Shown: positions 1 to 64,000 of the stretch, in pieces
How the letters are laid out: every line of letters starts with the position of its first letter
How positions within the stretch are numbered: position 1 is the first letter of the stretch
From: Gloeomargarita lithophora Alchichica-D10
GTDB taxonomy: Bacteria; Cyanobacteriota; Cyanobacteriia; Gloeomargaritales; Gloeomargaritaceae
Reading direction: 5' to 3'
DNA: 64,000 nt
Assembly (NCBI RefSeq): GCF_001870225.1
Contig: NZ_CP017675.1
Location: forward strand, 701,930-765,929
Made by a program: the position numbers and the translations under genes
The notes under the pieces: model-generated
The model's database searches: none
The model's input: only the letters and a program-made list of their open reading frames with translations
Told to the model about the DNA's origin: nothing

Positions 1-34
1 AAGTATAACACCCGCAGGTTCCAGGTGATTTATA

Positions 35-769
35 TCACGTTACCGCCTTTAGGATACCCGGTTCACTCTGCCGGGGCACGGTGGTTAAACAATCCACCTG
101 GGCGCAAAACTGTAAATCCGCCGCCTGCCCCAAACCCAATAGACGTTGGCCGTGGCTGGCTCGCTGGAGTAATGGGAGTAAATCGTTGTGCCATTGTTGG
201 TACAACGCCAGGGCACTCACCGCCTCATCATTCCCGGTGGTGGCCTGACTCCCTAGCCCTGCCAGCAAAGCTCCGGCGCACACCGTATCCTCCAGGGAAA
301 AGGCCCCTTCCCACCCGGAAGCCACCACCCAGACCCGCTCCGGTTGTTGTTGGCGCAACAGTTCCACCACCGCTTGCCGGTTTACCAGAGCGCAGGTGAG
401 GACTTGGGGGGCATGCTGTACCTGGGTCAACGCCCGGGTGCCATTGGTGGTACTCATGAATAACCGCCGTCCCTTGACCCGTTCGGGGGTGCAATCCAGG
501 GGGGAATTGCCCAGGTCAAAGCCGCTCACAACTTTGCCGCCCCGCTCCCCCACCCGCAGTCGTTGTGCTTCGGGCCAAGCGTGACTCACCCGCATCAATT
601 CATCCAAATCCGCAAACACCTGCACCCCGGTTGCCCCCGCCGCCAGTGCCACCGCCATCGTGGTCGTCGCCCGCAGGACATCCACCACCACCGCACAATC
701 GGGCAATTCTCCGGTGGGCACCTGCTCCGGCGTATGGTACACCCACACTTTCATCGCAGACACCTTCAT
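35..769 (-). CDS. comB: ComB-family 2-phosphosulfolactate phosphatase-like protein
   Basis: A 244-residue protein of the ComB family, Mg-dependent acid phosphatases named for removing phosphate from 2-phosphosulfolactate in coenzyme M synthesis. The hallmark [11 protein letters not shown] is at residues 27-37 (D30 likely catalytic or metal-binding), followed by STTNGTRAL near 106-114 and [10 protein letters not shown] near 152-161. The length is normal for the family. Its ATG overlaps the TGA of the upstream TPM gene (ATGA, 766-769), so the two are probably translationally coupled; a second ATG five codons in is an alternative start. Cyanobacteria are not known to make coenzyme M, so the real substrate here is uncertain. 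Family assignment is firm, function inferred. Confidence 0.85.
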
Positions 770-1425
770 CGCAGGACGTACCAGTAGTAAGTCACCATCG
801 GAATTACCGTCGCCAGGATTAACAAAATAATCACAATAGCAGTAGAAAAATCCTTCTTTTGGCGGGTTTCGGCCACGGTGGCAAAATTCCCCGCCGTGGG
901 TTCAATCTCCTCCGGGGGCGGGCCGGGGTCGGGTTGGCCGGATAAAACCAAACTTAAGCGTTGCACCGTATCCACCAACGCCTGGTTATAAATGTTATTC
1001 CGCACGGGTTTCAGCAGGGTTTCTTGGGTGATGCTCAATGCCGTTTCCGAGGACAGGCGGGGAGTTACAGCGGCTCCGGCTTGCAAATCGGCGGTGGCCG
1101 TGCGGGCCACCAGGGTCACTAACACCTGGTCGGCTCCCCCCTGGGGGAACCAGCGTTGGAACAGCTTTTCGCCAAAACTGGTGGCCGTCTCCCCGTAGTC
1201 CAACCGGCGCAGGCTGACAATATGCACCTTTAAACCCGTGTCCTGGGTGAGTTGGGTGAGGGTGCGATTCACCTGGTTGACCGTGCTGGGGCTGAACACT
1301 TCTCCCTGGTCTAAGACCCACTGGGGCGGGGTGGCGGGTAATTCACTCACCGCCGTTGCCCAGACGGGTGTGACATTGCCCAGCAGTAGGCACAAAGCCA
1401 ATCCCAACCCCCACAGCCAGCGCAT
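766..1425 (-). CDS. TPM-domain membrane-anchored lumenal/periplasmic protein (Psb32/YgcG-like)
   Basis: 219 residues. An N-terminal signal peptide (about 1-23, ending in ATA) is followed by a TPM domain (about 30-160) that opens with the typical [10 protein letters not shown] stretch. A proline-rich linker (about 162-175) leads to one C-terminal membrane span (about 193-216). This matches the TPM family that includes Psb32/TLP18.3, a lumenal acid phosphatase-like protein linked to photosystem II repair, and bacterial YgcG. The soluble domain should face the lumen or periplasm. The stop overlaps the comB start. Function beyond family membership is inference. Confidence 0.75.
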
Positions 1426-1498
1426 CGTTCCTCCCCCAAACTCTAAAACTGAGAATGTCTATTACAGAGTATAAAGTCTGGGGGTTCCCCCTGGGCGA

Positions 1499-3640
1499 TC
1501 AGGTTTGGGGTGAATTTCCCTGGCGGGCGGTGGCGGCTTCGTCGGGGTGAATCCCCAAGCGGGTCAGGTTGATCCGTCCCCGGTTGTCAATTTCCCGCAC
1601 CCGCACGATCACCTCGTCACCGACGGAAACCACATCCTCGACTTTGCCGACCCGATGTTCGGCCAATTGGGAAATGTGGATCATGCCCTCTTTCCCCGGC
1701 AGGATTTCCACAAATGCCCCGATGGGAATGATGCGGGTGACTCGCCCTGTATAGACATCCCCCTCGTTCAAGCGGCGGGTCATGCCATCAATCAGCCGGT
1801 AGGCTTTTTGCGCCCGCTCCTCATCCCTGGCGCTGATGGTTACGGTGCCATCGTCCTCGATGTCCACCTTGGCACCGGTTTCCTCGGTGATGCCCCGGAT
1901 GGTTTTGCCCCCCGGCCCGATCACCGCCCCGATCAGTTCTTGGTCAATTTTCAGGGTCAACAACCGGGGTGCGTAGGGGGACAATTCCGTGCGGGGTGCC
2001 GCCAGGGTCGCCAGCATTTTCTCCAGGATGAATAACCTGCCCGCCCGCCCCTGCTTGATGGCTTGCCCCAGGGTGGGCACATCCAGGCCGGTGATTTTCA
2101 TGTCCATTTGCAGGGCGGTAATCCCCGCATCGGTACCCGCCACCTTGAAGTCCATATCCCCCAGGAAGTCCTCAATGTCCTGAATGTCCGTCAGCACCTG
2201 CACCTGGTCGCCTTCTTTAATTAACCCCATCGCCACCCCACTCACCGGGCGTTTTAGGGGCACCCCCGCATCCATCAAGGCCAGGGTGGAAGCGCACACG
2301 GAACCCATCGAAGTGGAGCCATTGGACGCTAACACCTCCGATACCACCCGCAGGACGTAGGGAAACTCGGTTTTGCTGGGAAGCACCGGCACGATTGCCC
2401 GCTCCGCCAACGCCCCATGCCCAATTTCCCGGCGAGAGGGTGCCCGCATTGGTTTCACTTCCCCCACGGAATAGGGCGGAAAGTTGTAATGGTGCAGGTA
2501 GCGTTTTTCGTCCTCCGGGTGCAAATCATCCGCCAAATCCTGGGCATCCCCCGGTGTCCCCAAGGTCACCGCCGACAACACCTGGGTCGAACCCCGTTGG
2601 AACACCGCCGACCCATGCACCCTGCGGGGCAATAACCCCACCTCACAGTGAATCGGGCGCACCTCATCCACCCTACGACCGTCCACCCGAATGCCTTTGT
2701 CAATTACATGGCGGCGCATGAGTTTCTTGGTCAAAGACTTAAACAAGGCTTCCACGGTTTTGGGTGTACCTGCCACACGCCGGGGGTCATCCTCCGGTAA
2801 TGCCGCCAATGCCGCCGTCACCTGGGCTTTCACCGCATCGAGGGCTTGATTGCGCTTTTGCTTATCCGCAACGGTCTGATCCAAAACCGCCTGGATGCCC
2901 TGGGCTGCCGTCTCGTGGATCAAAGCCACCAAATCCGCAGGCGGCTCCGGGGCGGGGGGAATGGTCAACGTCACCCCCAACTCGCTCAAAATTTGCTGTT
3001 GCGCCCGGATCAACTCCTGGATCGCCTCATGGCCAAAATCAATCGCCTCGATCATGTCCTGCTCTGGCAATTGATTCGCCCGACATTCCACCATAATCAC
3101 CCCCTGGGGCGACCCGGCCACCACCAAATCCAACTCCCCCGCCTCCACTTCTGCGTAGGTGGGATTGAGGATAAATTCATCCCCCAACAGCCCCACCCGC
3201 ACGGCGGCCATCGGCCCCATAAACGGAATCCCCGCCGTTGCCACCGCCAAGGAAGCCCCCAACGCCGCCAATACATCCGGGGGCGCATCCTGATCCAGGG
3301 ACATGGTGGTCGCCACCACCTGCATATCCTCGCGCAACCAATCCGGGATCAGCGGGCGCAGGGGACGGTCAATCAACCGACTGGTCAACACCACCTTCTC
3401 CGGGGGACGGCCTTCCCGCCGCAAAAATCCCCCTGGAATCCGCCCGGCGGCATACAACCGTTCCTCGTACTCCACCATCAGCGGCAGAAAATCAATCCCT
3501 TCCCGTGCCGTACCTTGCGTTGCCGTGACCAAGACTGCCGTATCCCCACATTCCACCAATACTGAACCACCCGCTTGTGGAGCAAGTTCCCCCAAGCGCA
3601 GACGGATTTCCCGCCCGTCAAACGTTATTGATTTGTGCAT
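1499..3640 (-). CDS. pnp: polyribonucleotide nucleotidyltransferase (PNPase)
   Basis: 713 residues, the usual PNPase length. It carries out phosphorolytic 3'-to-5' RNA decay and, in reverse, makes RNA tails; cyanobacteria rely on it for polynucleotide tailing. Two RNase PH domains (about 1-230 and 310-545, the second with [10 protein letters not shown] and [10 protein letters not shown]) flank an alpha-helical linker. A KH domain with the GxxG loop in [10 protein letters not shown] (about 575-585) and a C-terminal S1 domain ([15 protein letters not shown], about 630 on) complete it. It stands alone; the gap to the next minus-strand gene (1426-1498) contains only a short GGGGG/CCCCC hairpin with no convincing T-run. 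Confidence 0.97.
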
Positions 3641-3785
3641 CGTTTGCTCTCTTTTTTAATCAATCGTTATCCTAGCACTGGGCGGGGCGTTACATCCTGT
3701 CAGCTTCGGTATCTGCCCAGTTAGGTAAGACAGTTGGCGTTCAGTGACGATAAATTTAAGTACATTAAGCACATACACTCAATCG

Positions 3786-3823
3786 TTGACGAGTTGACGT
3801 ACGGCAATCTGCCGTAATATACT
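3786..3823 (+). promoter_or_regulatory. promoter with embedded inverted-repeat operator for the DUF1778/GNAT pair
   Basis: TTGACG at 3794-3799 and TATACT at 3818-3823 are 18 bp apart and fit a sigma-70 promoter; a second TTGACG lies at 3786-3791. Between the boxes is a perfect inverted repeat, TACGGCA-ATC-TGCCGTA (3800-3816). An operator lying between the -35 and -10 boxes is what an autoregulated toxin-antitoxin module would need, with the ribbon-helix-helix antitoxin as repressor. The operator role is inferred from position and symmetry. Confidence 0.65.
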
Positions 3824-3861
3824 TAATTCATAAACTTGTTTCATTTATTAAATTTAACGCC

Positions 3862-4149
3862 ATGACTCCTGCAACTCATCAAACATCACCAGCGCGGCTA
3901 GAAGCTCGTATCAGTCAGGAAACCAAGGCTCTGGTACAAAAGGCGGCTGACCTAGAAGGACGAACGCTTACGGACTTTGTGGTTGCCAGTGTTCAAGCCG
4001 CCGCATATAGAGTTATTGAACATCACCAAACCCTGAAGCTTAGTATTGAAGACAGTGAAGCTTTTGTGGATGCGATTCTCAATCCTCCAAAGCCCAATGA
4101 AGCCTTAAAATCGGCGGCTTTACGATACAAGCAAACCATGTCGGTTTAA
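3862..4149 (+). CDS. DUF1778 (TacA-type) ribbon-helix-helix antitoxin
   Basis: 95 residues. The opening (SPARLEARISQETKALVQKA, residues 9-28) is the ribbon-helix-helix part of DUF1778 antitoxins such as TacA/AtaR, and the C-terminal half (FVDAILNPPKPNEALKSA) is the partly disordered segment that wraps around the GNAT toxin. Its TAA overlaps the ATG of the toxin by one base (TAATG), a coupling that keeps antitoxin and toxin in step. It should neutralise the acetyltransferase and repress the promoter at 3786-3823. Composition is more AT-rich than pnp next door, which fits horizontal acquisition. Confidence 0.9.
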   Translation: MTPATHQTSPARLEARISQETKALVQKAADLEGRTLTDFVVASVQAAAYRVIEHHQTLKLSIEDSEAFVDAILNPPKPNEALKSAALRYKQTMSV

Positions 4150-4667
4150 TGGTTCTCAAAATCAACCTTCTTGATAGTCACAAGCACATCCGATTAAGCT
4201 TTTACTGTGGGGAAAAGAGTTTAGATAATTACATACATAAGCAAGCGTCTCAGGATGTCAAAAAACGAGTCTCAACTGTATTTGTTTTAACTGATGATCC
4301 TCAGATGAACGTTTTGGCTTACTATACGCTCTCTGCTTACACTGTCAATGTGACAGCTTTGGAGGAAAGTTTTGCTAAGCAATTACCCCGATACCCAGTA
4401 TTACCTGCAACACTATTAGGTCGTCTGGCGGTTGATAATGACCACAAAGGTAAGCGGTTGGGTGAACTGTTATTGATAGATGCTCTTAAAAAGTCTTTAG
4501 ATACAGCGATACAAGTTGCATCTTTAGCTGTCATTGCCGAAGCGTTGGATGAACGAGCCTTGAGCTTTTATATAAAGTACGGATTTAGACAATTTAATCA
4601 GGAGCCTATGAAGCTGTATTTGCCTATGAAGTCTATTGAAGAGCTTTGCCAAAATCTTGGCATCTAG
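4149..4667 (+). CDS. GNAT acetyltransferase toxin (TacT/AtaT-type)
   Basis: 172 residues with the Gcn5-related N-acetyltransferase fold. The acetyl-CoA pyrophosphate loop is seen as DHKGKRLGELLL (about 97-108), preceded by the beta-strand LLGRLAVD, and the C-terminal FYIKYGFRQF (about 137-146) carries the tyrosine typical of this toxin family. TacT/AtaT toxins acetylate the amino group of charged tRNAs and stop translation. Placement directly after a DUF1778 gene with a one-base overlap makes the toxin reading strong. Which tRNA is targeted cannot be read from the sequence. Confidence 0.9.
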   Translation: MVLKINLLDSHKHIRLSFYCGEKSLDNYIHKQASQDVKKRVSTVFVLTDDPQMNVLAYYTLSAYTVNVTALEESFAKQLPRYPVLPATLLGRLAVDNDHKGKRLGELLLIDALKKSLDTAIQVASLAVIAEALDERALSFYIKYGFRQFNQEPMKLYLPMKSIEELCQNLGI

Positions 4668-4675
4668 GACATCTC

Positions 4676-4797
4676 TATAGCAATCCCACCCAATTAGCGT
4701 TAGCCTGCGTGCCGTAGGCATACAGAAATTCTGAAGAACCAATGCGGGGCTACGCCCTGCGACCCATATTATGTCAACCTTTGCGTGTTTAGCTATA
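4676..4797 (-). repeat. dispersed TIR element, mosaic of families A and B
   Basis: This begins TATAGCAAT (4676-4684, the end of family A elements) and finishes TTAGCTATA (4789-4797, the end of family B elements). The interior, read on the minus strand, has the shared GC-rich core (GGGTCGCAGGGC then GCCCCGCATTGG) and the CTACGGCACGCAGGCTAACG segment also seen at 27576-27604. The two different ends suggest recombination between related elements. Confidence 0.7.
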
Positions 4798-4905
4798 GCA
4801 GAAAGTCATCTCGCTGGAATGCTGGTATTACCGAGAACCATACACCGCAGGTGCTTCTCAGACGGGGGCAAACCCCAGCGACCTATTTTGAGAAGTATCT
4901 GCAAG
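4798..4905 (-). repeat. dispersed repeat, degraded family C copy
   Basis: Read on the minus strand it contains the family C landmarks: AAAATAGGTCGC, a GGGG...CCCC core, GGTTCTCGGTAATACCAGCA and TTCCAGCGAGATGACTTTC, closely matching 24943-25044 and 10920-11040. The terminal GGACACCTC is not preserved. It fills the gap between the GNAT toxin and the downstream minus-strand gene. Confidence 0.6.
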
Positions 4906-4907
4906 GG

Positions 4908-5753
4908 TTAAGGTTGCCCCACCACCAATTCAAACACTGCCCGTATGGGTCGGTGGTCACTGTGGGTTTTACGGTTGGCAGGGCTACAATACTCTGGTTC
5001 TGGTTGGAGAATATCACTGGCGGCGGGCCAATTTTTCGCCTCACCCCCCACAAAAATAAAATCCAAAACCGAATTAAACTCAGGATTACATTGGGTGCTC
5101 ACCAACTGTTGTGGTTGTACCCAACGGAATACTTCATTTTGGGTCAATAAATCAAACCCCAAATCCCGTTTTTGGCCTTGACTGCCAATATCCCAGTCAA
5201 AGTTGTAATCCCCCACCGCAATAATCGGCAAATTTTGACTCTGCGCCCATTCATTGAACAGTTGCGCCTGCTGATGACGGCGACCGGCGTTTTTTTCATC
5301 CCCCCGATAAAAATGATTAACCACAAACAAAAACCGTTGTCCCGTCAGCCGAAACCGAAACTCCGCTACCAACGGCGAACGCAGGGAACCTTTTGGGTTA
5401 ATCTGCTCCAATTCCTCATGGCGCAAATAGGTCAAACGACGGGCATTATACACGATGCCCAAACGGTCTTTCCCCCCCGAACGACCCAACAACCAGCGGT
5501 AATCCGACCCCCACCCGGAACGCATGGCCTGACGGAACTTTTCCATCCAGTCGTTGCTCTCCACCTCGGAAAATCCCCAAATGTCAACTTGGTTGCGGTG
5601 GGGTGCAATATGCTTCTCGGCAATCACCTGGGGGTCGGCACTCCCCGATTCCACATTGAATGCCGCCACCGTCAGCCGCGAAGAGGGTTCCCCTGGGCTA
5701 CAGGCGGCGAGTAGCAGGGTGATCCCCAAAAATTTCATCCACCAGCGAGCCAC
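4908..5753 (-). CDS. endonuclease/exonuclease/phosphatase-family lipoprotein
   Basis: 281 residues. A short hydrophobic signal ends in a lipobox (LLAAC, about 14-18), so the protein is probably an exported, lipid-anchored hydrolase. The EEP-fold motifs are in order: AAFNVES (metal-binding Asn), WGFSEVES (metal-binding Glu), VVNHFYRG, VGDYNFDWD, LDFIFVGG and the C-terminal HSDHRPI catalytic pair. The start is GTG; the upstream AAGGGG at 8-nt spacing favours it over the ATG five codons later, which lacks a ribosome site. The substrate (nucleic acid, phospholipid or phosphoester) cannot be told. Confidence 0.8.
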   Translation of the reverse strand: MARWWMKFLGITLLLAACSPGEPSSRLTVAAFNVESGSADPQVIAEKHIAPHRNQVDIWGFSEVESNDWMEKFRQAMRSGWGSDYRWLLGRSGGKDRLGIVYNARRLTYLRHEELEQINPKGSLRSPLVAEFRFRLTGQRFLFVVNHFYRGDEKNAGRRHQQAQLFNEWAQSQNLPIIAVGDYNFDWDIGSQGQKRDLGFDLLTQNEVFRWVQPQQLVSTQCNPEFNSVLDFIFVGGEAKNWPAASDILQPEPEYCSPANRKTHSDHRPIRAVFELVVGQP

Positions 5754-5794
5754 GGATTTACCCCTTCAGTCGTTCCCCGCCTCCATCATAAGGC

Positions 5795-7201
5795 TCAGGG
5801 CAACCACCGGGGTTGACGACCCCACAACCCCAAATCCTCCGGCAGTTGGGCAATCGGATTTGCCCCCAGGGGAAACCGCCACAAATGCCCATTCACCTCC
5901 AATAATAAATCCCGCCCATCGGGAGCCAAGGCCATCTGGGGCGGCGCCGGTTCCTCAAACTGCACCAGGGGTAAAATTTGCTTCGTTGGCAAAGCAATCG
6001 CCGCTAAATAGGGTAATTCCTGGTAATTGGTCGCTTCCCCCGCTTCGGTGGCAATAACATACACCCACGGTCGTCGGGGGTCAAAACTCGCACTCAAAAT
6101 CGAACCCCGCAGGCGCAGGAGTTCCTGCTCCCCGCCCCCCCCCACCAAAAACAACGAACGGGTAAAGTCACTATTAAATTTCACCATCAACGCCCGGGTG
6201 CCAGGGCGGTCAAAGTCCAACAACTGCCCAAACTTCGGCAAAAAATCCAAAGGTTGCGCCTGGGGTTGCAAAGGGAGTAATGCCAACCCCTCCCCCTGCG
6301 CCATCACCAAATTTTGCCCATCCGGGGTCACCCGAAAATCCCCACTCAAAGCCAAATCCAACGCCCGCCGTCCCCCCCCCAAATCCACCTGCCACAACCC
6401 CGATTGCGCCGAATTGTGCAAACTCGCCCTAGCCACCACCACCTTATCCCCGGCGGGAGCCAGGTCAAATTTCAAATTCTGAAACCCCTCACTCGCCAAC
6501 ACCGTCGCCACCTGCCCCGCATCCCGTGCTGGAGGAGTTCCCGTAGGCGTAGCGTACTGTAAACCCGTCGTCACCGTATAAATCTGCGTCCCCAAGGCCG
6601 GGTCACTTTCCTGCTGGGCGCTAAACACCACCCGGTCGCCCTGGGGCAAAGGCTGGGCATCAACAACCAATAAATTTGCCGGTGTCAGCACCCGATGCGT
6701 CCCCTGGGTAAAATTGTGCAGTACCAACCGACCCGCCTCCTCCCCCTGCGTCCCCACATAAACAAACCCCTGATCCCGGGTGTAAAACCGCCCCACAAAC
6801 GGCTCAATCCCCTCGCCCCGACCGTATTTATCCTGCGCCGAGGTCAGCTTCACCTCATACTCCCGGCCATAGGGAATCGGTTCCAAAAGCGTATAAGCCA
6901 ACCTACGACCCGCCCAACTCACCTTCCCCGGCAGACCCGGCGTGATACGCAAATGCTGTTCCACCGTGCGAGTATCCATCGGGCGGTTAAACGTCAGCAA
7001 AAACGCCTTGTCCTGCGCCCCCACCACCCGCTCCTGCCAGGTAAAGCCCTGCACCCTGGGGCGGGAATGGTCACCACCGCCCAACAGTAGGGCAGTAACC
7101 ACACACAAAATCCCCAACACCGATAAAGCCACCCGATCCAGAGGCTCTTTTAGCAGACGATGACGCACCCCTCGCCCCCCGATTGATTGCTGATTAATCA
7201 C
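5795..7201 (-). CDS. membrane-anchored protein with an SbsA-type Ig-like domain and beta-propeller-like repeats
   Basis: 468 residues from a GTG start; an internal GTG at 7168 is an alternative. One N-terminal membrane span (about 24-43) is followed by an Ig-like domain of the SbsA type (FLLTFNRPMD ... YGREYEVKL, about 65-130). A long beta-rich region with repeated DG or G turns (VTPDGQNLVMAQG, LAPDGRDLLLEV) suggests a WD40/TolB-like propeller (about 145-465). It is likely exposed outside the cytoplasmic membrane as a structural or binding protein. No catalytic motif is visible. Codons near 6530-6556 contain a GTAGGCGTAGCG string resembling dispersed repeats. Confidence 0.6.
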   Translation of the reverse strand: MINQQSIGGRGVRHRLLKEPLDRVALSVLGILCVVTALLLGGGDHSRPRVQGFTWQERVVGAQDKAFLLTFNRPMDTRTVEQHLRITPGLPGKVSWAGRRLAYTLLEPIPYGREYEVKLTSAQDKYGRGEGIEPFVGRFYTRDQGFVYVGTQGEEAGRLVLHNFTQGTHRVLTPANLLVVDAQPLPQGDRVVFSAQQESDPALGTQIYTVTTGLQYATPTGTPPARDAGQVATVLASEGFQNLKFDLAPAGDKVVVARASLHNSAQSGLWQVDLGGGRRALDLALSGDFRVTPDGQNLVMAQGEGLALLPLQPQAQPLDFLPKFGQLLDFDRPGTRALMVKFNSDFTRSLFLVGGGGEQELLRLRGSILSASFDPRRPWVYVIATEAGEATNYQELPYLAAIALPTKQILPLVQFEEPAPPQMALAPDGRDLLLEVNGHLWRFPLGANPIAQLPEDLGLWGRQPRWLP

Positions 7202-7216
7202 TATAGCATTACGGGT

Positions 7217-7582
7217 TTAACCCCCCGCCGCCGTACGCCGAGTCCGCCCCCGATACTCCGACTTGCGCCGCAACCCCAACGCCTGCACCTGCGCCGAATC
7301 CCGGCCATACTGGGCAATCACCTGCTCCTTCGCCGCCAACATCAAATTATGGAACCGCCACTCACTGCCATTGGCCTCATCCCGTGCCGCCTTCGCCGCC
7401 GCCAACGCCTGCACCTCCAGGGACTGCTTGCCCTGCATCGTCTGCCACGCCGCTTGCAACGCCTCCCGCCGGTACTCCGGGTTGCTGGGAGTGTAATCGG
7501 GAAACGCCAACAACGCCGCCAATACCTCCTGATCCGTCTGCAATAACGCCGGACGCAATCGCCGGGACTGATCTTTCGCCAT
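7217..7582 (-). CDS. conserved hypothetical protein, basic and helical
   Basis: 121 residues that I do not recognise. The protein is alanine-rich and largely alpha-helical (EVQALAAAKAARDEA, about 55-69), with a strongly basic C-terminal tail (RRKSEYRGRTRRTAAGG) that could contact nucleic acid or acidic partners. There are no signal peptide, membrane segment or cysteine motif. It ends 16 bp before the GTG of the Ig-like gene and probably shares its transcript. Codon use and GC match the neighbours, so it is likely a real resident gene. Confidence 0.55.
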   Translation of the reverse strand: MAKDQSRRLRPALLQTDQEVLAALLAFPDYTPSNPEYRREALQAAWQTMQGKQSLEVQALAAAKAARDEANGSEWRFHNLMLAAKEQVIAQYGRDSAQVQALGLRRKSEYRGRTRRTAAGG

Positions 7583-8143
7583 AGCTAATAGTAAATATAA
7601 ACTACACTGTCTAGTCTATCTTAAAATCTAATTAGCGCAAATAAAAATACAATAAACGTAATTTTTACATCAAACAAGCAATTTAGTTGCCTAGCATAGC
7701 AATAATATAATTTTGTCAAGCAAGTTTATCGCATAAACCAACTAAAACTTAGTCCAGTCAAACTAAAAACAAGTTTAGTTAAATTTAACAATCACTGATT
7801 TAGCGTATCATTTAATCTATACATCGTATTTTATTGCCGAGCGAATCAAGCCTCCACCCCATTCCTTCCCGATTAGTGCATAATTGCCCCGGCGTGAACA
7901 GACCAAACATTACCGGCAAGTTCTGTTTTACTTTTATCCAATCAACTTAGGAAATAATTTCATTTTTAGCCATTAAATTATCCTATTTTCAGTGCATCAA
8001 ATAGTCCCTAAAAACCAGACTTTAATCACTCTATAAATGCCCAAAACTATTGACCTTTTTTAAGCAAAAAAATACAATCAGAACCAAATAGAATCATAGG
8101 TAATTATTCCGGTTATTCTCCCACCTTTAGTTAAGGATTGATT
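7583..8143. other. AT-rich gene-free stretch
   Basis: About 560 bp with much higher AT than the flanks and no open frame of useful length on either strand. It holds a good sigma-70 promoter for the plus-strand gene at its right end (8050-8078) but no repeat-family copy. The sharp composition change against the GC-rich gene at 7217-7582 suggests an insertion boundary or decayed DNA. Confidence 0.5.
8050..8078 (+). promoter_or_regulatory. sigma-70 promoter upstream of the 8144 gene
   Basis: TTGACC (8050-8055) and TACAAT (8073-8078) are separated by exactly 17 bp, in an A/T-only spacer apart from one GC pair. It lies 65 bp upstream of the gene starting at 8144 and points toward it. Confidence 0.6.
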
Positions 8144-8650
8144 ATGAACGAGATCACCATCGCCCAGCAGTTAGAAACCGGGTTGAATGATAGTAGTTTA
8201 GTCGTCCAGGTTGTTTTTGCTGTTCCCTATGTGCAGGTGGTGGTCAACCGCAGTCAATTGCCCCCGGATTATGCCGCATTGAGTCAGCGCATCGCCGAAT
8301 TGTTGGGGCAAATGGTTACCCCGGAGATGCAATATGTAGCGGTTTATGGGCGGGTTTACGGCCAGGAAGAACTGGAATATGAAACCAGTTTAGAAATCAT
8401 CAAATCTGTGCCCCCTGTCCCGGTTAGCCCCAGTGAAAATCCTTTTTTAATAGCGGTCACCAATCCAGTTACAGAACCAGAGCCATTTACCCTTGCCAAG
8501 TATTGTTTTACCCGCAACCAAGCCCTTTTAATTTCTGCCTTACCCAGCCCCAAAATGAACATAGCTGAATTGATCCGGGACTTTGACCATTTTCCTGACT
8601 CAGAGAAAGCATTAATTTTAGAACAACTAATGGGACTTTATAAGTTTTAA
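8144..8650 (+). CDS. hypothetical cyanobacterial protein with a YGR-motif domain
   Basis: 168 residues. I chose ATG at 8144 over the upstream TTG because AAGGA (8133-8137) sits six bases before it. The N-terminal half (about 10-80) is a beta/alpha domain with VVQVVFAVPYVQVVVNR and YVAVYGRVYGQEE; similar VYGR-x-x-G stretches occur in other cyanobacterial proteins of unknown role, from memory only. The C-terminal 40 residues are helical and acidic (LIRDFDHFPDSEKALILEQL). No membrane segment is seen. It lies at the edge of the AT-rich stretch with another unknown protein downstream, so the pair may belong together. Confidence 0.55.
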   Translation: MNEITIAQQLETGLNDSSLVVQVVFAVPYVQVVVNRSQLPPDYAALSQRIAELLGQMVTPEMQYVAVYGRVYGQEELEYETSLEIIKSVPPVPVSPSENPFLIAVTNPVTEPEPFTLAKYCFTRNQALLISALPSPKMNIAELIRDFDHFPDSEKALILEQLMGLYKF

Positions 8651-8868
8651 GCCCTAAAACAGGCTCAAGCTCAAGCAAGACAGGCAAAACACATCGGCAA
8701 GGTAATAATGGCTGGAACCCAGTCGCATCAAGAAAATATGCTGATCGAGGTAAAACAATTGCTGTGTCTAGGTCTGAGGCCGTTTAGGAGCCAGTTTCTC
8801 TCAAAGTCCCACTAAGTATTTTCTTTCGCAATCCCGATGGGGCAAATACGCAAAATTGGTCTGCGGAA
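8651..8868. other. gap with possible 5' remnant of the following gene
   Basis: A 35-codon frame (ATG 8708 to TAA 8815) ends where a second frame, open from about 8793 and continuous into the gene at 8869, takes over. In that second frame 25 codons upstream of 8869 stay open and look coding. The gap may therefore hold the frameshifted true N-terminus of the next gene. No promoter or repeat copy is evident. Confidence 0.35.
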
Positions 8869-9924
8869 ATGCGGCTATGGTTGGGTCGAGTCGGGAAATT
8901 AAATGAAGAAGAAACCCGCAATATAGCGATTTGGCTGAGTCGTTATTGCGCCCACCCCAGCAAAACCCTAGAGACGGTGCAGGGAGTGTTCAAAGCGGCC
9001 AAGGAAGCGGCGAAAGAACGTGCCAGACAGGAGCGGGAAGCTCGATTGGCCGAGCGGGAGTCTCGGACGACAGCGGGGGGGCGGGGTCAGCAAACTACTA
9101 ACAATAGCCATAGTCCAAGCAGGGCGAGAATACCATTTCCTGGCCAAGCAGTCAGTGAACCGGTAGCTCATCCTGCAACCAAAATCTTTAGCCTGCTGGG
9201 TTTAATTATCCTGACTGGTCTTGTTACCTATATCGGTCGAGCCGTTACATTTTCGACTGACATCTTAGGTATGATTTTTTTTGTATTTACTCTTTTGAGT
9301 GGCTGGTACCTAAGCATCTGTAATGAAATCCAATTTTTAGTGCTGGGTCGTGTGAGTTTGAAAGCTTTATTTATTCATATGGTTATATTTGTGGTTGCCA
9401 TCATTCCAGCCATAATCATTTATTTTATAACCCTATTAATTATGCCTTGGATAGCTGTTGCTTGGGTCGGTGGAACCGCTGGGGTGATTATCGGCAGTAT
9501 TAGTCGTTCGATTGTCCGTGGTTTAGGTACATCAGAAGAATATGAAGGCATGAGTTTTGCCCGATTTGGTGGTCTAGCAAAACTAGTATTAGGATTGAGT
9601 CTTTTGGGTATAATTTTAGGGATAGGGCTTGGGGGAATGCCCCAAATAGGGGAATTTAATTTTGGGAATAAAGATGGTGAAACCAATCCTATTTCGTCTC
9701 GCTGTAATGCCATCTTAGCTCGCTATGCCCAAGGGGTAACCGTAGGCGAAATTGAAGCGATCATTGGTAAACCCCCTAGCATTGCCAGAACAGAGGGGTT
9801 TGGAACGGCTGCGATAATCTGGGACTACGATGATATTGATGTTTATGTGATGAGTGACGATCTCAATAAGCGTTCCTTTGCTTTGGCCGTTGAATGCGTT
9901 GAACCAGATAGTGACTCCGAGTAA
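8869..9924 (+). CDS. hypothetical polytopic membrane protein with C-terminal soluble domain
   Basis: 351 residues from this ATG, but the frame stays open to about 8793 with plausible protein, so the annotated start may be too late. The N-terminal 100 residues are charged and helical (KAAKEAAKERARQERE, possible coiled coil). Four to five membrane spans follow (about 105-125, 130-150, 165-200, 205-225, 240-258). The last 75 residues form a soluble domain with GVTVGEIEAIIGKPP and IIWDYDDIDVYVM, a pattern reminiscent of the SmpA/BamE fold, though that is a guess. Not recognised as a named family. Confidence 0.55.
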   Translation: MRLWLGRVGKLNEEETRNIAIWLSRYCAHPSKTLETVQGVFKAAKEAAKERARQEREARLAERESRTTAGGRGQQTTNNSHSPSRARIPFPGQAVSEPVAHPATKIFSLLGLIILTGLVTYIGRAVTFSTDILGMIFFVFTLLSGWYLSICNEIQFLVLGRVSLKALFIHMVIFVVAIIPAIIIYFITLLIMPWIAVAWVGGTAGVIIGSISRSIVRGLGTSEEYEGMSFARFGGLAKLVLGLSLLGIILGIGLGGMPQIGEFNFGNKDGETNPISSRCNAILARYAQGVTVGEIEAIIGKPPSIARTEGFGTAAIIWDYDDIDVYVMSDDLNKRSFALAVECVEPDSDSE

Positions 9925-9975
9925 TGGTAGTGGTTTTCCAGAATCTTTCTCTGCCAGGATTGCTCTAAGAAATAT

Positions 9976-10118
9976 GTAGCAATCCTAATTGAATCCTGAA
10001 CAGCGGTCGCAGGGGCACCACCCCCGTCCTTGGTTCTTCTGAATCTCTGCATTCCAGCGATGAGATTTATGGCTACGCCACGCAGGCTATCGGTTGGTTC
10101 AAATAAATAGAGGTGTCC
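9976..10118 (+). repeat. dispersed element, family A left end joined to family C right end
   Basis: It begins GTAGCAATCCTAATTGAA like family A and ends AATAGAGGTGTCC (10106-10118) like family C. It contains the core GCGGTCGCAGGGGCACCACC and the TTCCAGCGATGAGATT segment. Its last base abuts the stop codon of the split DUF5615 gene, so the whole space between the two genes is repeat. Confidence 0.75.
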
Positions 10119-10575
10119 TATTGATAAACGATAATTCCAGTGCGGTTGAGTTCAATGTAGTTGTGGGTTTCAAATAGCGTGATTAACTGCTGGAGATTTT
10201 GAGAGAATAATACCTCAAGCTCAGCATTTTTTATATTCCCTGTAGCAACAACCAGTAACTTGTAGGGTTGTTTTTGAAGTAGGAATAACTCAACAAAATC
10301 GGCATCTTTTGTAATAACAATGCGCTGGTCTTGGAGCGAAAGCTGATTAATGAATGAGTCTATAGCTAAACACGTAAAGGTTGACATAATAACATGGGTC
10401 GCAGGGCACCGCCCCGCATTGGTTTTCCGAAATCTTGAGACGACAACCTTACTCTACTTAGCTATAGTGTTAGATTATGTTGGGGCAAATCACGGGTATG
10501 TAAGGTGTCATACCCTGCGGATTGGAGAAACCGAGCAAGGCGCATGGGCAGTTGGGCATCTACCAAAAACTTCAT
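10118..10575 (-). pseudogene. DUF5615 PIN-like toxin gene split by a family B element
   Basis: The gene starts at ATG 10575 (MKFLVDAQLPMRLARFL) and overlaps the DUF433 stop as ATGA. After 39 codons the frame meets a stop made at the left edge of a repeat element (10361-10466). The remainder (DSFINQLSLQDQRIVITKDADFVE to TGIIVYQ) resumes beyond it. Removing the element with one TA rejoins the halves in frame, giving the usual DUF5615 order: VDAQLP with the first metal Asp, then TKDADF with the second. As it stands the N-terminal Asp and the C-terminal half are separate, so the PIN-like nuclease is very probably dead. An ATG within the element (10387) could start the C-terminal piece alone. Confidence 0.88.
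10361..10466 (-). mobile_element. 106-bp family B MITE-like element inside the toxin gene
   Basis: The ends are imperfect inverted repeats: TATAGCTAAACACG...AAGGTTG at the left and, read inward from the right, TATAGCTAAGTAGAG...AAGGTTG. The flanking gene reads through perfectly if one TA is kept, which implies a TA target duplication as in IS630/Tc1-mariner relatives. There is no coding capacity, so movement would need a transposase from elsewhere. A second copy is at 24840-24939. Confidence 0.85.
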
Positions 10576-10808
10576 GATGCCAAGCGATGAATACTTTTTA
10601 CTTGGCTCAGACGAGCGGCAAACAATAGAACTGCCAAAATGTCAGCTTCTTCGAGGTCGTCATAGTCAGTCAAAATTTCCCCATGGGTCATGCCAGAACT
10701 GAGCAATTCGAGCAAAAATTCAACTGGATAACGCAATCCCCGAATGCAAGGTTTCCCATGACAAATTTCTGGATTGATTGAAATCCGTTGCAATAGTGGC
10801 TCATTCAT
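10572..10808 (-). CDS. DUF433 antitoxin
   Basis: 78 residues with the DUF433 signature: ISINPEICHGKPCIRGLRYPVEFLLELL (about 9-36), then GMTHGEILTDYDDLEEADILAVLLFA (about 39-64). These small winged-helix-like proteins pair with DUF5615 PIN-like toxins. Here the TGA overlaps the toxin ATG (ATGA, 10572-10575), the standard arrangement. The antitoxin frame is intact although its toxin has been interrupted, so it may now be a relic or act on a related toxin. Confidence 0.9.
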   Translation of the reverse strand: MNEPLLQRISINPEICHGKPCIRGLRYPVEFLLELLSSGMTHGEILTDYDDLEEADILAVLLFAARLSQVKSIHRLAS

Positions 10809-10919
10809 TTAGACCTCCTACCTCTTGTTAAAGTATTTTATTCACCACTAAGATGCTACTCCATCGTCACCCCTGGTTCGGCTAAGGCTTGCATCGGTTG
10901 TGTTCCCAATCCTTTGTTT

Positions 10920-11040
10920 ATGGCAATCCCAATTGAATTTTGAACAGCGGTCGCCGGGGGCACCCCCCGTCCTTGGTTCTCACTAATACCAGTATTCCAG
11001 CGAGATAACTTTCTGTTGGTTCAAATAAATCGAGGTGCCC
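10920..11040 (+). repeat. dispersed element, A-like left part and C-like right part
   Basis: TGGCAATCCCAATTGAATTT (about 10921-10940) resembles the left end of family A. It is followed by a perfect GGGGGCACCCCCC core, TTCCAGCGAGATAACTTTC, and the C-type right end AAATCGAGGTGCCC. The rest of 10809-11107 shows no gene. Confidence 0.7.
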
Positions 11041-11107
11041 TTTATTTATGGAGACGCTAAAACGCAGGTTTTTGTTTTTTTTAGTATGTCCTGAAATGTG
11101 TCCAATA

Positions 11108-11192
11108 CGGAGAGAGTGGGATTCGAACCCACGGTGAGTTACCCCACACAGCATTTCCAGTGCTGCGCCTTCGACCACTCGGCCATCTCTCC
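11108..11192 (-). tRNA. tRNA-Ser (GGA)
   Basis: 85 nt on the minus strand. GGAGAGA/TCTCTCC acceptor stem, D arm GCCGAGTGGTCGAAGGC, anticodon stem CAGCA/TGCTG around CTGGAAA (anticodon GGA), a long variable arm (TGTGGGGTAACTCACC) as expected for tRNA-Ser, and a T arm with GGTTCGAATCC. It reads UCC/UCU codons. CCA is not encoded. Confidence 0.95.
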
Positions 11193-11363
11193 CTAAGTGG
11201 CAAGAATTTATTATACCCCTTGGGACTGGTTGTTCACCACGCCAGAACTACCCTTATATTTTGGGGTAGCCGTTCCAGCGGTGCCGGAAAAATTTGCGTG
11301 GTAGTGCCCCGGCGACCGATTTTTAGAGGTGTCTTTCATATCAATTTTAGCCGTGTCCAGCGA

Positions 11364-11436
11364 TACCCCCAAGGGAATTCGAATCCCTGTCGCCTCCGTG
11401 AAAGGGAGGTGTCCTAGACCCCTAGACGATGGGGGC
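11364..11436 (-). tRNA. tRNA-Glu (TTC)
   Basis: 73 nt on the minus strand. GCCCCCA/TGGGGGT acceptor, D arm with CGTCTAGGGGTCTAGGAC, anticodon loop TTTCACG (anticodon TTC) between CTCC and GGAG, T arm GGGATTCGAATTCCC, discriminator A. Besides translation, this tRNA is the substrate of glutamyl-tRNA reductase and so the entry point of haem, chlorophyll and bilin synthesis in cyanobacteria. No gene lies between it and tRNA-Ser (11193-11363). Confidence 0.95.
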
Positions 11437-11502
11437 AGATAGCGCATTTATTACCTTAGCTAATTTGGGGGAAATCTGTCAATTTGCTTAATGCAGTGAC
11501 AC

Positions 11503-12549
11503 CTAGGGGCGATACACGGGCAAAGTAAAGTGAAAGGTACTGCCCCGCCCTGATTCTGACTCCACCCAAATCCGGCCGTAGTGCGCCTGGACAATTTGCC
11601 GACAGACCGCCAAACCCAATCCATAACCCGCCTGGTTTTGCCGGTTTTCTAAACGGGTACTGGGGTCAAAAATCCGTTCTTGATCCGCTGGGGCAATGCC
11701 AGAGCCATTGTCCGCCACCGTGACTTGTATCTTGAGATTTGTGCTGTGCAATGTACTGATACTAATCTGACCGCCGGGGGGGGTATATTTACAGGCATTG
11801 TCCAGCAAATTGGTCAACACCCGCCGCAGGGCATCCGGGTCGGCAAATACCGGCGGACAGGGAGCCGGTAAATCCAAATGCAGGCGATGGTCACGGCTGG
11901 TCAACTGCGCCTGGAAACTCTGTACCACCAGTTGAATCACCTCCGGGAGTGGCACCGCCTGGGGATTGATCCGCAGGGCGTTTTGCTGGTTGCGGCTCAC
12001 CTGGAGCAGGCTGGCAATCAACCGGTCAAGGGTTTTCACTTGATTGCGGGCTTGATACAAAAGTTGCGGGGCTAAATCTGGCCGGTCGGGGGTGAGTTCT
12101 AGGGTTTCCAGGGCAATCCCCACCGCCGTCAGGGGGTTACGCAGGTCGTGCGCCAACAGTTCCAACACCTGATCCCGAAATTCTACCTGGGCGGTGAGTT
12201 GTTGAATGGTGAGTTTGGCGCGGGTTAATTCTTCCTCCAGGCTGGCGAGGCTGGGAGTGCTATCGGCGGTTTGACCATTTTCCGCCGCCTGCCACCGGGG
12301 CCACCAGTACTCCAATTGCTCCAGCAGGTCGCTCCCCACCAACACTTGCCGGGGTTCGGGCTGGGTTTTCACCAAGGCAGGGGTGACCACCACCCGGAAC
12401 CGTTCCGCCAGGTAGGGCTGTTCACTCACATCCACCAGTTGTACCGCCGATGCCGCACAGCCCAGAGCCTGAAGCCGTTCTTGCAACTGCCGCATTTGGT
12501 CACGGTTGGCGGCCTTACTGGTGAATAGATAAACTTGCACCATCAGCAT
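11503..12549 (-). CDS. sasA: SasA clock-output sensor histidine kinase
   Basis: 348 residues from ATG 12549; the frame is open further upstream, but homology begins here and the extra 106 codons overlap the divergent metG leader. Residues 5-90 form the KaiB-like sensor domain (VQVYLFTSKAANRDQ, VVVTPALVKTQPEP) that binds KaiC. A coiled linker follows, then the phospho-acceptor H134 in LLAHDLRNP, the N box NLLDNACKYTP, G1 VADNGSGIAP and GYGLGLAVC. SasA takes timing information from KaiC and phosphorylates RpaA to set daily transcription rhythms. No kai genes lie in the window. Confidence 0.95.
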   Translation of the reverse strand: MLMVQVYLFTSKAANRDQMRQLQERLQALGCAASAVQLVDVSEQPYLAERFRVVVTPALVKTQPEPRQVLVGSDLLEQLEYWWPRWQAAENGQTADSTPSLASLEEELTRAKLTIQQLTAQVEFRDQVLELLAHDLRNPLTAVGIALETLELTPDRPDLAPQLLYQARNQVKTLDRLIASLLQVSRNQQNALRINPQAVPLPEVIQLVVQSFQAQLTSRDHRLHLDLPAPCPPVFADPDALRRVLTNLLDNACKYTPPGGQISISTLHSTNLKIQVTVADNGSGIAPADQERIFDPSTRLENRQNQAGYGLGLAVCRQIVQAHYGRIWVESESGRGSTFHFTLPVYRP

Positions 12550-12660
12550 AGGGTATTGAGAATAACCATCCCATTTACCAGGATAAAGGACAGGATGGGG
12601 GTTAGGTACAGGCAAAATCCCCCTATGATGGAGAAAAATGGCGTTCTTAAGCTGAGGTTC

Positions 12661-14226
12661 ATGGCTCGTTTCAGTCTGACTACCCCTTTGTACTACGTCA
12701 ATGCCCGCCCCCACATTGGCAGTGCCTACACCACGATGGCCGCCGATGCCCTCGCTCGGTTTGCCCGTCTGCGGGGGAATGAGGTGCTGTTGGTCACGGG
12801 GACCGATGAACATGGGCAAAAAATCCAACGCACGGCTCAGGAACGGGGGGTGCCGCCCCAACAACATTGCGACCAGATGGCAGGGGAATTTGAAACCCTA
12901 TGGCAGATGCTAAACATTCGCTGGCAGAGTTTCATCCGCACCACCGACTTCAAGCATGAACCCATTGTGCAGGAATTTTTTCAACGGCTGTGGGACAAAG
13001 GGGACATTTATCTGCACCAACAACAGGGCTGGTATTGTGTCGCCTGTGAAGAATTCAAAGATGAACGGGAATTGTTACCCGAAAAACACTGCCCTTTGCA
13101 CCCCAATTTACCAGTGGAATGGCGGGATGAACCTAATTATTTTTTTCGTTTGTCTCGTTATCAAGCCCAATTAGAAGATTTATATCAAACCCAGCCGGAT
13201 TTTATCCAACCGTCCGCCCGGCGCAATGAGGTATTAAAGTTTGTGGCGCAGGGACTCGCAGATTTTTCCATTTCTCGCCTGCATTTGGACTGGGGATTTC
13301 CCGTCCCCGTTGACCCCAATCAGGTGATTTATGTGTGGTTTGATGCCCTGTTGGGATATTTAACCGCTTTGGTAGAACCCGGAGTGAAACCCAGTTTAGA
13401 GGCCGCAGTGCAAACCTGGTGGCCGGTGGATTTGCATTTGATTGGCAAAGATATTCTGCGCTTCCATGCGGTGTATTGGCCTGCCCTGTTAATGGCCGCA
13501 GAATTACCATTACCCAAGCGGATTTTTGCCCACGGATTTCTCACCAAAGATGGTCAAAAAATGAGCAAATCCCTGGGGAATATCATTGACCCGTTTGCGT
13601 TGGTGGCGGAATATGGCAGTGATGCCCTGCGCTATTATTTTTTGAAAGAAATTGAACTGGGGAAAGATGGGGATTTTAACGAAGAGCGCTTCATCCAAAC
13701 CGTGAATGCGGATTTAGCCAATGATTTGGGCAATCTGCTCAACCGCACCCTGAAATTGGTGCATAAGTATTGTGGGGGTAAAGTGCCGTCTGCAAACGTG
13801 TCCCAGGATGACCCTTTAGCCCTTTTAGGTCAAAATTTAGCCACCCAAATCGCCCAAGCCTACGAGCAATTAGCCCTCCATCGCGCCTGTGGTTTGCCCC
13901 TGGCTTTGGCCCAACGGGCGAACAAGTGGATGGATGAGCAAGCCCCCTGGCAGTTGGCGAAAACGGGAGCGCAGGGGCACTTGGAAGGGGTTTTGTATCG
14001 TTTGCTGGAAGCGGTGCGCTTGGCCGCCTACCTGCTCAGCCCGGTGATTCCCCAGACCAGCACCCGGATTTATCAGCAGTTGGGCTATGGAATTGACTTT
14101 GATGGGGAGCCTCAATTGGCTTACGACCAGCAGAGCCAATGGGGTGCGTTACCGCCGGGACAACTGGTTGCCCAACCCGAACCTGTCTTTGCCCGGATTG
14201 GGGTACCAAAAGTAATAAAATTGTGA
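12661..14226 (+). CDS. metG: methionyl-tRNA synthetase
   Basis: 521 residues from ATG 12661; an in-frame extension to 12535 is not part of the family. A class I synthetase: HIGS at residues 18-21, a KMSKS loop at about 300-304, and the connective-peptide cysteines (CVACEEFK, CPLHP) for zinc. The C-terminal anticodon-binding helical bundle is present, but there is no extra C-terminal tRNA-binding domain, so this is the short bacterial form. It is transcribed away from sasA across a 111-bp gap and stands alone before the NYN gene. Confidence 0.97.
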   Translation: MARFSLTTPLYYVNARPHIGSAYTTMAADALARFARLRGNEVLLVTGTDEHGQKIQRTAQERGVPPQQHCDQMAGEFETLWQMLNIRWQSFIRTTDFKHEPIVQEFFQRLWDKGDIYLHQQQGWYCVACEEFKDERELLPEKHCPLHPNLPVEWRDEPNYFFRLSRYQAQLEDLYQTQPDFIQPSARRNEVLKFVAQGLADFSISRLHLDWGFPVPVDPNQVIYVWFDALLGYLTALVEPGVKPSLEAAVQTWWPVDLHLIGKDILRFHAVYWPALLMAAELPLPKRIFAHGFLTKDGQKMSKSLGNIIDPFALVAEYGSDALRYYFLKEIELGKDGDFNEERFIQTVNADLANDLGNLLNRTLKLVHKYCGGKVPSANVSQDDPLALLGQNLATQIAQAYEQLALHRACGLPLALAQRANKWMDEQAPWQLAKTGAQGHLEGVLYRLLEAVRLAAYLLSPVIPQTSTRIYQQLGYGIDFDGEPQLAYDQQSQWGALPPGQLVAQPEPVFARIGVPKVIKL

Positions 14227-14340
14227 GTTTTTTTTGCAGTGCCGAATTTACCCTGTTAGATTGTAAGTAATTCCCAAGGGACAATCGGCGGGAAGCATAA
14301 TAAAACGTTCATATTTTTTCGTTTACAAAGGAATGAATTT

Positions 14341-14928
14341 ATGTCTGCTATGGATACGATGGGTTTATTTACACCGCAACAGGTGCTAGAAAACCGGGGT
14401 CGGCTGGCGATTTTTATTGATGGTTCCAATTTGTTTTACGCCGCTCTCCAGTTGAGTATTGAAATTGATTATACCAAGTTGCTCTGTTATTTGACGGCGG
14501 GTTCCCGGTTATTGCGGGCATTTTTTTATACTGGGGTTGACCCGACCAATGAAAAGCAACAGGGTTTTTTGCTTTGGATGCGACGCAATGGTTATCGGGT
14601 AGTTTATAAGGAATTGGTGCAGTTGCCCGATGGCTCAAAAAAGGCCAATTTGGATGTGGAAATTGCGGTGGATATGCTCGCTTTGGTGGGTTCCTATGAT
14701 ACGGCGATTTTAGTCAGCGGGGATGGGGATTTGGCCTATGCGGTGGATGCGGTCAGCTACCGGGGGGTACGGGTGGAGGTGGTGAGTTTGCGCTCCATGA
14801 CCAGCGATAATTTAATTAATGTGTCCGACCGCTACATTGACCTGGATTCGATTCGGGATGAAATCCGCAAATCCCATCGCCCCAACGCTTACCGCACCCT
14901 GCCGGATTTGGCCAGTGCTGGGGAGTAG
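14341..14928 (+). CDS. LabA-like NYN-domain protein
   Basis: 195 residues made almost entirely of a NYN (PIN-like) domain. Acidic motifs are FIDGSNLFYA (D27), a central NLDVEIAVDMLAL (about 102-114) and LVSGDGDLAYAVDAV (about 123-137), the arrangement proposed to bind metal for RNA cleavage. LabA, the family's best-known cyanobacterial member, is a negative clock-output regulator in Synechococcus elongatus. Whether this is LabA itself or a paralogue cannot be told. AAAGGA lies eight bases before the ATG. Its end overlaps the lptC start, so the two are probably cotranscribed. Confidence 0.85.
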   Translation: MSAMDTMGLFTPQQVLENRGRLAIFIDGSNLFYAALQLSIEIDYTKLLCYLTAGSRLLRAFFYTGVDPTNEKQQGFLLWMRRNGYRVVYKELVQLPDGSKKANLDVEIAVDMLALVGSYDTAILVSGDGDLAYAVDAVSYRGVRVEVVSLRSMTSDNLINVSDRYIDLDSIRDEIRKSHRPNAYRTLPDLASAGE

Positions 14929-15820
14929 GCGACTCTGCGCCCTGGGATTGAGCCTGGGGCTAATGATGGTCACCGGCTGTCGGGTGGGGGAGCGTCCCCT
15001 GGAACCGGAGGCGAATCTGGAGGCCACCCAGCAACTGACGTTCCAATCCTTGGATTTGCAGCAGGTGGGGGCGGACGGCAAAATCCTCTGGAAAATGCAG
15101 GCACAGCAGGCGGTGGCCGACCCCAAAACCCGCCGGGTGCGGGTGCAAAAGCTGGTGGGGGACATTTACGACCAGGGGAAACCCCGCTACCGGGTGGAGG
15201 CTGCCCAAGCCACGGTTTTTGAGCAGGGGGATGCGCTGGATATTCAGGGGCAAATTATCGCCAATGATGTCCAAGAAAAAACCAGAATTAAAACCCAGGA
15301 ACTGCTCTGGCGACCCCAGCAACAGCAATTAATCCTCAAGGGGAATTTAGAATTTCAGCAACCCAAAATCCAACTCAAGGCGCAAGAGGCCACGATTCGC
15401 CTGCGGGACAACCATTTGGCACTGCGCAAAAAAGTCCAGGTCACCAACCAAAAACCCGCCCTGAATATCACCGGGGAAGCCCTGGATTGGCAATGGCAAA
15501 AGGGTCAAGTGCAAGCCCTAAAACCGGTAAAAATCATCCACACCCCCCAGCAGTTGGTGGTGAATGCGGGGCGGGGACAAATGGATTTTCAGAATCAAGT
15601 CCTGCGGCTCACCCAGGGGGTGGATGCGGTCAGTCCCCGGGGACAACTGCGGGCGCAGCAGGTAGAATGGCGTGTACCGGCGCAGGAAGTCACCGCCATT
15701 GGTGATGTGTTTTACAGCCAAAATGACCCCCCCCTGACCGTGACGGGCATCCGTGCCGAGGGTAACCTGGGCACCCGCCAAATTCGAGTCCAGCGAGCCT
15801 CAACCCAATTTGTCCCTTAA
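14915..15820 (+). CDS. lptC: LptC-family lipopolysaccharide-transport lipoprotein
   Basis: About 301 residues from GTG 14915, my preferred start because it places a signal sequence (LCALGLSLGLMMVTGC, lipobox VTGC) at the N-terminus. The ORF is open further upstream, but that part overlaps the NYN gene. The mature protein is a long beta-jellyroll of the LptC/OstA type (repeats such as LTFQSLDLQQVGADGKILWKM and LKAQEATIRLRDNHLAL). LptC holds the periplasmic bridge that moves lipopolysaccharide from the inner to the outer membrane. It overlaps the NYN gene by 14 bases. Cyanobacterial LptC proteins are longer than E. coli LptC. Confidence 0.85.
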   Translation: MLGSRRLCALGLSLGLMMVTGCRVGERPLEPEANLEATQQLTFQSLDLQQVGADGKILWKMQAQQAVADPKTRRVRVQKLVGDIYDQGKPRYRVEAAQATVFEQGDALDIQGQIIANDVQEKTRIKTQELLWRPQQQQLILKGNLEFQQPKIQLKAQEATIRLRDNHLALRKKVQVTNQKPALNITGEALDWQWQKGQVQALKPVKIIHTPQQLVVNAGRGQMDFQNQVLRLTQGVDAVSPRGQLRAQQVEWRVPAQEVTAIGDVFYSQNDPPLTVTGIRAEGNLGTRQIRVQRASTQFVP

Positions 15821-15831
15821 GCACGAATCTG

Positions 15832-16773
15832 TTAAGTGCGAATCTGTAGAAGGGCAATGGCCGCCTGTTTCGCCCGTTCATCCCGCCGGTCATAACGGAT
15901 GGTGGTTTGGACATTGGCATGACCCGCTAATTTTTGCACCGTGGCAATATCCACCCCCGCATCCAACAAATTGGAAATAAAGGTGCGCCGCAAATCATGG
16001 GGGCTAAAAGCCGCAATCCCCGCCTGCTGCCCCCGTTTACTGAGAATATGTAATACCGCCTGCTCGGTCAAAGCCCGCACCACCACCTGCCCCCAGCGAT
16101 TCACCGGACAGAGGAGCGCCCCCACCCCCGCCCCCCGCAGTGCCAACCAGCGGGCTAACCACACATCCGCCCCTGGTGCCACATAAACCAAACGGTCTTT
16201 ATTCCCTTTCCCAGAACGGATACGCAGACGGTTTTCCGCAGGTTCATAGTCCTGCAATTGTAACGCCACCACTTCCGCTCGCCGCAGTCCAGAACCCGCT
16301 AATAATCCCAACAAGGTCGCATCTCGACACCCAGCAGGGCTATTTTCCTGCTGACAAATAGCTAATAATATACTCACTTCATTTTCGCTCAACACCCGCC
16401 CCCGCAATAATCTTTGCCCCTTGACCGTGGGAATATCAATGGTGCGGTGGTAGTCCTCCGCCGTCAGCAGTCCCAACCGCCAACATTCCCGCAGTACCCC
16501 CCGCAGGGCCGCCAGTTGTTTATTCACCGTCGCCGGGGCATAGTGCGCCGCCAACCGGGAACGCAGCGCCGCCGTGTGGGGGTAGCGCAACTCCCACCAG
16601 GGAAATTCCAAGGCTCCCAACTGGCTCTGGCTACTCCAGCGGGCGAGCAATTCCAGGGCTTCATACAGGGTGCGCCGGGAACCGGGACTCAGGCGGGCGA
16701 GATAAATTAAAACCGGATGGGTTTGGCCTTTGAGGGACGGGTCTGCGGTGATGGGTGCCAGGGAAATTGTCAT
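15832..16773 (-). CDS. tyrosine recombinase (XerC/D-like integrase)
   Basis: About 313 residues from ATG 16773 (a GTG lies one codon upstream). N-terminal SAM-like core-binding domain (about 18-110) and a C-terminal catalytic domain with the full active set: R164 in GSGLRRAEV, K192 in GKGNKDR, H259 and R262 in SPHDLRR, H285 in LAGHANV and the nucleophile Y294 in TTIRYDRR. It could be the chromosome's dimer-resolving Xer enzyme or an integrase of a lost element. No attachment repeats or phage genes flank it, and GC matches the neighbours, so a resident role is likelier. It lies tail to tail with lptC, 11 bp apart. Confidence 0.9.
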   Translation of the reverse strand: MTISLAPITADPSLKGQTHPVLIYLARLSPGSRRTLYEALELLARWSSQSQLGALEFPWWELRYPHTAALRSRLAAHYAPATVNKQLAALRGVLRECWRLGLLTAEDYHRTIDIPTVKGQRLLRGRVLSENEVSILLAICQQENSPAGCRDATLLGLLAGSGLRRAEVVALQLQDYEPAENRLRIRSGKGNKDRLVYVAPGADVWLARWLALRGAGVGALLCPVNRWGQVVVRALTEQAVLHILSKRGQQAGIAAFSPHDLRRTFISNLLDAGVDIATVQKLAGHANVQTTIRYDRRDERAKQAAIALLQIRT

Positions 16774-16846
16774 CACGAGTCCGTCAACATTTACGGGTCA
16801 TTGTATCGCAAATGTATGACGAAAGATAGCCCCATCGGTTCCCGCT

Positions 16847-17824
16847 CTAGGCCGTTATCCTCACCGTACTCAAGAGATACAAAATCGCCATCCGCACCGC
16901 CACCCCATTGTTGACCTGTTGGGACACTAAACTTAAATCCGGGTCATCCATCACCTCTGAAGTCAGTTCCACCCCCCGATTGGCCGGCCCCGGATGGAGA
17001 ATTTTTACCCCCGGCTGGCACAGGGACAACCGCTCCCGCGTTAAACCATATTCCCGGTGGTACTCCCGCAGGCTGGGCAAAAAATGCTGGTGCATCCGTT
17101 CTTTTTGTAAGCGCAAAGCCATAACAAATTTAGCATCTTGTAAGGCGGGTGCCAACTGCCAATGCACCCGCACCCCCAAGTTTTCCCACGCCTCGGAAAC
17201 CAAAGTCGGCGGCCCCGCCAGATGAATTTCCGCCCCGGCGGCACGCAAACTGTAAAGATTGGAGCGAGCCACCCGGGAATGCAAAATATCCCCAACAATG
17301 GCAATTTTACACCCCTGCAAACTGGCTAGGCTGGGTTGTTTAGTATTACTTTGACTACACAAGGTAAATAAATCCAGCAGGGCTTGGGTGGGGTGTTCGT
17401 GTTGGCCATCCCCGGCGTTGATCACCCCGACCCCGGTGCCCAAGCGGTCGCACTCCAGGGCAATTTGGTGGGGCACGCCGCTGTACTGGTGGCGGATCAC
17501 CATCAGGTTGGTATTCATCGCCAGCAGGGTTTTGGCCGTATCCAGGATGGTTTCCCCTTTATTCAACGCCGATGTGCCGGGGGAAAAATTTAGGGTATCG
17601 GCGGACAGGCGTTTGGCGGCCAATTCAAAACTATTGCGGGTGCGGGTGGAGGCTTCAAAAAACAGCATGGCGACTACCCGCCCCTGGAGCGTGGGAACTT
17701 TGGGGGTGGGGCGGCTGAGGACTTCGGCAAAACTGGCACTGGTTTGCAGTATTATGTCATACTCCCAAGGCTCTAAATCCGCCAGGGAGAGGAGATGCCG
17801 CCGTTGCCATTGGTTACTGGTCAT
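16847..17824 (-). CDS. pyrB: aspartate carbamoyltransferase catalytic subunit
   Basis: 325 residues, normal length. It joins carbamoyl phosphate to aspartate, the committed step of pyrimidine synthesis. Carbamoyl-phosphate motif [13 protein letters not shown] (about 53-65), [12 protein letters not shown] (about 143-154), [10 protein letters not shown] for aspartate binding and LHPGPANRG near the C-terminus are all present. The ATG overlaps the stop of the small upstream DUF1823-like gene (ATGA, 17821-17824), implying translational coupling. No regulatory subunit gene (pyrI) is nearby, as usual in cyanobacteria. Confidence 0.97.
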
Positions 17825-18033
17825 GGCGGCGGGTGCTGAGCAACCAATTTACAATCGTGGCTCGGCGGGTGTTGGACAATGGCGGGGCGATGCTCGATAA
17901 AATCAGGGGGGGTGGGGAGTTTTTCCCGCCAGGCGGTGCCCAAACAGTCCCAGAGCAGTTGGTTTGCCGCTACCGCCGGGAGTGACCCCTGGAGAATGTC
18001 CCACAACAATGCATCGGTTAATTCTACGGCCAT
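17821..18033 (-). CDS. short DUF1823-like protein
   Basis: 70 residues. [21 protein letters not shown] and [19 protein letters not shown] match the start of DUF1823, a small cyanobacterial/plastid family of unknown function, from memory. Usual members are about twice as long; here the segment between CLG and the WRE motif and the whole C-terminal half are missing, and the last 20 residues look unrelated. It may be truncated. Its stop overlaps the pyrB start, and its ATG shares the CATG at 18031-18034 with the divergent gene. Confidence 0.55.
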
Positions 18034-18304
18034 GACCTTGCCCCATCTCGTGCTTTATGGTAAACCCGGTTGTCACCTGTGCGCCGGTCTGCGGGAAAAA
18101 TTAATGGCGATTGCGCCGGGGTTATTCACCCTGGAGGAGCGGGACATTACCACCGATGCCCAATGGTGGCAAAAGTACCAGTATGAAATCCCCGTGTTAG
18201 CCCTGCTCATCGGGGAACAGGAGCAGTTATTACCCCGTTTGTCCCCCCGGTTATCCGCCCCCCAATGCCGTCGGTATCTGGTAGATTGGTTGGCGCAAAA
18301 CTAG
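18032..18304 (+). CDS. glutaredoxin-like (thioredoxin-fold) protein
   Basis: 90 residues from ATG 18032; a longer frame upstream is antisense to the DUF1823-like gene and not part of the family. YGKPGCHLCAGLREKL (about 8-23) carries the CxxC redox pair, and YEIPVLAL (about 50-57) has the cis-proline loop. It belongs to the glutaredoxin-like DUF836 type common in cyanobacteria. It should act as a small cytosolic thiol reductase or electron carrier; the partner is unknown. Its start codon overlaps head-on with the divergent gene. Confidence 0.8.
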   Translation: MTLPHLVLYGKPGCHLCAGLREKLMAIAPGLFTLEERDITTDAQWWQKYQYEIPVLALLIGEQEQLLPRLSPRLSAPQCRRYLVDWLAQN

Positions 18305-18394
18305 GGATTTTCCAGTCCGACCCGCTTAAATTTGAGTATATGTACCTAAATGGCATTCTGGAACACTGTTTCTGAGACCGGCTATGATTAACTG

Positions 18395-19249
18395 ATGATT
18401 AAATCGTGTAAGCAAACCAGCGGCGACATGGAGCAAGCCTCAATTTTAGTCATTGGCGGCGCGGAGGATAAGGTCAACCAGTTGGAAATTCTCCAGACCT
18501 TTTGGCAGCGGGCGGGGGGGGTGGATGCCCAGTTGGGGATTATTCCGGCGGCTTCGGGGGAACCGGCGATGATCGGGGAAATTTACCAGCGTTTGTTTGA
18601 AAATATGGGTTGCAAGGCGGTGCAGGTGTTGGATGTGCGGGAGCGGGAGCAAAGCGAAGACCCAAGTTGGCACAACCACCTGGGGGAAATGACGGGGATT
18701 TTTCTCACCGGGGGAGATCAACTGCGCTTGGCGACCCTGTTGGCGGATTCGGCTTTATTAACCGCCTTGCGATTTTATCGGGAACGGGGGACACTGACCT
18801 TGGCGGGCACCAGTGCGGGGGCGGCGGCCATGGGGTATCACATGATTGCGGGGGGGGGGAGTGGCGAATCTCCCCATCCAGCCCTGGTGAGTATGGCGGG
18901 GGGACTGGGTTTTTTGCCGGGGGTAATTGTGGATCAACATTTCCACAACCGCAACCGGGTGGCGCGGTTGTTGAGTGCGGTGGTCATGCACCCGGAATGC
19001 CTGGGAGTAGGGGTAGATGAGGACACCTGTGCGGTTTTTGAAGCGGATGGGCAATTGCAGGTGGTGGGACGGGGGACGGTGATGATTGTGGATGCGGGGG
19101 AAGCGTCCTATTTTTGTGAACCCCAACCCCACAGCACCCTGCCCATTAGTGCCCACAATTTGCGGGTACATCTCCTGCGGTGGGGGGATCGGTTTGATGT
19201 GCAACACCGCCGGGTCTTGCCCCCCTTGTTGCACCATTGTTCAGCGTGA
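18395..19249 (+). CDS. cphB: cyanophycinase
   Basis: 284 residues (273 if ATG 18428 is used). A serine exopeptidase of the S51 class: ILVIGGAEDK (about 17-26), the catalytic Ser140 in AGTSAGAAAM, and DQHFHNRNRVARL with conserved His and Arg. It releases beta-Asp-Arg dipeptides from the nitrogen-storage polymer cyanophycin. It lies directly before cphA with the next ribosome site overlapping its stop codon, so synthesis and breakdown enzymes are on one transcript. A possible TATGAT -10 box lies at 18383-18388. Confidence 0.96.
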   Translation: MIKSCKQTSGDMEQASILVIGGAEDKVNQLEILQTFWQRAGGVDAQLGIIPAASGEPAMIGEIYQRLFENMGCKAVQVLDVREREQSEDPSWHNHLGEMTGIFLTGGDQLRLATLLADSALLTALRFYRERGTLTLAGTSAGAAAMGYHMIAGGGSGESPHPALVSMAGGLGFLPGVIVDQHFHNRNRVARLLSAVVMHPECLGVGVDEDTCAVFEADGQLQVVGRGTVMIVDAGEASYFCEPQPHSTLPISAHNLRVHLLRWGDRFDVQHRRVLPPLLHHCSA

Positions 19250-19259
19250 GGAAACCGGG

Positions 19260-21893
19260 GTGGAACTTTTACGCATCTTGACCCTAGCTGGCCCAAATTA
19301 TTGGAGTGTGGAACGTCCCAATCTGATTGTGCTGCGCCTGGATTTGGAGGCAAAGTCTGAACTGAAAACTGCGGATATTCCCGGTTTTCATGGTGGTTTA
19401 ACCCGGTTATTGCCCGGTCTGGAATCCCATCACTGTATTCCGGGGCATTGGGGCGGTTTTTTGGAGGAAGTACAAGCGGGGACTTCCCTGGCGCACGTGG
19501 TGGAGCATATCGCCCTGGAATTGCAGTACATTGCCGGGATGAATGTGGGTTTTAGCCGCACCCACTGGACGGCGACGGCGGGGATTGCCCTGGTGGTATT
19601 TGAGTACGAGCAGGCGGAAGCGGGGCGGGTGGCGGGGCGGGCGGCGGTGCATCTGGTCAACACCCTGGCGCAGGGGCAGGATTATCCGTTGGAGGAATTG
19701 ATCCAGGATTTGGGGGAATTGCGCCAAATTCGGGCGGAGGCGGCGTTGGGACCGAGTACGGAGGCGATTGTCCGAGAATGCGAGGTGCGGGGGATTCCCT
19801 GGCAGGAACGGGCGCAGGGGATGATTCAATTTGGCTACGGCTGTTACCAACGGCGGATTCAGGCCACCCAGACCAATTTTACGAGTATTTTGGGGGTGGA
19901 ACTGGCGGGGGACAAGGAGGGCACCAAGCGGATGCTGGCGGAGGCGGGGATTCCCATCCCCCACGGGACGGTGATCCGCCGGGAGCAGGATTTAGCCCCG
20001 GCGATCCAGGCGGTGGGGGGGTATCCGGTGGTGTTAAAGCCCCTGGATGGGAATCATGGCCGGGGGATTACCCTGGATATTCACACCCTGGTGCAGGCGC
20101 AGGTGGCCTACGATTTGGCGGTGGCGGAATCCCGGGCGGGGCGGGTGATTGTGGAGCGGTTTCACCGGGGGCATGACCACCGTATCCTGGTGGTGAATGG
20201 GCAGGTGATTGCGGTGGCGCAACGGGTGCCCGCCCATGTGACGGGGGATGGAACCCTGACCATTGCCGAGTTGGTGGCGCAGGTGAATCGGGACCCCCAG
20301 CGGGGAGAAGGCCATGACAATGTATTAACAAAAATCATTTGGGATGAAACCACCGAAAGTATTTTGTCCCACCAGGGTTACCAACCGGGAACCGTACTGC
20401 GGCGGGGGGAAGTCGCCTACCTGAAACGCACGGCCAACCTCAGCACCGGGGGGACGGCGGTGGACTGCACGGATGCCATGCACCCGGAAAATGTTTGGTT
20501 GGCGGTGCGGGCGGCGGCGGCGGTGGGGCTGGACATTGCCGGGATTGATGTGGTCACCACCGACATTACCCAACCGCTGCGGGCGACGGACGGGGTGGTG
20601 GTGGAGGTGAATGCGGCTCCGGGGTTTCGGATGCACTATCGCCCCAGCCAGGGTTTAGCCCGCAATGTGGCCGCTCCGGTGGTGGATGGTTTGTTTCCAA
20701 CCGGGGTGCCCCACCGGGTACCGATTATCGCTATTACCGGCACCAATGGGAAAACTACCACCACCCGCTTGACGGCACACTTGGTCAAACAGATGGGAAA
20801 GGTAGTGGGATTTACCACCACGGATGGCACCTATGTGGGGGATTACCTGGTGGAGCCGGGGGATAATACGGGACCCCAGAGTGCCCGTTTGATTTTGAAT
20901 GACCCCCTGGTGCAGGTGGCGGTGTTGGAGAGCGCCCGGGGGGGGATTTTGCGCTCTGGTTTGGCCTTTGCCGAATGCGATGTGGGGGTGGTATTGAATG
21001 TGGCCGCCGACCATTTGGGCAGTTATGACATTGACACGATTGACGAGATGGCTAAAGTCAAGGGGGTGGTCGCCGAGGTGGTGCGCCCGGGGGGGACGGT
21101 GGTGCTGAATGCGGATGATGGGCGGGTGGCGGCAATGGCCGAGCGTTCCCGGGGGCGGGTGGCCTATTTTTCTTTGCACGCAGACAATCCCATCCTGCGT
21201 ACCCACCGGCGGCGGGGGGGCTTGGCCGCCGGGTATGACCAGGGGGAATTGTGGCTCTACCAGGGGGATTGGACTTCCCGTATCCTGCGGGCGGTGGAGG
21301 TGCCCTTGACCTTGGGGGGGCGGGTGCCGTTTATGATTGCCAATGCCTTGGCCGCTACCTTGGCCGCCTTTGCCCAGGGGGTGACCCTAGAGCAGATTCG
21401 CCAGGGGTTACGCACCTTCACCGCTTCGGCGACCCAGACCCCGGGGCGGATGAATTTGATCCCGGTGGGGGCATTTCACGCCCTGGTGGATTATGCCCAT
21501 AACCCGCACGGGTACGCCGCTGTGGCCGATTTTGTCCGCTCCTGGCACGAGGGGTTACGCATCGGGGTGATTGGCGGGCCGGGCGACCGCCGGGACGAGG
21601 ATTTGGTGCAGTTGGGGGAAATTGCCGGGCGGGTGTTTGACTGGGTGATTATCAAAGAAGACGACGACCGCCGGGGGCGCAGTTGGGGGGAAGCCGCCGA
21701 GTTGATCCGTGCCGGTTTAACTCAGACGGGGACGGCCTGCCGCTGGGAGATGATTTTGGATGAAACCACCGCCATCCGCACCGCTTTGAGTAAGGCCACG
21801 CCGGGGAGTTTGGTGGTGGTCTTTCCCGAACAGGTGAAACGGGCGTTAGAATTGATGCGTCCCGATGGTCATGGGTTGCCCGCCCAACCATGA
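19260..21893 (+). CDS. cphA: cyanophycin synthetase
   Basis: 877 residues from GTG 19260. GAGGAAA just before it, overlapping the cphB stop, sets the start; the frame is open to 19086, but that part overlaps cphB. N-terminal domain (LLRILTLAGPNYW to about 160), central ATP-grasp (ILGVELAGDKEGTKRML ... VVLKPLDGNHGRGI, about 200-480) and C-terminal Mur-ligase-like half with the P-loop ITGTNGKTTTTRL (about 491-503) and DYAHNPHGY. It adds Asp to the backbone and Arg to each side chain without a ribosome. The length is normal, and polA overlaps its end. Confidence 0.97.
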   Translation: MELLRILTLAGPNYWSVERPNLIVLRLDLEAKSELKTADIPGFHGGLTRLLPGLESHHCIPGHWGGFLEEVQAGTSLAHVVEHIALELQYIAGMNVGFSRTHWTATAGIALVVFEYEQAEAGRVAGRAAVHLVNTLAQGQDYPLEELIQDLGELRQIRAEAALGPSTEAIVRECEVRGIPWQERAQGMIQFGYGCYQRRIQATQTNFTSILGVELAGDKEGTKRMLAEAGIPIPHGTVIRREQDLAPAIQAVGGYPVVLKPLDGNHGRGITLDIHTLVQAQVAYDLAVAESRAGRVIVERFHRGHDHRILVVNGQVIAVAQRVPAHVTGDGTLTIAELVAQVNRDPQRGEGHDNVLTKIIWDETTESILSHQGYQPGTVLRRGEVAYLKRTANLSTGGTAVDCTDAMHPENVWLAVRAAAAVGLDIAGIDVVTTDITQPLRATDGVVVEVNAAPGFRMHYRPSQGLARNVAAPVVDGLFPTGVPHRVPIIAITGTNGKTTTTRLTAHLVKQMGKVVGFTTTDGTYVGDYLVEPGDNTGPQSARLILNDPLVQVAVLESARGGILRSGLAFAECDVGVVLNVAADHLGSYDIDTIDEMAKVKGVVAEVVRPGGTVVLNADDGRVAAMAERSRGRVAYFSLHADNPILRTHRRRGGLAAGYDQGELWLYQGDWTSRILRAVEVPLTLGGRVPFMIANALAATLAAFAQGVTLEQIRQGLRTFTASATQTPGRMNLIPVGAFHALVDYAHNPHGYAAVADFVRSWHEGLRIGVIGGPGDRRDEDLVQLGEIAGRVFDWVIIKEDDDRRGRSWGEAAELIRAGLTQTGTACRWEMILDETTAIRTALSKATPGSLVVVFPEQVKRALELMRPDGHGLPAQP

Positions 21894-24709
21894 ATGCCCC
21901 CCAATTGTTGTTAATTGACGGCCATTCCCTGGCGTTTCGAGCCTATTATGCGTTTGCCAAAGGGCGGGATGGGGGATTGCGTACCAAAACCGGCATTCCC
22001 ACCAGCATTACCTACGGGTTTTTGAAAGCAGTTTTAGATATATTGAATCATCAAAATTTTACCCATCTTGCCGTCGCTTTTGACCGGGGGGAACCCACCT
22101 TTCGCCACACAGCGGATGCCAGTTATAAAGAGGGTCGGGCGGAAACACCGGAGGATTTTCATGTAGATATGGCCTATTTGCAACAGTTACTCACCGCCTT
22201 AAATATCCCAATTGTGACTGCTGTGGGTTACGAAGCGGATGATGTGTTGGGCACCCTAGCGAAACGAGCCATCCAGGATGATTTTCAGGTGAAAATTCTC
22301 TCCGGGGATCAGGATTTATTTCAGTTGGTGAATGAGCGGATTAAAGTTTTACATTTGAGTACCCAGACCAGTCGCCCGATGGAATTTGCCCAAGAACAAG
22401 TAGTGGAGAAGTTGGGTATTACCCCTGCTCAGGTGATTGATTACAAAGCCCTTTGTGGCGATAGTTCCGATAATATCCCCGGTGTGCGGGGTATTGGAGC
22501 AAAAACCGCCGTTGCCTTACTCAAGCAATATGATAATTTAGAGCAATTGTACGCCCATTTAGACCAATTGCCCAAAGCCCAAAAGCAAAAACTCACCGAG
22601 GGCAAAAATGATGCCTATCATTCGCAATTTATGGCAACGATTCGTCAGGATGTACCCCTAGAAATCCCCTGGTCAGCCTGCGAATTAGTCGGGTTTGATA
22701 TTTTGGGGGTGATTCCCCTATTAGAAGAGTTAGAACTACAATCGTTTCAGCGGCAAATTGACCAGCTATACACCCGCCTGGGGGGAAGTTCTCAATTAGA
22801 ATTAGATGGGGATTTAGCTTTTTTTTCGGCAGCGGATACAGCGCAAGCAAAACCTGCTGAACTCCCTTTTCAAGTGCAAACAATTACCACCCTATCGCAA
22901 CTGGAACAACTGGTCAATTCTCTCCAAAAATGCACCCAAACCCCTGTCGCCTGGGATACGGAAACCACTGGCCTCGACCCCAGGGATGCGAAATTGGTGG
23001 GCATTGGGTGTTGTTGGGGTGCAGAGCAAGTTGCCTACATTCCGGTGGGTCATCACCAGGGAGAACAGTTGCCCCAAGAGGTAGTATTCACCTACTTGAA
23101 ACCCATTTTAGAAAGTAATGCTTATCCCAAGGTTTTACAAAATGCCAAATTTGACCGGAATATCTTCCGCACCCAGGGAATTGAACTCAAAGGCGTGGTT
23201 TTTGATACCCTATTAGCCAGTTATATCCTTGACCCGGAGGGCAGTCATAAACTCAGTGATTTGGGCGAAAAATATCTGGGCATTACTTCCCAAACCTATC
23301 AGGATTTGGTTGCCAAGGGACAGACGATGGCGGATGTTGCCATTCCCTTAGTGGCTAACTATTGTGGGATGGATGTGTATGTGACCTTTCATTTAATGGG
23401 TATCTTCAAAAGTGAACTGGCAAAAATTCCTGAACTCGCACAAATTTTTACTGAGATTGAACTCCCCTTAGAACCCGTTTTAGCCGTTATGGAATATCGG
23501 GGCATCACCCTGGATTTGGATTTTTTACGACACCTTTCCCAAGAATTTGACCAGGCACTACAAACCATCGAACGACAGGCGCATGAATTGGTTACGCAAC
23601 CTTTTAATCTCAATTCACCCAAACAACTGAGCGTACTGCTATTTGAAACCTTGGGTTTAGATAAAAAAAAGACCCGTAAAAACCAGTCTGGTTATGCCAC
23701 CGATGCGGCCACTTTGGAAAAGCTCAAAGGGGAACATCCGGTGATTGATTTGATTTTGGAACACCGCACCTTAGCGAAATTAAAATCCACCTATACGGAT
23801 GCGTTAGCCCAACTCTGTCGCCCAGATACGGGGCGCGTCCATACGGATTTCAACCAAACCATTACCGCTACGGGGCGTTTATCTTCTTCTAACCCAAATT
23901 TACAAAATATCCCCATTCGCACCGAAATTGGACGGCAAATTCGCCGGGCATTTGTTCCCCAATCCGGTTGGCTTTTGGTTGCCGCCGACTACTCCCAAAT
24001 TGAATTACGAATTTTAGCCCATTTGAGTCAAGAACCCGTGCTAATTACCGCCTTCCAACGTCACGATGATATTCACCGATTGACCGCCCAATTACTCCTA
24101 GAGAAGGAAGAGATTAACCCCGATGAACGGCGATTGGCTAAAATCATTAACTATGGGGTGATTTATGGCATGGGACCCCAGCGTTTTATGCGGGAAGCGG
24201 GGGTTTCGTTTAATGAGGCTAAATCATTTATTGAGCGATTTAATGAACGCTACCCTGCCATATTTGACTACCTGCAAAATGCCGAACGACAGGCCATCAC
24301 CCAGGGATATGTGGCCACCATCACCGGGCGGCGCAGGTATTTCCGCTTTACCAGTCCATTGCTTCAGCAACTGCGGGGCAAAACGGTAACCGAAGTGGAT
24401 TGGGAGACGGTGCAGAAACGCCTCAACCCGGTGGATGCGGGCTTATTGCGAGCCGCCGCCAATGCCCCGATTCAAGGTTCGAGTGCGGATATTATCAAAA
24501 TTGCCATGATTCGTATTTATGAATTGTTAGTCAACTATCAAGCCCAATTATTACTGCAAGTTCACGATGAGTTAGTGTTTGAAATCCCCCCCCATGAATG
24601 GTTAGAATTAGAGCCAAAAATTCAACACATTATGTCCCAAGCGATAACTTTATCCGTGCCTTTGGAAGTAGATATTCATAGGGGTTTTAATTGGCAAGAA
24701 GCTAAGTAA
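21890..24709 (+). CDS. polA: DNA polymerase I
   Basis: 939 residues with all three domains. 5'-nuclease (LLIDGHSLAFRAYYAF, GYEADDVLGTLA, SGDQDLFQL, about 1-290). 3'-5' proofreading exonuclease with intact DTETTGLD (about 357-364) and NAKFDRNIF. Family A polymerase with motif A DYSQIELRILAH (about 699), motif B RRLAKIINYGVIYGM and motif C VHDELVFEI (about 894). It fills repair gaps and removes Okazaki primers. Its ATG overlaps the cphA stop (ATGA, 21890-21893), an unusual coupling of a repair polymerase with a storage-polymer operon. Confidence 0.98.
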   Translation: MNAPQLLLIDGHSLAFRAYYAFAKGRDGGLRTKTGIPTSITYGFLKAVLDILNHQNFTHLAVAFDRGEPTFRHTADASYKEGRAETPEDFHVDMAYLQQLLTALNIPIVTAVGYEADDVLGTLAKRAIQDDFQVKILSGDQDLFQLVNERIKVLHLSTQTSRPMEFAQEQVVEKLGITPAQVIDYKALCGDSSDNIPGVRGIGAKTAVALLKQYDNLEQLYAHLDQLPKAQKQKLTEGKNDAYHSQFMATIRQDVPLEIPWSACELVGFDILGVIPLLEELELQSFQRQIDQLYTRLGGSSQLELDGDLAFFSAADTAQAKPAELPFQVQTITTLSQLEQLVNSLQKCTQTPVAWDTETTGLDPRDAKLVGIGCCWGAEQVAYIPVGHHQGEQLPQEVVFTYLKPILESNAYPKVLQNAKFDRNIFRTQGIELKGVVFDTLLASYILDPEGSHKLSDLGEKYLGITSQTYQDLVAKGQTMADVAIPLVANYCGMDVYVTFHLMGIFKSELAKIPELAQIFTEIELPLEPVLAVMEYRGITLDLDFLRHLSQEFDQALQTIERQAHELVTQPFNLNSPKQLSVLLFETLGLDKKKTRKNQSGYATDAATLEKLKGEHPVIDLILEHRTLAKLKSTYTDALAQLCRPDTGRVHTDFNQTITATGRLSSSNPNLQNIPIRTEIGRQIRRAFVPQSGWLLVAADYSQIELRILAHLSQEPVLITAFQRHDDIHRLTAQLLLEKEEINPDERRLAKIINYGVIYGMGPQRFMREAGVSFNEAKSFIERFNERYPAIFDYLQNAERQAITQGYVATITGRRRYFRFTSPLLQQLRGKTVTEVDWETVQKRLNPVDAGLLRAAANAPIQGSSADIIKIAMIRIYELLVNYQAQLLLQVHDELVFEIPPHEWLELEPKIQHIMSQAITLSVPLEVDIHRGFNWQEAK

Positions 24710-24714
24710 TATAA

Positions 24715-24833
24715 GGGCACCTCTATTAATTGAGAATTAGCGGTCGCAGGGGGGCACCCCCGCCCTTGTTTCTCCGTAATCTCTGCATTCCAGCGATAAG
24801 ATTTTTGGTTGGTTCAAATAAATAGAGATGTCC
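24715..24833 (+). repeat. 119-bp family C element
   Basis: It opens GGGCACCTCTATT (24715-24727) and closes AATAGAGATGTCC (24821-24833), an imperfect terminal inverted repeat. The interior has GCGGTCGCAGGGGGGCACCC, TTCCAGCGATAAGATT and GGTTGGTTCAAATAAAT. It is the cleanest family C copy in the window and the first of three elements in a row after polA. Confidence 0.8.
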
Positions 24834-24839
24834 ATAAGA

Positions 24840-24939
24840 TATAGCTAAACACGCAAAGGTTGACATAATATGGGTCGCAGGGCGCAGCCCACGGGTTCCC
24901 CAGCATCTTGAGGCGACAACCTTGCCCTACTTAGCTATA
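24840..24939 (+). repeat. 100-bp family B element
   Basis: It begins TATAGCTAAACACGCAAAGG and ends CTACTTAGCTATA (24927-24939), with CGACAACCTTG inside the right end. It closely matches the element inside the DUF5615 gene and starts six bases after the preceding family C copy. Confidence 0.82.
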
Positions 24940-24942
24940 CTT

Positions 24943-25044
24943 CTAAAAATAGGTCGCAGGGGTACCGTCCCCGTCCCTGGTTCTCGGTAATATCTGCATT
25001 CCAGCCAGATAACTTTCTGCTGGTTGAAATAAATAAAGGTGTCC
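24943..25044 (+). repeat. family C element lacking its left terminus
   Basis: AAAAATAGGTCGCAGGGG, GGTTCTCGGTAATATCTGCA, TTCCAGCCAGATAACTTTC and the right end AAATAAAGGTGTCC match other C copies. The left GGACACCTC is missing. The remaining 170 bp up to the CRR6 gene show no gene or clear repeat. Confidence 0.7.
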
Positions 25045-25216
25045 TTAAGTTAAATGCTTTCTCTAAACTTTTTTAGCTGGGGGCGTAGTTGGGTGATCTG
25101 GCTAAACTCCGACATTGGTTCTCCTGGGGTAATTTCACTTACGATATACCCCATCCCCGAAACCCCTACAAGGTTAGCCTATAGTGGGGGGTGGGTTTAC
25201 ACCTGGAGGCAATGCG

Positions 25217-25702
25217 ATGGCGGTGGTGCAAATTCCCGTATCCCGTGGGGTGATTGACAGCTTAGATTTAAGCCCGGTGCGGGCGGTTTTGGTGCCCAGT
25301 GCGGCTCCCCCCCCCGACCTGGTGGTACAGTTTGCCATTGATTATCCCCGTGACCCCAGCGACCCGCGGGAATTGTCCGAGGTGCCGGAGGTGCGCCTGT
25401 GGTTTATCCGTTTGGATGCCCATTATCCGTGGTTGCCCCTGTTTTTGGATTGGCAGGAGGAATTGGCGCGCTATGTGGCGATGTTGGTGCCCCACCAGTT
25501 TAGCCCCCAGGACGGGATTCAGTTCAACCCGGAAGCCCTCGATATATTCATCATGGGCAAGGTATTTTATTTGTACCACTGGTTGGAACGGCAGGGGCAG
25601 GAGCGGCAAGGCAAACTCCAACACATGACCGAGGTGTTGGGCTATCAACTGGATGCCGGTCTGTTTCAACTCTTAGCGGCGGGTACGCCAGGGAAAATGT
25701 GA
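25217..25702 (+). CDS. CRR6-family NDH-1 assembly factor (NdhI maturation)
   Basis: 161 residues from ATG 25217 (MAVVQIP); upstream in-frame codons are not part of the family. FAIDYPRDPSDPRELSEVPEVRLWFIRLDA (begins about residue 50) and WLPLFLDWQEELARYVAMLVPHQFS form the conserved core of CRR6, a plant and cyanobacterial factor needed to mature NdhI during assembly of the photosynthetic NDH-1 complex. It is soluble, without signal peptide or metal motif. It stands alone between a repeat cluster and the ammonium transporter leader. Confidence 0.85.
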   Translation: MAVVQIPVSRGVIDSLDLSPVRAVLVPSAAPPPDLVVQFAIDYPRDPSDPRELSEVPEVRLWFIRLDAHYPWLPLFLDWQEELARYVAMLVPHQFSPQDGIQFNPEALDIFIMGKVFYLYHWLERQGQERQGKLQHMTEVLGYQLDAGLFQLLAAGTPGKM

Positions 25703-25712
25703 TCCGGTTCAC

Positions 25713-25742
25713 TTGCACTCCGGTCAGATGTGCTAATATGTG
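25713..25742 (+). promoter_or_regulatory. putative promoter for a short terminated transcript
   Basis: TTGCAC (25713-25718) is 18 bp from TATGTG (25737-25742) or 15 bp from TAATAT (25734-25739). It begins 11 bp after the CRR6 stop and points at the terminated leader at 25745-25808. Confidence 0.4.
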
Positions 25743-25744
25743 TA

Positions 25745-25808
25745 GTGTTCCGATGATCCTTGAGGACAGGTAAACCCGTCAGTCATGGTTTGGCTGATGG
25801 TTTTTTTT
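25745..25808 (+). ncRNA. candidate small RNA or attenuated leader upstream of amt
   Basis: A promoter-like sequence is followed by about 64 nt: a small hairpin ATCC-TTGA-GGAC, an unpaired AGGTAAAC, then a strong terminator. It contains no reading frame. The two-hairpin layout ending in a T-run resembles short cyanobacterial regulatory RNAs, but I cannot match it to a named family. It could be a free sRNA or an attenuator of amt, whose ATG lies 155 bp further on. Confidence 0.45.
25776..25808 (+). terminator. intrinsic terminator
   Basis: CCGTCAGTC (25776-25784) pairs fully with GGCTGATGG (25792-25800), counting two G-U pairs, around a 7-nt loop, and is followed by eight T. It terminates either the CRR6 transcript or the short RNA above. 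Confidence 0.8.
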
Positions 25809-25870
25809 GGGAAATTTTTTGAGAATTCGAGTTATTTAATCGCCATAGCCGGAACCAGGGATAATTTTTG

Positions 25871-25884
25871 GTATCCTAGGATAC
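25871..25884 (+). promoter_or_regulatory. NtcA-type site upstream of amt
   Basis: GTATCCTAGGATAC is a perfect palindrome and matches the NtcA consensus GTA-N8-TAC exactly. It lies 78 bp before the amt ATG. NtcA activates amt genes under nitrogen limitation in cyanobacteria, so the site fits its target. A matching -10 box about 22 bp downstream is weak. Confidence 0.75.
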
Positions 25885-25962
25885 TTTCGGATGTTCCCAG
25901 GATGGGAAATGATTGAAAAAATGCGTTAAGCATTGACCAAACTTAGGGGTGAGGTAGGGAGC

Positions 25963-27486
25963 ATGGCAGGACAACGGTGGGTACGGCGTTGGTGGGCAAC
26001 GGTGCTGATGGTTGTCCTATTGGTGGGTTTATCCGCCCTCAATTTTGCCCCAACGGTGGCGCAAACTCCCAGCCCAACGGCAACTCCAGTGGCACCGGCG
26101 ATGGTGGCTCCCGCACCCACTGCTCCTGGGGTTCCTACCCTGGAATCCCTACAGGAAAAAATTACCAACCTGGAAGCCAAAGCGCAGAACGAGAAGGTGA
26201 ATCTGGATACGGTGTGGGTTTTGTACACCGGGGTATTGGTATTTTTTATGAATGCGGGTTTTTGTATGTTGGAAACGGGGTTTTGTCGCCAAAAAAATGC
26301 GGTGAATATTCTTTCTAAAAATTTAATTGTGTTTGCCCTTTCTACCGTTGCCTTTTGGGCAGTGGGGTTTGGCATTATGTTTGGGGATGGGTCGCCCTTT
26401 TTTGGAGCCAATGGTTGGTTTTTGCAGGGGGCGGATAATAGCCCGCTCACCGGGGAGGCTTATCAAGGGATTTTTAGTGCCTTGAATTGGGCGGGGATAC
26501 CCCTGGTGGCTAAGTTTTTCTTCCAGTTGGTATTTGCGGGTACGGCGGCCACGATTGTCTCCGGGGCGGTGGCGGAGCGGGTTAAGTTTGGGGCATTTTT
26601 TCTCTTTAGTTTGCTGTTGGTGGGGCTGGCCTATCCGGTGACGGGGCATTGGATTTGGGGGGGCGGTTGGCTGGGTAAGATGGGTTTTTTCGATTTTGCT
26701 GGGTCAACGGTGGTGCATTCGGTGGGGGGTTGGGCGGCCTTGGTGGGGGCAATGATGCTTGGTCCGCGGATTGGCCGTTATCAGCAGGGCAAAAGTGTCG
26801 CCATGCCGGGGCATAATCTGTCAATTTCCACCCTGGGGGGCTTGATTTTGTGGTTGGGCTGGTTTGGGTTTAATCCCGGTTCTACCATGGCTGCCGATGC
26901 AGCGCAAATTGCCCATGTGACATTAACCACGAATCTGGCTGGGGCGGTGGGGGGGATTGCGGCGACCCTCACCTCCTGGATTTATTTCGGCAAACCGGAT
27001 TTGTCCATGGTGATCAATGGGATTTTGGCGGGTTTGGTGGCGATCACGGCTCCCTGTGATTATGTCAATTTCACCAGTGCGGTGGTGATTGGGCTGGTGG
27101 CGGGGGTGATCGTGGTCTTTTCGGTCAGTTTTATTGACAATCTGAAGATTGATGACCCGGTGGGGGCGGTGTCGGTGCATTTGGTCGGCGGGATTTGGGG
27201 GACGTTGGCGGTGGGTTTGTTTAGTGTGGGCAAGGGGGGCTACCCCTGGTTGGCGGAGGTGGGTATTGGCAGTGGTTTTTTGCTCACCGGCGATGGGACT
27301 CAACTGTTTCACCAATTGACCGGGGTGGTGGCGGTGGGGGTTTACACGGTGATTTTTAGTGTACTGGCCTGGGGAATCATCCGGGCGACGGCGGTGGGTC
27401 TGCGGGTGCCCCCGGAGGAGGAACTGCGGGGGTTGGATTTGGGAGAACACGGGATGGAAGCCTACACGGGGTTTGCCAAGGAGTGA
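25963..27486 (+). CDS. amt: ammonium transporter (Amt family)
   Basis: 507 residues from ATG 25963 with GAGGTAGGGAGC before it; an upstream in-frame TTG is not supported. A signal sequence (about 8-35) is followed by a proline/threonine-rich stretch and then 11 membrane spans (about 75-480). [50 protein letters not shown] (with the pore His) and [10 protein letters not shown] (second pore His) are typical of Amt. It brings in ammonium when nitrogen is scarce. No glnB/glnK gene is adjacent. The palindromic NtcA-type site upstream gives the likely control. Confidence 0.95.
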
Positions 27487-27502
27487 TGGTTAGTTAGGGG
27501 AA

Positions 27503-27624
27503 TATAGCAATCCTAATTGAATTTAGAACAGCGGTCGCAGGGGCACCGCCCCCGTACTTGGTTCTGTGGAGTTTCTGTATGCCTACGGCACGCAGGCTAA
27601 CGCAAATCGTGTCATATTGCTATA
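27503..27624 (+). repeat. 122-bp family A element
   Basis: The ends are TATAGCAAT (27503-27511) and ATTGCTATA (27616-27624), an exact 9-bp terminal inverted repeat with TA at both borders. The interior has CCTAATTGAATTTAGAACAGC, GGTCGCAGGGGCACCGCCCC and ATGCCTACGGCACGCAGGC. It is the best family A copy in the window. Confidence 0.82.
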
Positions 27625-27647
27625 CATGATTTACAGAATTTACCAGA

Positions 27648-27764
27648 TACAGCCTATTAAGTAGTTATGGGATACAGTTGAAACCCACTTGCCGTAGGTC
27701 AATAATGCTGAGCCTTTAGAATGATCAAGGCTTTTTGTATCCTTTAATTTATGAATAGGCTGTA
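27648..27764 (+). repeat. 117-bp family D element with TACAGCCTATT termini
   Basis: TACAGCCTATT (27648-27658) is repeated inverted as AATAGGCTGTA (27754-27764), an exact 11-bp terminal repeat with TA borders. The interior lacks the GC-rich core of the other families and has no reading frame. I saw no second copy in this window. Confidence 0.6.
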
Positions 27765-27818
27765 GCTACCGGGAATAGGTTATCTTGTAAAGAAATCATC
27801 AATCACTGAAGTTGTGCC

Positions 27819-28277
27819 ATGAATCCAGCTAAAAAACGCCAGCGGCGGCGTAAAAGAAGTGGCCTGATGGAACTTTTGGAAAATGAACTGCATCAACGGC
27901 TGGGCGAGCGTACTCGTTTTATTGACACGCCAAAGCATCAGCCCAAAATGTCTGAACTGCTCAAGGAACTGATGTTGCCGCACCTAGAAGACATCGAAGA
28001 TGAAGAAGAGCTTGAGATGTTATTTACATTCGGGGTTATGGCCTGGAACATAGCTATCTTGCCGGTGGAGAAGCACCCGCAACTGCTGGCGGAAGCTGCG
28101 GAGATATTTCCCGCCGAAGATCGGCAAGATATTCAGGGATTTTTACAGGTGTTAATTCGAGACAAAATAGAACTTTTCCCTGAATACACACTGTCTATTG
28201 TTGATTTTAAGGTTGGCAAGGTTAAGGGTGAAATGAAGATTTCTGTGGCTTCATTGCCACTGAAAAAGATGCCTTAA
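27819..28277 (+). CDS. hypothetical protein with basic N-terminus and helical acidic core
   Basis: 152 residues, not recognised. The first 14 are strongly basic (KKRQRRRKRS). Then comes a helical region with MSELLKELMLPHLEDIEDEEELEMLFTFGVMAWNIAILP (begins about 43), and a C-terminal part ending in a beta strand (EYTLSIVDFKVGKVKGEMKISV). There is no signal peptide, membrane span or cysteine motif. It is a single gene between repeat elements and sbcD. Its GC is lower than that of amt or sbcD, which fits an accessory gene. Confidence 0.6.
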   Translation: MNPAKKRQRRRKRSGLMELLENELHQRLGERTRFIDTPKHQPKMSELLKELMLPHLEDIEDEEELEMLFTFGVMAWNIAILPVEKHPQLLAEAAEIFPAEDRQDIQGFLQVLIRDKIELFPEYTLSIVDFKVGKVKGEMKISVASLPLKKMP

Positions 28278-28420
28278 GGCTTGGGTTTATCCGTCCTTGG
28301 GGTTCAATCCCCTCCGGTTATGGATGAGCCAAGTTCTATCCCGATGGGCAACAGTCCTCCAATGGTCTGGCAATCAGGGATAATAAAATCAGTAAAAGTT
28401 GAAATTATACCTGGGGAGTT

Positions 28421-29695
28421 ATGGGTATTCGCATTCTGCACGTCTCCGATATTCACTTGGGGAGCGGTCAAAATCATGGGCGCATCAATCCCACAACGGG
28501 CTTAAATACGCGGGTGGAGGATTTTAGTCGGGCGTTGCAAACCTCGATGGATCGGGCGTTGGCGTTACCCGTGGATGTGGTTTTATTTACCGGCGATGCG
28601 TTTCCCGATGCCACCCCTGCGCCTTGGATTCAAGAGTTATTTGCCCAGCAATTTTTACGCTTGGTGACGGCGCAAATTCCCCTGGTTTTACTGGTGGGAA
28701 ACCATGACCAACATACCCAAGGGGAAGGGGGGGCTTCCCTATCCATTTACCGGGCTTTGAATGTGCCGGGGGTGATTGTGGGGGAATCCCTGACCACCCA
28801 TACGCTAGAAACCCGTCATGGTAGCCTGCAAATTGTTACCCTGCCCTGGATTACCCGCTCCATGTTGTTAACCAAACCGGAAACCCAGGGACTATCCATG
28901 AGTGAAATTAATGAGTTGTTGCTGACGCGTTTGCGAGAGGTTTTGGCGGGAGAAATTCTGAGTTTGGATGAGAATATTCCTACTATTTTGGCCGCCCATG
29001 TGATGGCCGATAAAGCCCTATTTGGTGCCGAACGACTCCTCTCGGCGGGGAAAAATTTAACCGTACCTTTGTCCCTATTAGCCCAGCCCTGTTTTCGCTA
29101 TGTGGCTTTGGGTCATGTGCATCGCTATCAGGTCTTGCATCACAATCCACCGGTGGTTTATGCGGGCAGTATTGAACGGGTGGATTTCAGCGAAGAAGAG
29201 GAGGAAAAGGGGTATGTTCTCATTGATATTGAACCAAGGGAAACCCAGTTTGAATTTTGTCCCTTGCCCACCCGTTGTATGCGTACCATTCGGGTGGATT
29301 TGACCCAATCTAATGACCCGCAAATGGAACTTTTAACCCGGATTCAAAAGACGCAAATTGCTGATAGCATCCTCCGGCTGATTTATCGTCTCAAAGCCGA
29401 ACAGGTGCCCAAAATCAATGAAGCTCAAATTCGGGCAGCTTTGGCAACAGCGCATAACTACACCATGCAACCGGAATTGGTCAACGAGCAACCCCGGCAA
29501 CGGGTGACGCAGGTGGATTTGAATCAGGTGCTTGACCCGATGACCGTGTTAGAACAATATATTGACGAAATGGCCGGGTTACAGCCCCTCAAGGCGGATT
29601 TGCTGTTGGCGGCGCAGGCGTTGTTGGCGGGTATGGAGCCGGAATTGTCCGAGCCACCCGCCCCGGCAACGGCTCAATTACCCCTGGGTTTTTGA
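28421..29695 (+). CDS. sbcD: SbcD/Mre11-type DNA repair nuclease
   Basis: 424 residues. Calcineurin-like phosphoesterase motifs in order: HVSDIHLGSG (D10, H12), FTGDAFPD, VGNHDQH (about 91-97), an AAHV step near 191 and ALGHVHRY near 228. The C-terminal third, after the capping region, is less conserved. SbcD works with the ATPase SbcC to open hairpins and trim protein-blocked DNA ends; no sbcC is in the window. GGGGAG precedes the ATG. Its 3' end overlaps ygfZ tail to tail by 18 bp. Confidence 0.88.
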   Translation: MGIRILHVSDIHLGSGQNHGRINPTTGLNTRVEDFSRALQTSMDRALALPVDVVLFTGDAFPDATPAPWIQELFAQQFLRLVTAQIPLVLLVGNHDQHTQGEGGASLSIYRALNVPGVIVGESLTTHTLETRHGSLQIVTLPWITRSMLLTKPETQGLSMSEINELLLTRLREVLAGEILSLDENIPTILAAHVMADKALFGAERLLSAGKNLTVPLSLLAQPCFRYVALGHVHRYQVLHHNPPVVYAGSIERVDFSEEEEEKGYVLIDIEPRETQFEFCPLPTRCMRTIRVDLTQSNDPQMELLTRIQKTQIADSILRLIYRLKAEQVPKINEAQIRAALATAHNYTMQPELVNEQPRQRVTQVDLNQVLDPMTVLEQYIDEMAGLQPLKADLLLAAQALLAGMEPELSEPPAPATAQLPLGF

Positions 29696-30739
29696 CAGAT
29701 AGCCCCGATGCGCCAGGGGAATGTCTATAATTTGGGCGGTTTGTCCGGCAATTTGCACGGTTAATCCTGCCCCGCCCGCCCTGGTGCGGATGTAGCCTAA
29801 CCCCAAATGTTCCCGCTCAAAGTAATCGGTATAGCTGGTGAGCAACCCTACTTTTTCATCCCCTAAATAAATGGGTGTCTTGGGGGTGACAGGGGCGGTT
29901 AATTTTATCCCCCATAGTTGTTGCTTTACCCCCTGATAAGTATTTAACCGAGCAATCGTTTCCTGGCCAATATAACACCCCTTATTAAAGGAAATATCCT
30001 GCCATAGCCCCGCTTCTAAAGGATTGTAATCCGGGGTTAATTCCGCTCCCACCACCGGCCTGCCCTGCTGAATCCGTAACCATTCCCAGGCTTGCTCACC
30101 CCAGGGAATCGCCCCTTGCGCCACCAGCCATTGCCAGAGATTAGCGGCAAATTCAATGGGTATTATCAAGGTATAACCGGGGTTGGTTAAACCCGTACCC
30201 ACAGCGATAAAAATAGGCATTTCACGCCACTGGATTAAAGCATGATTTCCTAACGGTTGATTCGCTAAATGTTGCGCCCCCAATTGGGAGATTAACCCAT
30301 GACTTGCTGTTCCTAGGAGGGTAAACATGGCGCTGGCTTCGGTCTGGTCTTGTACCGTCACCTGATCCGCAAAGAAAATGTATTTTTCTAGCCATTGGTG
30401 GATATGGCAACGGGATGGGGGCGAAACGATTAAAGTCAACGCTTCCGGTTCGACATAGGTGGTTACCAAATCCAAGGTACGCCCGGTGGAAGTAACCAAA
30501 ACCGTGTCGCATCCTTGACCAACGACGAGGGACTGAATATCATTAGTACTTTGATTGTGCAGATAACGTACTCGATCGGCTCCCGTTAAACGCAGGCGAC
30601 CCCAGTGCGTCCGGTCAAACACCACCACGCCCGTAGGCAAAATGGGTTCCGTTGCCCGTTCCTGACCAAAGGTGAGGGGACAACCATCGGGATGGCGTTG
30701 GGCACCGGCTTGGATTTGGGCATCTTGCAGGGCAGACAA
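29678..30739 (-). CDS. ygfZ: YgfZ/GcvT-like folate-binding Fe-S repair protein
   Basis: 353 residues from a TTG start. GAGG seven bases before it, at the end of the upstream gene, supports TTG, and a stop codon three codons upstream rules out a longer form. The fold is GcvT-like: RVRYLHNQSTNDI (about 57-69) and the diagnostic KGCYIGQETIAR (about 246-257) with the conserved cysteine. YgfZ uses tetrahydrofolate to help maintain certain Fe-S proteins. The upstream zinc-ribbon membrane gene ends ten bases before, so the pair are probably coupled. Confidence 0.88.
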   Translation of the reverse strand: MSALQDAQIQAGAQRHPDGCPLTFGQERATEPILPTGVVVFDRTHWGRLRLTGADRVRYLHNQSTNDIQSLVVGQGCDTVLVTSTGRTLDLVTTYVEPEALTLIVSPPSRCHIHQWLEKYIFFADQVTVQDQTEASAMFTLLGTASHGLISQLGAQHLANQPLGNHALIQWREMPIFIAVGTGLTNPGYTLIIPIEFAANLWQWLVAQGAIPWGEQAWEWLRIQQGRPVVGAELTPDYNPLEAGLWQDISFNKGCYIGQETIARLNTYQGVKQQLWGIKLTAPVTPKTPIYLGDEKVGLLTSYTDYFEREHLGLGYIRTRAGGAGLTVQIAGQTAQIIDIPLAHRGYLSKTQG

Positions 30740-30748
30740 GGGGGAACC

Positions 30749-31096
30749 TCAGTTTTTGGATTCAGGCACTTCCACCGCTGACACGTCCACAATACCGGGG
30801 GGGGTGAAGCGCACAAATTGCCCCCCCGTCACCTGGAGGCGTTCCCCACAGTGGGGGCATTGGGTGGGGGTATGGGTCACCCCCTGCACACCGAAGCCAC
30901 ACACCGGGCAGGCTCCCGTTACCAGGTTACGGCTCAACCACCAGCGCAGTCCCAGGGTCAGCAGGGTGGGGGTAAGGATAACCAAAAGCATCAGCAAGGA
31001 CAATCCTCGCACCAACCAGCCCAGCCCCAAACTGCTTAACAGAAATAGGACAAACAACCACCCCAGCCAAAATCGCCAACCGTTACCCTGAATCAC
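30749..31096 (-). CDS. small membrane protein with a C-terminal zinc ribbon
   Basis: 115 residues. Two membrane spans close together (about 8-27 and 31-50) are followed by a cytosolic zinc-ribbon: CPVCGFG (about 63-69) and CPHCGERL (about 80-87), and a short tail. I do not recognise a named family. It runs into ygfZ with a ribosome site at its own stop codon, so it may share regulation with that gene. Four conserved cysteines suggest a structural zinc rather than redox chemistry. Confidence 0.6.
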   Translation of the reverse strand: MIQGNGWRFWLGWLFVLFLLSSLGLGWLVRGLSLLMLLVILTPTLLTLGLRWWLSRNLVTGACPVCGFGVQGVTHTPTQCPHCGERLQVTGGQFVRFTPPGIVDVSAVEVPESKN

Positions 31097-31156
31097 CCGC
31101 CCGTTTCTCCCAGACCGTACAATTATCCTAGCGGAAGTTGTTTTTTATATTAATCC

Positions 31157-31744
31157 ATGACCCACGCCACCGATCAGAAAACCTTAGCCCGTTGGCTGGC
31201 CGCCGACTTTAGTAACCAGGCGCAAGCCCTAGAAAATCCGCCCTTTTTTGCCCATATTCGGGTTTGTATGCGCCCCCTACCCTGGTCACTCCTGGATGGA
31301 TTGAGTTTGTATGTGGAACAGTCCTACGATTATGAACTCCATAGCCCCTATCGGGTGCGGGTTTTACAGCTAATAACCGTAGATAACCACATGGAAATTG
31401 CCAATTATCTTGTCCAAGATGAAGCCCAATTTTACGGTGCATCGCGGGATAAAGACCGGCTTACTTCCCTAACTGCAAAGCATCTCACGCCCCTGCCCGG
31501 TTGTAATATGATTGTCGCCTGGGATGGGCAGAGTTTTCAGGGCAAAGTCGCACCGGGGAAACAATGTTTTGTGGAACGGCGGGGCAAAAAAACCTATTTA
31601 GATAGTGAATTTACCATCAATGCCCAGGAGTTTATCAGTTTAGACCGGGGGCGTGACCCGGAAACCGATGCCCAGGTGTGGGGTGCCATTGCGGGGCCAT
31701 TTCAATTTGTGCGGGTGCAGGGTTTTGCGGAGGAAATTCCCTAA
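31157..31744 (+). CDS. cpcT: CpcT/CpeT-family phycobiliprotein lyase
   Basis: 195 residues, full length. FFAHIRVCMRPLPW (about 30-43), LYVEQSYDYELHSPYRVRVLQL (about 52-73) and GCNMIVAWDGQSFQGKVAPGKQC (begins about 115) are the core of the CpcT beta-barrel. CpcT attaches phycocyanobilin to Cys-153 of the phycocyanin beta subunit, so the cell very probably makes phycobilisomes. It is a single gene; repeats follow directly. CpeT relatives act on phycoerythrin, and assignment to CpcT rather than CpeT is by general similarity. Confidence 0.88.
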   Translation: MTHATDQKTLARWLAADFSNQAQALENPPFFAHIRVCMRPLPWSLLDGLSLYVEQSYDYELHSPYRVRVLQLITVDNHMEIANYLVQDEAQFYGASRDKDRLTSLTAKHLTPLPGCNMIVAWDGQSFQGKVAPGKQCFVERRGKKTYLDSEFTINAQEFISLDRGRDPETDAQVWGAIAGPFQFVRVQGFAEEIP

Positions 31745-31784
31745 CCCTTTGACAGGGAATAGTGATCAAGACACCGCTAGGAAA

Positions 31785-31885
31785 TTGCCAATAAGCGGTC
31801 GTGGGGTCGTAGGCTCCGGGCTTGGTTCTTCTGAATTTCTGTTTACAAATCCGGTAAGATTGCCATAGCAATTCTAATTGAATTT
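31785..31885 (+). repeat. family A fragments
   Basis: ATTGCCAATAAGCGGTCG, CTTGGTTCTTCTGAATTTCTG and AAGATTGCCATAGC (to about 31868) form a decayed A copy, followed by a second left-end fragment AGCAATTCTAATTGAATTTAG. They abut the full copies at 31890-32113. Confidence 0.6.
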
Positions 31886-31889
31886 AGAA

Positions 31890-32012
31890 TATAGCAATCC
31901 TAATTGAATTTTGAACAGCGGTCGCAGGGGCACCGCCCCCGGACTTGGTTCTTCTGAATATCTGTTCGCTAAATGGCTTTGCCACGCAAGCTATCGAGTG
32001 GGATTGCTGTTA
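31890..32012 (+). repeat. family A element, forward copy
   Basis: TATAGCAATCCTAATTGAAT opens the copy (from 31890). The core is GCGGTCGCAGGGGCACCGCC and the right end is GGGATTGCTGTTATA with a three-base change in the terminal repeat. It lies head to tail with the next, inverted copy. Confidence 0.75.
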
Positions 32013-32113
32013 TATAGCAATATGACACGAGTTACGAACGGAAATTCCGCAGAACCAAGGGCGGGGGATGCCCCCCTGCGACCGCTGTTCTAAATTCAAA
32101 TAAGATTGCTATA
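32013..32113 (-). repeat. family A element, inverted copy
   Basis: TATAGCAAT (32013-32021) and ATTGCTATA (32105-32113) are exact inverted ends. The core reads GCGGTCGCAGGGGGGCATCC on the minus strand. Together with the forward copy it makes a large inverted repeat that could fold as one long hairpin. No gene lies between cpcT and 32225. Confidence 0.78.
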
Positions 32114-32224
32114 GCTCCAATTCCCTACATTTTCTAGCTGGTGGTTGATTGGGGTTCTTCTGAGGTTGTTCAACTTGACCTCAACTTTCGTTATCCTGAA
32201 TAAATCTAGGTTAATTTGGTTGGC

Positions 32225-32791
32225 ATGATACCAATACTGGCCGTGTTGGCGGCGGCGGCGGCGGGGGGATTTCGTTTGGCGATGCCCCTGCTGCTGGTTT
32301 TAGTTTTACGGCGGGAAGACGGTTGGGAACAGGTGCCGGTTTTGGGACAGTTTTCGCCAGCGGTGACCTTGGGTATCCTCAGTGGTTGGGCGATCTGGGA
32401 ATTGGTGGCACCGGTGCATCCTTGGGGGGTGCGTTTGGTGCAACCGGTGCAGGTTTTGCTTAGCCCCCTGGTGGGTTGGATTTTGGGGGTAATGACGGCG
32501 CAGGTGATGGAAATTCCTATGGGTCTGCGGGATGTGATGGGATTGATGGGAAGTGCGCTGGCCTTGCTGTTGCAGTTGGTGCAGGTGGGGTGGTTGTACC
32601 GTTGGGGACGGTTTCCCGCCTGGGTGATTTTGGTGCAGGATGGGTTGTGCGGTTTGTTGATTGTGTTTGCCCTGCAAGCCCCCCAGCAAGGGGGACTGAT
32701 CGCCCTGATGTTGCTTTGGTTGGCTCTGCGGATGTCCAAGGATTGGCAACGGCAGTTTCAACGGCACCGACGGGCACAACAGCCGGATTAG
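32225..32791 (+). CDS. DUF4126-like membrane protein
   Basis: 188 residues from ATG 32225 (an in-frame TTG lies three codons before). Five or so hydrophobic segments: about 2-28, 44-62, 72-90, 103-125 and 135-165, with a basic tail (MSKDWQRQFQRHRRAQQ). The opening IPILAVLAAAAAGGFRLAMPLL with a glycine-rich first helix resembles DUF4126. Function is unknown. The minus-strand gene at 32802 ends ten bases beyond its stop. Confidence 0.55.
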   Translation: MIPILAVLAAAAAGGFRLAMPLLLVLVLRREDGWEQVPVLGQFSPAVTLGILSGWAIWELVAPVHPWGVRLVQPVQVLLSPLVGWILGVMTAQVMEIPMGLRDVMGLMGSALALLLQLVQVGWLYRWGRFPAWVILVQDGLCGLLIVFALQAPQQGGLIALMLLWLALRMSKDWQRQFQRHRRAQQPD

Positions 32792-32801
32792 TGGGGCTGA
32801 G

Positions 32802-33518
32802 TTACCACTGGGGATAGCCGGTTTTGGGGTCCATGGGTTGGTAGCGTTCGGGGGGGGGCAAGTCGCCGGGTTTAGCCACGTGCCAGGCCACTTCGCCCCG
32901 TTTCTTGCCGACCCGCAGGAATACAAACCCGGAATCTTCAAACATTTCCCCGTGTTCGGTAATGGTACGGGGGGAAACCCGCAGGAGATGGGCGACTTCC
33001 GAGGTGCTCAAAATCCAGCCGTTGCGATGGGCTTCCTCCAGGGTACGCAGGTAGTCCAGGGGGTCGCTAGTGGGTTGGAGTTGGGCAAGACGGCTGGCCA
33101 CCGCATCGGCAATCACCCCGGCGGTAGAACGCATACTGGTGACCACCGCCCCCGCCACCGCATCGGCAACGGTGCCAATCAGGTTGGTGAGATTGACAGG
33201 AATCTCCGTGCGGTTGAAGCTCAATTCGGCGGGGGAGGCGGGTTCATGGGCAAGAAAATCGTTGATCGTGCCCCCCTGGTGCAAATGGCTGTGCAACTGA
33301 TCCAGGCGCTCCAGTTCTTGCGCCGTGATATAGGCGCGCCGACTGACCTTGAACGGCTTGATCCCCAAGCCTTTGAGCCGGTTGTAGAGGGCATTGTGCC
33401 CCAGTTGGTAACGGTCTTCCAGTAGTTCCACCGGAAAACTATCAATCTGGGTATCGGCATCAAAAGCAGACGGGTCAACGGTATGGGCGGTGTGATGTCC
33501 ATTCGGCTGGGCGGTCAT
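32802..33518 (-). CDS. protein with two helix-turn-helix-like segments, putative DNA-binding
   Basis: 238 residues, cyanobacterial by look but not a named family. An N-terminal segment (VELLEDRYQLGHNALYNRLKGLGIKPFKV, from about 29) resembles a MerR-type helix-turn-helix with RRAYITAQELERLDQL after it. A second one near the C-terminus (WILSTSEVAHLLRVSPRTITEHGEMF, from about 169) fits the excisionase/MerR pattern. The middle is alanine/valine-rich (VADAVAGAVVTSMRSTAGVIADAVASRL, from about 117) and may be a dimerisation helix. GAGGAG precedes the ATG. It is divergent from the RNase II-like gene, 149 bp away. Confidence 0.5.
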   Translation of the reverse strand: MTAQPNGHHTAHTVDPSAFDADTQIDSFPVELLEDRYQLGHNALYNRLKGLGIKPFKVSRRAYITAQELERLDQLHSHLHQGGTINDFLAHEPASPAELSFNRTEIPVNLTNLIGTVADAVAGAVVTSMRSTAGVIADAVASRLAQLQPTSDPLDYLRTLEEAHRNGWILSTSEVAHLLRVSPRTITEHGEMFEDSGFVFLRVGKKRGEVAWHVAKPGDLPPPERYQPMDPKTGYPQW

Positions 33519-33667
33519 GGCACTCCTCGGTTGGGGGATGATGGGGCGGTAGGATGGGTGGTGGGAATTCTTATATCATTTCCCATCATCTTAGCAATCA
33601 AGGGAAAATCTGCCAAGATGGGGCAAAGGCAGTGGTAAAGTGAAACCAGGAAAATGCGGGGACAGCC

Positions 33668-35727
33668 ATGCCGTTTTCGATTGCTGAATTATTAGGAAAT
33701 TTGCCGGAAGATAAGTTAATCGCTCCCAAGGTGTTGGCCAAGAAGCTTTTTTGTGAGGATGAAACCGACCGGGGGCGTTTGAAAATCGCCCTGGATGCCC
33801 TGGCCAAGTTGGAGTTGGTCACCGAGGAATTTGGTAAATATCGGCGGTTGGCCGTGCCGGATGTGGTCAAAGCCCGGTTACGGTTTTCGCGGGGTAGTTT
33901 TTGGGCGATCCAAGATGAACCGGGGGCGGCGGATGTTTACATTCCGGCTCGCTATTTGGGGACGGCTTGGCATGGGGATCGGGGATTGGTCAAGGTGATG
34001 CGTAAAGGCCGCAATCGCCGCAGCCCGGAAGGGGAAGTCTTTGTGGTTTTGGAGCGGGCGATTACGGCACTGTTGGCGCAGGTGCAGGTGACGGAGACGG
34101 GTTACCTCGCCAAGCCGATGGATGAGCGGTTGAATATCACGGTCACGTTGCCGGAAACGGTGGCGGACTTGGCGGAGCAGTTGGTTTATGTGACCATCAA
34201 ACGCTATCCCCTTGCCCAGTTACCGGCGCAGGGGGTGGTGAAACGGGTCTTGGGCACGGATGCCCGCACGGCTGACCCGGCGACCCTGGTGTTGTGTAAA
34301 CACAATTTACTACCCAACCCGCCGGTGGGGTTGCCGAAAATGTTAGACGGGGGGGGGAGCAACCGCTCCGGCAGGATTTTCGAGAACGGGCGACCTGGGG
34401 GTTGGGTGGGTTGGCGGTGTCCTGGGAACCGGGGACGGACGGGGGACGGGTATTGGGGATTCATTTGCCGGATGCCACCGCCAGCATGACCCCGGAAACC
34501 CTGGTGGATTGGTATGCCAGCCAACAGGGGGCGAGTTTTGGGTTGGGGGATATTATTGCCCCGATGACTCCGCCCGTGCCAGCGCGCTCGGAATGGCCGA
34601 GTATTTCCCTGTGGGTGCAGGTGGATGCCAACGGGGGGGTCGGTGCCTATCGCATCGAACCGGGTTGGGTGCGGGTGGACGAGGCACCCCCGCCGGAACT
34701 GATCAACGATGTGAGCACCTGGGTGCTCCAGACCCAAAAACGACCGGGATTGGCCTTCACAGAAGAACCCCGGCTCACCCTGGATGAACATCCCACGGGG
34801 TTAGCCGCCGCCGGGGACGCAGGGGTAGCCCAGGGGTTGGCTATCCTGGCAAATCATTTGTTGGCACGGCATATGCAAGCGTTGCAACTGCCGGGTTTAT
34901 TCCGGGTGCAAGCCCCCCCGGATGCGGAAGCCTGGGAACGCTATCGTTTCCTGCTCACGGAATTGGGGCTGACCCCACCGGAGGAACTAGAGCTTGCTAC
35001 CCTTTTGCCCCTGATCCAAGCCCACGAACTGGCACCCCTCCTCCAGAATTTGTTTCTGGAACTGCTCAAACCCCCGACGGATAGCCTGCAACCGGGCGGG
35101 CATTTCGGGGTGGGAGTCGAACCCTACCTGCATGGGGTGGCCGCCTTTGAGCGTTATGCGGATTTGTTCAATCAACGGGTGCTGTGGGCGTTGTTTACCC
35201 AGGGGAAAGACCGGAAAAGTGCCCGCTCCAAGGAAACCATTGACCCCCGTAGCAGTGAATGTCATGGCCGGGTGGATTGGCCGGTACTCCCCACTGGGCT
35301 GCAGGAGGATTTGCAAAACCAGGCCCAACAACTTTTACCCCAACTCCAGGAGCGGGAGCGTGCCCATCGCCAAGCCCGGGAAGACTATCGCCATTTGGTG
35401 TGGTTGCACCGCTGTGATTTAACCCCCGGTCAGACTTTGCGGGGGCTGGTAGTGGGGGTCGAATCCTACGGCTCTTTTGTGGCAATTCAGCATACGCCCC
35501 TCCAGGGTTTGGTGCATGTGACGGCCTTGAAAAACGATTGGTATGAATTTCGCCCCAAACAACAGGCTTTGGTGGGACGGAAAACCAATGCCACCTTTGT
35601 GGTGGGAGCGGTCATGGAGGTGGTGGTCAAAGGCATTGACTATTACCGGCAACAGGTGGATTTGACCCTCCCGCCGGACATGGGCGATGAAACCCACGAG
35701 CCGGATGCCAGCCCCGCAGATGCCTAG
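33668..35727 (+). pseudogene. RNase II/R-family protein, frameshifted at a nine-G run and lacking catalytic aspartates
   Basis: Two overlapping frames make one RNB-family protein of about 686 residues. The first (33668 on) has the N-terminal helical and cold-shock parts (LRFSRGSFWAIQDEPGAADVYIP, RSPEGEVFVVLERA) and reads correctly to MLDGG near 34350. The second frame carries the RNB and C-terminal S1 domains (GQTLRGLVVGVESYGSFVAI). They join only if the nine-G run at 34349-34357 gains one G or loses two. The usual DxxxxDFDDA catalytic stretch is replaced by WGLGGLAVSWE, and the usual SPIRRYADL by GVAAFERYADL. So even in frame it looks like a non-catalytic RNA-binding relative. Confidence 0.75.
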
Positions 35728-35781
35728 GCCGCCCGGCATTCCCTGGCGCTTTCTCCAGTACAGTAAACACAGCCCTACCCC

Positions 35782-36201
35782 ATGCGTGTCGCCATGATTG
35801 AGCGTTTCAAGGCGTTTTTGCAAAAAGACCCCCAACCGGCGGTACAGCCCCAACGGGAAGCCCTGGTGGATTTACTTTTGTTGGGGATGTACACGGATAA
35901 TTTGCTCTCCGTTGCCGAGGCGGATTTGTTAGAAGCAAAACTGTTTGATTTACCCTGGGAATCGGGGCAAGCCTTGAGTATTTATCTCCAAGCGAATATG
36001 CCCAAAATTCGCATGGCCTACGAAAATCCACCCAACCGTTTGCAACTTTTGCAATCCATTCGTGACCGCCTGCCCACCCCCGCAGTTCGCCTGGATGCCT
36101 ATCAAAAATTGCAGGAATTTTTAGCCATAGATGGGGTCGCCGGGGGTGAACAGGAATTTCTCACCCAAGTCCGGACGGTGTTGGGGGTGGGAATGGGATG
36201 A
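35782..36201 (+). CDS. small helical protein, possibly TerB-like
   Basis: 139 residues (135 if the second ATG at 35794 is used). All helical: EALVDLLLLGMYTDNLLSVAEADLLEAKLFDLPW (begins about 26) resembles the first helices of the TerB/DjlA-like fold, which also uses acidic residues in this region. There are no cysteines, signal or membrane span. It follows the RNase II-like gene by 54 bp on the same strand and may be cotranscribed. The TerB relation is an impression, not a match. Confidence 0.5.
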   Translation: MRVAMIERFKAFLQKDPQPAVQPQREALVDLLLLGMYTDNLLSVAEADLLEAKLFDLPWESGQALSIYLQANMPKIRMAYENPPNRLQLLQSIRDRLPTPAVRLDAYQKLQEFLAIDGVAGGEQEFLTQVRTVLGVGMG

Positions 36202-36250
36202 GAGCCTGAACTGCGCCAGGGCGAATATCCCCAGGCTGTTGCCAGGGAAT

Positions 36251-37615
36251 CTATTGCGGCTGGTGACCGGCAATGGATGCGGGGTTCAGGGTGCTGGCGA
36301 GATTTAACCCCAGGGTCTGATCCACCTGCTGGAGGAATTGCTGGATCATCTCAGGATACGCCCGCATCAAGGCGGTTAACGCTCGCCCGTCCCCAGTATC
36401 AATAACGTTGATCTGACCGAGGTTTAACTTTTGGGGCACCTGCGCCGCCGTGGTGAGTAACATTTCCAGTTGTTGAATCAGCAAGATGGCACTGGCATCC
36501 TGACCATACTGTTGCCACAATTCCGTCAGCATATCGGTCACAGCGGCGGTGGCTTTGGCATTGGCCGCCAGGGGAGCCGCCTGCCCCCGTGCCAAAAGCT
36601 CCTGGGCTTGCCGTTGCGCCTGGGCAGGCAATACCACATCCGCCTCTAAGCGCAATCGTTCCAGTTCGGCGCGCACGGTTTGCAGTTCCTGTTCGGCGCG
36701 GGCGAGGGTTTCTTGGGTAATGGCTTCGGTGCGTTCTTCCTCGGAGCGCGCTTGGAGTTCGAGTTCTGCCTGCATTTTACGTTGCTCATTTTGCTTTTGC
36801 TGGATGGCCGCCTGGGCTTCTTTTTGGGCAACTTCAGCGGCGCGACGGCTTTCGGCGGCGGCGGTTTCCGCTTCCCGTTCCGCATTGGATTCGGCAATTT
36901 TGGCATCCCGAATCATATTAGCAATTTGGCGGCGGCCAATCGAATTGAGATAATCTACTTCATCGGAAACGCTCTGGATTTTCAGGGTGTCAAGTTGTAA
37001 ACCCAATTTGGATAAATCCCGCTCCACATACTTGGAAATGCGGTCGGCAAATTCGAGCCGGTCTTCGTTAATTTGTTCTGGGGTTAAAGTTGCCACCACC
37101 CCCCGCAAATTGCCCTCTAAAGTTTCCCTGGCAACCCGGATAATTTCCTCCCGTTTGCGACCCAAAAACCGCTCAATGGCATTCCCCACAATATTGGGGG
37201 CACTGGAAACTTTGATATTGGCAATGGCTTGGATTTGCAGGGGAGTACCGCCCGCCGAGTAAGCATTTTTGACCTCCACCTGGACGGGCATGGTGGTCAA
37301 ATCCATCCGATCGACGTTTTCAATAATCGGAATCCGAATCGAAGCTCCCCCAAAAACGACCCGATAACCCACCTTTTCCCCGGTACTGAGCCGATGTTCT
37401 CGCCCGGAGAAAATGAGAATTTCATTGGGATTGCAAATATAAATAATTTGACTAAGAATAACCAAAACTATTACCAAGACAAACAGGGTCAAAAAGGCGA
37501 GGGTTATTACGCCCAATAAACTCACGCCTCCACCCGCCGGGGTTTGCGCCAACACCGGTAGAGCTAAGGTTAAACCCAGGGTATTCAAACCCAACAACCA
37601 ACGGAGTCGAGTCAT
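36251..37615 (-). CDS. flotillin-like SPFH-domain membrane scaffold protein
   Basis: 454 residues from ATG 37615, set by AGGGGAGA upstream; the frame is open further, but that part lies over the methyltransferase end. A signal-like first helix (about 1-24) and a membrane span (about 30-55) precede the SPFH domain (IYICNPNEILIFSGREHRL, VDRMDLTTMPVQVEVKNAYS, about 60-230). A long Glu/Ala coiled coil (about 240-350) and a C-terminal helical part follow. Flotillins organise membrane microdomains. It is the last gene of a three-gene unit with the methyltransferase and SYLF genes. Confidence 0.88.
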   Translation of the reverse strand: MTRLRWLLGLNTLGLTLALPVLAQTPAGGGVSLLGVITLAFLTLFVLVIVLVILSQIIYICNPNEILIFSGREHRLSTGEKVGYRVVFGGASIRIPIIENVDRMDLTTMPVQVEVKNAYSAGGTPLQIQAIANIKVSSAPNIVGNAIERFLGRKREEIIRVARETLEGNLRGVVATLTPEQINEDRLEFADRISKYVERDLSKLGLQLDTLKIQSVSDEVDYLNSIGRRQIANMIRDAKIAESNAEREAETAAAESRRAAEVAQKEAQAAIQQKQNEQRKMQAELELQARSEEERTEAITQETLARAEQELQTVRAELERLRLEADVVLPAQAQRQAQELLARGQAAPLAANAKATAAVTDMLTELWQQYGQDASAILLIQQLEMLLTTAAQVPQKLNLGQINVIDTGDGRALTALMRAYPEMIQQFLQQVDQTLGLNLASTLNPASIAGHQPQ

Positions 37616-37658
37616 GGTAATTTCTCCCCTTGCTGACTTCCAGGGTAACATGGCTGGG

Positions 37659-38408
37659 CTAGGGGGCGTTCGGGGGTTTTTGCGCCAAAAATCGTAAACG
37701 CACATAATCCACCACCCACACCCCATCGGGTTGATAAAGTTGGGGCCGCAACCGTGCCACGACCTCAGTAATAAAATCAGCCCGTTCCTCTGGGAGTACC
37801 CAAGCCAGGGAGGACTGGGCGAACAGCATCAACCAATCCCGCAAATCTCCCGGCAAAGGGGTAGGACGGGGGATCAATTCAATGGTGGGGACGCTAAAGC
37901 CTCCGGCTTCCAGCAGTTGGCGATAGGTGGTGGGGTCGGGGAAAAAACACGGGTACGGCACGTTCAGTCCCCGGGCGGCGAAGGTTGTCTCCAGTGCCGT
38001 GAGAATGGTGGCGATGTTGCCCTGCCCCCCCAATTCCCCCACAAATCGGCCACCCGGTTTGAGTGCCCGCCAGACCCCGCTGATCACCGCTTCGGGTTGT
38101 GGCATCCAATGCAGAGCCGCATTAGAAAAAACCGCATCAAATTCCCGGTCAAAGGGGAGTGCCATGCCATCCATGACGTGGGCGGTCAGCCCCCGGGATT
38201 GGGTCGCCATGACCATCTCAGGACTGGCATCAATACCCACGACCCGACAGCCCGCTGTCTGGAGTTTGAGCGTTAAAACCCCATCCCCACAGCCCAAATC
38301 CAGGATACGCTCCCCCGGTTGGGGGGCGAGTAAGGCCAGAACCGCCTCGCCCAGATCAGAGACAAAACGGGCGGTCTGGGCGTATTGCGTTGGGTTCCAC
38401 TCCTGCAC
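37659..38408 (-). CDS. class I SAM-dependent methyltransferase
   Basis: 249 residues from GTG 38408, the codon directly after the TAG of the SYLF gene. ILDLGCGDGVLTLKL (about 35-49) is motif I, VVGIDASPEMV binds the ribose with Asp, and DAVFSNAALHWMPQPEAV (about 90-107) is the motif shared with trans-aconitate/Tam-type enzymes, followed by LKPGGRFV. The substrate is unknown. Zero spacing with the upstream gene and 43 bp to the flotillin gene suggest one transcript. Confidence 0.85.
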   Translation of the reverse strand: MQEWNPTQYAQTARFVSDLGEAVLALLAPQPGERILDLGCGDGVLTLKLQTAGCRVVGIDASPEMVMATQSRGLTAHVMDGMALPFDREFDAVFSNAALHWMPQPEAVISGVWRALKPGGRFVGELGGQGNIATILTALETTFAARGLNVPYPCFFPDPTTYRQLLEAGGFSVPTIELIPRPTPLPGDLRDWLMLFAQSSLAWVLPEERADFITEVVARLRPQLYQPDGVWVVDYVRLRFLAQKPPNAP

Positions 38409-39089
38409 CTACTTCATCGCCCGGTTCAATGTTTGGTGTAATCGCTCCACCACCGGCACCACGGGGATACTGGGGTCGTTGAAAACAGTTTGCGCCGTCA
38501 AGGGGGCACGGCCATAAAATTCCTCGGTGCGGTCGCGGTTGAAGGAGATTTTATTCCCGGCGAGGGTCACCCCGGCGAATAAACCGGCACTGCGGGAGTA
38601 GGCAAAAATGTCCGTGTTTCCCGGCGTATCCGTGGGCATCACCGCATTGCTCCCCACCGGCCCGGCGGCGACCCCCACATCGCCCCCCAGGTTAAAAGAC
38701 TGGCGCAGGAGGCTCCGCACCGCCCGTTGATTCATAAAGACCAGCACAATATCGGAGGATTTGGCACCAGCTTGCAGGCCAAAACTGCCCCCGGAGAGGC
38801 CAACAAAAATCGGGTTACCCCAGCGGCCTTTATCATCTTTCACCGTAATAATTCCCGACCCCCCCGTGCCCCCAAAAATAAACCCCGCCGTAGTGACATT
38901 GGGAATGATGGCAATCCCCTGGGCTTGGCGCATGACGCTACTGGGAATGCGTTGATTGGGGTTAGCCATAAACGAGGCAAAGGTATCGGCGGCGTTTTGG
39001 ATTTGTTCTTCCCTAGTTTCAGCTAGGGCGGGCAGGGCAACGGTGATCACTACGGCGGGAATCAAACCCATCAGCATGGCATGGCGCAT
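38409..39089 (-). CDS. exported SYLF-domain (Ysc84-type) lipid-binding protein
   Basis: 226 residues from ATG 39089, with GGGAG about ten bases before; an upstream TTG is less likely. A signal peptide (about 1-24, ending in LAE) is followed by the SYLF domain: IPSSVMRQAQGIAIIPNV, FGGTGGSGIITVKDDKGRWGNPIFVGLSGGSFGLQAGAKSSDIVLV in its glycine-rich core, and FNLGGDVGVAAGPVG. SYLF proteins bind phosphoinositides in eukaryotes; in bacteria they are secreted or periplasmic with unclear roles. First gene of the unit with methyltransferase and flotillin; divergent from mrdA. Confidence 0.85.
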   Translation of the reverse strand: MRHAMLMGLIPAVVITVALPALAETREEQIQNAADTFASFMANPNQRIPSSVMRQAQGIAIIPNVTTAGFIFGGTGGSGIITVKDDKGRWGNPIFVGLSGGSFGLQAGAKSSDIVLVFMNQRAVRSLLRQSFNLGGDVGVAAGPVGSNAVMPTDTPGNTDIFAYSRSAGLFAGVTLAGNKISFNRDRTEEFYGRAPLTAQTVFNDPSIPVVPVVERLHQTLNRAMK

Positions 39090-39256
39090 CCCATTCACTC
39101 CCAAATTTTTTTTTTACAATTTACCACTTCAGGGACGGCAATCAACCCGGTTGCGGTTCCCCGCCGCTGGGTCAATTGGTTCTGAACGCCTCAGACAGAC
39201 TTCCCCCAGTTGTGCTATTGATGGGGTTATCAGTAATAATGGACAGTTTTTAACCG

Positions 39257-41056
39257 ATGGTGCTTTGGCAACAGACCGCTCGCTTCAAGGAATCCCCCTG
39301 GGCGGAACCGGGGATTGGTCGGGGACGGCAGGCGGTGGTCTTGATTGCCAGCATTAGTTTGGTGTTGTTTGGGGCGATTGGTAGCCGTTTGGCCTATTTG
39401 CAGTTGGTCAAAGGCCAGGAACACCAGCAGATGGCGGATAGTAATCGGATTCGTTTGATTCCCAAACCGCCGGACCGGGGGCGGATTTTTGACCGCCAGG
39501 GACGGTTGCTGGCGGGGAGTCGCCTGTCCTACTCGGTCTTTCTCTGGCCGATTGCCCAGCGTCCCCAGGACTGGCAAAAGAGCCTGACGACCCTGGCGCA
39601 ATTGCTGGATATTCCCGAAAAGGAGATGAAAAACCGCTTGGAGCAGGCGGGGTATTATTCGCCCTACCTATTGCGTTTGGCACGGGGGATCGGCCCGGCG
39701 CAAATCACGGCGCTCATGGAGCATAGCGATACTTTGCCGGGGGTGATTTTGAACGCCGAACCCATCCGGTATTACCCCCAGGGGGAATTGCTCTCCCATG
39801 TGTTGGGCTATACGGGGGAAATCAGTGAAAAGGAATTAGCCGCCCGCCAGCCGGAAAATTACCGCATCGGGGATGTGATCGGGCAGATGGGGATAGAATC
39901 CGCCCTGGAATCCCGGCTCAGAGGCACATGGGGGGGGCAACAGGTGGAGGTGGATGCCCGGGGGCAGGTTTTACGCATTCTGGGCAAAAAACCTTCGGTG
40001 GCGGGGCAGGATGTGACGTTGACGTTGGATTTGGATTTACAAAAAGCGGCGGCCAAAGCCCTGGGAACCCGCCGGGGGGCGGTGGTGGCGATTGACCCCA
40101 GGGATGGGGCGGTGCGGGCGCTGGTCAGCTATCCGGGGTTTGACCCCAATATCTTCTCCGGGCGGGTCACGCCGCACCAGTGGCAGGAACTCCAACGACG
40201 CAGTTTTCCGTTTGTGAATCGGGCTTTGCAGGGCTATCCCCCCGCCAGTACGTTTAAGATCATTACCACGACGGCGGCTTTGGAATCCGGTCGCTTCAGT
40301 CCGAATACGGTTTTGGCCACGTTTCCGTTTTTGACCGTGGGGGGGATTCAGTTTTGGGACTGGAACCGGGCGGGGTTTGGGCCGTTGGATTTCACCGGGG
40401 CGATGGCCTGGAGCAGTGATACGTTTTTTTATCAGATTGCCCTGGGGGTGAAGGAGCAACCGATTGCCGAATGGTCGCGCCGCTACGGGTTTGGCGAAAA
40501 AACCGGCCTTGAATTGGCCGCTGAGGAAGCTAAGGGGTTGGTACCCGATGAAGCCTGGAAGCTAAAAAACCTCCAGGAGCCTTGGTACGCCGGGGATACG
40601 GTGAATATGTCCATCGGCCAGGGTTTTATGCAAACCTCGCCGTTGCAAGTGGCGGTGATGTTTGCGGTGGTGGCGAATGGGGGCGACCGGGTGCGTCCCC
40701 ACCTGTACCAAACGGCGGGGGATAGCCCCAGTCAGTGGCGCACGTCCATTGGCCTCAAACCGGTCACCGTTGACATTTTGAAGCGGGGGTTGCGCCAGGT
40801 GGTCACCGGCGGTACGGGGGGCAAGCTCAATGTCAGCCATCTGCCGCCCATTGCGGGCAAAAGCGGTACGGCGGAAGACCCGCCCCGCCAAAGCCATACC
40901 TGGTTTGGTGCCTATGCCCCGGCGGACAAACCGGAACTGGTGGTGGTGGCCTTTGGGGAAAATTCCGGGGGGGGTGGCGGTAGCCTGACCGGACCCATGA
41001 CCTTGCAGGTGTTGGAAGCCTACTTTGCCCAGCAGAAAAAGCAGGGTCGCCGATGA
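39257..41056 (+). CDS. mrdA: penicillin-binding protein 2 (cell-elongation transpeptidase)
   Basis: 599 residues. One N-terminal membrane span (about 25-47), a dimerisation domain with PDRGRIFDRQGRLLA (about 70-84), and a transpeptidase domain with all three motifs: S331 and K334 in YPPASTFK, the SSD triad in MAWSSDTFF, and KSGT (K535) in IAGKSGTAE. It crosslinks peptidoglycan with the Rod complex for side-wall growth. No rodA or mre genes are near. Its TGA overlaps the next gene's ATG, so the two are translationally coupled. Confidence 0.95.
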   Translation: MVLWQQTARFKESPWAEPGIGRGRQAVVLIASISLVLFGAIGSRLAYLQLVKGQEHQQMADSNRIRLIPKPPDRGRIFDRQGRLLAGSRLSYSVFLWPIAQRPQDWQKSLTTLAQLLDIPEKEMKNRLEQAGYYSPYLLRLARGIGPAQITALMEHSDTLPGVILNAEPIRYYPQGELLSHVLGYTGEISEKELAARQPENYRIGDVIGQMGIESALESRLRGTWGGQQVEVDARGQVLRILGKKPSVAGQDVTLTLDLDLQKAAAKALGTRRGAVVAIDPRDGAVRALVSYPGFDPNIFSGRVTPHQWQELQRRSFPFVNRALQGYPPASTFKIITTTAALESGRFSPNTVLATFPFLTVGGIQFWDWNRAGFGPLDFTGAMAWSSDTFFYQIALGVKEQPIAEWSRRYGFGEKTGLELAAEEAKGLVPDEAWKLKNLQEPWYAGDTVNMSIGQGFMQTSPLQVAVMFAVVANGGDRVRPHLYQTAGDSPSQWRTSIGLKPVTVDILKRGLRQVVTGGTGGKLNVSHLPPIAGKSGTAEDPPRQSHTWFGAYAPADKPELVVVAFGENSGGGGGSLTGPMTLQVLEAYFAQQKKQGRR

Positions 41057-42651
41057 ATGATAGGCGGAATGACGCTGGGCAACCGGTGATTTTGCTCGCC
41101 AGTCGGGAACCCATCCTGCGCTTGGGTTTATCCCGGTGGCTGGAGCAACAAAATTTAGCGCAAGTGGTGACCAGTGACCAGCCGGGGGATTTGCAAAATC
41201 TGCTCAACGAACGACTCCAGCAGACCCAGCCCCTGGTGAATTTGTTGGTCTTGGATGTGGAATTGGCGGATATTCCCCTGTGCCAATCCCTAAAACGCCG
41301 GTATCCCCACCTGCCGATGCTTGCCCTGGGGCCACCCGTGAGCCGGGATCAACTCCTGCGGTATCAACAGTTGGGTTTGGCCGCCTATGTGGAACGGCAG
41401 ACCCCGGCGGCGGTTCTCTGGCAATGGATGCAGGCCATCCTGGGCGGCTATTCCCCCTGGTTGCAACCGGAAATTGTGGCACCCCAATGGCGTTCCCAGT
41501 TGTACCAGCAGGGGTTAGCGCAGATTGAAACGGCACTTACCCAATGCCACCAATGGCGCCAACGCCCCCGCCCCTGGCTAGAACGGCAGATTAGCCAAGG
41601 CCGCATCCGGGAACTGCACGCCGCCCGCCGTTTGTTGACCTGGCTCTGGCGACCCGGACCGGTGCTGGCTCCGCCCCCCCAAGTCAGCCACTCCCCCCTG
41701 ACCCTGCCCACCGGGGAACGCTTGAGCCGGGTACGGCAACAATTCAACCAACCCGTGACCAACACCAGCGGTCTGCTGTTGGAAACCGACCTGCTGCGGT
41801 TTGAGAAACAACGGGAACTCTGGCACACCATCCTCACCCGTTGGGAAACCCTGTTGGCGGAATTGATCGAAGCGCGCCTGACCGCCGCCGACCTCCCTAC
41901 CCGTTGTCCCGAACTGGTGCAACGACTTTGGCAGGAAGCCCTGACGGATTTTATTGGTCGTTATTACACCCTGGACGGCCAAGATGTGATGGACACCCTG
42001 CTGGCGCAACGGGACACGGTGCAGACATTGATTTTAGCCAAAATCCCTTTGCTCACCGACCTCTTCAGCTACCACCTATTTCAAACCCCGCTCCAGATTG
42101 ATGGGGTTTTGTACGCGGCCAATAGTCAAATCGCCAGCGACCACGCCGCCATTTTGTTAGAAAACCTAGTTTTACAAGTCGCCAACGGGGTGGTGCAGCC
42201 CCTGGTGAATTGCTTCCCCCACCACGAATCAGTCAAGCAACGGTTTTACCGGCGCAACCTCATCTCCACGCGCGAAACCGAACGCCTCCGCAATCAACTC
42301 TCCCAACGTTATCGCTGGCAGTGCTACTGGGACGAACCCCGCGCCATTTTTGAAAGCCGCTACCAACTCCTACGGATTCACCAGCAAGCCATTGTCCTTT
42401 ACCCGGTCTATGCCGGTCGCACGGCGGAATTGGCGCAACTCCAGGGCATTCCCTGGCTGGTCACCCTCTGGCTGGAATTTCAAGATGCCATTGCCCCGGT
42501 GCTACGGGCGGTGGCGAATTACATTGGCCGTACCAGTGCCTATTTGCTCACCCGGATCGTTGGCCGGGGTTTGGGCTTGATTGGCCGGGGAATTTTGCAG
42601 GGTATTGGTAGTACTTTGCAGAACAACCGCACCCAGGGGTCTTCCCAGTAG
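41053..42651 (+). CDS. DUF3685/Ycf55-like protein with receiver-like N-terminus
   Basis: 532 residues. Residues 10-130 resemble a response-regulator receiver fold (VILLASREPILRLGLSRWL, LLVLDVELADIPLC, LPMLALGPP, GLAAYVERQTP), with Asp at the usual position but the full acidic pocket not clear. The rest, with LLETDLLRFEKQRELWHTILTRWE and the C-terminal AIFESRYQLLRIHQQ, fits the cyanobacterial DUF3685 and plastid Ycf55 family, which has no known role. It overlaps mrdA by four bases (ATGA), so a link to growth control is possible but unproven. Confidence 0.75.
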   Translation: MNDRRNDAGQPVILLASREPILRLGLSRWLEQQNLAQVVTSDQPGDLQNLLNERLQQTQPLVNLLVLDVELADIPLCQSLKRRYPHLPMLALGPPVSRDQLLRYQQLGLAAYVERQTPAAVLWQWMQAILGGYSPWLQPEIVAPQWRSQLYQQGLAQIETALTQCHQWRQRPRPWLERQISQGRIRELHAARRLLTWLWRPGPVLAPPPQVSHSPLTLPTGERLSRVRQQFNQPVTNTSGLLLETDLLRFEKQRELWHTILTRWETLLAELIEARLTAADLPTRCPELVQRLWQEALTDFIGRYYTLDGQDVMDTLLAQRDTVQTLILAKIPLLTDLFSYHLFQTPLQIDGVLYAANSQIASDHAAILLENLVLQVANGVVQPLVNCFPHHESVKQRFYRRNLISTRETERLRNQLSQRYRWQCYWDEPRAIFESRYQLLRIHQQAIVLYPVYAGRTAELAQLQGIPWLVTLWLEFQDAIAPVLRAVANYIGRTSAYLLTRIVGRGLGLIGRGILQGIGSTLQNNRTQGSSQ

Positions 42652-42768
42652 TAACCAGGCCAGAAGCAACCGTTTATGCCTAAGAGCGGGGCAGGCGGAT
42701 TTGAACGCATTTGAACGTATCAGGGGCTGGTTCCGTCTAATTTCTCGAAACCCTTGGGTTGCTATCAA

Positions 42769-43803
42769 ATGCTTCATCTAGGCCGTTGCACCGGGGGATT
42801 GGCGGTGGTTTTGGGGCTGAGCCATTGGGGTGGGATTTCCCTGGTCACTGCCCAATCCCGGCGGGATGCCGACCCCACCCCCGCCAAAACTTTAGTGGTC
42901 AATGGGGTACCCCGCACCTATCGAATTGCTGTGCCCCCCCGGCGGGCGGGCGGGCGTTCTCCGCTGTTGATTGCCCTCCACGGGGGCGGGGGCACGGGGG
43001 CAGGGATGGAACGCCTGACTCGATTGAGCGATTTAGCCAATCAAGCCGGTGTGATCGTGGTCTATCCCGATGGTTGGAACCGCCATTGGCACGACCGCCG
43101 CAACCCCCGCTTTGTGCCGGAACCAGGGGTGCAGGATGTGCCATTTATCAACCAATTGATTGATGAAGTCCACCGCACCTACACCCTTGACCAACAGCGC
43201 ATTTATGTCACCGGCATTTCCAATGGCGGCTTTTTTGCCCAGGTGCTGGCCTGTGAGCTAAGCCATCGCCTCGCCGCCGTTGCTGTGGTTAGCTCGAACC
43301 TGCCCCAGGGATTGGCGGAAAATTGTCCGGCGACCCAATCCGTACCTATTTTGTACATCTTGGGAACCAATGACCCCCTGATTCCTTACGCTGGTGGTGA
43401 AATCCGAGGGAAACAAGGGCGTAAAGGGGTGGTATATTCGGCGCAAGCATCCCTGGACTTTTGGCGCCAACGCTACCGGCTCCCGGCCACGCCCCAGGTG
43501 CAAGCCCTGCCGGATCGGGTCAACGACCAAACCAGCGCCCAACAGATAACCTATCAAAACCGGGCAGTGGCGGTCAGTCTGATCACCATTCAAGGGGGCG
43601 GGCATACCTGGCCGGGCGGGCCACAATACCTACCGCAACGGTTTATCGGTCGGGTCAGCCAGGATTTCGATGCCAGCGCAACCATCTGGCAGTTTGTCCG
43701 CCGCTATCGCCGTAACCCCTCATCGCCGGGGGCTAACCAATCCTGGGGTTTGAGAAATTCCTCGGTCAACTCCGCCTCCGGGGTGCCCGGCACTGGCGTG
43801 TAA
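42769..43803 (+). CDS. secreted PHB depolymerase/feruloyl esterase-like alpha/beta hydrolase
   Basis: 344 residues from ATG 42769. A signal peptide (to about 29) is followed by an alpha/beta hydrolase of the LpqC/esterase type: [20 protein letters not shown] for the oxyanion region, catalytic Ser in [16 protein letters not shown], Asp in [13 protein letters not shown] and His in GGGHTWPGG. It probably cleaves esters outside the cell membrane. The last 33 residues, past FVRRYRR, are read from the antisense of hemF: the stop lies 100 bp inside that gene's end. The tail is probably not functional. Confidence 0.85.
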
Positions 43804-44720
43804 CCGTACTCCCAGCGGGACAGGGGCGGCATGGACATCAGAATAGACTCCGTGCGGCCATTGGTCTGCAAACCGAAAATCGTCCCCCGGTCATAAATGA
43901 GATTAAACTCCACATACCGCCCCCGGCGATAGAGTTGAAACTGCCGTTCCCGCTCCCCATAAACCATCCCCCGCCGCCGTTCTACAATCGGCAAATAGGC
44001 CGATAAAAACGCCTGACCACAGCTTTGAACCATGCCGAATAGTTCTTCCCAACTCCGGGGCGGCAGTTCGCCGATTTTATTGCTATAAATCGCCGCATTC
44101 CCCTGGGAATTACTGCCCCGATAAATAAAACCCACCCCATCTTGATAATCCAAAAAAATCCCACCAATCCCCCGCATTTCCTGACGATGTTTGAGATAAA
44201 AATACTCATCACACCAGCGTTTGAACACCGGATAATACTCCGGGTGATGGGGTTCTAAAGCCGCTTTATGCGTCTGATGAAAATGCACCGCATCCTCCCG
44301 AAACGGGTAATAGGGCGTTAAATCCGCACCCCCGCCAAACCACCACACCGGCCCCGCCTCAAAGTACCGATAATTCAAATGCACCGTCGGGACATAGGGA
44401 TTGCGGGGATGCAGGACTAGGGATGTCCCCGTCGCGTAAAATTCATGCCCCTTCGCCTCCGGGCGTTGCTCAACAATCGAAGGCGGCAGTTGTTTCCCCC
44501 ACACCTCGGAAAAATTCACCCCGCCCCGTTCCAGCAACGCCCCCCCCTCCAACACCCGGGAGCGTCCCCCGCCCCCATCCGGGCGTTCCCAGCTATCCTC
44601 CCGGAAGGTGCCCTTGCCCTCCGTGGCCTGCAACTCCCGGCAAATATCCTCCTGAAGTTGCTGTAAAAATCCCCTCACCCGCAGGCGAGAATCCGAGAGC
44701 GGTAATCCAGGAATAGCCAT
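43704..44720 (-). CDS. hemF: aerobic coproporphyrinogen III oxidase
   Basis: 338 residues, normal length. It makes protoporphyrinogen IX from coproporphyrinogen III using oxygen, for haem and chlorophyll. Conserved stretches: [21 protein letters not shown] (about 42-62), [24 protein letters not shown] (about 97-120), [14 protein letters not shown] (about 125-138), [35 protein letters not shown]. It converges with the esterase gene and overlaps it by 100 bp. No other haem gene lies beside it. Confidence 0.97.
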
Positions 44721-44801
44721 AAGTGCCAGGAATTTTCGTAAACACCAGCTTTTAATTTTAGCAACCGATATTCACCTCAATCACTAAGAATCGTTGCGAA
44801 A

Positions 44802-45473
44802 CTAGCTATAACTACCCGGCTCCCCCAAAGTGCCGCCGCCGGACGTTGCCCCTTGATTCATAATGTCCATGTAGGCAATCGCCATCGCACAATAGGTCAA
44901 CGGTAAAGTCACCAACAGCCCCAAACCACACACCAAAACACCGCCAAAATTGATCAATCCCAGTAAAAGGATAAAACCAAACATGGGAAAGAAATTTTTG
45001 GTAATCAATTGGCGACTCAGTTCCATCGCCGGCCAAAACTCTAAATTTTGGTCAATGATCAGCAACTGCACAAAAGAATAAGCGACCCCCAAATAAATTC
45101 CCGGCACAATACAGACGATAATCCCCAACATGGTGAGCAAACCAGAAACCAACGCCGCCAGAAAAAACACGGAGAACTTATCAAAGCCCTTGAAAAAATC
45201 CCCAAACTCCACCGGTTCTCCCAACAAATGCTTGTAGGCCACGATGAATAAACCCGCATTCAAAGGCGGGGAAACGACAAAACTACCAATCGAACCCACA
45301 ATCGGGATAAACGCCAGTACTAAATTAACCCCAAACAGAACGGCAACATAACCAATAAAAATACCAATTTTGGGCTGTAATAGTTCCCAGCCCCGACTGA
45401 TATACTCACCAATCTTGACTTGGTACCCATTGGTCAACAATGGCGTAATGTCCCGTGGCGCACCTGTTGTCAT
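44802..45473 (-). CDS. polytopic membrane protein, DUF975/YciC-like
   Basis: 223 residues from ATG 45473, with AGGTGAGGG just upstream. A short cytosolic start (YQVKIGEYISRGWELLQPKI, about 19-38) leads into four to five spans (about 40-60, 65-85, 103-130, 160-185, 190-210). The KIGEYISRGWELLKP-type opening and paired VPGIYLGVAYSFVQLLIIDQN stretch fit the DUF975/glycerophosphodiesterase membrane-domain proteins seen in many bacteria. Function is unknown. It lies alone between hemF and the coiled-coil gene. Confidence 0.6.
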   Translation of the reverse strand: MTTGAPRDITPLLTNGYQVKIGEYISRGWELLQPKIGIFIGYVAVLFGVNLVLAFIPIVGSIGSFVVSPPLNAGLFIVAYKHLLGEPVEFGDFFKGFDKFSVFFLAALVSGLLTMLGIIVCIVPGIYLGVAYSFVQLLIIDQNLEFWPAMELSRQLITKNFFPMFGFILLLGLINFGGVLVCGLGLLVTLPLTYCAMAIAYMDIMNQGATSGGGTLGEPGSYS

Positions 45474-45635
45474 TGCCCTCACCTTTTTGTAAACTACCCC
45501 TTTACTTCCCATGTTCTGCCGGGAATGTCAAGATAACGGGTAATTAACAGAACTTATGTACTGATTTTAGGTCTGATAACCGAGCCTGACTCTGGGGAAA
45601 CGATACACTGGACGCAACCATTGAAGTTCGTAATT

Positions 45636-45932
45636 ATGGCACGTTGGAATGACGCAATGCTTGACCGCTTGGCCGACCAAACCCAAGCGAATGCCCAAGC
45701 CATTACCCGTTTGGAAGCCAAGGTGGATGCAAATACCGAGGCCATTACCCGCTTGGAAGTCCAAGTTTCTGAACTACGGGAAGGTCAAGCCATGATGATG
45801 CAAATTATCATGCAACAACAAAGTTCCATTGAAGCATTGCGTCACGATACCCGCACCATGCAAGGCGATGTACGTTTAATGCTCGATGTTCTCACCCGCA
45901 ATTATCCCAACGGCCATCAGGGAGGGCAATAA
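45636..45932 (+). CDS. small coiled-coil protein
   Basis: 98 residues from ATG 45636. It consists of near-perfect repeats ([15 protein letters not shown] / [15 protein letters not shown]), so a coiled coil across about 15-85 that probably oligomerises. I do not recognise a family beyond general coiled coils common in cyanobacteria and their restriction or phage regions. It ends two bases before the lgt start, so it is likely on the same transcript, but no functional link is evident. Confidence 0.55.
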
Positions 45933-45934
45933 CT

Positions 45935-46759
45935 ATGGCCTTCACCTCTCCTGGCCCAACCCTCTGGCAATATGGCCCCCTTGCCCTGCGCTGGTATGGG
46001 CTGTTGATTGGTTCAGCGGTACTGTTGGGGTTGAATTTATCCCAATTTTTAGCAAAAAAACGTCAGCTTGACCCGAATCTCATCGCTGATTTATCCCTGG
46101 CCTTGGTCATTTTTGCCCTGGTGGGTGCCCGGTTATATTATGTTGTATTTCAATGGTCGTATTATCGGCAAAATCCTCTGGAAATTGTGGCACTTTGGCA
46201 CGGGGGACTAGCGATTCATGGTGCCATTTTGGCAGGTTTGGCAACCACTTGGTTTTATGCCCGACAGCAAAAGGTTTCCCTCTGGCAATTGACTGACCTG
46301 TTGGCACCTTCCTTGGCCCTGGGGCAAATGATTGGCCGGTGGGGAAATTTTTTTAATTCAGAAGCATTTGGAGTGCCTACGGATTTACCGTGGAAACTGT
46401 ATATTCCCTACGAGCATCGCCCCCCGGAATTACGTCAGTTTGAGTATTTTCATCCCACTTTTTTGTACGAATCCCTCTGGAATTTGTTGGTGTTGATATT
46501 GCTCCTAAATCTGTTCTTTCGTTATCCCCGCCTGCGCCCCGGCACCCTGACTTTGGTTTATTTTGTGGCCTACAGCGTGGGGCGGTTGGTCATCGAAGGA
46601 CTGCGTACCGATAGTTTGATGTTGGGGTGGTTACGCATCGCCCAGGTGGTGAGTTTTGCTGGCATTGCTGTGGGCGGGGCGGGACTGCTATGGCTGTACT
46701 ATTGGCGGCAAAATTTACCCGATGTGATCCCGCCTGAATCCAAGTACAATAAAACATAA
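45935..46759 (+). CDS. lgt: prolipoprotein diacylglyceryl transferase
   Basis: 274 residues with seven membrane spans. The Lgt signature [13 protein letters not shown] (about 132-144) is intact, as are [13 protein letters not shown] (about 61-73) and [13 protein letters not shown] (about 89-101). Lgt moves diacylglycerol from phosphatidylglycerol to the lipobox cysteine, the first step for every lipoprotein, including the EEP and LptC proteins in this window. It follows the coiled-coil gene by two bases and precedes the DUF2237 gene by 22 bp. Confidence 0.96.
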
Positions 46760-46781
46760 ATCATTGATCGTGCATTAATCT

Positions 46782-47162
46782 ATGAATGAAGCATTAAATG
46801 TTTTGGGTACGCCTTTGCAAATGTGTTGCCGCTCGCCGTTGACCGGCTTTTACCGCAATGGCTATTGTGAAACTGGGGCTTTGGATACGGGGGTGCATAC
46901 GGTGTGCGCCCAAGTCACGGGGGAATTTCTCCAGTTCACCAAGCAACGGGGCAATGACCTGAGTACCCCGGCACCGCAGTACCAATTTCCGGGATTGAAA
47001 CCGGGGGATCGCTGGTGTCTGTGCGCCAGCCGTTGGGAAGAAGCCCGCCGTACCGGGATGGCTCCGCCGGTAGTCCTGGGTGCCACCCACGCCAAAACCC
47101 TGGAAATTATCCCGTTGGCTGTACTGCAAGAATACAGCCTTAGTTTGCTTCAGTCCGAGTGA
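46782..47162 (+). CDS. DUF2237 family protein
   Basis: 126 residues, typical length for DUF2237. NVLGTPLQMCCRSPLTGFYRNGYCETGALDTGVHTVCAQVT (begins about 6) and LKPGDRWCLCASRWEEARRTGMAPPVVLGATHAKTLEII (begins about 72) are the family core, with conserved Cys and Arg pairs. Function is unknown. It ends in antisense overlap with the DUF3611 gene (47140-47162), another convergent overlap. Confidence 0.85.
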   Translation: MNEALNVLGTPLQMCCRSPLTGFYRNGYCETGALDTGVHTVCAQVTGEFLQFTKQRGNDLSTPAPQYQFPGLKPGDRWCLCASRWEEARRTGMAPPVVLGATHAKTLEIIPLAVLQEYSLSLLQSE

Positions 47163-47688
47163 TTTGCCACAGCGGCCACAGGGTCGTCACCAGGGCAGTA
47201 AAATGACCGGCGATGGTATTCAATAACCCCTGTACCACCAAAATATCCAGGGCATCCACGGGCTGACTGGCGAGGGCGAGCGTACCTTGCGGGACTAACA
47301 ATGCCTTGGCAAATAAACTGCCAATCACCACAAAACTGCCCAGCAAAGTTGCCAATATCCCCACCAGAGCCACCCCCATTTCCAGGCACAGCTTATTCAG
47401 AACTTCATCCTTTCGGGGGCGGTGTTCCCATTCCATTTCCGCCAGCCGGTGCGCCAGATGGACGCTCTGATGTTTTAGCCAAACGCCCAACCCCAAAGTA
47501 CCAATTCCCACCAAGCCCAGGGTTAATCCCGTGCCGCTTTGCAGGGTAATCCGTCGCTGCAAAAGCGCAAACAACAGGATTAAAAGCGCTACCACCCCCA
47601 ACACCACCTGCACCCAAAACCCCACCCAACTGGCTCGTTTCAGGGTACGGGCGGCCTGGAGGCGATTAGAACCCGAAGGAGGCACCAC
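47140..47688 (-). CDS. DUF3611 membrane protein
   Basis: 182 residues from GTG 47688. RASWVGFWVQVVLGVVALLILLFAL (about 18-42) is the first of four spans (others about 51-70, 102-125, 152-174). EWEHRPRKDEVLNKLCLEMGVALVGILATLLGSFVVIGSLFAKAL in the middle is the conserved DUF3611 core found in cyanobacteria. Function is unknown. It overlaps the YggT gene end by 23 bp and is probably cotranscribed with it. Confidence 0.8.
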   Translation of the reverse strand: MVPPSGSNRLQAARTLKRASWVGFWVQVVLGVVALLILLFALLQRRITLQSGTGLTLGLVGIGTLGLGVWLKHQSVHLAHRLAEMEWEHRPRKDEVLNKLCLEMGVALVGILATLLGSFVVIGSLFAKALLVPQGTLALASQPVDALDILVVQGLLNTIAGHFTALVTTLWPLWQITRTEAN

Positions 47689-47953
47689 TACCCACCGTAG
47701 TTAAAAGACTCACAGCGAATTGCAACAGCAGAAACGCCAAAATTGGGGAAAAATCCATGCCCCCCAAGGGCGGAATAATCGCCCGAAACAGGTTCAAATA
47801 GGGGTCAGTGAGTTGGCTGAGGGTCATCCAGGGTTGGTTGTACCAGCTAATGGTGGGGAACCAACTCAGCAACACCCGGATGATCAGCAACACCAAGTAG
47901 ATATTAATAAAACTAATGGCACCTTGCAACAACAACGGTACGGTGCTGGACAT
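47666..47953 (-). CDS. YggT-family membrane protein
   Basis: 95 residues from ATG 47953 (an in-frame TTG lies five codons upstream). Two spans, about 8-28 and 68-90, around the family signature VLLSWFPTISWYNQPWMTLSQLTDPYLNLFRAIIPPLGGMDFSPILAF. YggT/Ycf19 proteins are linked to membrane or nucleoid organisation and, in cyanobacteria, to FtsZ-related processes and cytochrome b6 haem attachment (CCB3). Which applies here is not clear. DUF3611 follows with overlap. Confidence 0.85.
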   Translation of the reverse strand: MSSTVPLLLQGAISFINIYLVLLIIRVLLSWFPTISWYNQPWMTLSQLTDPYLNLFRAIIPPLGGMDFSPILAFLLLQFAVSLLTTVGSGASFGF

Positions 47954-48056
47954 GGATAAGACCCCCAACAGTTAACCATTTTTATGATAACCGTCCCCGC
48001 CTGAAAATTTTACCCCGGTTAGAATAAAGTTCATCGGCGTTGACGGGTCAATAACC

Positions 48057-48497
48057 ATGTCGTCCCTTTACGAGCAAGACTTTTACCAATGGACACAACA
48101 GCAGGCGGAATACCTACGCCTGGGAAAACTGGATTTATTAGACCGGGAAAATTTGCAGGAGGAACTCCTATCTTTGGGCAAACAACAACGCCAGGAACTC
48201 CGCAACCGCTTGGGGATTCTCTTGGGGCATTTACTCAAATGGCATTATCAACCCACCGGCCAGTGCAAAAGTTGGCGAGCCACCATCCGGGAACAACGCC
48301 GGAGAATCAAGCAGCATTTGCAGGAAAACCCGAGCCTCAAACCCTATCTGCCAGAGGCGATTGCCCTAGGATACAAGGATGGCTTAGATTTAATAGACCA
48401 GGAACCCCCCCTCAGCCCGGAACAATTGCCCCCGATTTGCCCCTTTTCCGAGGCGGAAATTTTTACGGAACTCCTCAATTTACCCGCCGCGGATTGA
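48057..48497 (+). CDS. DUF29 family protein
   Basis: 146 residues. YEQDFYQWTQQQAEYLRLGKLDLLDRENLQEELLSLGK (begins about 5), the LLGHLLKWHYQP stretch and WRATIREQRRRIKQHLQENPSLK are the standard DUF29 core. The family is very common in cyanobacteria, often in accessory positions, and has no established role. It ends at a family A fragment, which fits an accessory locus. Confidence 0.88.
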   Translation: MSSLYEQDFYQWTQQQAEYLRLGKLDLLDRENLQEELLSLGKQQRQELRNRLGILLGHLLKWHYQPTGQCKSWRATIREQRRRIKQHLQENPSLKPYLPEAIALGYKDGLDLIDQEPPLSPEQLPPICPFSEAEIFTELLNLPAAD

Positions 48498-48504
48498 TAG
48501 CACG

Positions 48505-48548
48505 CTGTTCAAAATTCAAAGTAGGATTGCTATGGGGATTGCTATAGT
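48505..48548 (-). repeat. fragment of a family A element
   Basis: GCTGTTCAAAATTCAAAGTAG, GGATTGCTAT, GGGGATTGCTATAGTAT: two partial right ends, read from the minus strand as the left end of family A. It lacks the core and the other terminus. Confidence 0.55.
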
Positions 48549-48579
48549 ATAGAAGAGCGTTCAACGTGAGTACAAATCC

Positions 48580-49386
48580 ATGTCTTCCACCGCCCAGCGT
48601 CCTTGGCTTAAACTGGTTATGGTTGTGGGTGGGTCGGCGTTTCTGGGTTTATCAATACTGCCCTTTGTTGATAGTTTTCTGCCCAAATCTACGACCCCCA
48701 CACCCACGCCCCAAAGTGAACAGGTGAGCGAAGCCAAGGGGTTTGAACTGGTTTTGCAAAAAGACCCGGACAACGTCTATGCCCTGCGTTCTCTGCTGGA
48801 AATTCGCCTGCGCCAACAAGACCTGCAAGGGGCACTCCCCCTATTGACCCGCCTGGCGAAAAACAATCCCACTATCGGCGAGTATCACATCCTATTGGCA
48901 CAAACCCAGGTGGAATTGGGGAACCAGGAAGCCGCCGTCACCACCTACCGGGAATTTCTCCAACGTCAGCCGGACAATCTCCTGGCTCTGGTGGGCATCA
49001 CGGATTTATTGATGCAGTTGCAACGTCCTGCCCTGGCGGAATCCATCGTGCAACAGTCCCTGGTGAAAGTCAAACCCGGACAAGCGGACATGGCCGGGAT
49101 GCAAATCCAGATGGCACGGCTGTACCTCGCCCAGGGGAAAATCGCCCCCGCCCTCGCCCTTTTGGAACAACTGATTCAGCAAAATCCCCAGGATTTTCGC
49201 CCCGTTTTTGCCAAAGCCCAAACCCTCACGGCCCTCGGCAAACCCCAGGAAGCCCAACCCCTCTTTGCCAAGGCCGCAGAACTGGCTCCCCCGGAACACC
49301 GGGATGAAATCAAACGATTAACCGCTGTAGCTACCCAACCCAGCCCCAGCCCGTCGCCAGGGAATCCGTCACCGAAATCCCCCTAA
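48580..49386 (+). CDS. membrane-anchored tetratricopeptide-repeat protein
   Basis: 268 residues. One N-terminal membrane anchor (about 8-27) and a proline/threonine linker are followed by about five TPR units between 50 and 250 (PDNVYALRSLLEIRLRQQD, GEYHILLAQTQVELGNQEA, PDNLLALVGITDLLMQLQR, DMAGMQIQMARLYLAQGK, DFRPVFAKAQTLTALGK). It ends in a Ser/Pro tail. It is probably an assembly or scaffolding protein of the thylakoid or plasma membrane; the partner is unknown. Confidence 0.8.
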   Translation: MSSTAQRPWLKLVMVVGGSAFLGLSILPFVDSFLPKSTTPTPTPQSEQVSEAKGFELVLQKDPDNVYALRSLLEIRLRQQDLQGALPLLTRLAKNNPTIGEYHILLAQTQVELGNQEAAVTTYREFLQRQPDNLLALVGITDLLMQLQRPALAESIVQQSLVKVKPGQADMAGMQIQMARLYLAQGKIAPALALLEQLIQQNPQDFRPVFAKAQTLTALGKPQEAQPLFAKAAELAPPEHRDEIKRLTAVATQPSPSPSPGNPSPKSP

Positions 49387-49394
49387 AAGTTTCT

Positions 49395-49649
49395 TTAATC
49401 CGCCTGCCAACACCGTTCTAACCAGGCCACCTGTTGCCAGCGCGTCCCCATTACCTGGGCTACCACACTCCAGACCAAAAGCCCAGCCAAGGGATGCTCC
49501 ACGTCAATTTCTAAGGGTTGATGGGGTTCACAACGGCACGGGATACCCAGTTCCTGCAACCGGTGATAAACCGGCCAGCGTTGACCGCTGAGACCCAATG
49601 CTTCCACGTCCTGCCCTGGTGTCCCCATAAATTTCCCCAGTCCTTCCAT
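49395..49649 (-). CDS. small conserved cyanobacterial protein
   Basis: 84 residues. DVEALGLSGQRWPVYHRLQELGIPCRCEPHQPLEIDV (begins about 14) and LVWSVVAQ ... WLERCW look like a small cyanobacteria-specific family (possibly the Asr1405/Asl0597 type, from memory). There is no known function. Two cysteines in CRC could bind metal or act in redox. It converges with the TPR gene. Confidence 0.6.
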   Translation of the reverse strand: MEGLGKFMGTPGQDVEALGLSGQRWPVYHRLQELGIPCRCEPHQPLEIDVEHPLAGLLVWSVVAQVMGTRWQQVAWLERCWQAD

Positions 49650-49839
49650 AGCGTGAACCTAAGTTTTGCATACCAACCTTAGTGACAATTATAGTCAAAA
49701 AAGTATTTCTTGCAACCATTTCGCAATAAATTCAAAGCTGGGAGATGTCCTATCCCGCTTACCCCAGCGTAAGTACTTGTGGTACGGAAACCCGGAAGCC
49801 TATGATGGGAGCGCAGGGCAGGTTTTAGGAGGGCTACCG

Positions 49840-50421
49840 ATGGCACGGGTCGCAGTGGTTTATTTTTCCGGTAGTGGGCATACCCATTTGATGGCCGAAG
49901 CGATTGAGCAAGGGGCGGGGCAAGTGGGGGAGACAAGGGTGGATTTATTGCGGATTACGGGGGAACAAATCACCAACGGTCGCTGGCGGGAGGATGGATT
50001 CATGGACACCCTGAACCAGGCGACGGCAATCATTTTTGGTTCTCCCACCTACATGGGCGGGGTGGCGGCGCAATTTAAGGCGTTTTTGGATGCGGCCAGT
50101 GGGGTTTGGTTTCGCCAGGGTTGGCAGGATAAAATCGCCGGAGGCTTTACCCACTCCGGTTCCCCCAGCGGCGATAAGCAGGGCACGTTGCTTTATCTCG
50201 CCATCAATGCCGCCCAACACGGGATGATCTGGGTTGGGTCACCGGAGATGCCGGACGGGATGGGGGTCAATCGCCTGGGGTCGTTTTTGGGGGTAATGGG
50301 GCAAAGTCCCTTAGACATGAGCGGTCAACCCGCCACCCTGGAGCCGGGGGATGGGGAAACGGCCAAACGCTACGGCCAACGCATTGCCCGGATTGCCCAA
50401 GGGTGGCAGGATCAAGCCTGA
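49840..50421 (+). CDS. flavodoxin-fold NAD(P)H:quinone oxidoreductase-like (WrbA-type) protein
   Basis: 193 residues from ATG 49840, set by GGAGGG upstream; the frame is open to 49666 without family support. VAVVYFSGSGHTHLMAEAI (about 4-22) is the FMN phosphate loop, IIFGSPTYMGGVAAQFKAFLD (about 65-85) is the WrbA/flavodoxin isoalloxazine region, and AGGFTHSGSPSGDKQ follows. It probably reduces quinones by two electrons to limit radicals. It is a single gene between tRNA-Leu and the small conserved gene. Confidence 0.82.
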   Translation: MARVAVVYFSGSGHTHLMAEAIEQGAGQVGETRVDLLRITGEQITNGRWREDGFMDTLNQATAIIFGSPTYMGGVAAQFKAFLDAASGVWFRQGWQDKIAGGFTHSGSPSGDKQGTLLYLAINAAQHGMIWVGSPEMPDGMGVNRLGSFLGVMGQSPLDMSGQPATLEPGDGETAKRYGQRIARIAQGWQDQA

Positions 50422-50440
50422 TTTGCATGGGATTTTTGTG

Positions 50441-50574
50441 AGATTGCTATATCTACTTGAACCAACTGATAGCCTGCGTGGCGTAGCCATAAATCCCATC
50501 GCTGGAAAGCAGAGATTATGGAGAACCAATGGCGGCGGGGGGTGCCCCCCTGCGACCTATTTTAAGAGGTGTCC
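50441..50574 (-). repeat. dispersed element, family C end with family A-like other end
   Basis: Read on the minus strand it starts GGACACCTCTTAAAATAGG, has the core GTCGCAGGGGGGCACCCC, TTCCAGCGATGGG, the CTACGCCACGCAGGC segment and ends near ATATAGCAATC. It fills the gap between the flavodoxin gene and tRNA-Leu. Confidence 0.7.
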
Positions 50575-50623
50575 TCTAAGTAGAAATTAAACTTGCAAGC
50601 ACTCTAATGTACTAACCATACCA

Positions 50624-50705
50624 TGCGGAACCCGAGACTCGAACTCGGAAGCCTTGCGGCACATGAACCTGAATCATGCGCGTCTACCAATTCCGCCAGT
50701 TCCGC
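50624..50705 (-). tRNA. tRNA-Leu (CAG)
   Basis: 82 nt on the minus strand. GCGGAAC/GTTCCGC acceptor, D arm GGCGGAATTGGTAGACG, anticodon stem CATGA/TCATG around TTCAGGT (anticodon CAG), a long variable arm TGCCGCAAGGC typical of tRNA-Leu, T arm with GAGTTCGAGTCTC, discriminator A. CCA is not encoded. Confidence 0.95.
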
Positions 50706-50734
50706 TTAACCAGCAATTTTTTATTATCCCTTAT

Positions 50735-52252
50735 TTACCTTCCCCCGTCAATCTCATAGCCAAACAAACGGGGGTCAACGGCACCCAATTCCAGGTCACT
50801 CAGGCCATATTCCGCCCAGCGCCGGGTGACCAAAGTCGCCATCTCCGGGTCAGAGGCCAAGGGTTCGCCCCAAATTTGATCCGTTTCGGGAGAAATTTTG
50901 GTCGTGGCATCCATCCCCATGCGACTGCCCAAACCCACCTTGGGACAGGCAAAATCCAAACTGTCAAACGGGGTATCCGGCAGAATAAATACATCCCGTT
51001 GGGGGTCAACTTTGGAACTGATTGCCCACACTACTTGGCGGGGGTCACGGATGTTAATATCTTTATCCACTACAATCACAAATTTAGTGTAGGTAAATTG
51101 GGGCAAAGCACTCCAAAAAGCTAACGCCGCCCGCCGTGCCTGACCGGGATAGGCTTTATCAATGGCGATAATTGCGGCTTTATAACTCAGGGCTTCCATA
51201 GGTAGGAAAAAATCCACAATTTCGGGAATTTGTTGACGCAAAATCGGCGTATAAATCCGGTTCAAAGCAATGGCAATTAGGGCTTCTTCCTTGGGGGGAC
51301 GACCACTAAATGTAGTGGCATAAATGGGGTTTTTGCGATGGGTCACACAATGGAAGCGAATCAAGGGCGAATCTTCTACGCCGCCGTAATAGCCCATGTG
51401 ATCCCCAAAAGGACCATCCGGGACTATTTCTCCGGGGGTAATCGTACCTTCTAAAATAAATTCAGCGTTATCCGGGACTTCTAAATCCAAGGTTTTACAG
51501 CGGGACAAATTCACCCCTGTACCCCCGTATAAACCGGCAAATAACCATTCGGATAATTCCACCGGAATGGGTGTAGCGGCGGCCATAATTAACAACGGGT
51601 CAATGCCTAATACAATGGCAATTTCTAACTTTTTCCCCGCCTGGGCGCACTTGCGTAAATGTCTAGCTCCCCCCCGCACGGATAACCAATGCACCGACAT
51701 GGTATTTTTTGATTGGAGTTGCAGGCGATATACCCCCACATTGGGCGTACCGGTTTCGCAATCTTTGGTAATGACCAAACCCAAGGTTAAAACCTTGCCC
51801 GCATCCCCCGGATAGGGGCGAATCATGGGAATTTGGGTTAAATCTACCTGTTCATTCTGTTGAACAACCTGCTGGCACACCGGGAAAAAACTCATCCCCG
51901 GTTTGGCTTTGATCACATCAAATAATAGCTTGCCAAATTCGATAAATTCCCCTGGGCTTTTGGGGGGTTTGGGCTGTTGTAATTGACCCAGTTTTTGACC
52001 TAAGCCTTCTAACTCCTGGGGATGCTCCATGTGCATTGCCCAACACACCCGCTCCAAGGTGCCCAAAAGATTCACAGCTACGGGAATGGTTGCACCCTTG
52101 ACATTCTCAAATAATAAAGCTGGGCCGCCGGATTGCAACACCCTTTGGGTAATTTCCGCTAACTCTAAATCCGGGTCAACCAAGGCAGTAATGCGCCGCA
52201 ATTGCCCCCGGTTTTCTAATAACTGGATAAAGCCCCGCAAATCCCGTGCCAT
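50735..52252 (-). CDS. ubiD: UbiD-family decarboxylase (plastoquinone/prenylquinone type)
   Basis: 505 residues. UbiD uses prenylated FMN to remove CO2 from an aromatic acid; in cyanobacteria it acts on 4-hydroxy-3-solanesylbenzoate in plastoquinone synthesis. Landmarks: MARDLRGFIQLLENRGQLRRI at the N-terminus, GGPALLFENVKG, IPMIRPYPGDAGK, SVHWLSVRGGARHLRKCAQ, EFILEGTITPGEIVPDGPFGDHMGYYGG with the conserved Glu (about 272-277), and DKDINIRDP. No ubiX gene is near. Confidence 0.92.
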   Translation of the reverse strand: MARDLRGFIQLLENRGQLRRITALVDPDLELAEITQRVLQSGGPALLFENVKGATIPVAVNLLGTLERVCWAMHMEHPQELEGLGQKLGQLQQPKPPKSPGEFIEFGKLLFDVIKAKPGMSFFPVCQQVVQQNEQVDLTQIPMIRPYPGDAGKVLTLGLVITKDCETGTPNVGVYRLQLQSKNTMSVHWLSVRGGARHLRKCAQAGKKLEIAIVLGIDPLLIMAAATPIPVELSEWLFAGLYGGTGVNLSRCKTLDLEVPDNAEFILEGTITPGEIVPDGPFGDHMGYYGGVEDSPLIRFHCVTHRKNPIYATTFSGRPPKEEALIAIALNRIYTPILRQQIPEIVDFFLPMEALSYKAAIIAIDKAYPGQARRAALAFWSALPQFTYTKFVIVVDKDINIRDPRQVVWAISSKVDPQRDVFILPDTPFDSLDFACPKVGLGSRMGMDATTKISPETDQIWGEPLASDPEMATLVTRRWAEYGLSDLELGAVDPRLFGYEIDGGR

Positions 52253-52309
52253 TCGCCTTGCCTCATGGGTTGATAACTAATATTGCTAATTTTAACAATT
52301 CTTAACGAC

Positions 52310-53572
52310 TCAGGTGACGGTACAGTCTCCCCGGCGGGTGACCACCCAATCCCGGCGGCCAATCAGTTGGTAGTACACGGCGACCAGGCAGACCATATTC
52401 TTGAAAAACGAGTACACCGGCAGGACAAAGCAGTACAACAGGGAATCCCGACCGTTCCAGGGGGAGGCACTACTGCGCCCCTGGTGCGCCACAAAAACCT
52501 GGTAGGGGCTACTGATGAGCAACAGGGCGGTAATCCAGCCAAACCACTGCAGGGCGGGGGCGGGCAGGGAATTGAGACTGGCTAGTTCATGGCAGAGGAT
52601 CAGGGGATAGTAAATGATGGTAAAGTGCAGGGCAATACCGCAAATGAACATACAAAGTAAGTAGATTTTTTGCGCCAAGCCCAAATGCTCTGACCGGAAA
52701 ATTGGCCAAGTATATTTTAGCCCCACCTGGAGCCACCCTTGCGCCCAGCGGCGGCGTTGTGACCACAGGGCTGACCCATCCACGGGAGCCAATTCGGTGG
52801 CAATCACATCCCGGTCGTGGATAATGCGATACCCCCGCAAAAGTAATTTCAACGTCACGTCAATGTCTTCGGTAAGCATCTTAGGGTTAAACCGAATGCC
52901 CCGCAGGACATTGGTGCGCCAGTAGCCATTGGAGCCGCCAAAAATGCCCAAATCCGCCAGCAAAGAACGCGCCGGGTGGCTGACCCCGTAGAGATGTTCA
53001 AACTCCACCGCCACCACCCGGGTCAGCAGGTTATCTTGGGCGTTGCGAATCACATTGCGTCCCTGCACGACATCGTACTGTCCCCCCGCCAGCCAGCGCC
53101 AAGCCCGCCGGATGCTCTCCGGGGCCGGTTTCAAGTCCGCATCCAGAATTAGGGTCATGTCCCCCGTGACCAGGTGAATGGCGGCATTCAGGTTTTCCGC
53201 CTTGGAGTGGCTTCCCTCCACATGAAGGAGCTTGAGTTCCGGGTGCTGTTCCGCCAGGTGCTGGAGTTGGCCTTCAATTGGTAAAGGCTGGGGACGGTTG
53301 TAGGCCAGGATGATTTCTAAACCGGCCTGGGGGCGGGGTAAGGTGTCAAGCAGGTAGCTCAGCGTATCGAGAATAATCCCCTGTTCATTGGGCAAATAGG
53401 CCACCACAATCACCGAGTAGCGGGGCAATTGGGTATCCCGATGGTGGGATTGGCGGCGCAAACGGTGACGGGTAATACTGCGATAGCCCAACCAGGTGGC
53501 GGTGGCTTCCACCATGCCCATAAGTGCCGCCAAAACAAATAGAATGGTGGTCATCCAAGCTAAGCTGGACAC
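52310..53572 (-). CDS. membrane-bound processive glycosyltransferase, GT2 family
   Basis: 420 residues from GTG 53572 (ATG seven codons in is an alternative). An N-terminal span (about 5-28) precedes the GT-A catalytic domain: VIVVAYLPNEQGII, DTLSYLLDTLP, the metal DAD in ILDADLKPAPESI, a TEDIDVTLKLLLRGYRI step, and QRRRWAQGWLQVG (the QxxRW acceptor motif). Three or four more spans follow (about 295-385). It resembles cellulose/hyaluronan synthase-type enzymes that both polymerise and export; the product cannot be told. Confidence 0.85.
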   Translation of the reverse strand: MSSLAWMTTILFVLAALMGMVEATATWLGYRSITRHRLRRQSHHRDTQLPRYSVIVVAYLPNEQGIILDTLSYLLDTLPRPQAGLEIILAYNRPQPLPIEGQLQHLAEQHPELKLLHVEGSHSKAENLNAAIHLVTGDMTLILDADLKPAPESIRRAWRWLAGGQYDVVQGRNVIRNAQDNLLTRVVAVEFEHLYGVSHPARSLLADLGIFGGSNGYWRTNVLRGIRFNPKMLTEDIDVTLKLLLRGYRIIHDRDVIATELAPVDGSALWSQRRRWAQGWLQVGLKYTWPIFRSEHLGLAQKIYLLCMFICGIALHFTIIYYPLILCHELASLNSLPAPALQWFGWITALLLISSPYQVFVAHQGRSSASPWNGRDSLLYCFVLPVYSFFKNMVCLVAVYYQLIGRRDWVVTRRGDCTVT

Positions 53573-53753
53573 GATGACCCCCCTAGCGGCTCAAATCGGT
53601 TGTCCCGGACACCCATGGGCCACGTCACAATTTTTCTGCCTCACATCCGTATTTACATTAACAGATTGTTTCAAGTTCTTGACCCCTTCTTAGGTATAGA
53701 CCGTTTTTGGGGTAAAGGGAATATGCTTCCGCATCCGCCATAATGGGACTGGA

Positions 53754-54950
53754 ATGCCGCAAGATACACCCATGACGCAACGACTGGTGGAATTGGCGCA
53801 GGTTTTTGCTCGCTTGGGGGGCTTGGCGTTCGGTGGCCCCGCCGCCCACATCGCCCTGATTCAAAAAGAGGTGGTGGAGGAACGCCAGTGGTTGTCGGCG
53901 GCGGAATTTTTAGACCTGATGGGGGCAACAAATCTGATTCCGGGGCCAAACTCGACGGAAATGGCGATTTTGGTGGGTCTGCGCCGGGCGGGTGGGGCGG
54001 GGTTGGTGGTGGCGGGGGTGTGTTTTATCTTGCCAGCGGCCTTGATTACCACCCTCATCGCCTGGGGTTATCGGGAACTGGGGACACTGCCCCAGGTGGC
54101 ACCGCTGTTGGTGGGGATTCAGCCGGTGACGGTGATGTTGATTGTGCAGGCGGGCTGGCGGTTGGGGCAAAAGGCGGTGAAAAGTCGCCTCCTGCTGGGG
54201 GTGGGGTTGGGGGTAATCCTGTTGGCGATTCTGGGGGTGGGGGAAGTGCTGGCACTCCTGGCGGGGGGCATATTGGGGGTGTTGGTACGCAGGCCACCCC
54301 AACCAGCTCAGGGTGCCTGGTGGCCTGGGCTGGGGTTACCTTTAGTAATGACGGCGACTCCGGTGCCGGAAATTCCCCCCAGTTTAGGGCTTTTGGGTTT
54401 GTTTTTTCTCAAGGTGGGGGCGGTTTTATTTGGGGGCGGTTATTTGTTGGTGGCTTTTATTGAAAATGATTTGGTGAATGGCTATGGTTGGCTGACCCAG
54501 CAACAACTTTTGGATGCGATTGCGGTGGGGCAATTTACCCCTGGGCCGGTGTTATCTACGGCTAGTTTTATTGGCTTTCAAATCTCTGGCTGGTCTGGGG
54601 CGGCGGTTTCCACGGTGGCGATTTTCCTGCCCTCTTTTTTCTTTGTCCTACTTTTGAATCCGATCCTAGTTTGGTTCCGGCGTACCCCTTGGACGGGGGC
54701 TTTTTTGGATGGGTTGAATGTGGGGGCGGTGGCCTTGATTGGGGTGGTGGCCGTGCGCCTGGGTTGGCAAATTGGGGTCACACCTTTTGCGGTGTCGCTT
54801 TGGCAAGGGGTATGGGTGGTGGGAATTGGGATTTTAAGTGGAATTTTATTATTTTGGAAGCGGGTTTCGGCTCCCTGGTTGATTGGATTGGGGGCGATTT
54901 TAGGGGTGTTGGGCTATGGTTTGGGAGTGATTAATCCCACTTTATCCTAA
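53754..54950 (+). CDS. chrA: chromate transporter ChrA
   Basis: 398 residues, the long two-domain form. Two CHR domains face opposite ways: FARLGGLAFGGPAAHIALIQKEVVEERQWLSAAEFLDL ... IPGPNSTEMAI (about 14-65) and FLKVGAVLFGGGYLLVAFIENDLVNGYGWLTQQQLLDAIAVGQFTPGPVLSTASFIGFQ (about 217-276). About ten spans. ChrA proteins export chromate, though many environmental members probably move other oxyanions. It converges with the CobW gene, two bases apart. Confidence 0.88.
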   Translation: MPQDTPMTQRLVELAQVFARLGGLAFGGPAAHIALIQKEVVEERQWLSAAEFLDLMGATNLIPGPNSTEMAILVGLRRAGGAGLVVAGVCFILPAALITTLIAWGYRELGTLPQVAPLLVGIQPVTVMLIVQAGWRLGQKAVKSRLLLGVGLGVILLAILGVGEVLALLAGGILGVLVRRPPQPAQGAWWPGLGLPLVMTATPVPEIPPSLGLLGLFFLKVGAVLFGGGYLLVAFIENDLVNGYGWLTQQQLLDAIAVGQFTPGPVLSTASFIGFQISGWSGAAVSTVAIFLPSFFFVLLLNPILVWFRRTPWTGAFLDGLNVGAVALIGVVAVRLGWQIGVTPFAVSLWQGVWVVGIGILSGILLFWKRVSAPWLIGLGAILGVLGYGLGVINPTLS

Positions 54951-54952
54951 CG

Positions 54953-55939
54953 TTAAAATCCTAACGTTAAATCCGGGGGTAAATTGCGGCCAATCACCAC
55001 CACCTGAGTCCGCCGGGATTCGTCTGGCAACCAGGTTCGGTCGTAATAGGTATGCAGGCGTGCCCCTACCCCTTGCACAATTAACCGCAGGGGTTTATGG
55101 GCTACATTTACCCAGCCCTTGAGCCGATAAATTTCATATTGGTTAATCATTTCGTTCAGTCGTTGGATGAGTAATTCTGGTTGGGCAATTTCCCCGCTAG
55201 ATAGAACCACCGCTTGCATTTCCTGGTCGTGGTCGTCCTCGTCGTGTTCCTGGTCGTGGTGGCTGGGACGTTGGGTTAAATCAGCTTCTACGGCCATGTT
55301 TTGTCCTAACAGAATTTCCACCGGTACTTCGCCGTGATGACAGGGTATAACCTTTACCCCCGGTCGGACTTGGGTGTGCAACCAAGCGGTTAATTGCGCT
55401 TGTTGGTCAGGGGTGAGGGTATCGGTTTTGTTTAGCAGTACTAAGTCAGCACAGTTTAATTGGTCTGAAAGTAATTCTGCCAGAGGAGTATCATGTTCTG
55501 TCAATGGTACACCGTCAGTATAATAGCGGGACAATTGCCCCGTGAGCAGATTCTCCCCATCCACAACGGTAATCACCCCATCCACCGTCGTGCGGGTGCG
55601 AATGTCCGGCCAGGTAAAGGCTTGCACCAGGGGTTTGGGCAGTGCCAGCCCAGAAGTTTCGATCACAATGGCCGCAGGGGGTACAGGCCGCTCCAGTAAC
55701 ATCCGCATGGTGGGCAAAAAATCCTCCTGCACCGTACAGCACAGGCATCCGTTGGTGAGTTCTACCACCGGTGTATCACAGCAATTTTCTAGCAGGGAGC
55801 CATCAATCCCCACCTCCCCAAATTCATTGACCAATACGGCCAACCCCGCCGGTTCCCCCGACTGCAATAGATGACGAAGCAAAGTGGTTTTGCCCGCCCC
55901 CAAAAAACCGGTGATGATCGTAACTGGAATTTTCGCCAT
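54953..55939 (-). CDS. CobW-family metal-chaperone GTPase (COG0523)
   Basis: 328 residues. P-loop [13 protein letters not shown] (about 11-23), the family's metal motif CLCC (about 65-68) in [14 protein letters not shown], switch [10 protein letters not shown], and NKTD (about 166-169) for guanine. A His/Asp-rich stretch ([14 protein letters not shown], about 226-239) may store or hand over metal. Members deliver zinc or cobalt; the cobalamin riboswitch and DUF1636 upstream favour cobalt. It follows the DUF1636 gene by 33 bp. Confidence 0.9.
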
Positions 55940-55972
55940 ACCTACCTCAAAAATGAAATGACCAGAATTAAA

Positions 55973-56359
55973 CTAATTCACTGGAACTAGGGGCGGAATG
56001 CGTCCGAGAATCCGATTTTTTAACAATTCCGGTCGCTCGCCGTAGGGCACAAAACCATCGGATTTTTCCAGGTGGGATTGGGCAAGTTGCACCAGGGCTT
56101 GTACGGTGGCAACCCGTTGGTCTTGGGCGGGTAGTTGCCCTAGAATGTAGGAAAATTTCCCCGGCGCAGTGATAGCGACCGCACAGGCATTGAGACAGGC
56201 ACTCAAACATTTCACGGATTGTAAAGTGACCCCGGTATTGGCTAAAGCGGACTGCAAATCCTGGAACAAAAATTCGCCCGCACTGGTACCAATGCGTTTG
56301 CCATCTTCCCAGGTGCTGCCACAGGTGGTACACACAAATAGAGTAGAATTAACCGTCAT
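55973..56359 (-). CDS. DUF1636 metal-binding protein
   Basis: 128 residues. LFVCTTCGSTWEDGKRIGTSAGEFLF (begins about 7) has CxxC, and VKCLSACLNACAVAITAPGKFSYILG (begins about 48) has CxxxCxxxC, together like a thioredoxin-fold ferredoxin. DUF1636 proteins are commonly found beside CobW and under B12 control, and are thought to handle cobalt. First gene of the riboswitch-controlled pair; GGAG precedes its ATG at a normal distance. Confidence 0.85.
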   Translation of the reverse strand: MTVNSTLFVCTTCGSTWEDGKRIGTSAGEFLFQDLQSALANTGVTLQSVKCLSACLNACAVAITAPGKFSYILGQLPAQDQRVATVQALVQLAQSHLEKSDGFVPYGERPELLKNRILGRIPPLVPVN

Positions 56360-56589
56360 TGATGCACTCCAAATTAGGGAATTAACTCATGGAATTAACT
56401 AGCAATTCTTTCGCCCTGTAATCAACAGGAGCCATGCCAAAATTCTGCTTGAATTACCGGTTGCAATTCAAGGGTGATTTCACCAAACCCCATTTCCCTC
56501 ATCCAGAGCCGCTGTAGGGGAAAATTGCACGGGTAGCCTAACCGGATTTGAGACACAATATCTGACGCATCTGTACCTCGCAGAATTTA
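56360..56589 (-). other. expression platform region of the riboswitch leader
   Basis: No reading frame. It holds CTTGAATT (56448-56455) pairing with AATTCAAG (56465-56472) around a 9-nt loop, which on the minus strand is followed by a T-containing stretch (CAGAATTTTGG) and could be a weak terminator. This is the place to look for the switching step between the aptamer and DUF1636. Confidence 0.4.
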
Positions 56590-56715
56590 GGACAACACCG
56601 GCGGGCATCCTGACTCAGGAATTGACGGGCAATTCCCTTACAGTTGCGGGACAGCGGTGGATTTGCACCACACTTTCCCCGTTATCTGGCTGGGCTGACC
56701 CCCCAACCAACCGGT
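56590..56715 (-). promoter_or_regulatory. cobalamin riboswitch upstream of DUF1636-cobW
   Basis: On the minus strand: GGGGAAAGTGTGGTGCAAATC, CACCGCTGTCCCGCAACTGT, TCAGGATGCCCGCCGG. These are the conserved core blocks of the adenosyl/aquocobalamin aptamer in the right order and spacing, including the B12-box CCGC(T)GTCCCGCAACTGT and the closing GCCCGCCGG. Such leaders usually switch genes off when B12 is high. The downstream pair is DUF1636 and CobW, fitting cobalt handling. Confidence 0.93.
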
Positions 56716-56751
56716 CTTTATACTTTAATGCAGAATGAACCCTGGTGCCAG

Positions 56752-57561
56752 ATGAAATTTTCGATTGTCACGCCCTGCTACAATGCCGCTCCTTATTTGC
56801 CCGAAACCCTGGATTCGGTACTCAATCAAACCGCTGTGCGTTCCGGGCGGGTGACGCTGGAGTATTGGCTTATGGATGGGGGTTCCACGGATAATACCCT
56901 GGAATTATTAACAGAATACAATCACCCCAATTTGCATATTCATTCGGCCAAAGACCAGGGAATGTATGATGCCTTGGCGCAGGGATTTGCCCAGACCAGC
57001 GGGGATGTGATCGCCTATGTGAACGCTGGGGATTTTTATTGTCCCCACGCCTTTGCGGTGGTATCGGCAATTATGGAAACCGGCCAGGTTGATTGGTTGA
57101 CCGGGTATCGGGTGATTTATAATCAGCATTCCCAAGTGATTCAGATGGATTTGCCTTACCCCTACCGGCGGCCATTGTTTCCCTACGGTTTGTACAATCA
57201 AGCCTGGTGTCGGGTGCAACAGGAATCCACGTTTTGGACGCAAAAAGTGCATCAAAATCTTGATTTAGAAACATTAAAATCCTGGCAATACGCTGGGGAT
57301 TATTTTCTGTGGTGCCAGTTAGCCAAACAAACCGAATTACAGGTGGTGCGGAGCTATTTGGGGGGGTTCAAACGCCAGCCGGGGCAATTGTCCGAACGGC
57401 GGGATTTGTATCACCAAGAAGTGGCACAGATGACCCAACCGGCTCCCCTAGAAGCAAAATTGCAACAAACCTGGGACTACTGCCGCTGGCGGTGGCAAAA
57501 AAATTACCACCGGGTCTGGCGGTTTAATTCTAATATAGATCAATGGTGTTGGTATAAATAA
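56752..57561 (+). CDS. glycosyltransferase, GT2 family (WcaA-like)
   Basis: 269 residues from ATG 56752 (MKFSIVTPCYNAAPYLPETLDSV); upstream in-frame codons run into the riboswitch on the other strand and are not protein. WLMDGGSTDNTLELL (about 40-54) has the nucleotide-sugar Asp, and KDQGMYDALAQGFAQTSGDVIAYVNAGDFY (begins about 66) has the second acidic cluster, with NAGD in place of the common DxD. A short soluble GT-A enzyme, likely for exopolysaccharide or LPS. leuC starts six bases after its stop. Confidence 0.85.
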   Translation: MKFSIVTPCYNAAPYLPETLDSVLNQTAVRSGRVTLEYWLMDGGSTDNTLELLTEYNHPNLHIHSAKDQGMYDALAQGFAQTSGDVIAYVNAGDFYCPHAFAVVSAIMETGQVDWLTGYRVIYNQHSQVIQMDLPYPYRRPLFPYGLYNQAWCRVQQESTFWTQKVHQNLDLETLKSWQYAGDYFLWCQLAKQTELQVVRSYLGGFKRQPGQLSERRDLYHQEVAQMTQPAPLEAKLQQTWDYCRWRWQKNYHRVWRFNSNIDQWCWYK

Positions 57562-57567
57562 GTATCC

Positions 57568-58965
57568 ATGAGTCGGGGAACCTTGTTTGATAAGGTCTGG
57601 GAGCGGCATCAGGTCGCCATTTTGCCGGGGGGACAAACCCAATTGTTTATCGGTCTGCACCTGATCCATGAGGTGACCAGCCCCCAAGCCTTTGCCATGC
57701 TGAGGGAACGGGGATTGTCGGTATTATTCCCGGAGCGCACGGTGGCTACGGTGGATCACATTGTCCCAACGGAAAACCGGCAACGTCCGTTTCTGGATGC
57801 GCTTGCCGAAGAGATGATTGTTACTTTGGAAAAAAATTGTCAAGACTTTGGCATTCAATTGTACAACATCGGTTCCGGGAATCAGGGGGTTGTCCATGTG
57901 ATTGCGCCGGAGTTGGGTTTGACGCAACCGGGGATGACCATCGCCTGTGGGGATAGCCATACCTCCACCCATGGGGCGTTTGGGGCGATTGCCCTGGGGA
58001 TTGGCACCTCCCAGGTGCGGGATGTGTTGGCGACCCAGACCTTGGCGGTATCCAAGCTGAAGGTACGCAAAATCCAGGTGGATGGGGATTTGGCGGCGGG
58101 CGTGTATGCCAAGGATGTGATTTTGCATATCATTCGTACCCTGGGGGTGAAGGCGGGTGTGGGGTATGCCTACGAGTACACAGGCAGTACGATTGCCAGC
58201 TTAAATATGGAAGAACGCATGACAATATGCAATATGTCCATCGAAGGGGGTGCCCGGTGTGGTTATATCAACCCGGATCAAACCACCTACGATTATTTGC
58301 GGAACCGTCCCTATGCCCCGGTGGATTGGCAACCGGCGGTGTCCCGGTGGCAAAGCCTCGCCAGCGACCCGGATGCTATTTACGATGATGAGGTGCGCTT
58401 TAATGCCCAGGGGATTGCCCCGACGGTGACCTGGGGGATTACGCCGGGGCAGGGGATTGGGGTGGATGAACGGGTGCCCCAGTTGGCGGAATTGCCCGCA
58501 ACGGAGCGGGATTTGGCCGCAGAAGCCTATCAGTATATGGGCGTAACACCGGGGCAAGCGATTGCCGGTCTGCCGGTGGAGGTGTGTTTTATCGGCAGTT
58601 GTACCAACGGGCGGATCACGGATTTGCGCGAAGCGGCGCGGGTGGCGCAGGGTCGTCAGGTGCGGGCGGGGGTGAAAGCCTTTGTGGTGCCCGGTTCGGA
58701 ACCGGTGAAACGCCAAGCGGAGGCGGAGGGACTGCACGAGGTGTTTTTGGCCGCCGGGTTTGAGTGGCGAGAACCGGGGTGTTCCATGTGTTTGGCGATG
58801 AACCCGGATCAGTTGCAGGGGCGGCAGGTGAGTGCCTCTTCCTCGAATCGCAATTTTAAGGGAAGGCAGGGTTCGGCGGCGGGGCGTACCTTGTTAATGA
58901 GTCCGGCGATGGTGGTGGCGGCGGCGGTCACGGGGCGGGTGACGGATGTGCGGGAGTTGTTGTAA
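57568..58965 (+). CDS. leuC: 3-isopropylmalate dehydratase large subunit
   Basis: 465 residues. A [4Fe-4S] aconitase-family enzyme that isomerises 2- to 3-isopropylmalate in leucine synthesis. [22 protein letters not shown] (begins about 130), the three cluster cysteines in [12 protein letters not shown] (about 345-356) and [12 protein letters not shown] (about 404-415), and [13 protein letters not shown] (about 424-436). The small subunit leuD is not in the window. It starts six bases after the glycosyltransferase gene, so they probably share a transcript. Confidence 0.96.
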
Positions 58966-59055
58966 TCTGACGAGACATTGCACCGCTATTATTTATAATG
59001 AGCAAGACGCTATACGCCGTAAACGTAAATAAACACAAGGTATAGTGAGTTATAA

Positions 59056-59913
59056 ATGACCTCAGACCAATTTCTCCTTCACTTGCAGTCTCATGCAAAA
59101 TCTTTCGCTAAGGCAGTTGCCACCAATGAAGGCGACTGGATCATCAAAGGTTTTATTGATGTATATCGGCGTATTTATACGATTTCCATAGACACAAAAG
59201 TTATTTCCAAGGTTCTGGAACTGCTCCTGTTTCCCCTATTTATGGATTTTGCGCGCCAACAAAAGCTAGAAATTGAGTTGTCGCCACAACAGAATTTCTA
59301 TCCCGACCTTACTTTTATTGAAAAAGAAACTGGAAACAAATTTGCAGTTGATATAAAAAGTACATATCGAACGGATCATGATCAGGTAAACGGCATGACC
59401 TTAGGGGCATTCACGGGTTATTTCAGAAACCGAAATAGCAATAAAAACACCCTATATCCCTACGGTGAATATCAGGGGCATTTCGTCCTTGGCGTAATCT
59501 ATACAAAAACAGATGAAGCGACGGATGAACGGAAACAATATAAAGTTGATGACCTCGAAAAAATACCATCTGTCCTTAAAGAATTCCAATTTTTTGTCCA
59601 GCCGAAATATCGAATTGCCTCGGACAGGCCGGGGAGTGGTAACACTAAAAATATTGGTTCTGCGGTAAAAATCCCTACCTTGATCAACGGAGAAGGCTCA
59701 TTTTCCAAACTTGGAGAAGAAGTTTATGATGATTACTGGATGTTTTATTTAACTAACGATATGGCGAAAGCGTTGGACATCGAAAGGCCATATACGAATC
59801 TTAAGACCTATCTTGCCTACAAGCAACGGGGGATCAATATGCTTCAACAGCACGAAGCAGAAATTTCACAATTTAGTGATGATGAACCGGGTAGCAACGA
59901 TGAAGAGGAATAG
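59056..59913 (+). CDS. EcoRV-like type II restriction endonuclease
   Basis: 285 residues. It resembles EcoRV along its length: FPLFMDFARQQKLEIELSPQQNFYPDLTF against the EcoRV region with QQNHYPDFTL, the PD...DxK active site (D84, then D99 and K101 in VDIKSTY; EcoRV D74, D90, K92), GAFTGYFRNRNSNKNTLYPYGEY against EcoRV TSFIRNN...YPFDQY, and RPGSGNTKNIGS against LAGSGNTTNIGS in the recognition loop. It should cut GATATC, blunt. It is AT-rich compared with leuC. The matching methylase starts two bases after its stop. Confidence 0.93.
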   Translation: MTSDQFLLHLQSHAKSFAKAVATNEGDWIIKGFIDVYRRIYTISIDTKVISKVLELLLFPLFMDFARQQKLEIELSPQQNFYPDLTFIEKETGNKFAVDIKSTYRTDHDQVNGMTLGAFTGYFRNRNSNKNTLYPYGEYQGHFVLGVIYTKTDEATDERKQYKVDDLEKIPSVLKEFQFFVQPKYRIASDRPGSGNTKNIGSAVKIPTLINGEGSFSKLGEEVYDDYWMFYLTNDMAKALDIERPYTNLKTYLAYKQRGINMLQQHEAEISQFSDDEPGSNDEEE

Positions 59914-59915
59914 CA

Positions 59916-60836
59916 ATGATTGTCCCTCTTGTTCCACCCATCAAATGCCAAGGGATCAAGACTAAACTCGTCCAAAAAATTGCTGATCTTTTTTATGACT
60001 TACCCAATGGCCGATGGATAGAACCATTCTGTGGGTCTTGTGTGGTTCCACTCAATGTTCAACCCAAACGGGCACTACTATGTGACTCGAATGTTCACAT
60101 CATTCAATTTTATAAAGACGTGCAACTTCAGCTTCTAACACCAGAAAACGTAAAAGATTATCTTCGACAGCATGGAGACCTATTGCGTACTAAAGGGGAA
60201 GATTATTTTTATGAAGTACGAAATCGCTTCAATACCTTACCAAATTCATTTGATTTTTTATTTCTCAATAGATCATGCTTCAATGGGGTCATGCGATTCA
60301 ATCGCTCTGGCAGATTCAATGTGCCATTTTGTCGTAAGCCGGATCGATTCTCATCAGCATATATTACAAAAATTATCAATCAACTGGGAACCATCGCTAG
60401 GGTTATGTTGGCCTCAGACTGGGAATTTAGAGTTGCTGATTTCCGGTGGACAATAGCCCAGGCGAAAAGTGATGATTTTGTGTATGCTGACCCTCCTTAT
60501 GCCGGTCGTCATGTTGATTTTTTCAATTCCTGGTCAGAGCAAGATGAGATGGAACTATCAGGCTTACTTTCTCATCTCCCATGCAGATTTATACTCTCAA
60601 CCTGGCACAGCAATGAATTTCGGATCAATCAAGAAGTTAAAAAAAATTGGTCATCAGAATCTTATTGTATTTTTACCCATGAACACTACTACCACGTTGG
60701 GGCTACGGAAAACCTGCGCCATCCGATGATCGAAGCACTGATAACGAATTTTTCACACCGCCCAGATGAAAGACCTAAGGCTCATCAGCCATCCCTATGG
60801 GTCGAGCAGACACAGACAATCCATGCGCCGGTCTGA
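59916..60836 (+). CDS. EcoRV-like adenine DNA methyltransferase
   Basis: 306 residues. An alpha-class N6-adenine methylase of the Dam/M.EcoRV group: VPPIKCQGIKTKLV (about 6-19, the M.EcoRV start is near-identical), WIEPFCGSCVVPLNVQPKRALLCDSN for SAM binding (begins about 34), FLFLNRSCFNGVMRFNRSGRFNVPFC, and the catalytic DPPY at 192-195 (M.EcoRV at a nearly identical position). It should protect GATATC by methylating the first A. Two bases separate it from the nuclease, so both are on one transcript. Confidence 0.94.
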   Translation: MIVPLVPPIKCQGIKTKLVQKIADLFYDLPNGRWIEPFCGSCVVPLNVQPKRALLCDSNVHIIQFYKDVQLQLLTPENVKDYLRQHGDLLRTKGEDYFYEVRNRFNTLPNSFDFLFLNRSCFNGVMRFNRSGRFNVPFCRKPDRFSSAYITKIINQLGTIARVMLASDWEFRVADFRWTIAQAKSDDFVYADPPYAGRHVDFFNSWSEQDEMELSGLLSHLPCRFILSTWHSNEFRINQEVKKNWSSESYCIFTHEHYYHVGATENLRHPMIEALITNFSHRPDERPKAHQPSLWVEQTQTIHAPV

Positions 60837-60898
60837 CCTTGTGTGCCGGGGAGATAGGCCACCAGGCTGGAATCATCTAACGATCTCAGCCAATCTAT

Positions 60899-60928
60899 TT
60901 GAGCAAATCGGCTCCGTTTGCGTATAAT
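60899..60928 (+). promoter_or_regulatory. sigma-70 promoter before the small membrane ORF and ppc
   Basis: TTGAGC (60899-60904), an 18-bp spacer, and TATAAT (60923-60928), a perfect -10 box. It lies 30 bp before the ORF at 60958 and about 260 bp before ppc. Confidence 0.6.
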
Positions 60929-60957
60929 TGGGGGTATCGTCACGCCTTAACCTACCC

Positions 60958-61116
60958 ATGACCCGTTGCGCCTTGAGCGTTTGCACCGTGCCCATGTTGG
61001 CCGTTGTACTTTTGGGGGCGGGGTGGCAACAGGTGAATCAAACGTTGGGAATTTGGGCGCAAGAGGTGTTTCGGGGGGAACGGTTACCCGTGTTGCCCGC
61101 ACCGACCGGGGAATAG
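60958..61116 (+). CDS. small hypothetical membrane or exported protein
   Basis: 52 residues from ATG 60958. A hydrophobic N-terminal segment (LSVCTVPMLAVVLLGAGW, about 5-22) may be a membrane span or signal, followed by a short tail (WAQEVFRGERLPVLPAPTGE). I do not recognise it. A good promoter lies directly upstream and ppc starts 71 bp downstream. It could be a true small protein or the leader of ppc. Confidence 0.45.
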   Translation: MTRCALSVCTVPMLAVVLLGAGWQQVNQTLGIWAQEVFRGERLPVLPAPTGE

Positions 61117-61187
61117 CTTCGTAGCAGTCTGACCGTGGGCATCACCTGGGGGTCAGCAGGGGTGGCAATCACGCAGGAGTCCAAAGC

Positions 61188-64000
61188 ATGAGTACGCTGT
61201 TGAGTGCCAATCTCGTGGAATCGGCGGATATGGTGCCGGTGGTGGGTATGCGCCATTTGGGATTGGTTGAATCTCTACTGGAATCGGTACTCCAGCAGGA
61301 ATGCGGTCAGCATCTAGTGGATTTATTGCGTCAATTGCAGTCCGTGTGTCTGTTGGAGGGGAAGGCTCAAAGTGTCGCCAGTGCGGAGGCGGCGGCCTTG
61401 GTCGAGCAGTTGGATTTGAATGCGGCGATTCGGGCGACCCGGGCGTTTGCCCTGTATTTTCAATTGATAAATATCGTCGAGCAGTACCACGAACAGTGCG
61501 AGAAAAAACGCCGCCAGAAGTTACCCGCCACCAGTGGTAATGGTCATGCCCCCCCCACCTGGTCCTATTTGGAACAATCTCTTGCCCCCCCGGAGGAAGT
61601 GGGCAGTTTGCGCTGGCTGTTTCCCCACCTGAAACGCATCAATGTGCCGCCAGGTCGGATTCAAACGGTGATTGACCAAATGGAAATGCGGCTGGTATTC
61701 ACGGCTCACCCAACGGAAATTGTGCGCCATACGATCCGGGATCGGCAGCGGCGGATTGGGCATCTATTGGCAAAATTGGACTGGACGGAAGCGGGTCTGA
61801 CCCAGGGGATAACGGCACTGTGGGAAGTGGAGGCGGTGCAGGCGGAATTGTCAGAAGAAATCCGCCTCTGGTGGCGCACGGATGAATTGCACCAGATTAA
61901 ACCCACGGTATTGGATGAGGTGGACTACACCCTGCATTATTTCCAGGAAGTGCTGTTTGACGCTGTACCGCTTTTGTATGAGCGATTTCGTCAATCTCTG
62001 CACGCTACATTTCCGAATTTGCGGCCACCCAAGCTGGATTTTTGTCAGTTTGGTTCCTGGGTGGGGGCAGACCGGGATGGCAACCCTGCCGTAACGCCCC
62101 AGGTGACCTGGCAGACGGCGGTCTTTCAACGGAGTATGGTCTTAAAAAAATACCTAAAATCCATTGACAAACTCACCAGTTTGCTCAGCCTGTCTTTGCA
62201 CTGGAGTAATGTGTTGCCGGAATTGTTGGAATCTTTAGAGCAGGATAAGTTGCAAATGGCGGAGGTGTACGACCAGTATGCGATTCGCTACCGCCAGGAA
62301 CCCTACCGGCTGAAGTTGGCCTATATGCACCAACGGTTACGGAATACCCTGGAGCGGAACCAACAACTCACCCACCCGGATTGTGTGTTGCCAGCGGGGT
62401 TGGTGTATTACCCTACGGGGGCGGAGTTTTTGGGGGAATTAGACCTGATCCACCGCAGTTTGCAGGCCAGTGGTTTGACCTGTCGGGCCTTGGAACATTT
62501 GTTGATTCAGGTGGCGAGTTTTGGGTTTATCTTGGCGCGCTTAGACATCCGCCAGGAGAGTTCTCGCCATGAGCAGGCGTTGGCGGAGATTGCCCAGTAT
62601 GTGCAGGTGTTGCCCCAAAATTATTTAGAAATGGGTGAGGTGGAGCGGTGTGCCTGGTTGTTAGGGGAATTGCAAACCCGCCGCCCTTTGATTCCCCCCC
62701 GCTTGCCCCTTTCCGAGGCGACCCAGGAGACGGTGGCAACGGTGCAGATGGTGGCGCGCCTGCAACAGGAATTTGGGGCGGAGATTTGCCAGACGTACAT
62801 TGTCAGTATGAGTCACTCCCTGAGCGATTTGCTGGAGGTGTGGCTATTGCTCAAGGAAGCGCAGATTTATGACCCGGTGACCCACCAGAGTCGGGTGCAG
62901 GTGGTGCCTTTGTTTGAGACGGTGGAGGATTTGCAACGTTCGCCCCAGGTGATGGAGCAGTTGTTCCGTCTGCCCTGGTATCAGAATTATTTGCGCCAGG
63001 GGTCAGAAGCCCTCCAGGAAGTGATGCTGGGCTATTCCGACAGCAACAAGGATTCGGGGTTTCTCAGTAGCAATTGGGAAATTTATAAGGCGCAGCGGGC
63101 ACTACAACGGGTGGCCGCCCAGTACGGGTTGAGTTTGCGGTTTTTTCATGGCCGGGGTGGCTCGGTGGGACGGGGGGGCGGCCCGACCTACGAGGCGATC
63201 CTGGCGCAACCGGGGGATACGATCAACGGGCAGATTAAAATTACGGAGCAGGGGGAGGTGCTGGCTTCCAAGTATTCCCTCCCGGAATTGTGCTTATTTA
63301 ATCTGGAAAATGTTAGTACTGCTGTACTGCAAGCTAGTTCCTTGAAATTGGGTTTTGATGAGATTACCCCGTGGCATGAAATTATGGATGAGTTGGCGCA
63401 ACGTTCCCGGCAACACTACCGGCAGTTGATTTATGAGCAACCGGATTTTTTAGACTTTTTCCATCAGGTCACGCCAATCGAGGAAATCAGTCAATTGCAG
63501 ATCAGTTCTCGCCCCTCCCGTCGCAAGGGAAAACGGGATTTTAGTAGTTTGCGGGCGATTCCCTGGGTGTTTAGCTGGACGCAAACCCGGTTGCTCCTGC
63601 CCGCCTGGTACGGCTTGGGTACGGCCTTGGCGGAATTTGTCGCCCAAAGCCCGGAAGAACATTTGAAATTGCTGTGTTATTTCCATGCCAAGTGGCCGTT
63701 TTTTCGCATGGTGATTTCTAAGGCGGAAATGACCTTAGCCAAAGTGGATTTGAAGATGGCGCATCACTATTTAGAACAGTTGGCACAACCCCAGGATAAG
63801 CCTCGATTTGAGCCATTATTCACCCAAATTACTGAGGAATATCAGCGCACCCGCGAGATGGTTTTGACGATTACCCATCGGGAACGATTGCTGGATGAGG
63901 ATGTGCATTTACAACAGTCGGTACAGTTGCGTAATGGCACGATTGTGCCCTTGGGATTTTTGCAGGTGTCGTTGCTCAAACGCCTGCGGCAACCCCAGCC
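61188..64000 (+). CDS. ppc: phosphoenolpyruvate carboxylase (3' end outside the window)
   Basis: The frame opens at ATG 61188 with AGGAG eight bases before, and runs off the window after 937 codons; full enzymes are about 1000. PEPC adds bicarbonate to PEP to give oxaloacetate, refilling the TCA pathway. [12 protein letters not shown] with the catalytic His (about 174-186), [16 protein letters not shown] (about 286-301), [14 protein letters not shown] (about 610-624) and [20 protein letters not shown] (about 653-672) are all present. No frameshift is seen in the part visible. Confidence 0.97.

What the first reader, a model, noticed from the sequence alone, without database searches (positions are those of the whole stretch)
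24715..25044. Four related families of short inverted-repeat elements, with mosaic copies sharing one GC-rich core
At least a dozen copies occur. Family A (ends TATAGCAAT, e.g. 27503-27624), B (ends TATAGCTAA, 10361-10466, 24840-24939) and C (ends GGACACCTCTATT, 24715-24833) have different termini but share a GCGGTCGCAGGGG...CCCC hairpin core. Copies at 4676-4797 and 9976-10118 have one end from each of two families, so ends and cores appear to be swapped. None codes for protein, so they depend on a transposase elsewhere or are MITE-like relics.
Basis: partly seen in the sequence, partly recalled or inferred. Interest (0 to 1): 0.7.

Follow-up and report, generated by a model that had tools for sequence, protein, structure and literature searches.

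The report
Transposon-derived repeats sharing one hairpin core
The window belongs to a cyanobacterium (genus Gloeomargarita) carrying roughly 580 tiny "passenger" transposons that match three different transposases (two IS630-type, one IS5-type) yet share one GC-rich hairpin core, which suggests that such passengers keep a core and exchange their mobile ends by recombination.

Summary
The repeats are real. They are non-autonomous transposons (MITEs), about 190 per Mb, or some 580 in the 3.05 Mb genome. Families A (TATAGCAAT) and B (TATAGCTAA) have IS630-type ends. Insertions nested in other copies become ungapped when the element plus one TA is removed, so TA is duplicated. Family C, and its sister D (24837-25044), have GGRCACCTCTA ends; C shows a 4-bp duplication (29/56 copies, 1.9 expected). 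Full-length transposons with matching ends were found: an IS630 for A in this genome, an IS630 for B in two relatives, and a ~20-copy IS5 for C in one relative. The shared core (GGTCGCAGGGG-N5-CCCC..TGGTTCT) is present in all three systems, and between other IS630-like ends in another cyanobacterial family. A/C hybrids are common (14 and 15 of the two reciprocal types), but none of 29 has a 4-bp duplication, so they look like recombination products, not mobile chimeras. One "mosaic" (4676-4797) is an A/B hybrid inside a C/D element. No reproducible orientation bias or strong covariation supports an RNA function.

The parts
4667..4899 (-). C/D-type element (tip GGACATCTC at 4667, other end GCGACCTATTTTGAGAAGTATC at 4878-4899) interrupted by the hybrid below
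   Evidence: inverted-repeat matches I6, I7, I8 and I12
4676..4797 (-). A/B hybrid: A end TATAGCAATCCC at 4676, B end TTAGCTATA at 4797, joined at the core
   Evidence: (I4, I6, I9)
9975..10118 (+). A-left / C-right hybrid with a GGCTACGCCACGCAGGCTA palindrome module in the right arm
10361..10466 (+). family B element, one of 26 identical copies listed in the genome
10919..11040 (+). A-left / C-right hybrid
11298..11333 (-). left-end fragment of a D element, between two tRNA genes
   Evidence: (D6)
24715..24833 (+). family C element, flanked by the 4-bp duplication ATAA
   Evidence: L061
24837..25044 (+). family D element (C-type ends, different left arm); its left end, now degenerate, is split by the B insertion
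24840..24939 (+). family B element inserted at a TA in the left end of the D element
   Evidence: (D7, D9)
27503..27624 (+). family A element, 122 bp
31769..31867 (+). C-left / A-right hybrid, degenerate
   Evidence: (D4)
31890..32012 (+). family A element
32013..32113 (-). family A element, 101-bp form, in inverse orientation
   Evidence: (I2)
50440..50574 (-). D element whose C-right end is joined to an A end (GATTGCTATATCTACTTGAACC)
   Evidence: (I1)

Best explanation
These are several MITE families mobilised in trans by three transposases. A uses an IS630-family transposase with TATAGCAATCC ends, B a different IS630-family transposase with TATAGCTAA ends, and C and D an IS5-family transposase with GGRCACCTCTA ends. 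Cut-and-paste insertion duplicates TA (A, B) or 4 bp (C, D). All carry the same ~35-48 bp core with a GC-rich hairpin. Because the core is shared, recombination between two elements at the core swaps a left half of one family with a right half of another. Nested insertion brings cores close together and should make this easier. Most hybrids stay where they were made and do not move as units. Over longer times the same process, or capture of a core between new ends, could give new MITE families with new ends around an old core. Shown: the families, their target duplications, the matching full-length transposons, the shared core, and hybrids without duplications. Inferred: trans-mobilisation, recombination at the core as the cause of hybrids, and end replacement as the origin of the shared core.
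For: A and B: nested copies (L049, L274, L039, L011, L029, L256) restore a C or D element with no gap at the junction when the element plus one TA is removed. C: 29/56 copies have a 4-bp duplication, 1.9 expected by re-pairing flanks. Partner of A: IS630-family element in this genome with ends TATAGCAATCCTA, itself inserted at a TA in a C-type end; relatives' copies have ends like their own A elements. Partner of C: 1243-bp IS5-family element in G002, about 20 intact copies, 13 of 15 complete copies with a 4-bp duplication, each end matching one end of C. Partner of B: IS630-family elements in G002 and G004 whose two ends match the two ends of B. Hybrids: 14 A/C and 15 C/A, 0/29 with a 4-bp duplication, Fisher p = 3e-7 against CC. 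Core in a further MITE family with other ends.
Against: No transposition was observed. The IS5 for C and an IS630 with B ends were not found in this genome, so movement of B and C here depends on a lost, masked or unseen source. Reciprocal partners of individual hybrids were not paired up. Clean empty sites between species were not obtained, because gene order is too scrambled. About half of the C copies lack a duplication.
Confidence: 0.83

Rival explanations
1. The core is the functional unit: a conserved RNA or DNA hairpin (terminator, mRNA stabiliser or protein-binding site) kept by selection, with the transposon ends a delivery device.
For: The core is more constant than the arms between species and families. 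One stem pair switches CG/GC together (85/98 paired, 52 expected). The core occurs in another cyanobacterial family with other ends.
Against: Only one pair covaries; the other four are nearly invariant. No Rfam match of note. Apparent orientation bias in the first sample (37:7) vanished in a second sample (19:20) and in a relative (19:23). Different elements sit at different places downstream of polA in three species.
Confidence: 0.12
2. Hybrid elements are themselves mobile: mixed ends are cut by one transposase or by two acting together, so the hybrids spread as families.
For: Several C-left/A-right hybrids of the same 119-bp architecture have unique flanks on both sides.
Against: 0 of 29 hybrids have a 4-bp duplication; the A and C transposases belong to different families that make different target duplications; the two reciprocal types are equally frequent, as reciprocal recombination predicts.
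Confidence: 0.08
3. The core similarity is convergent: GC-rich hairpins are common in cyanobacterial repeats and only look alike.
For: Similar hairpins with less flanking identity occur in other cyanobacteria (L118 and L123; L407 and L425).
Against: The unpaired sequence around the stem (GGTCGCAG and TGGTTCT) is shared as well, invariant or nearly so in 13 sequences from different families and lineages; note that six of the seven lineage picks were found by a pattern containing these letters.
Confidence: 0.05

Closest known systems
Bacterial MITEs in general (review PMC10969869), including cyanobacterial ones such as Nezha (cited there)
   Same: 50-500 bp, terminal inverted repeats, no transposase, high copy number, matched to insertion sequences
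   Different: Here one internal core is shared by MITEs of three transposase systems from two families, and reciprocal hybrids are common
IS630/Tc1/mariner family, e.g. ISY100 of Synechocystis (PMC2170065)
   Same: Insertion at TA with TA duplicated; matching autonomous elements carry the IS630-type DDE domain
   Different: A and B carry no transposase; only their ends match
IS5 family (NCBIfam transpos_IS5_4)
   Same: Ends and 4-bp duplication of family C match those of an IS5-family element in the relative G002
   Different: C and D carry no transposase; no such transposase was found in this genome
GTAG- and CGTC-tagged REPs (PMC3733652)
   Same: Short GC-rich palindromes in high copy, between genes
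   Different: No GTAG or CGTC tag next to the core hairpin; ends and duplications are of DDE-transposon type

Membership tests
MITE | short (about 50-500 bp) with terminal inverted repeats | tested here: met
   about 100-190 bp with matching ends
MITE | target-site duplication | tested here: met
   TA for A and B by nested sites; 4 bp for C
MITE | high copy number, mostly between genes | tested here: met
   164 core hits in 864 kb; 13 of these inside predicted ORFs
MITE | no own transposase, ends match an autonomous element | tested here: met
   IS630 for A and B, IS5 for C
MITE | mobilised in trans by that transposase | not testable with these tools
   needs a transposition assay
IS630-derived (A, B) | TA target duplication | tested here: met
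   nested cases; L093
IS630-derived (A, B) | ends like an IS630-family element with DDE_3 domain | tested here: met
   L093, L219, L220 for A; L227, L228 for B
IS5-derived (C, D) | ends and 4-bp duplication like an IS5-family element | tested here: met
   L162:14265-15507 and copies; C and D copies with C-type ends
REP (GTAG/CGTC) | GTAG or CGTC tag at the foot of the hairpin | tested here: not met
   core consensus has neither next to the stem
Known structured RNA | match to an Rfam family | tested here: not met

The most novel reading that the evidence does not exclude
The core is a portable module that outlives its transposon ends: successive MITE families in cyanobacteria, driven by unrelated transposases, are built around it because it aids spread (for example by promoting recombination or template switching, or by making insertions tolerable).
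Probability: 0.2. Interest if true: 0.65.

Novelty: new variant of a known kind. Interest (0 to 1): 0.42.

Why it matters
How MITE families get their ends, and why their insides often do not match any transposon, is an open question (my own knowledge of the field). Here one core is found between ends that belong to two IS630 subgroups and one IS5 group in the same genome, with both reciprocal hybrid types. That makes "end replacement around a kept core" directly testable. It also points to a possible source of the strong gene-order scrambling seen between two relatives that are 95% identical over the polA region.

Tried and rejected
Function at fixed gene positions: orientation bias in sample 1 (37 same, 7 opposite, p = 5e-6) looked striking but failed in sample 2 (19:20) and in G002 (19:23), so it was rejected. 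Structured RNA: one covarying pair only, single-sequence folds mostly unremarkable (z about -1.2 to -3.1), no Rfam match of note. RNAalifold in the Python box gave no structure. Interspecies empty sites: G002 and G004 are too rearranged; of about nine block junctions in L168 most hold an element or IS, but so may most intergenic regions, so this was not used as proof. Viral contigs: no core match. No paper on repeats of Gloeomargarita was found; a search for MITEs sharing internal sequence found nothing relevant, so novelty is judged on a limited library.

Full report
What was checked. The window is bases 701930-765929 of a single 3,049,282-bp contig. One same-genus relative, G002, has the length of record OV696605.1, named a Gloeomargaritales cyanobacterium. 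Genome searches with A, B and C gave 75, 44 and 54 match rows with only 40 candidates scored each. A profile of the shared core gave 87 hits in 464 kb and 77 in a second 400 kb taken at regular spacing, about 190 per Mb or some 580 in the genome, around 2% of its DNA.

Anatomy. Typing both ends of 186 non-redundant elements gives AA 61, CC 56, BB 36, CA 15, AC 14 and four others. A starts TATAGCAATCC and ends ATTGCTATA. B starts TATAGCTAAACACG and ends CTTAGCTATA. C starts GGGCACCTCTATWAATTG and ends AAATAAATAGAGGTGTCC. D has C-type ends but the left arm GGACACCTCTAAAAATA. All hold the core GGTCGCAGGGG-N5-CCCC...TGGTTCT, whose unpaired flanks are invariant or nearly so in 13 diverse sequences (some of these were picked up by a pattern that contains those letters). 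Between this genome and G002 the 101-bp form of A keeps its ends and its core better than its arms.

Target duplications. A and B begin and end with TATAGC...GCTATA. Where they sit inside another element, removing the element plus one TA restores the host element without a gap at the junction, e.g. 48 of 49 positions in L049 and 40 of 42 in L274. C has exact 4-bp duplications in 29 of 56 copies against 1.9 expected from shuffled flanks, mostly A/T-rich (C here includes D).

Partners. IS630-type transposases (DDE_3) occur three times in this genome. One (L093) has the ends of A and is inserted at a TA in a C-type end, so its TA duplication can be read directly. It is split over two overlapping frames matching the two halves of the IS630 model. 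Relatives G002 and G004 have the same element, with ends that resemble their own A elements. Relatives without the A elements (G001, G003, G006, G007) lack this transposase; the incomplete G005 has A elements but no hit. For C, a 1243-bp IS5-family element in G002 (L162:14265-15507; NCBIfam IS5_4, 270 bits) has GGGCACCTCTATTTATTC and GGGCACCTCTATTAATTG ends, each matching one end of C; 13 of 15 complete copies carry a 4-bp duplication. It was not found in this genome. For B, IS630-type elements in G002 and G004 (L227, L228) have two unlike ends that match the two unlike ends of B. None with these ends was found in this genome, although B has 26 identical copies here.

Hybrids. The two reciprocal types are equally common (14 A/C, 15 C/A) and none of the 29 has a 4-bp duplication, against 29/56 for C (Fisher p = 3e-7). 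Hybrids therefore did not land as units by the C pathway, and the A pathway should need TATAGC-type sequence at both ends. Recombination at the shared core is the simplest cause (inference). Other mosaics are nested insertions: the finding's own region is a C element, then a D element whose left end was split by a B insertion; 4676-4797 is an A/B hybrid inside a C/D element. An IS630 element and A elements inserted into the TA next to the C tip produce the tip-plus-A junctions seen.

How far the core goes. The core is abundant in four of seven genomes of the genus. In a different family it is abundant in two genomes of one genus, with single or few copies elsewhere; 14 of 390 cyanobacterial genomes had a match. 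In the assembly named SM2_1_8 it sits between other IS630-like ends (TATAGCTGTTTTG / TATAGTCATTTTAATT). These genomes are partly metagenome bins, so single copies may be contamination.

Function of the core. I looked for signs that it acts as an RNA or as a regulatory site. One stem pair covaries and four are nearly invariant. There is no Rfam match of note, and the orientation bias did not replicate. The core may simply persist because it is the region where elements recombine; a positive role is possible but unproven.

Verdict. Ordinary MITEs by mechanism, with an unusual modular organisation: one core, ends of three transposases from two families, and reciprocal hybrids that are most likely recombinants.

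Noticed in passing
L031-L060: Family B has 26 identical 106-bp copies but no transposase with B-type ends was found in this genome: a recent burst with a missing source.
   Followed up: partly
L168 (G002) against G004: Two relatives 95% identical over a 6.4-kb polA segment share gene order only in blocks of about 1-5 kb; most block ends carry a MITE or an IS.
   Followed up: partly
window 9975-10118; L003, L007, L099: Small palindromic modules (GGCTACGCCACGC, GCCTACGGCACGC) recur at fixed places in the arms of A and C elements and vary in number.
   Followed up: no
L094:19620-19900, L165:16224, L162:8420: A further insert in the core (AGAAGCACCTGCGGTGTATGGTTCT) recurs in this genome and in G002, as if a smaller element had entered the core.
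   Followed up: no
L118, L123 (G031, another family): MITEs with A-type ends TATAGCAATCCT and a different G-rich hairpin inside.
   Followed up: no
L168:6490-6950 (G002): C-type ends around an interior without the shared core; one copy holds a B insertion at a TA.
   Followed up: partly
L168:3282-4389 (G002): IS4-family element in several copies, starting at AGAAGTGTTGAAAGG.
   Followed up: no
L012, L020, L080, L097: Runs of N (withheld stretches) lie right next to some elements in the genome as held.
   Followed up: no
window 56583-56730: Cobalamin riboswitch on the minus strand (Rfam RF00174, 60.8 bits).
   Followed up: no
window 11298-11333: A D-element fragment lies between tRNA-Ser and tRNA-Glu genes.
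   Followed up: no

What the first reader, a model, noticed from the sequence alone, without database searches (positions are those of the whole stretch)
34349..34357. Run of nine G at the frameshift in an RNase II-family gene
The protein reads correctly in one frame up to the G run and correctly in another beyond it (EQPLRQDFRERATWG). Ten G, or seven, would give one 680-odd residue protein. A long G run is a classic site for slipped-strand phase variation, transcriptional slippage or a sequencing mistake.
Basis: partly seen in the sequence, partly recalled or inferred. Interest (0 to 1): 0.6.

Follow-up and report, generated by a model that had tools for sequence, protein, structure and literature searches.

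The report
Miscounted G run splitting zam gene
A cyanobacterial gene (zam, for an RNase-like protein with no catalytic residues) looks cut in two at a run of nine Gs, but the same one-base shortfall breaks essential single-copy genes elsewhere in this genome, so it is most likely a counting error in the assembled sequence and not a switch.

Summary
Nine G lie at 34349-34357. The upstream frame (ORF 33668-34489) and the downstream frame (to 35727) differ by one base at the run, and 10 or 7 G would join them. All six congeners examined carry an intact 686-699-codon open frame, and the five aligned at nucleotide level have no long G run there. The gene is the cyanobacterial zam orthologue, a pseudo-nuclease of the RNase II/R family. 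I found 80 G/C runs of 9-10 in this genome. Of 58 inside genes, 54 read through and four break: zam, hisF, purK and a polysaccharide-deacetylase-like gene. All four lack one base. No intragenic break was found at runs of 6-8 (0 of 299). hisF and purK are single copy and needed for growth, so they cannot really be null. The genome shows no run of 11 or more, although 7-10 are expected. Downstream zam evolves under the same constraint as in intact congeners. Best reading: the assembly undercounts its longest G/C runs. The alternatives (recent indel or phase variant, transcriptional slippage, ribosomal frameshift) have no positive support, but only raw reads can exclude them. Low interest.

The parts
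33668..35727 (+). zam-type RNase II/R-family gene, interrupted in the assembly by a one-base frame break
   Evidence: Both halves match TIGR02063/TIGR00358 and RNB-family Pfam domains; CSD1 and family context match zam (PMC9145284); the six congeners examined have one open frame of 686-699 codons
34349..34357 (+). Run of nine G where the reading frame changes; +1 or -2 bases joins the frames
33902..34039 (+). Cold-shock / OB_RNB domain (CSD1) in the upstream frame; lacks both conserved Zam cysteines
   Evidence: PF08206 residues 79-124; alignment
34358..34489 (+). Out-of-frame tail of the upstream ORF (SNRSGRIFENG...), not coding in relatives
   Evidence: codon score favours the other frame
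34357..35727 (+). Downstream in-frame part of zam: degenerate RNB domain and S1 domain
   Evidence: PF00773 and PF00575; dN/dS about 0.16 against L003, as in intact congeners
34837..35196 (+). Recognisable C-terminal part of the RNB domain
   Evidence: PF00773 positions 203-324
35422..35667 (+). S1 RNA-binding domain
   Evidence: PF00575, E 9e-5

Best explanation
The nine-G run is most likely one base short of the true chromosome, a homopolymer undercount in the reads or consensus. The cell then carries an intact zam gene of about 686 codons. Shown: the frame break, intact congeners, selection on the downstream half, and three sister breaks (hisF, purK, a polysaccharide-deacetylase-like gene) at runs of 9-10 that all lack one base. 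Inferred: that these are reading errors and not real deletions, because a living prototroph cannot lack hisF and because no run of 11 or more appears in the assembly.
For: 80 distinct G/C runs of 9-10 were collected from the genome. Codon-frame analysis gives 54 intact and five switches, one of which is a real gene boundary (nusA/ylxR); the other four each need +1 base. No intragenic break was seen at runs of 6-8 (0 of 299; Fisher p = 6e-4). hisF is single copy (the only other hit is the 265-codon hisA-like paralogue), breaks inside its conserved VGGG-I motif, and is intact in congeners. purK is single copy and intact in congeners. There is no run of 11 or more in this genome, against 7-10 expected from its own length distribution. 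The downstream half has dN/dS 0.134/0.858, against 0.186/1.056 between intact congeners, and no further stops. A ten-G reading gives exactly the congener length. A survey of frame transitions takes unclustered ones with homologues as sequencing errors (PMC3711429).
Against: 54 other runs of the same lengths read through correctly, so the assembly is usually right at these lengths. The sequencing platform could not be established because the genome paper is not held. The excess of breaks over two congeners is only suggestive (4 of 58 against 1 of 92, p = 0.07). In hisF a real deletion of the base after the run would give the same letters.
Confidence: 0.76

Rival explanations
1. A real, recent one-base slip in the cultured strain (a null or phase-off allele of zam) caught in the sequenced DNA; replication slippage at G9-10 makes such alleles arise and revert.
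For: G runs of this length are hypermutable in several bacteria (general knowledge). The zam deletion in PCC 7002 gives only a mild growth defect (PMC9145284), so a null would be tolerated. Breaks are confined to the longest runs. The absence of decay is also compatible with a very recent event.
Against: The congeners have no long G run at this place, so there is no conserved switch. The same class of break hits hisF and purK, which a prototroph cannot lose. All four breaks go the same way.
Confidence: 0.14
2. A real G9 run is bypassed by RNA polymerase slippage, which adds a base to part of the mRNA so that full-length protein is still made.
For: It would reconcile broken frames with purifying selection in zam, hisF and purK at once.
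Against: In E. coli and Buchnera all homopolymer insertions during transcription were in A/T runs; G and C runs were not prone to slippage (PMC5574713). 54 in-frame runs of equal length would be corrupted by the same process.
Confidence: 0.06
3. Programmed -1 ribosomal frameshifting on the G run makes both a truncated and a full-length Zam.
For: A -1 slip on GGG-GGG restores the exact frame.
Against: No stimulatory structure follows the run (RNA fold z = +0.82, 161 of 200 shuffles fold as well). The run is not conserved in relatives. The truncated tail is not conserved.
Confidence: 0.03

Closest known systems
Zam (cyanobacterial RNB-family pseudo-nuclease, PMC9145284)
   Same: CSD1, CSD2, RNB and S1 order; orthologous to the longest-matching 758-833-codon proteins across cyanobacteria; acidic active-site motif lost; a separate intact Rnb in the same genome
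   Different: Shorter (about 686 codons); both redox cysteines called invariant in Zam are absent throughout the genus; frame broken in this assembly only
Homopolymer undercount in genome assemblies (singleton frame transitions, PMC3711429)
   Same: Break exactly at the longest homopolymers, unique to one assembly, intact in relatives, essential genes affected
   Different: Most runs of equal length are right, and the platform is not known to me
Poly-G phase-variable genes (as in Campylobacter and Neisseria)
   Same: G run of 9 inside a reading frame
   Different: Run not conserved, gene not surface-exposed, sister breaks in hisF and purK

Membership tests
Zam branch of the RNase II/R (RNB) family | Cold-shock, RNB and S1 domains in order | tested here: met
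   PF08206/PF17876, PF00773, PF00575 across the two halves
Zam branch of the RNase II/R (RNB) family | Loss of the acidic catalytic residues of RNB | tested here: met
   Aligned region reads LAVSWEPGTDGGRVLGIHLPDATASM where Rnb of the same genome reads YTIDDISTKEIDDGLSWE
Zam branch of the RNase II/R (RNB) family | Distinct from Rnb, which coexists in the genome | tested here: met
   A second gene with a full RNB domain at G000:C1:2458811-2459680
Zam branch of the RNase II/R (RNB) family | Two conserved redox cysteines in CSD1 | tested here: not met
   LRFSRGSFWAIQD in the window and in six congeners, against LRCSSKGFCFAIQD in most cyanobacteria; hence an orthologue that has lost this trait, filed on orthology and not on redox function
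Phase-variable gene | Repeat tract conserved or variable among relatives | tested here: not met
   Five congeners aligned at nucleotide level have at most five G at this place
Phase-variable gene | Length heterogeneity within a clone | not testable with these tools
   No reads available
Programmed -1 frameshift | Conserved slippery site with a downstream stimulatory structure | tested here: not met
   Site not conserved; fold z = +0.82
Assembly homopolymer error | Breaks confined to the longest runs and hitting essential single-copy genes | tested here: met
   4 of 58 at runs of 9-10, 0 of 299 at runs of 6-8; hisF and purK
Assembly homopolymer error | Reads disagree with the consensus | not testable with these tools
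   No reads; genome paper not held

The most novel reading that the evidence does not exclude
The G9-10 runs are real, and this cyanobacterium routinely makes functional HisF, PurK and Zam by adding a base at long G runs during transcription or translation, a slippage class not seen at G runs in E. coli or Buchnera.
Probability: 0.05. Interest if true: 0.7.

Novelty: not a real feature. Interest (0 to 1): 0.1.

Why it matters
If right, zam, hisF and purK in this reference genome (probably a Gloeomargarita, the lineage closest to plastids) should not be scored as pseudogenes or losses, and its longest G/C runs should be checked before any gene-loss claim. If wrong, slippage at G runs would be feeding essential genes, which would be surprising.

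Tried and rejected
Gene boundary instead of frameshift: rejected, because both halves match one family model consecutively and congeners have one frame. By contrast the apparent breaks at L083 (nusA/ylxR) and most of those at runs of 6-7 are boundaries. Old pseudogene: rejected, since there are no further stops and dN/dS equals that of intact congeners. Frameshift-stimulating RNA structure: none. Paralogue rescue: the only other RNB gene is the canonical Rnb, a different branch. Sequencing platform from the literature: not found.

Full report
Observation. The window has exactly nine G at 34349-34357. From ATG 33668 the frame is open through the run to a stop at 34489; from 34357 another frame is open to 35727. 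Codon usage switches frame at the run. Both halves match the same family models one after the other. Adding one base or removing two joins them. Adding one gives exactly the number of residues found in the congeners.

Identity. The window lies in a complete 3,049,282-base genome, which I take from memory to be Gloeomargarita lithophora D10; named relatives found by sequence are Gloeomargaritales VI4D9 and Gloeomargarita sp. SKYG116. The gene is the orthologue of cyanobacterial zam. It has cold-shock, RNB and S1 domains, the acidic RNB active-site motif is gone, and a separate intact Rnb sits elsewhere in the genome. PMC9145284 describes Zam as a catalytically degenerate RNB protein whose deletion slows growth mildly and alters pigmentation. 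Membership caveat: the two redox cysteines reported as invariant in Zam are missing in this whole genus.

Relatives at this site. Six congeners have one uninterrupted frame of 686-699 codons, and the five aligned at nucleotide level have at most five consecutive G there. The run is therefore private to this genome. Downstream of it the gene still evolves under the same constraint as in intact congeners (dN/dS about 0.16 against 0.17-0.18) with no further stop, so it is not a decayed pseudogene.

Genome-wide test. I collected 80 distinct G/C runs of nine or more from the same genome: 60 of length nine, 20 of length ten, none longer. Of these, 54 lie in genes that read through in one frame. Five show a same-strand frame switch. 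One of the five is the natural nusA/ylxR boundary. The other four are inside genes: zam (G9), hisF (G9), purK (C10) and a polysaccharide-deacetylase-like gene (G10). All four need one more base. In the 318 kb examined, 299 G/C runs of six to eight read through, and the apparent switches I inspected at those lengths look like gene boundaries or weak frames, not breaks within a gene. The confinement to runs of 9-10 has Fisher p = 6e-4. Two congeners give 0 of 48 and 1 of 44 by the same method. The excess in this genome is suggestive but not significant (p = 0.07).

Why error and not biology. HisF is needed for histidine synthesis and this genome has only one copy; the break falls in its conserved VGGG-I motif, and congeners are intact. 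PurK is also single copy and intact in congeners. A free-living phototroph cannot be null for hisF, so at least that break is either miscalled or bypassed. Transcriptional bypass is unlikely because G and C runs were not slippage-prone in E. coli or Buchnera (PMC5574713). Ribosomal bypass lacks a stimulatory structure and conservation. The missing tail of the length distribution (no run of 11 or more, 7-10 expected) fits an undercount at the top end. PMC3711429 takes singleton frame transitions with homologues as sequencing errors.

What stays open. I could not see reads and could not learn the platform. A real slip in the sequenced culture remains possible for zam itself, since its loss is tolerated elsewhere. 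The confidences given reflect that.

Noticed in passing
window 33902-34039 and L003-L008, L010: The CSD1 loop of Zam lacks both redox cysteines in all Gloeomargarita examined (LRFSRGSFWAIQD; the related genus L010 has IRYSRGSYWAVRE), although they are reported as invariant and essential for Zam function in PCC 7002. The redox-switch model may not apply to this lineage.
   Followed up: partly
L036 1501-1509 (genome 289279): hisF is broken at a G9 run inside its VGGG-I phosphate-binding motif; single copy, intact in congeners.
   Followed up: yes
L032 1501-1510 (genome 145267): purK is broken at a C10 run (gene on the minus strand); single copy, intact in congeners.
   Followed up: yes
L075 2000-2009 (genome 1872234): A gene with a polysaccharide-deacetylase-like C-terminus is broken at a G10 run; congeners have one open frame of 677-799 codons.
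   Followed up: partly
L237 1501-1509 (G004): In congener G004 a PP2C/RsbU-like gene switches frame at a G9 run, needing one base fewer or two more: the opposite direction to the four breaks here.
   Followed up: no
genomes G000, G002, G004: Gloeomargarita genomes carry 70-80 G/C runs of nine or more, mostly in frame inside genes, fewer than a first-order model predicts (about 290); only one other congener (G003, partly at contig ends) has many runs of 11 or more.
   Followed up: partly
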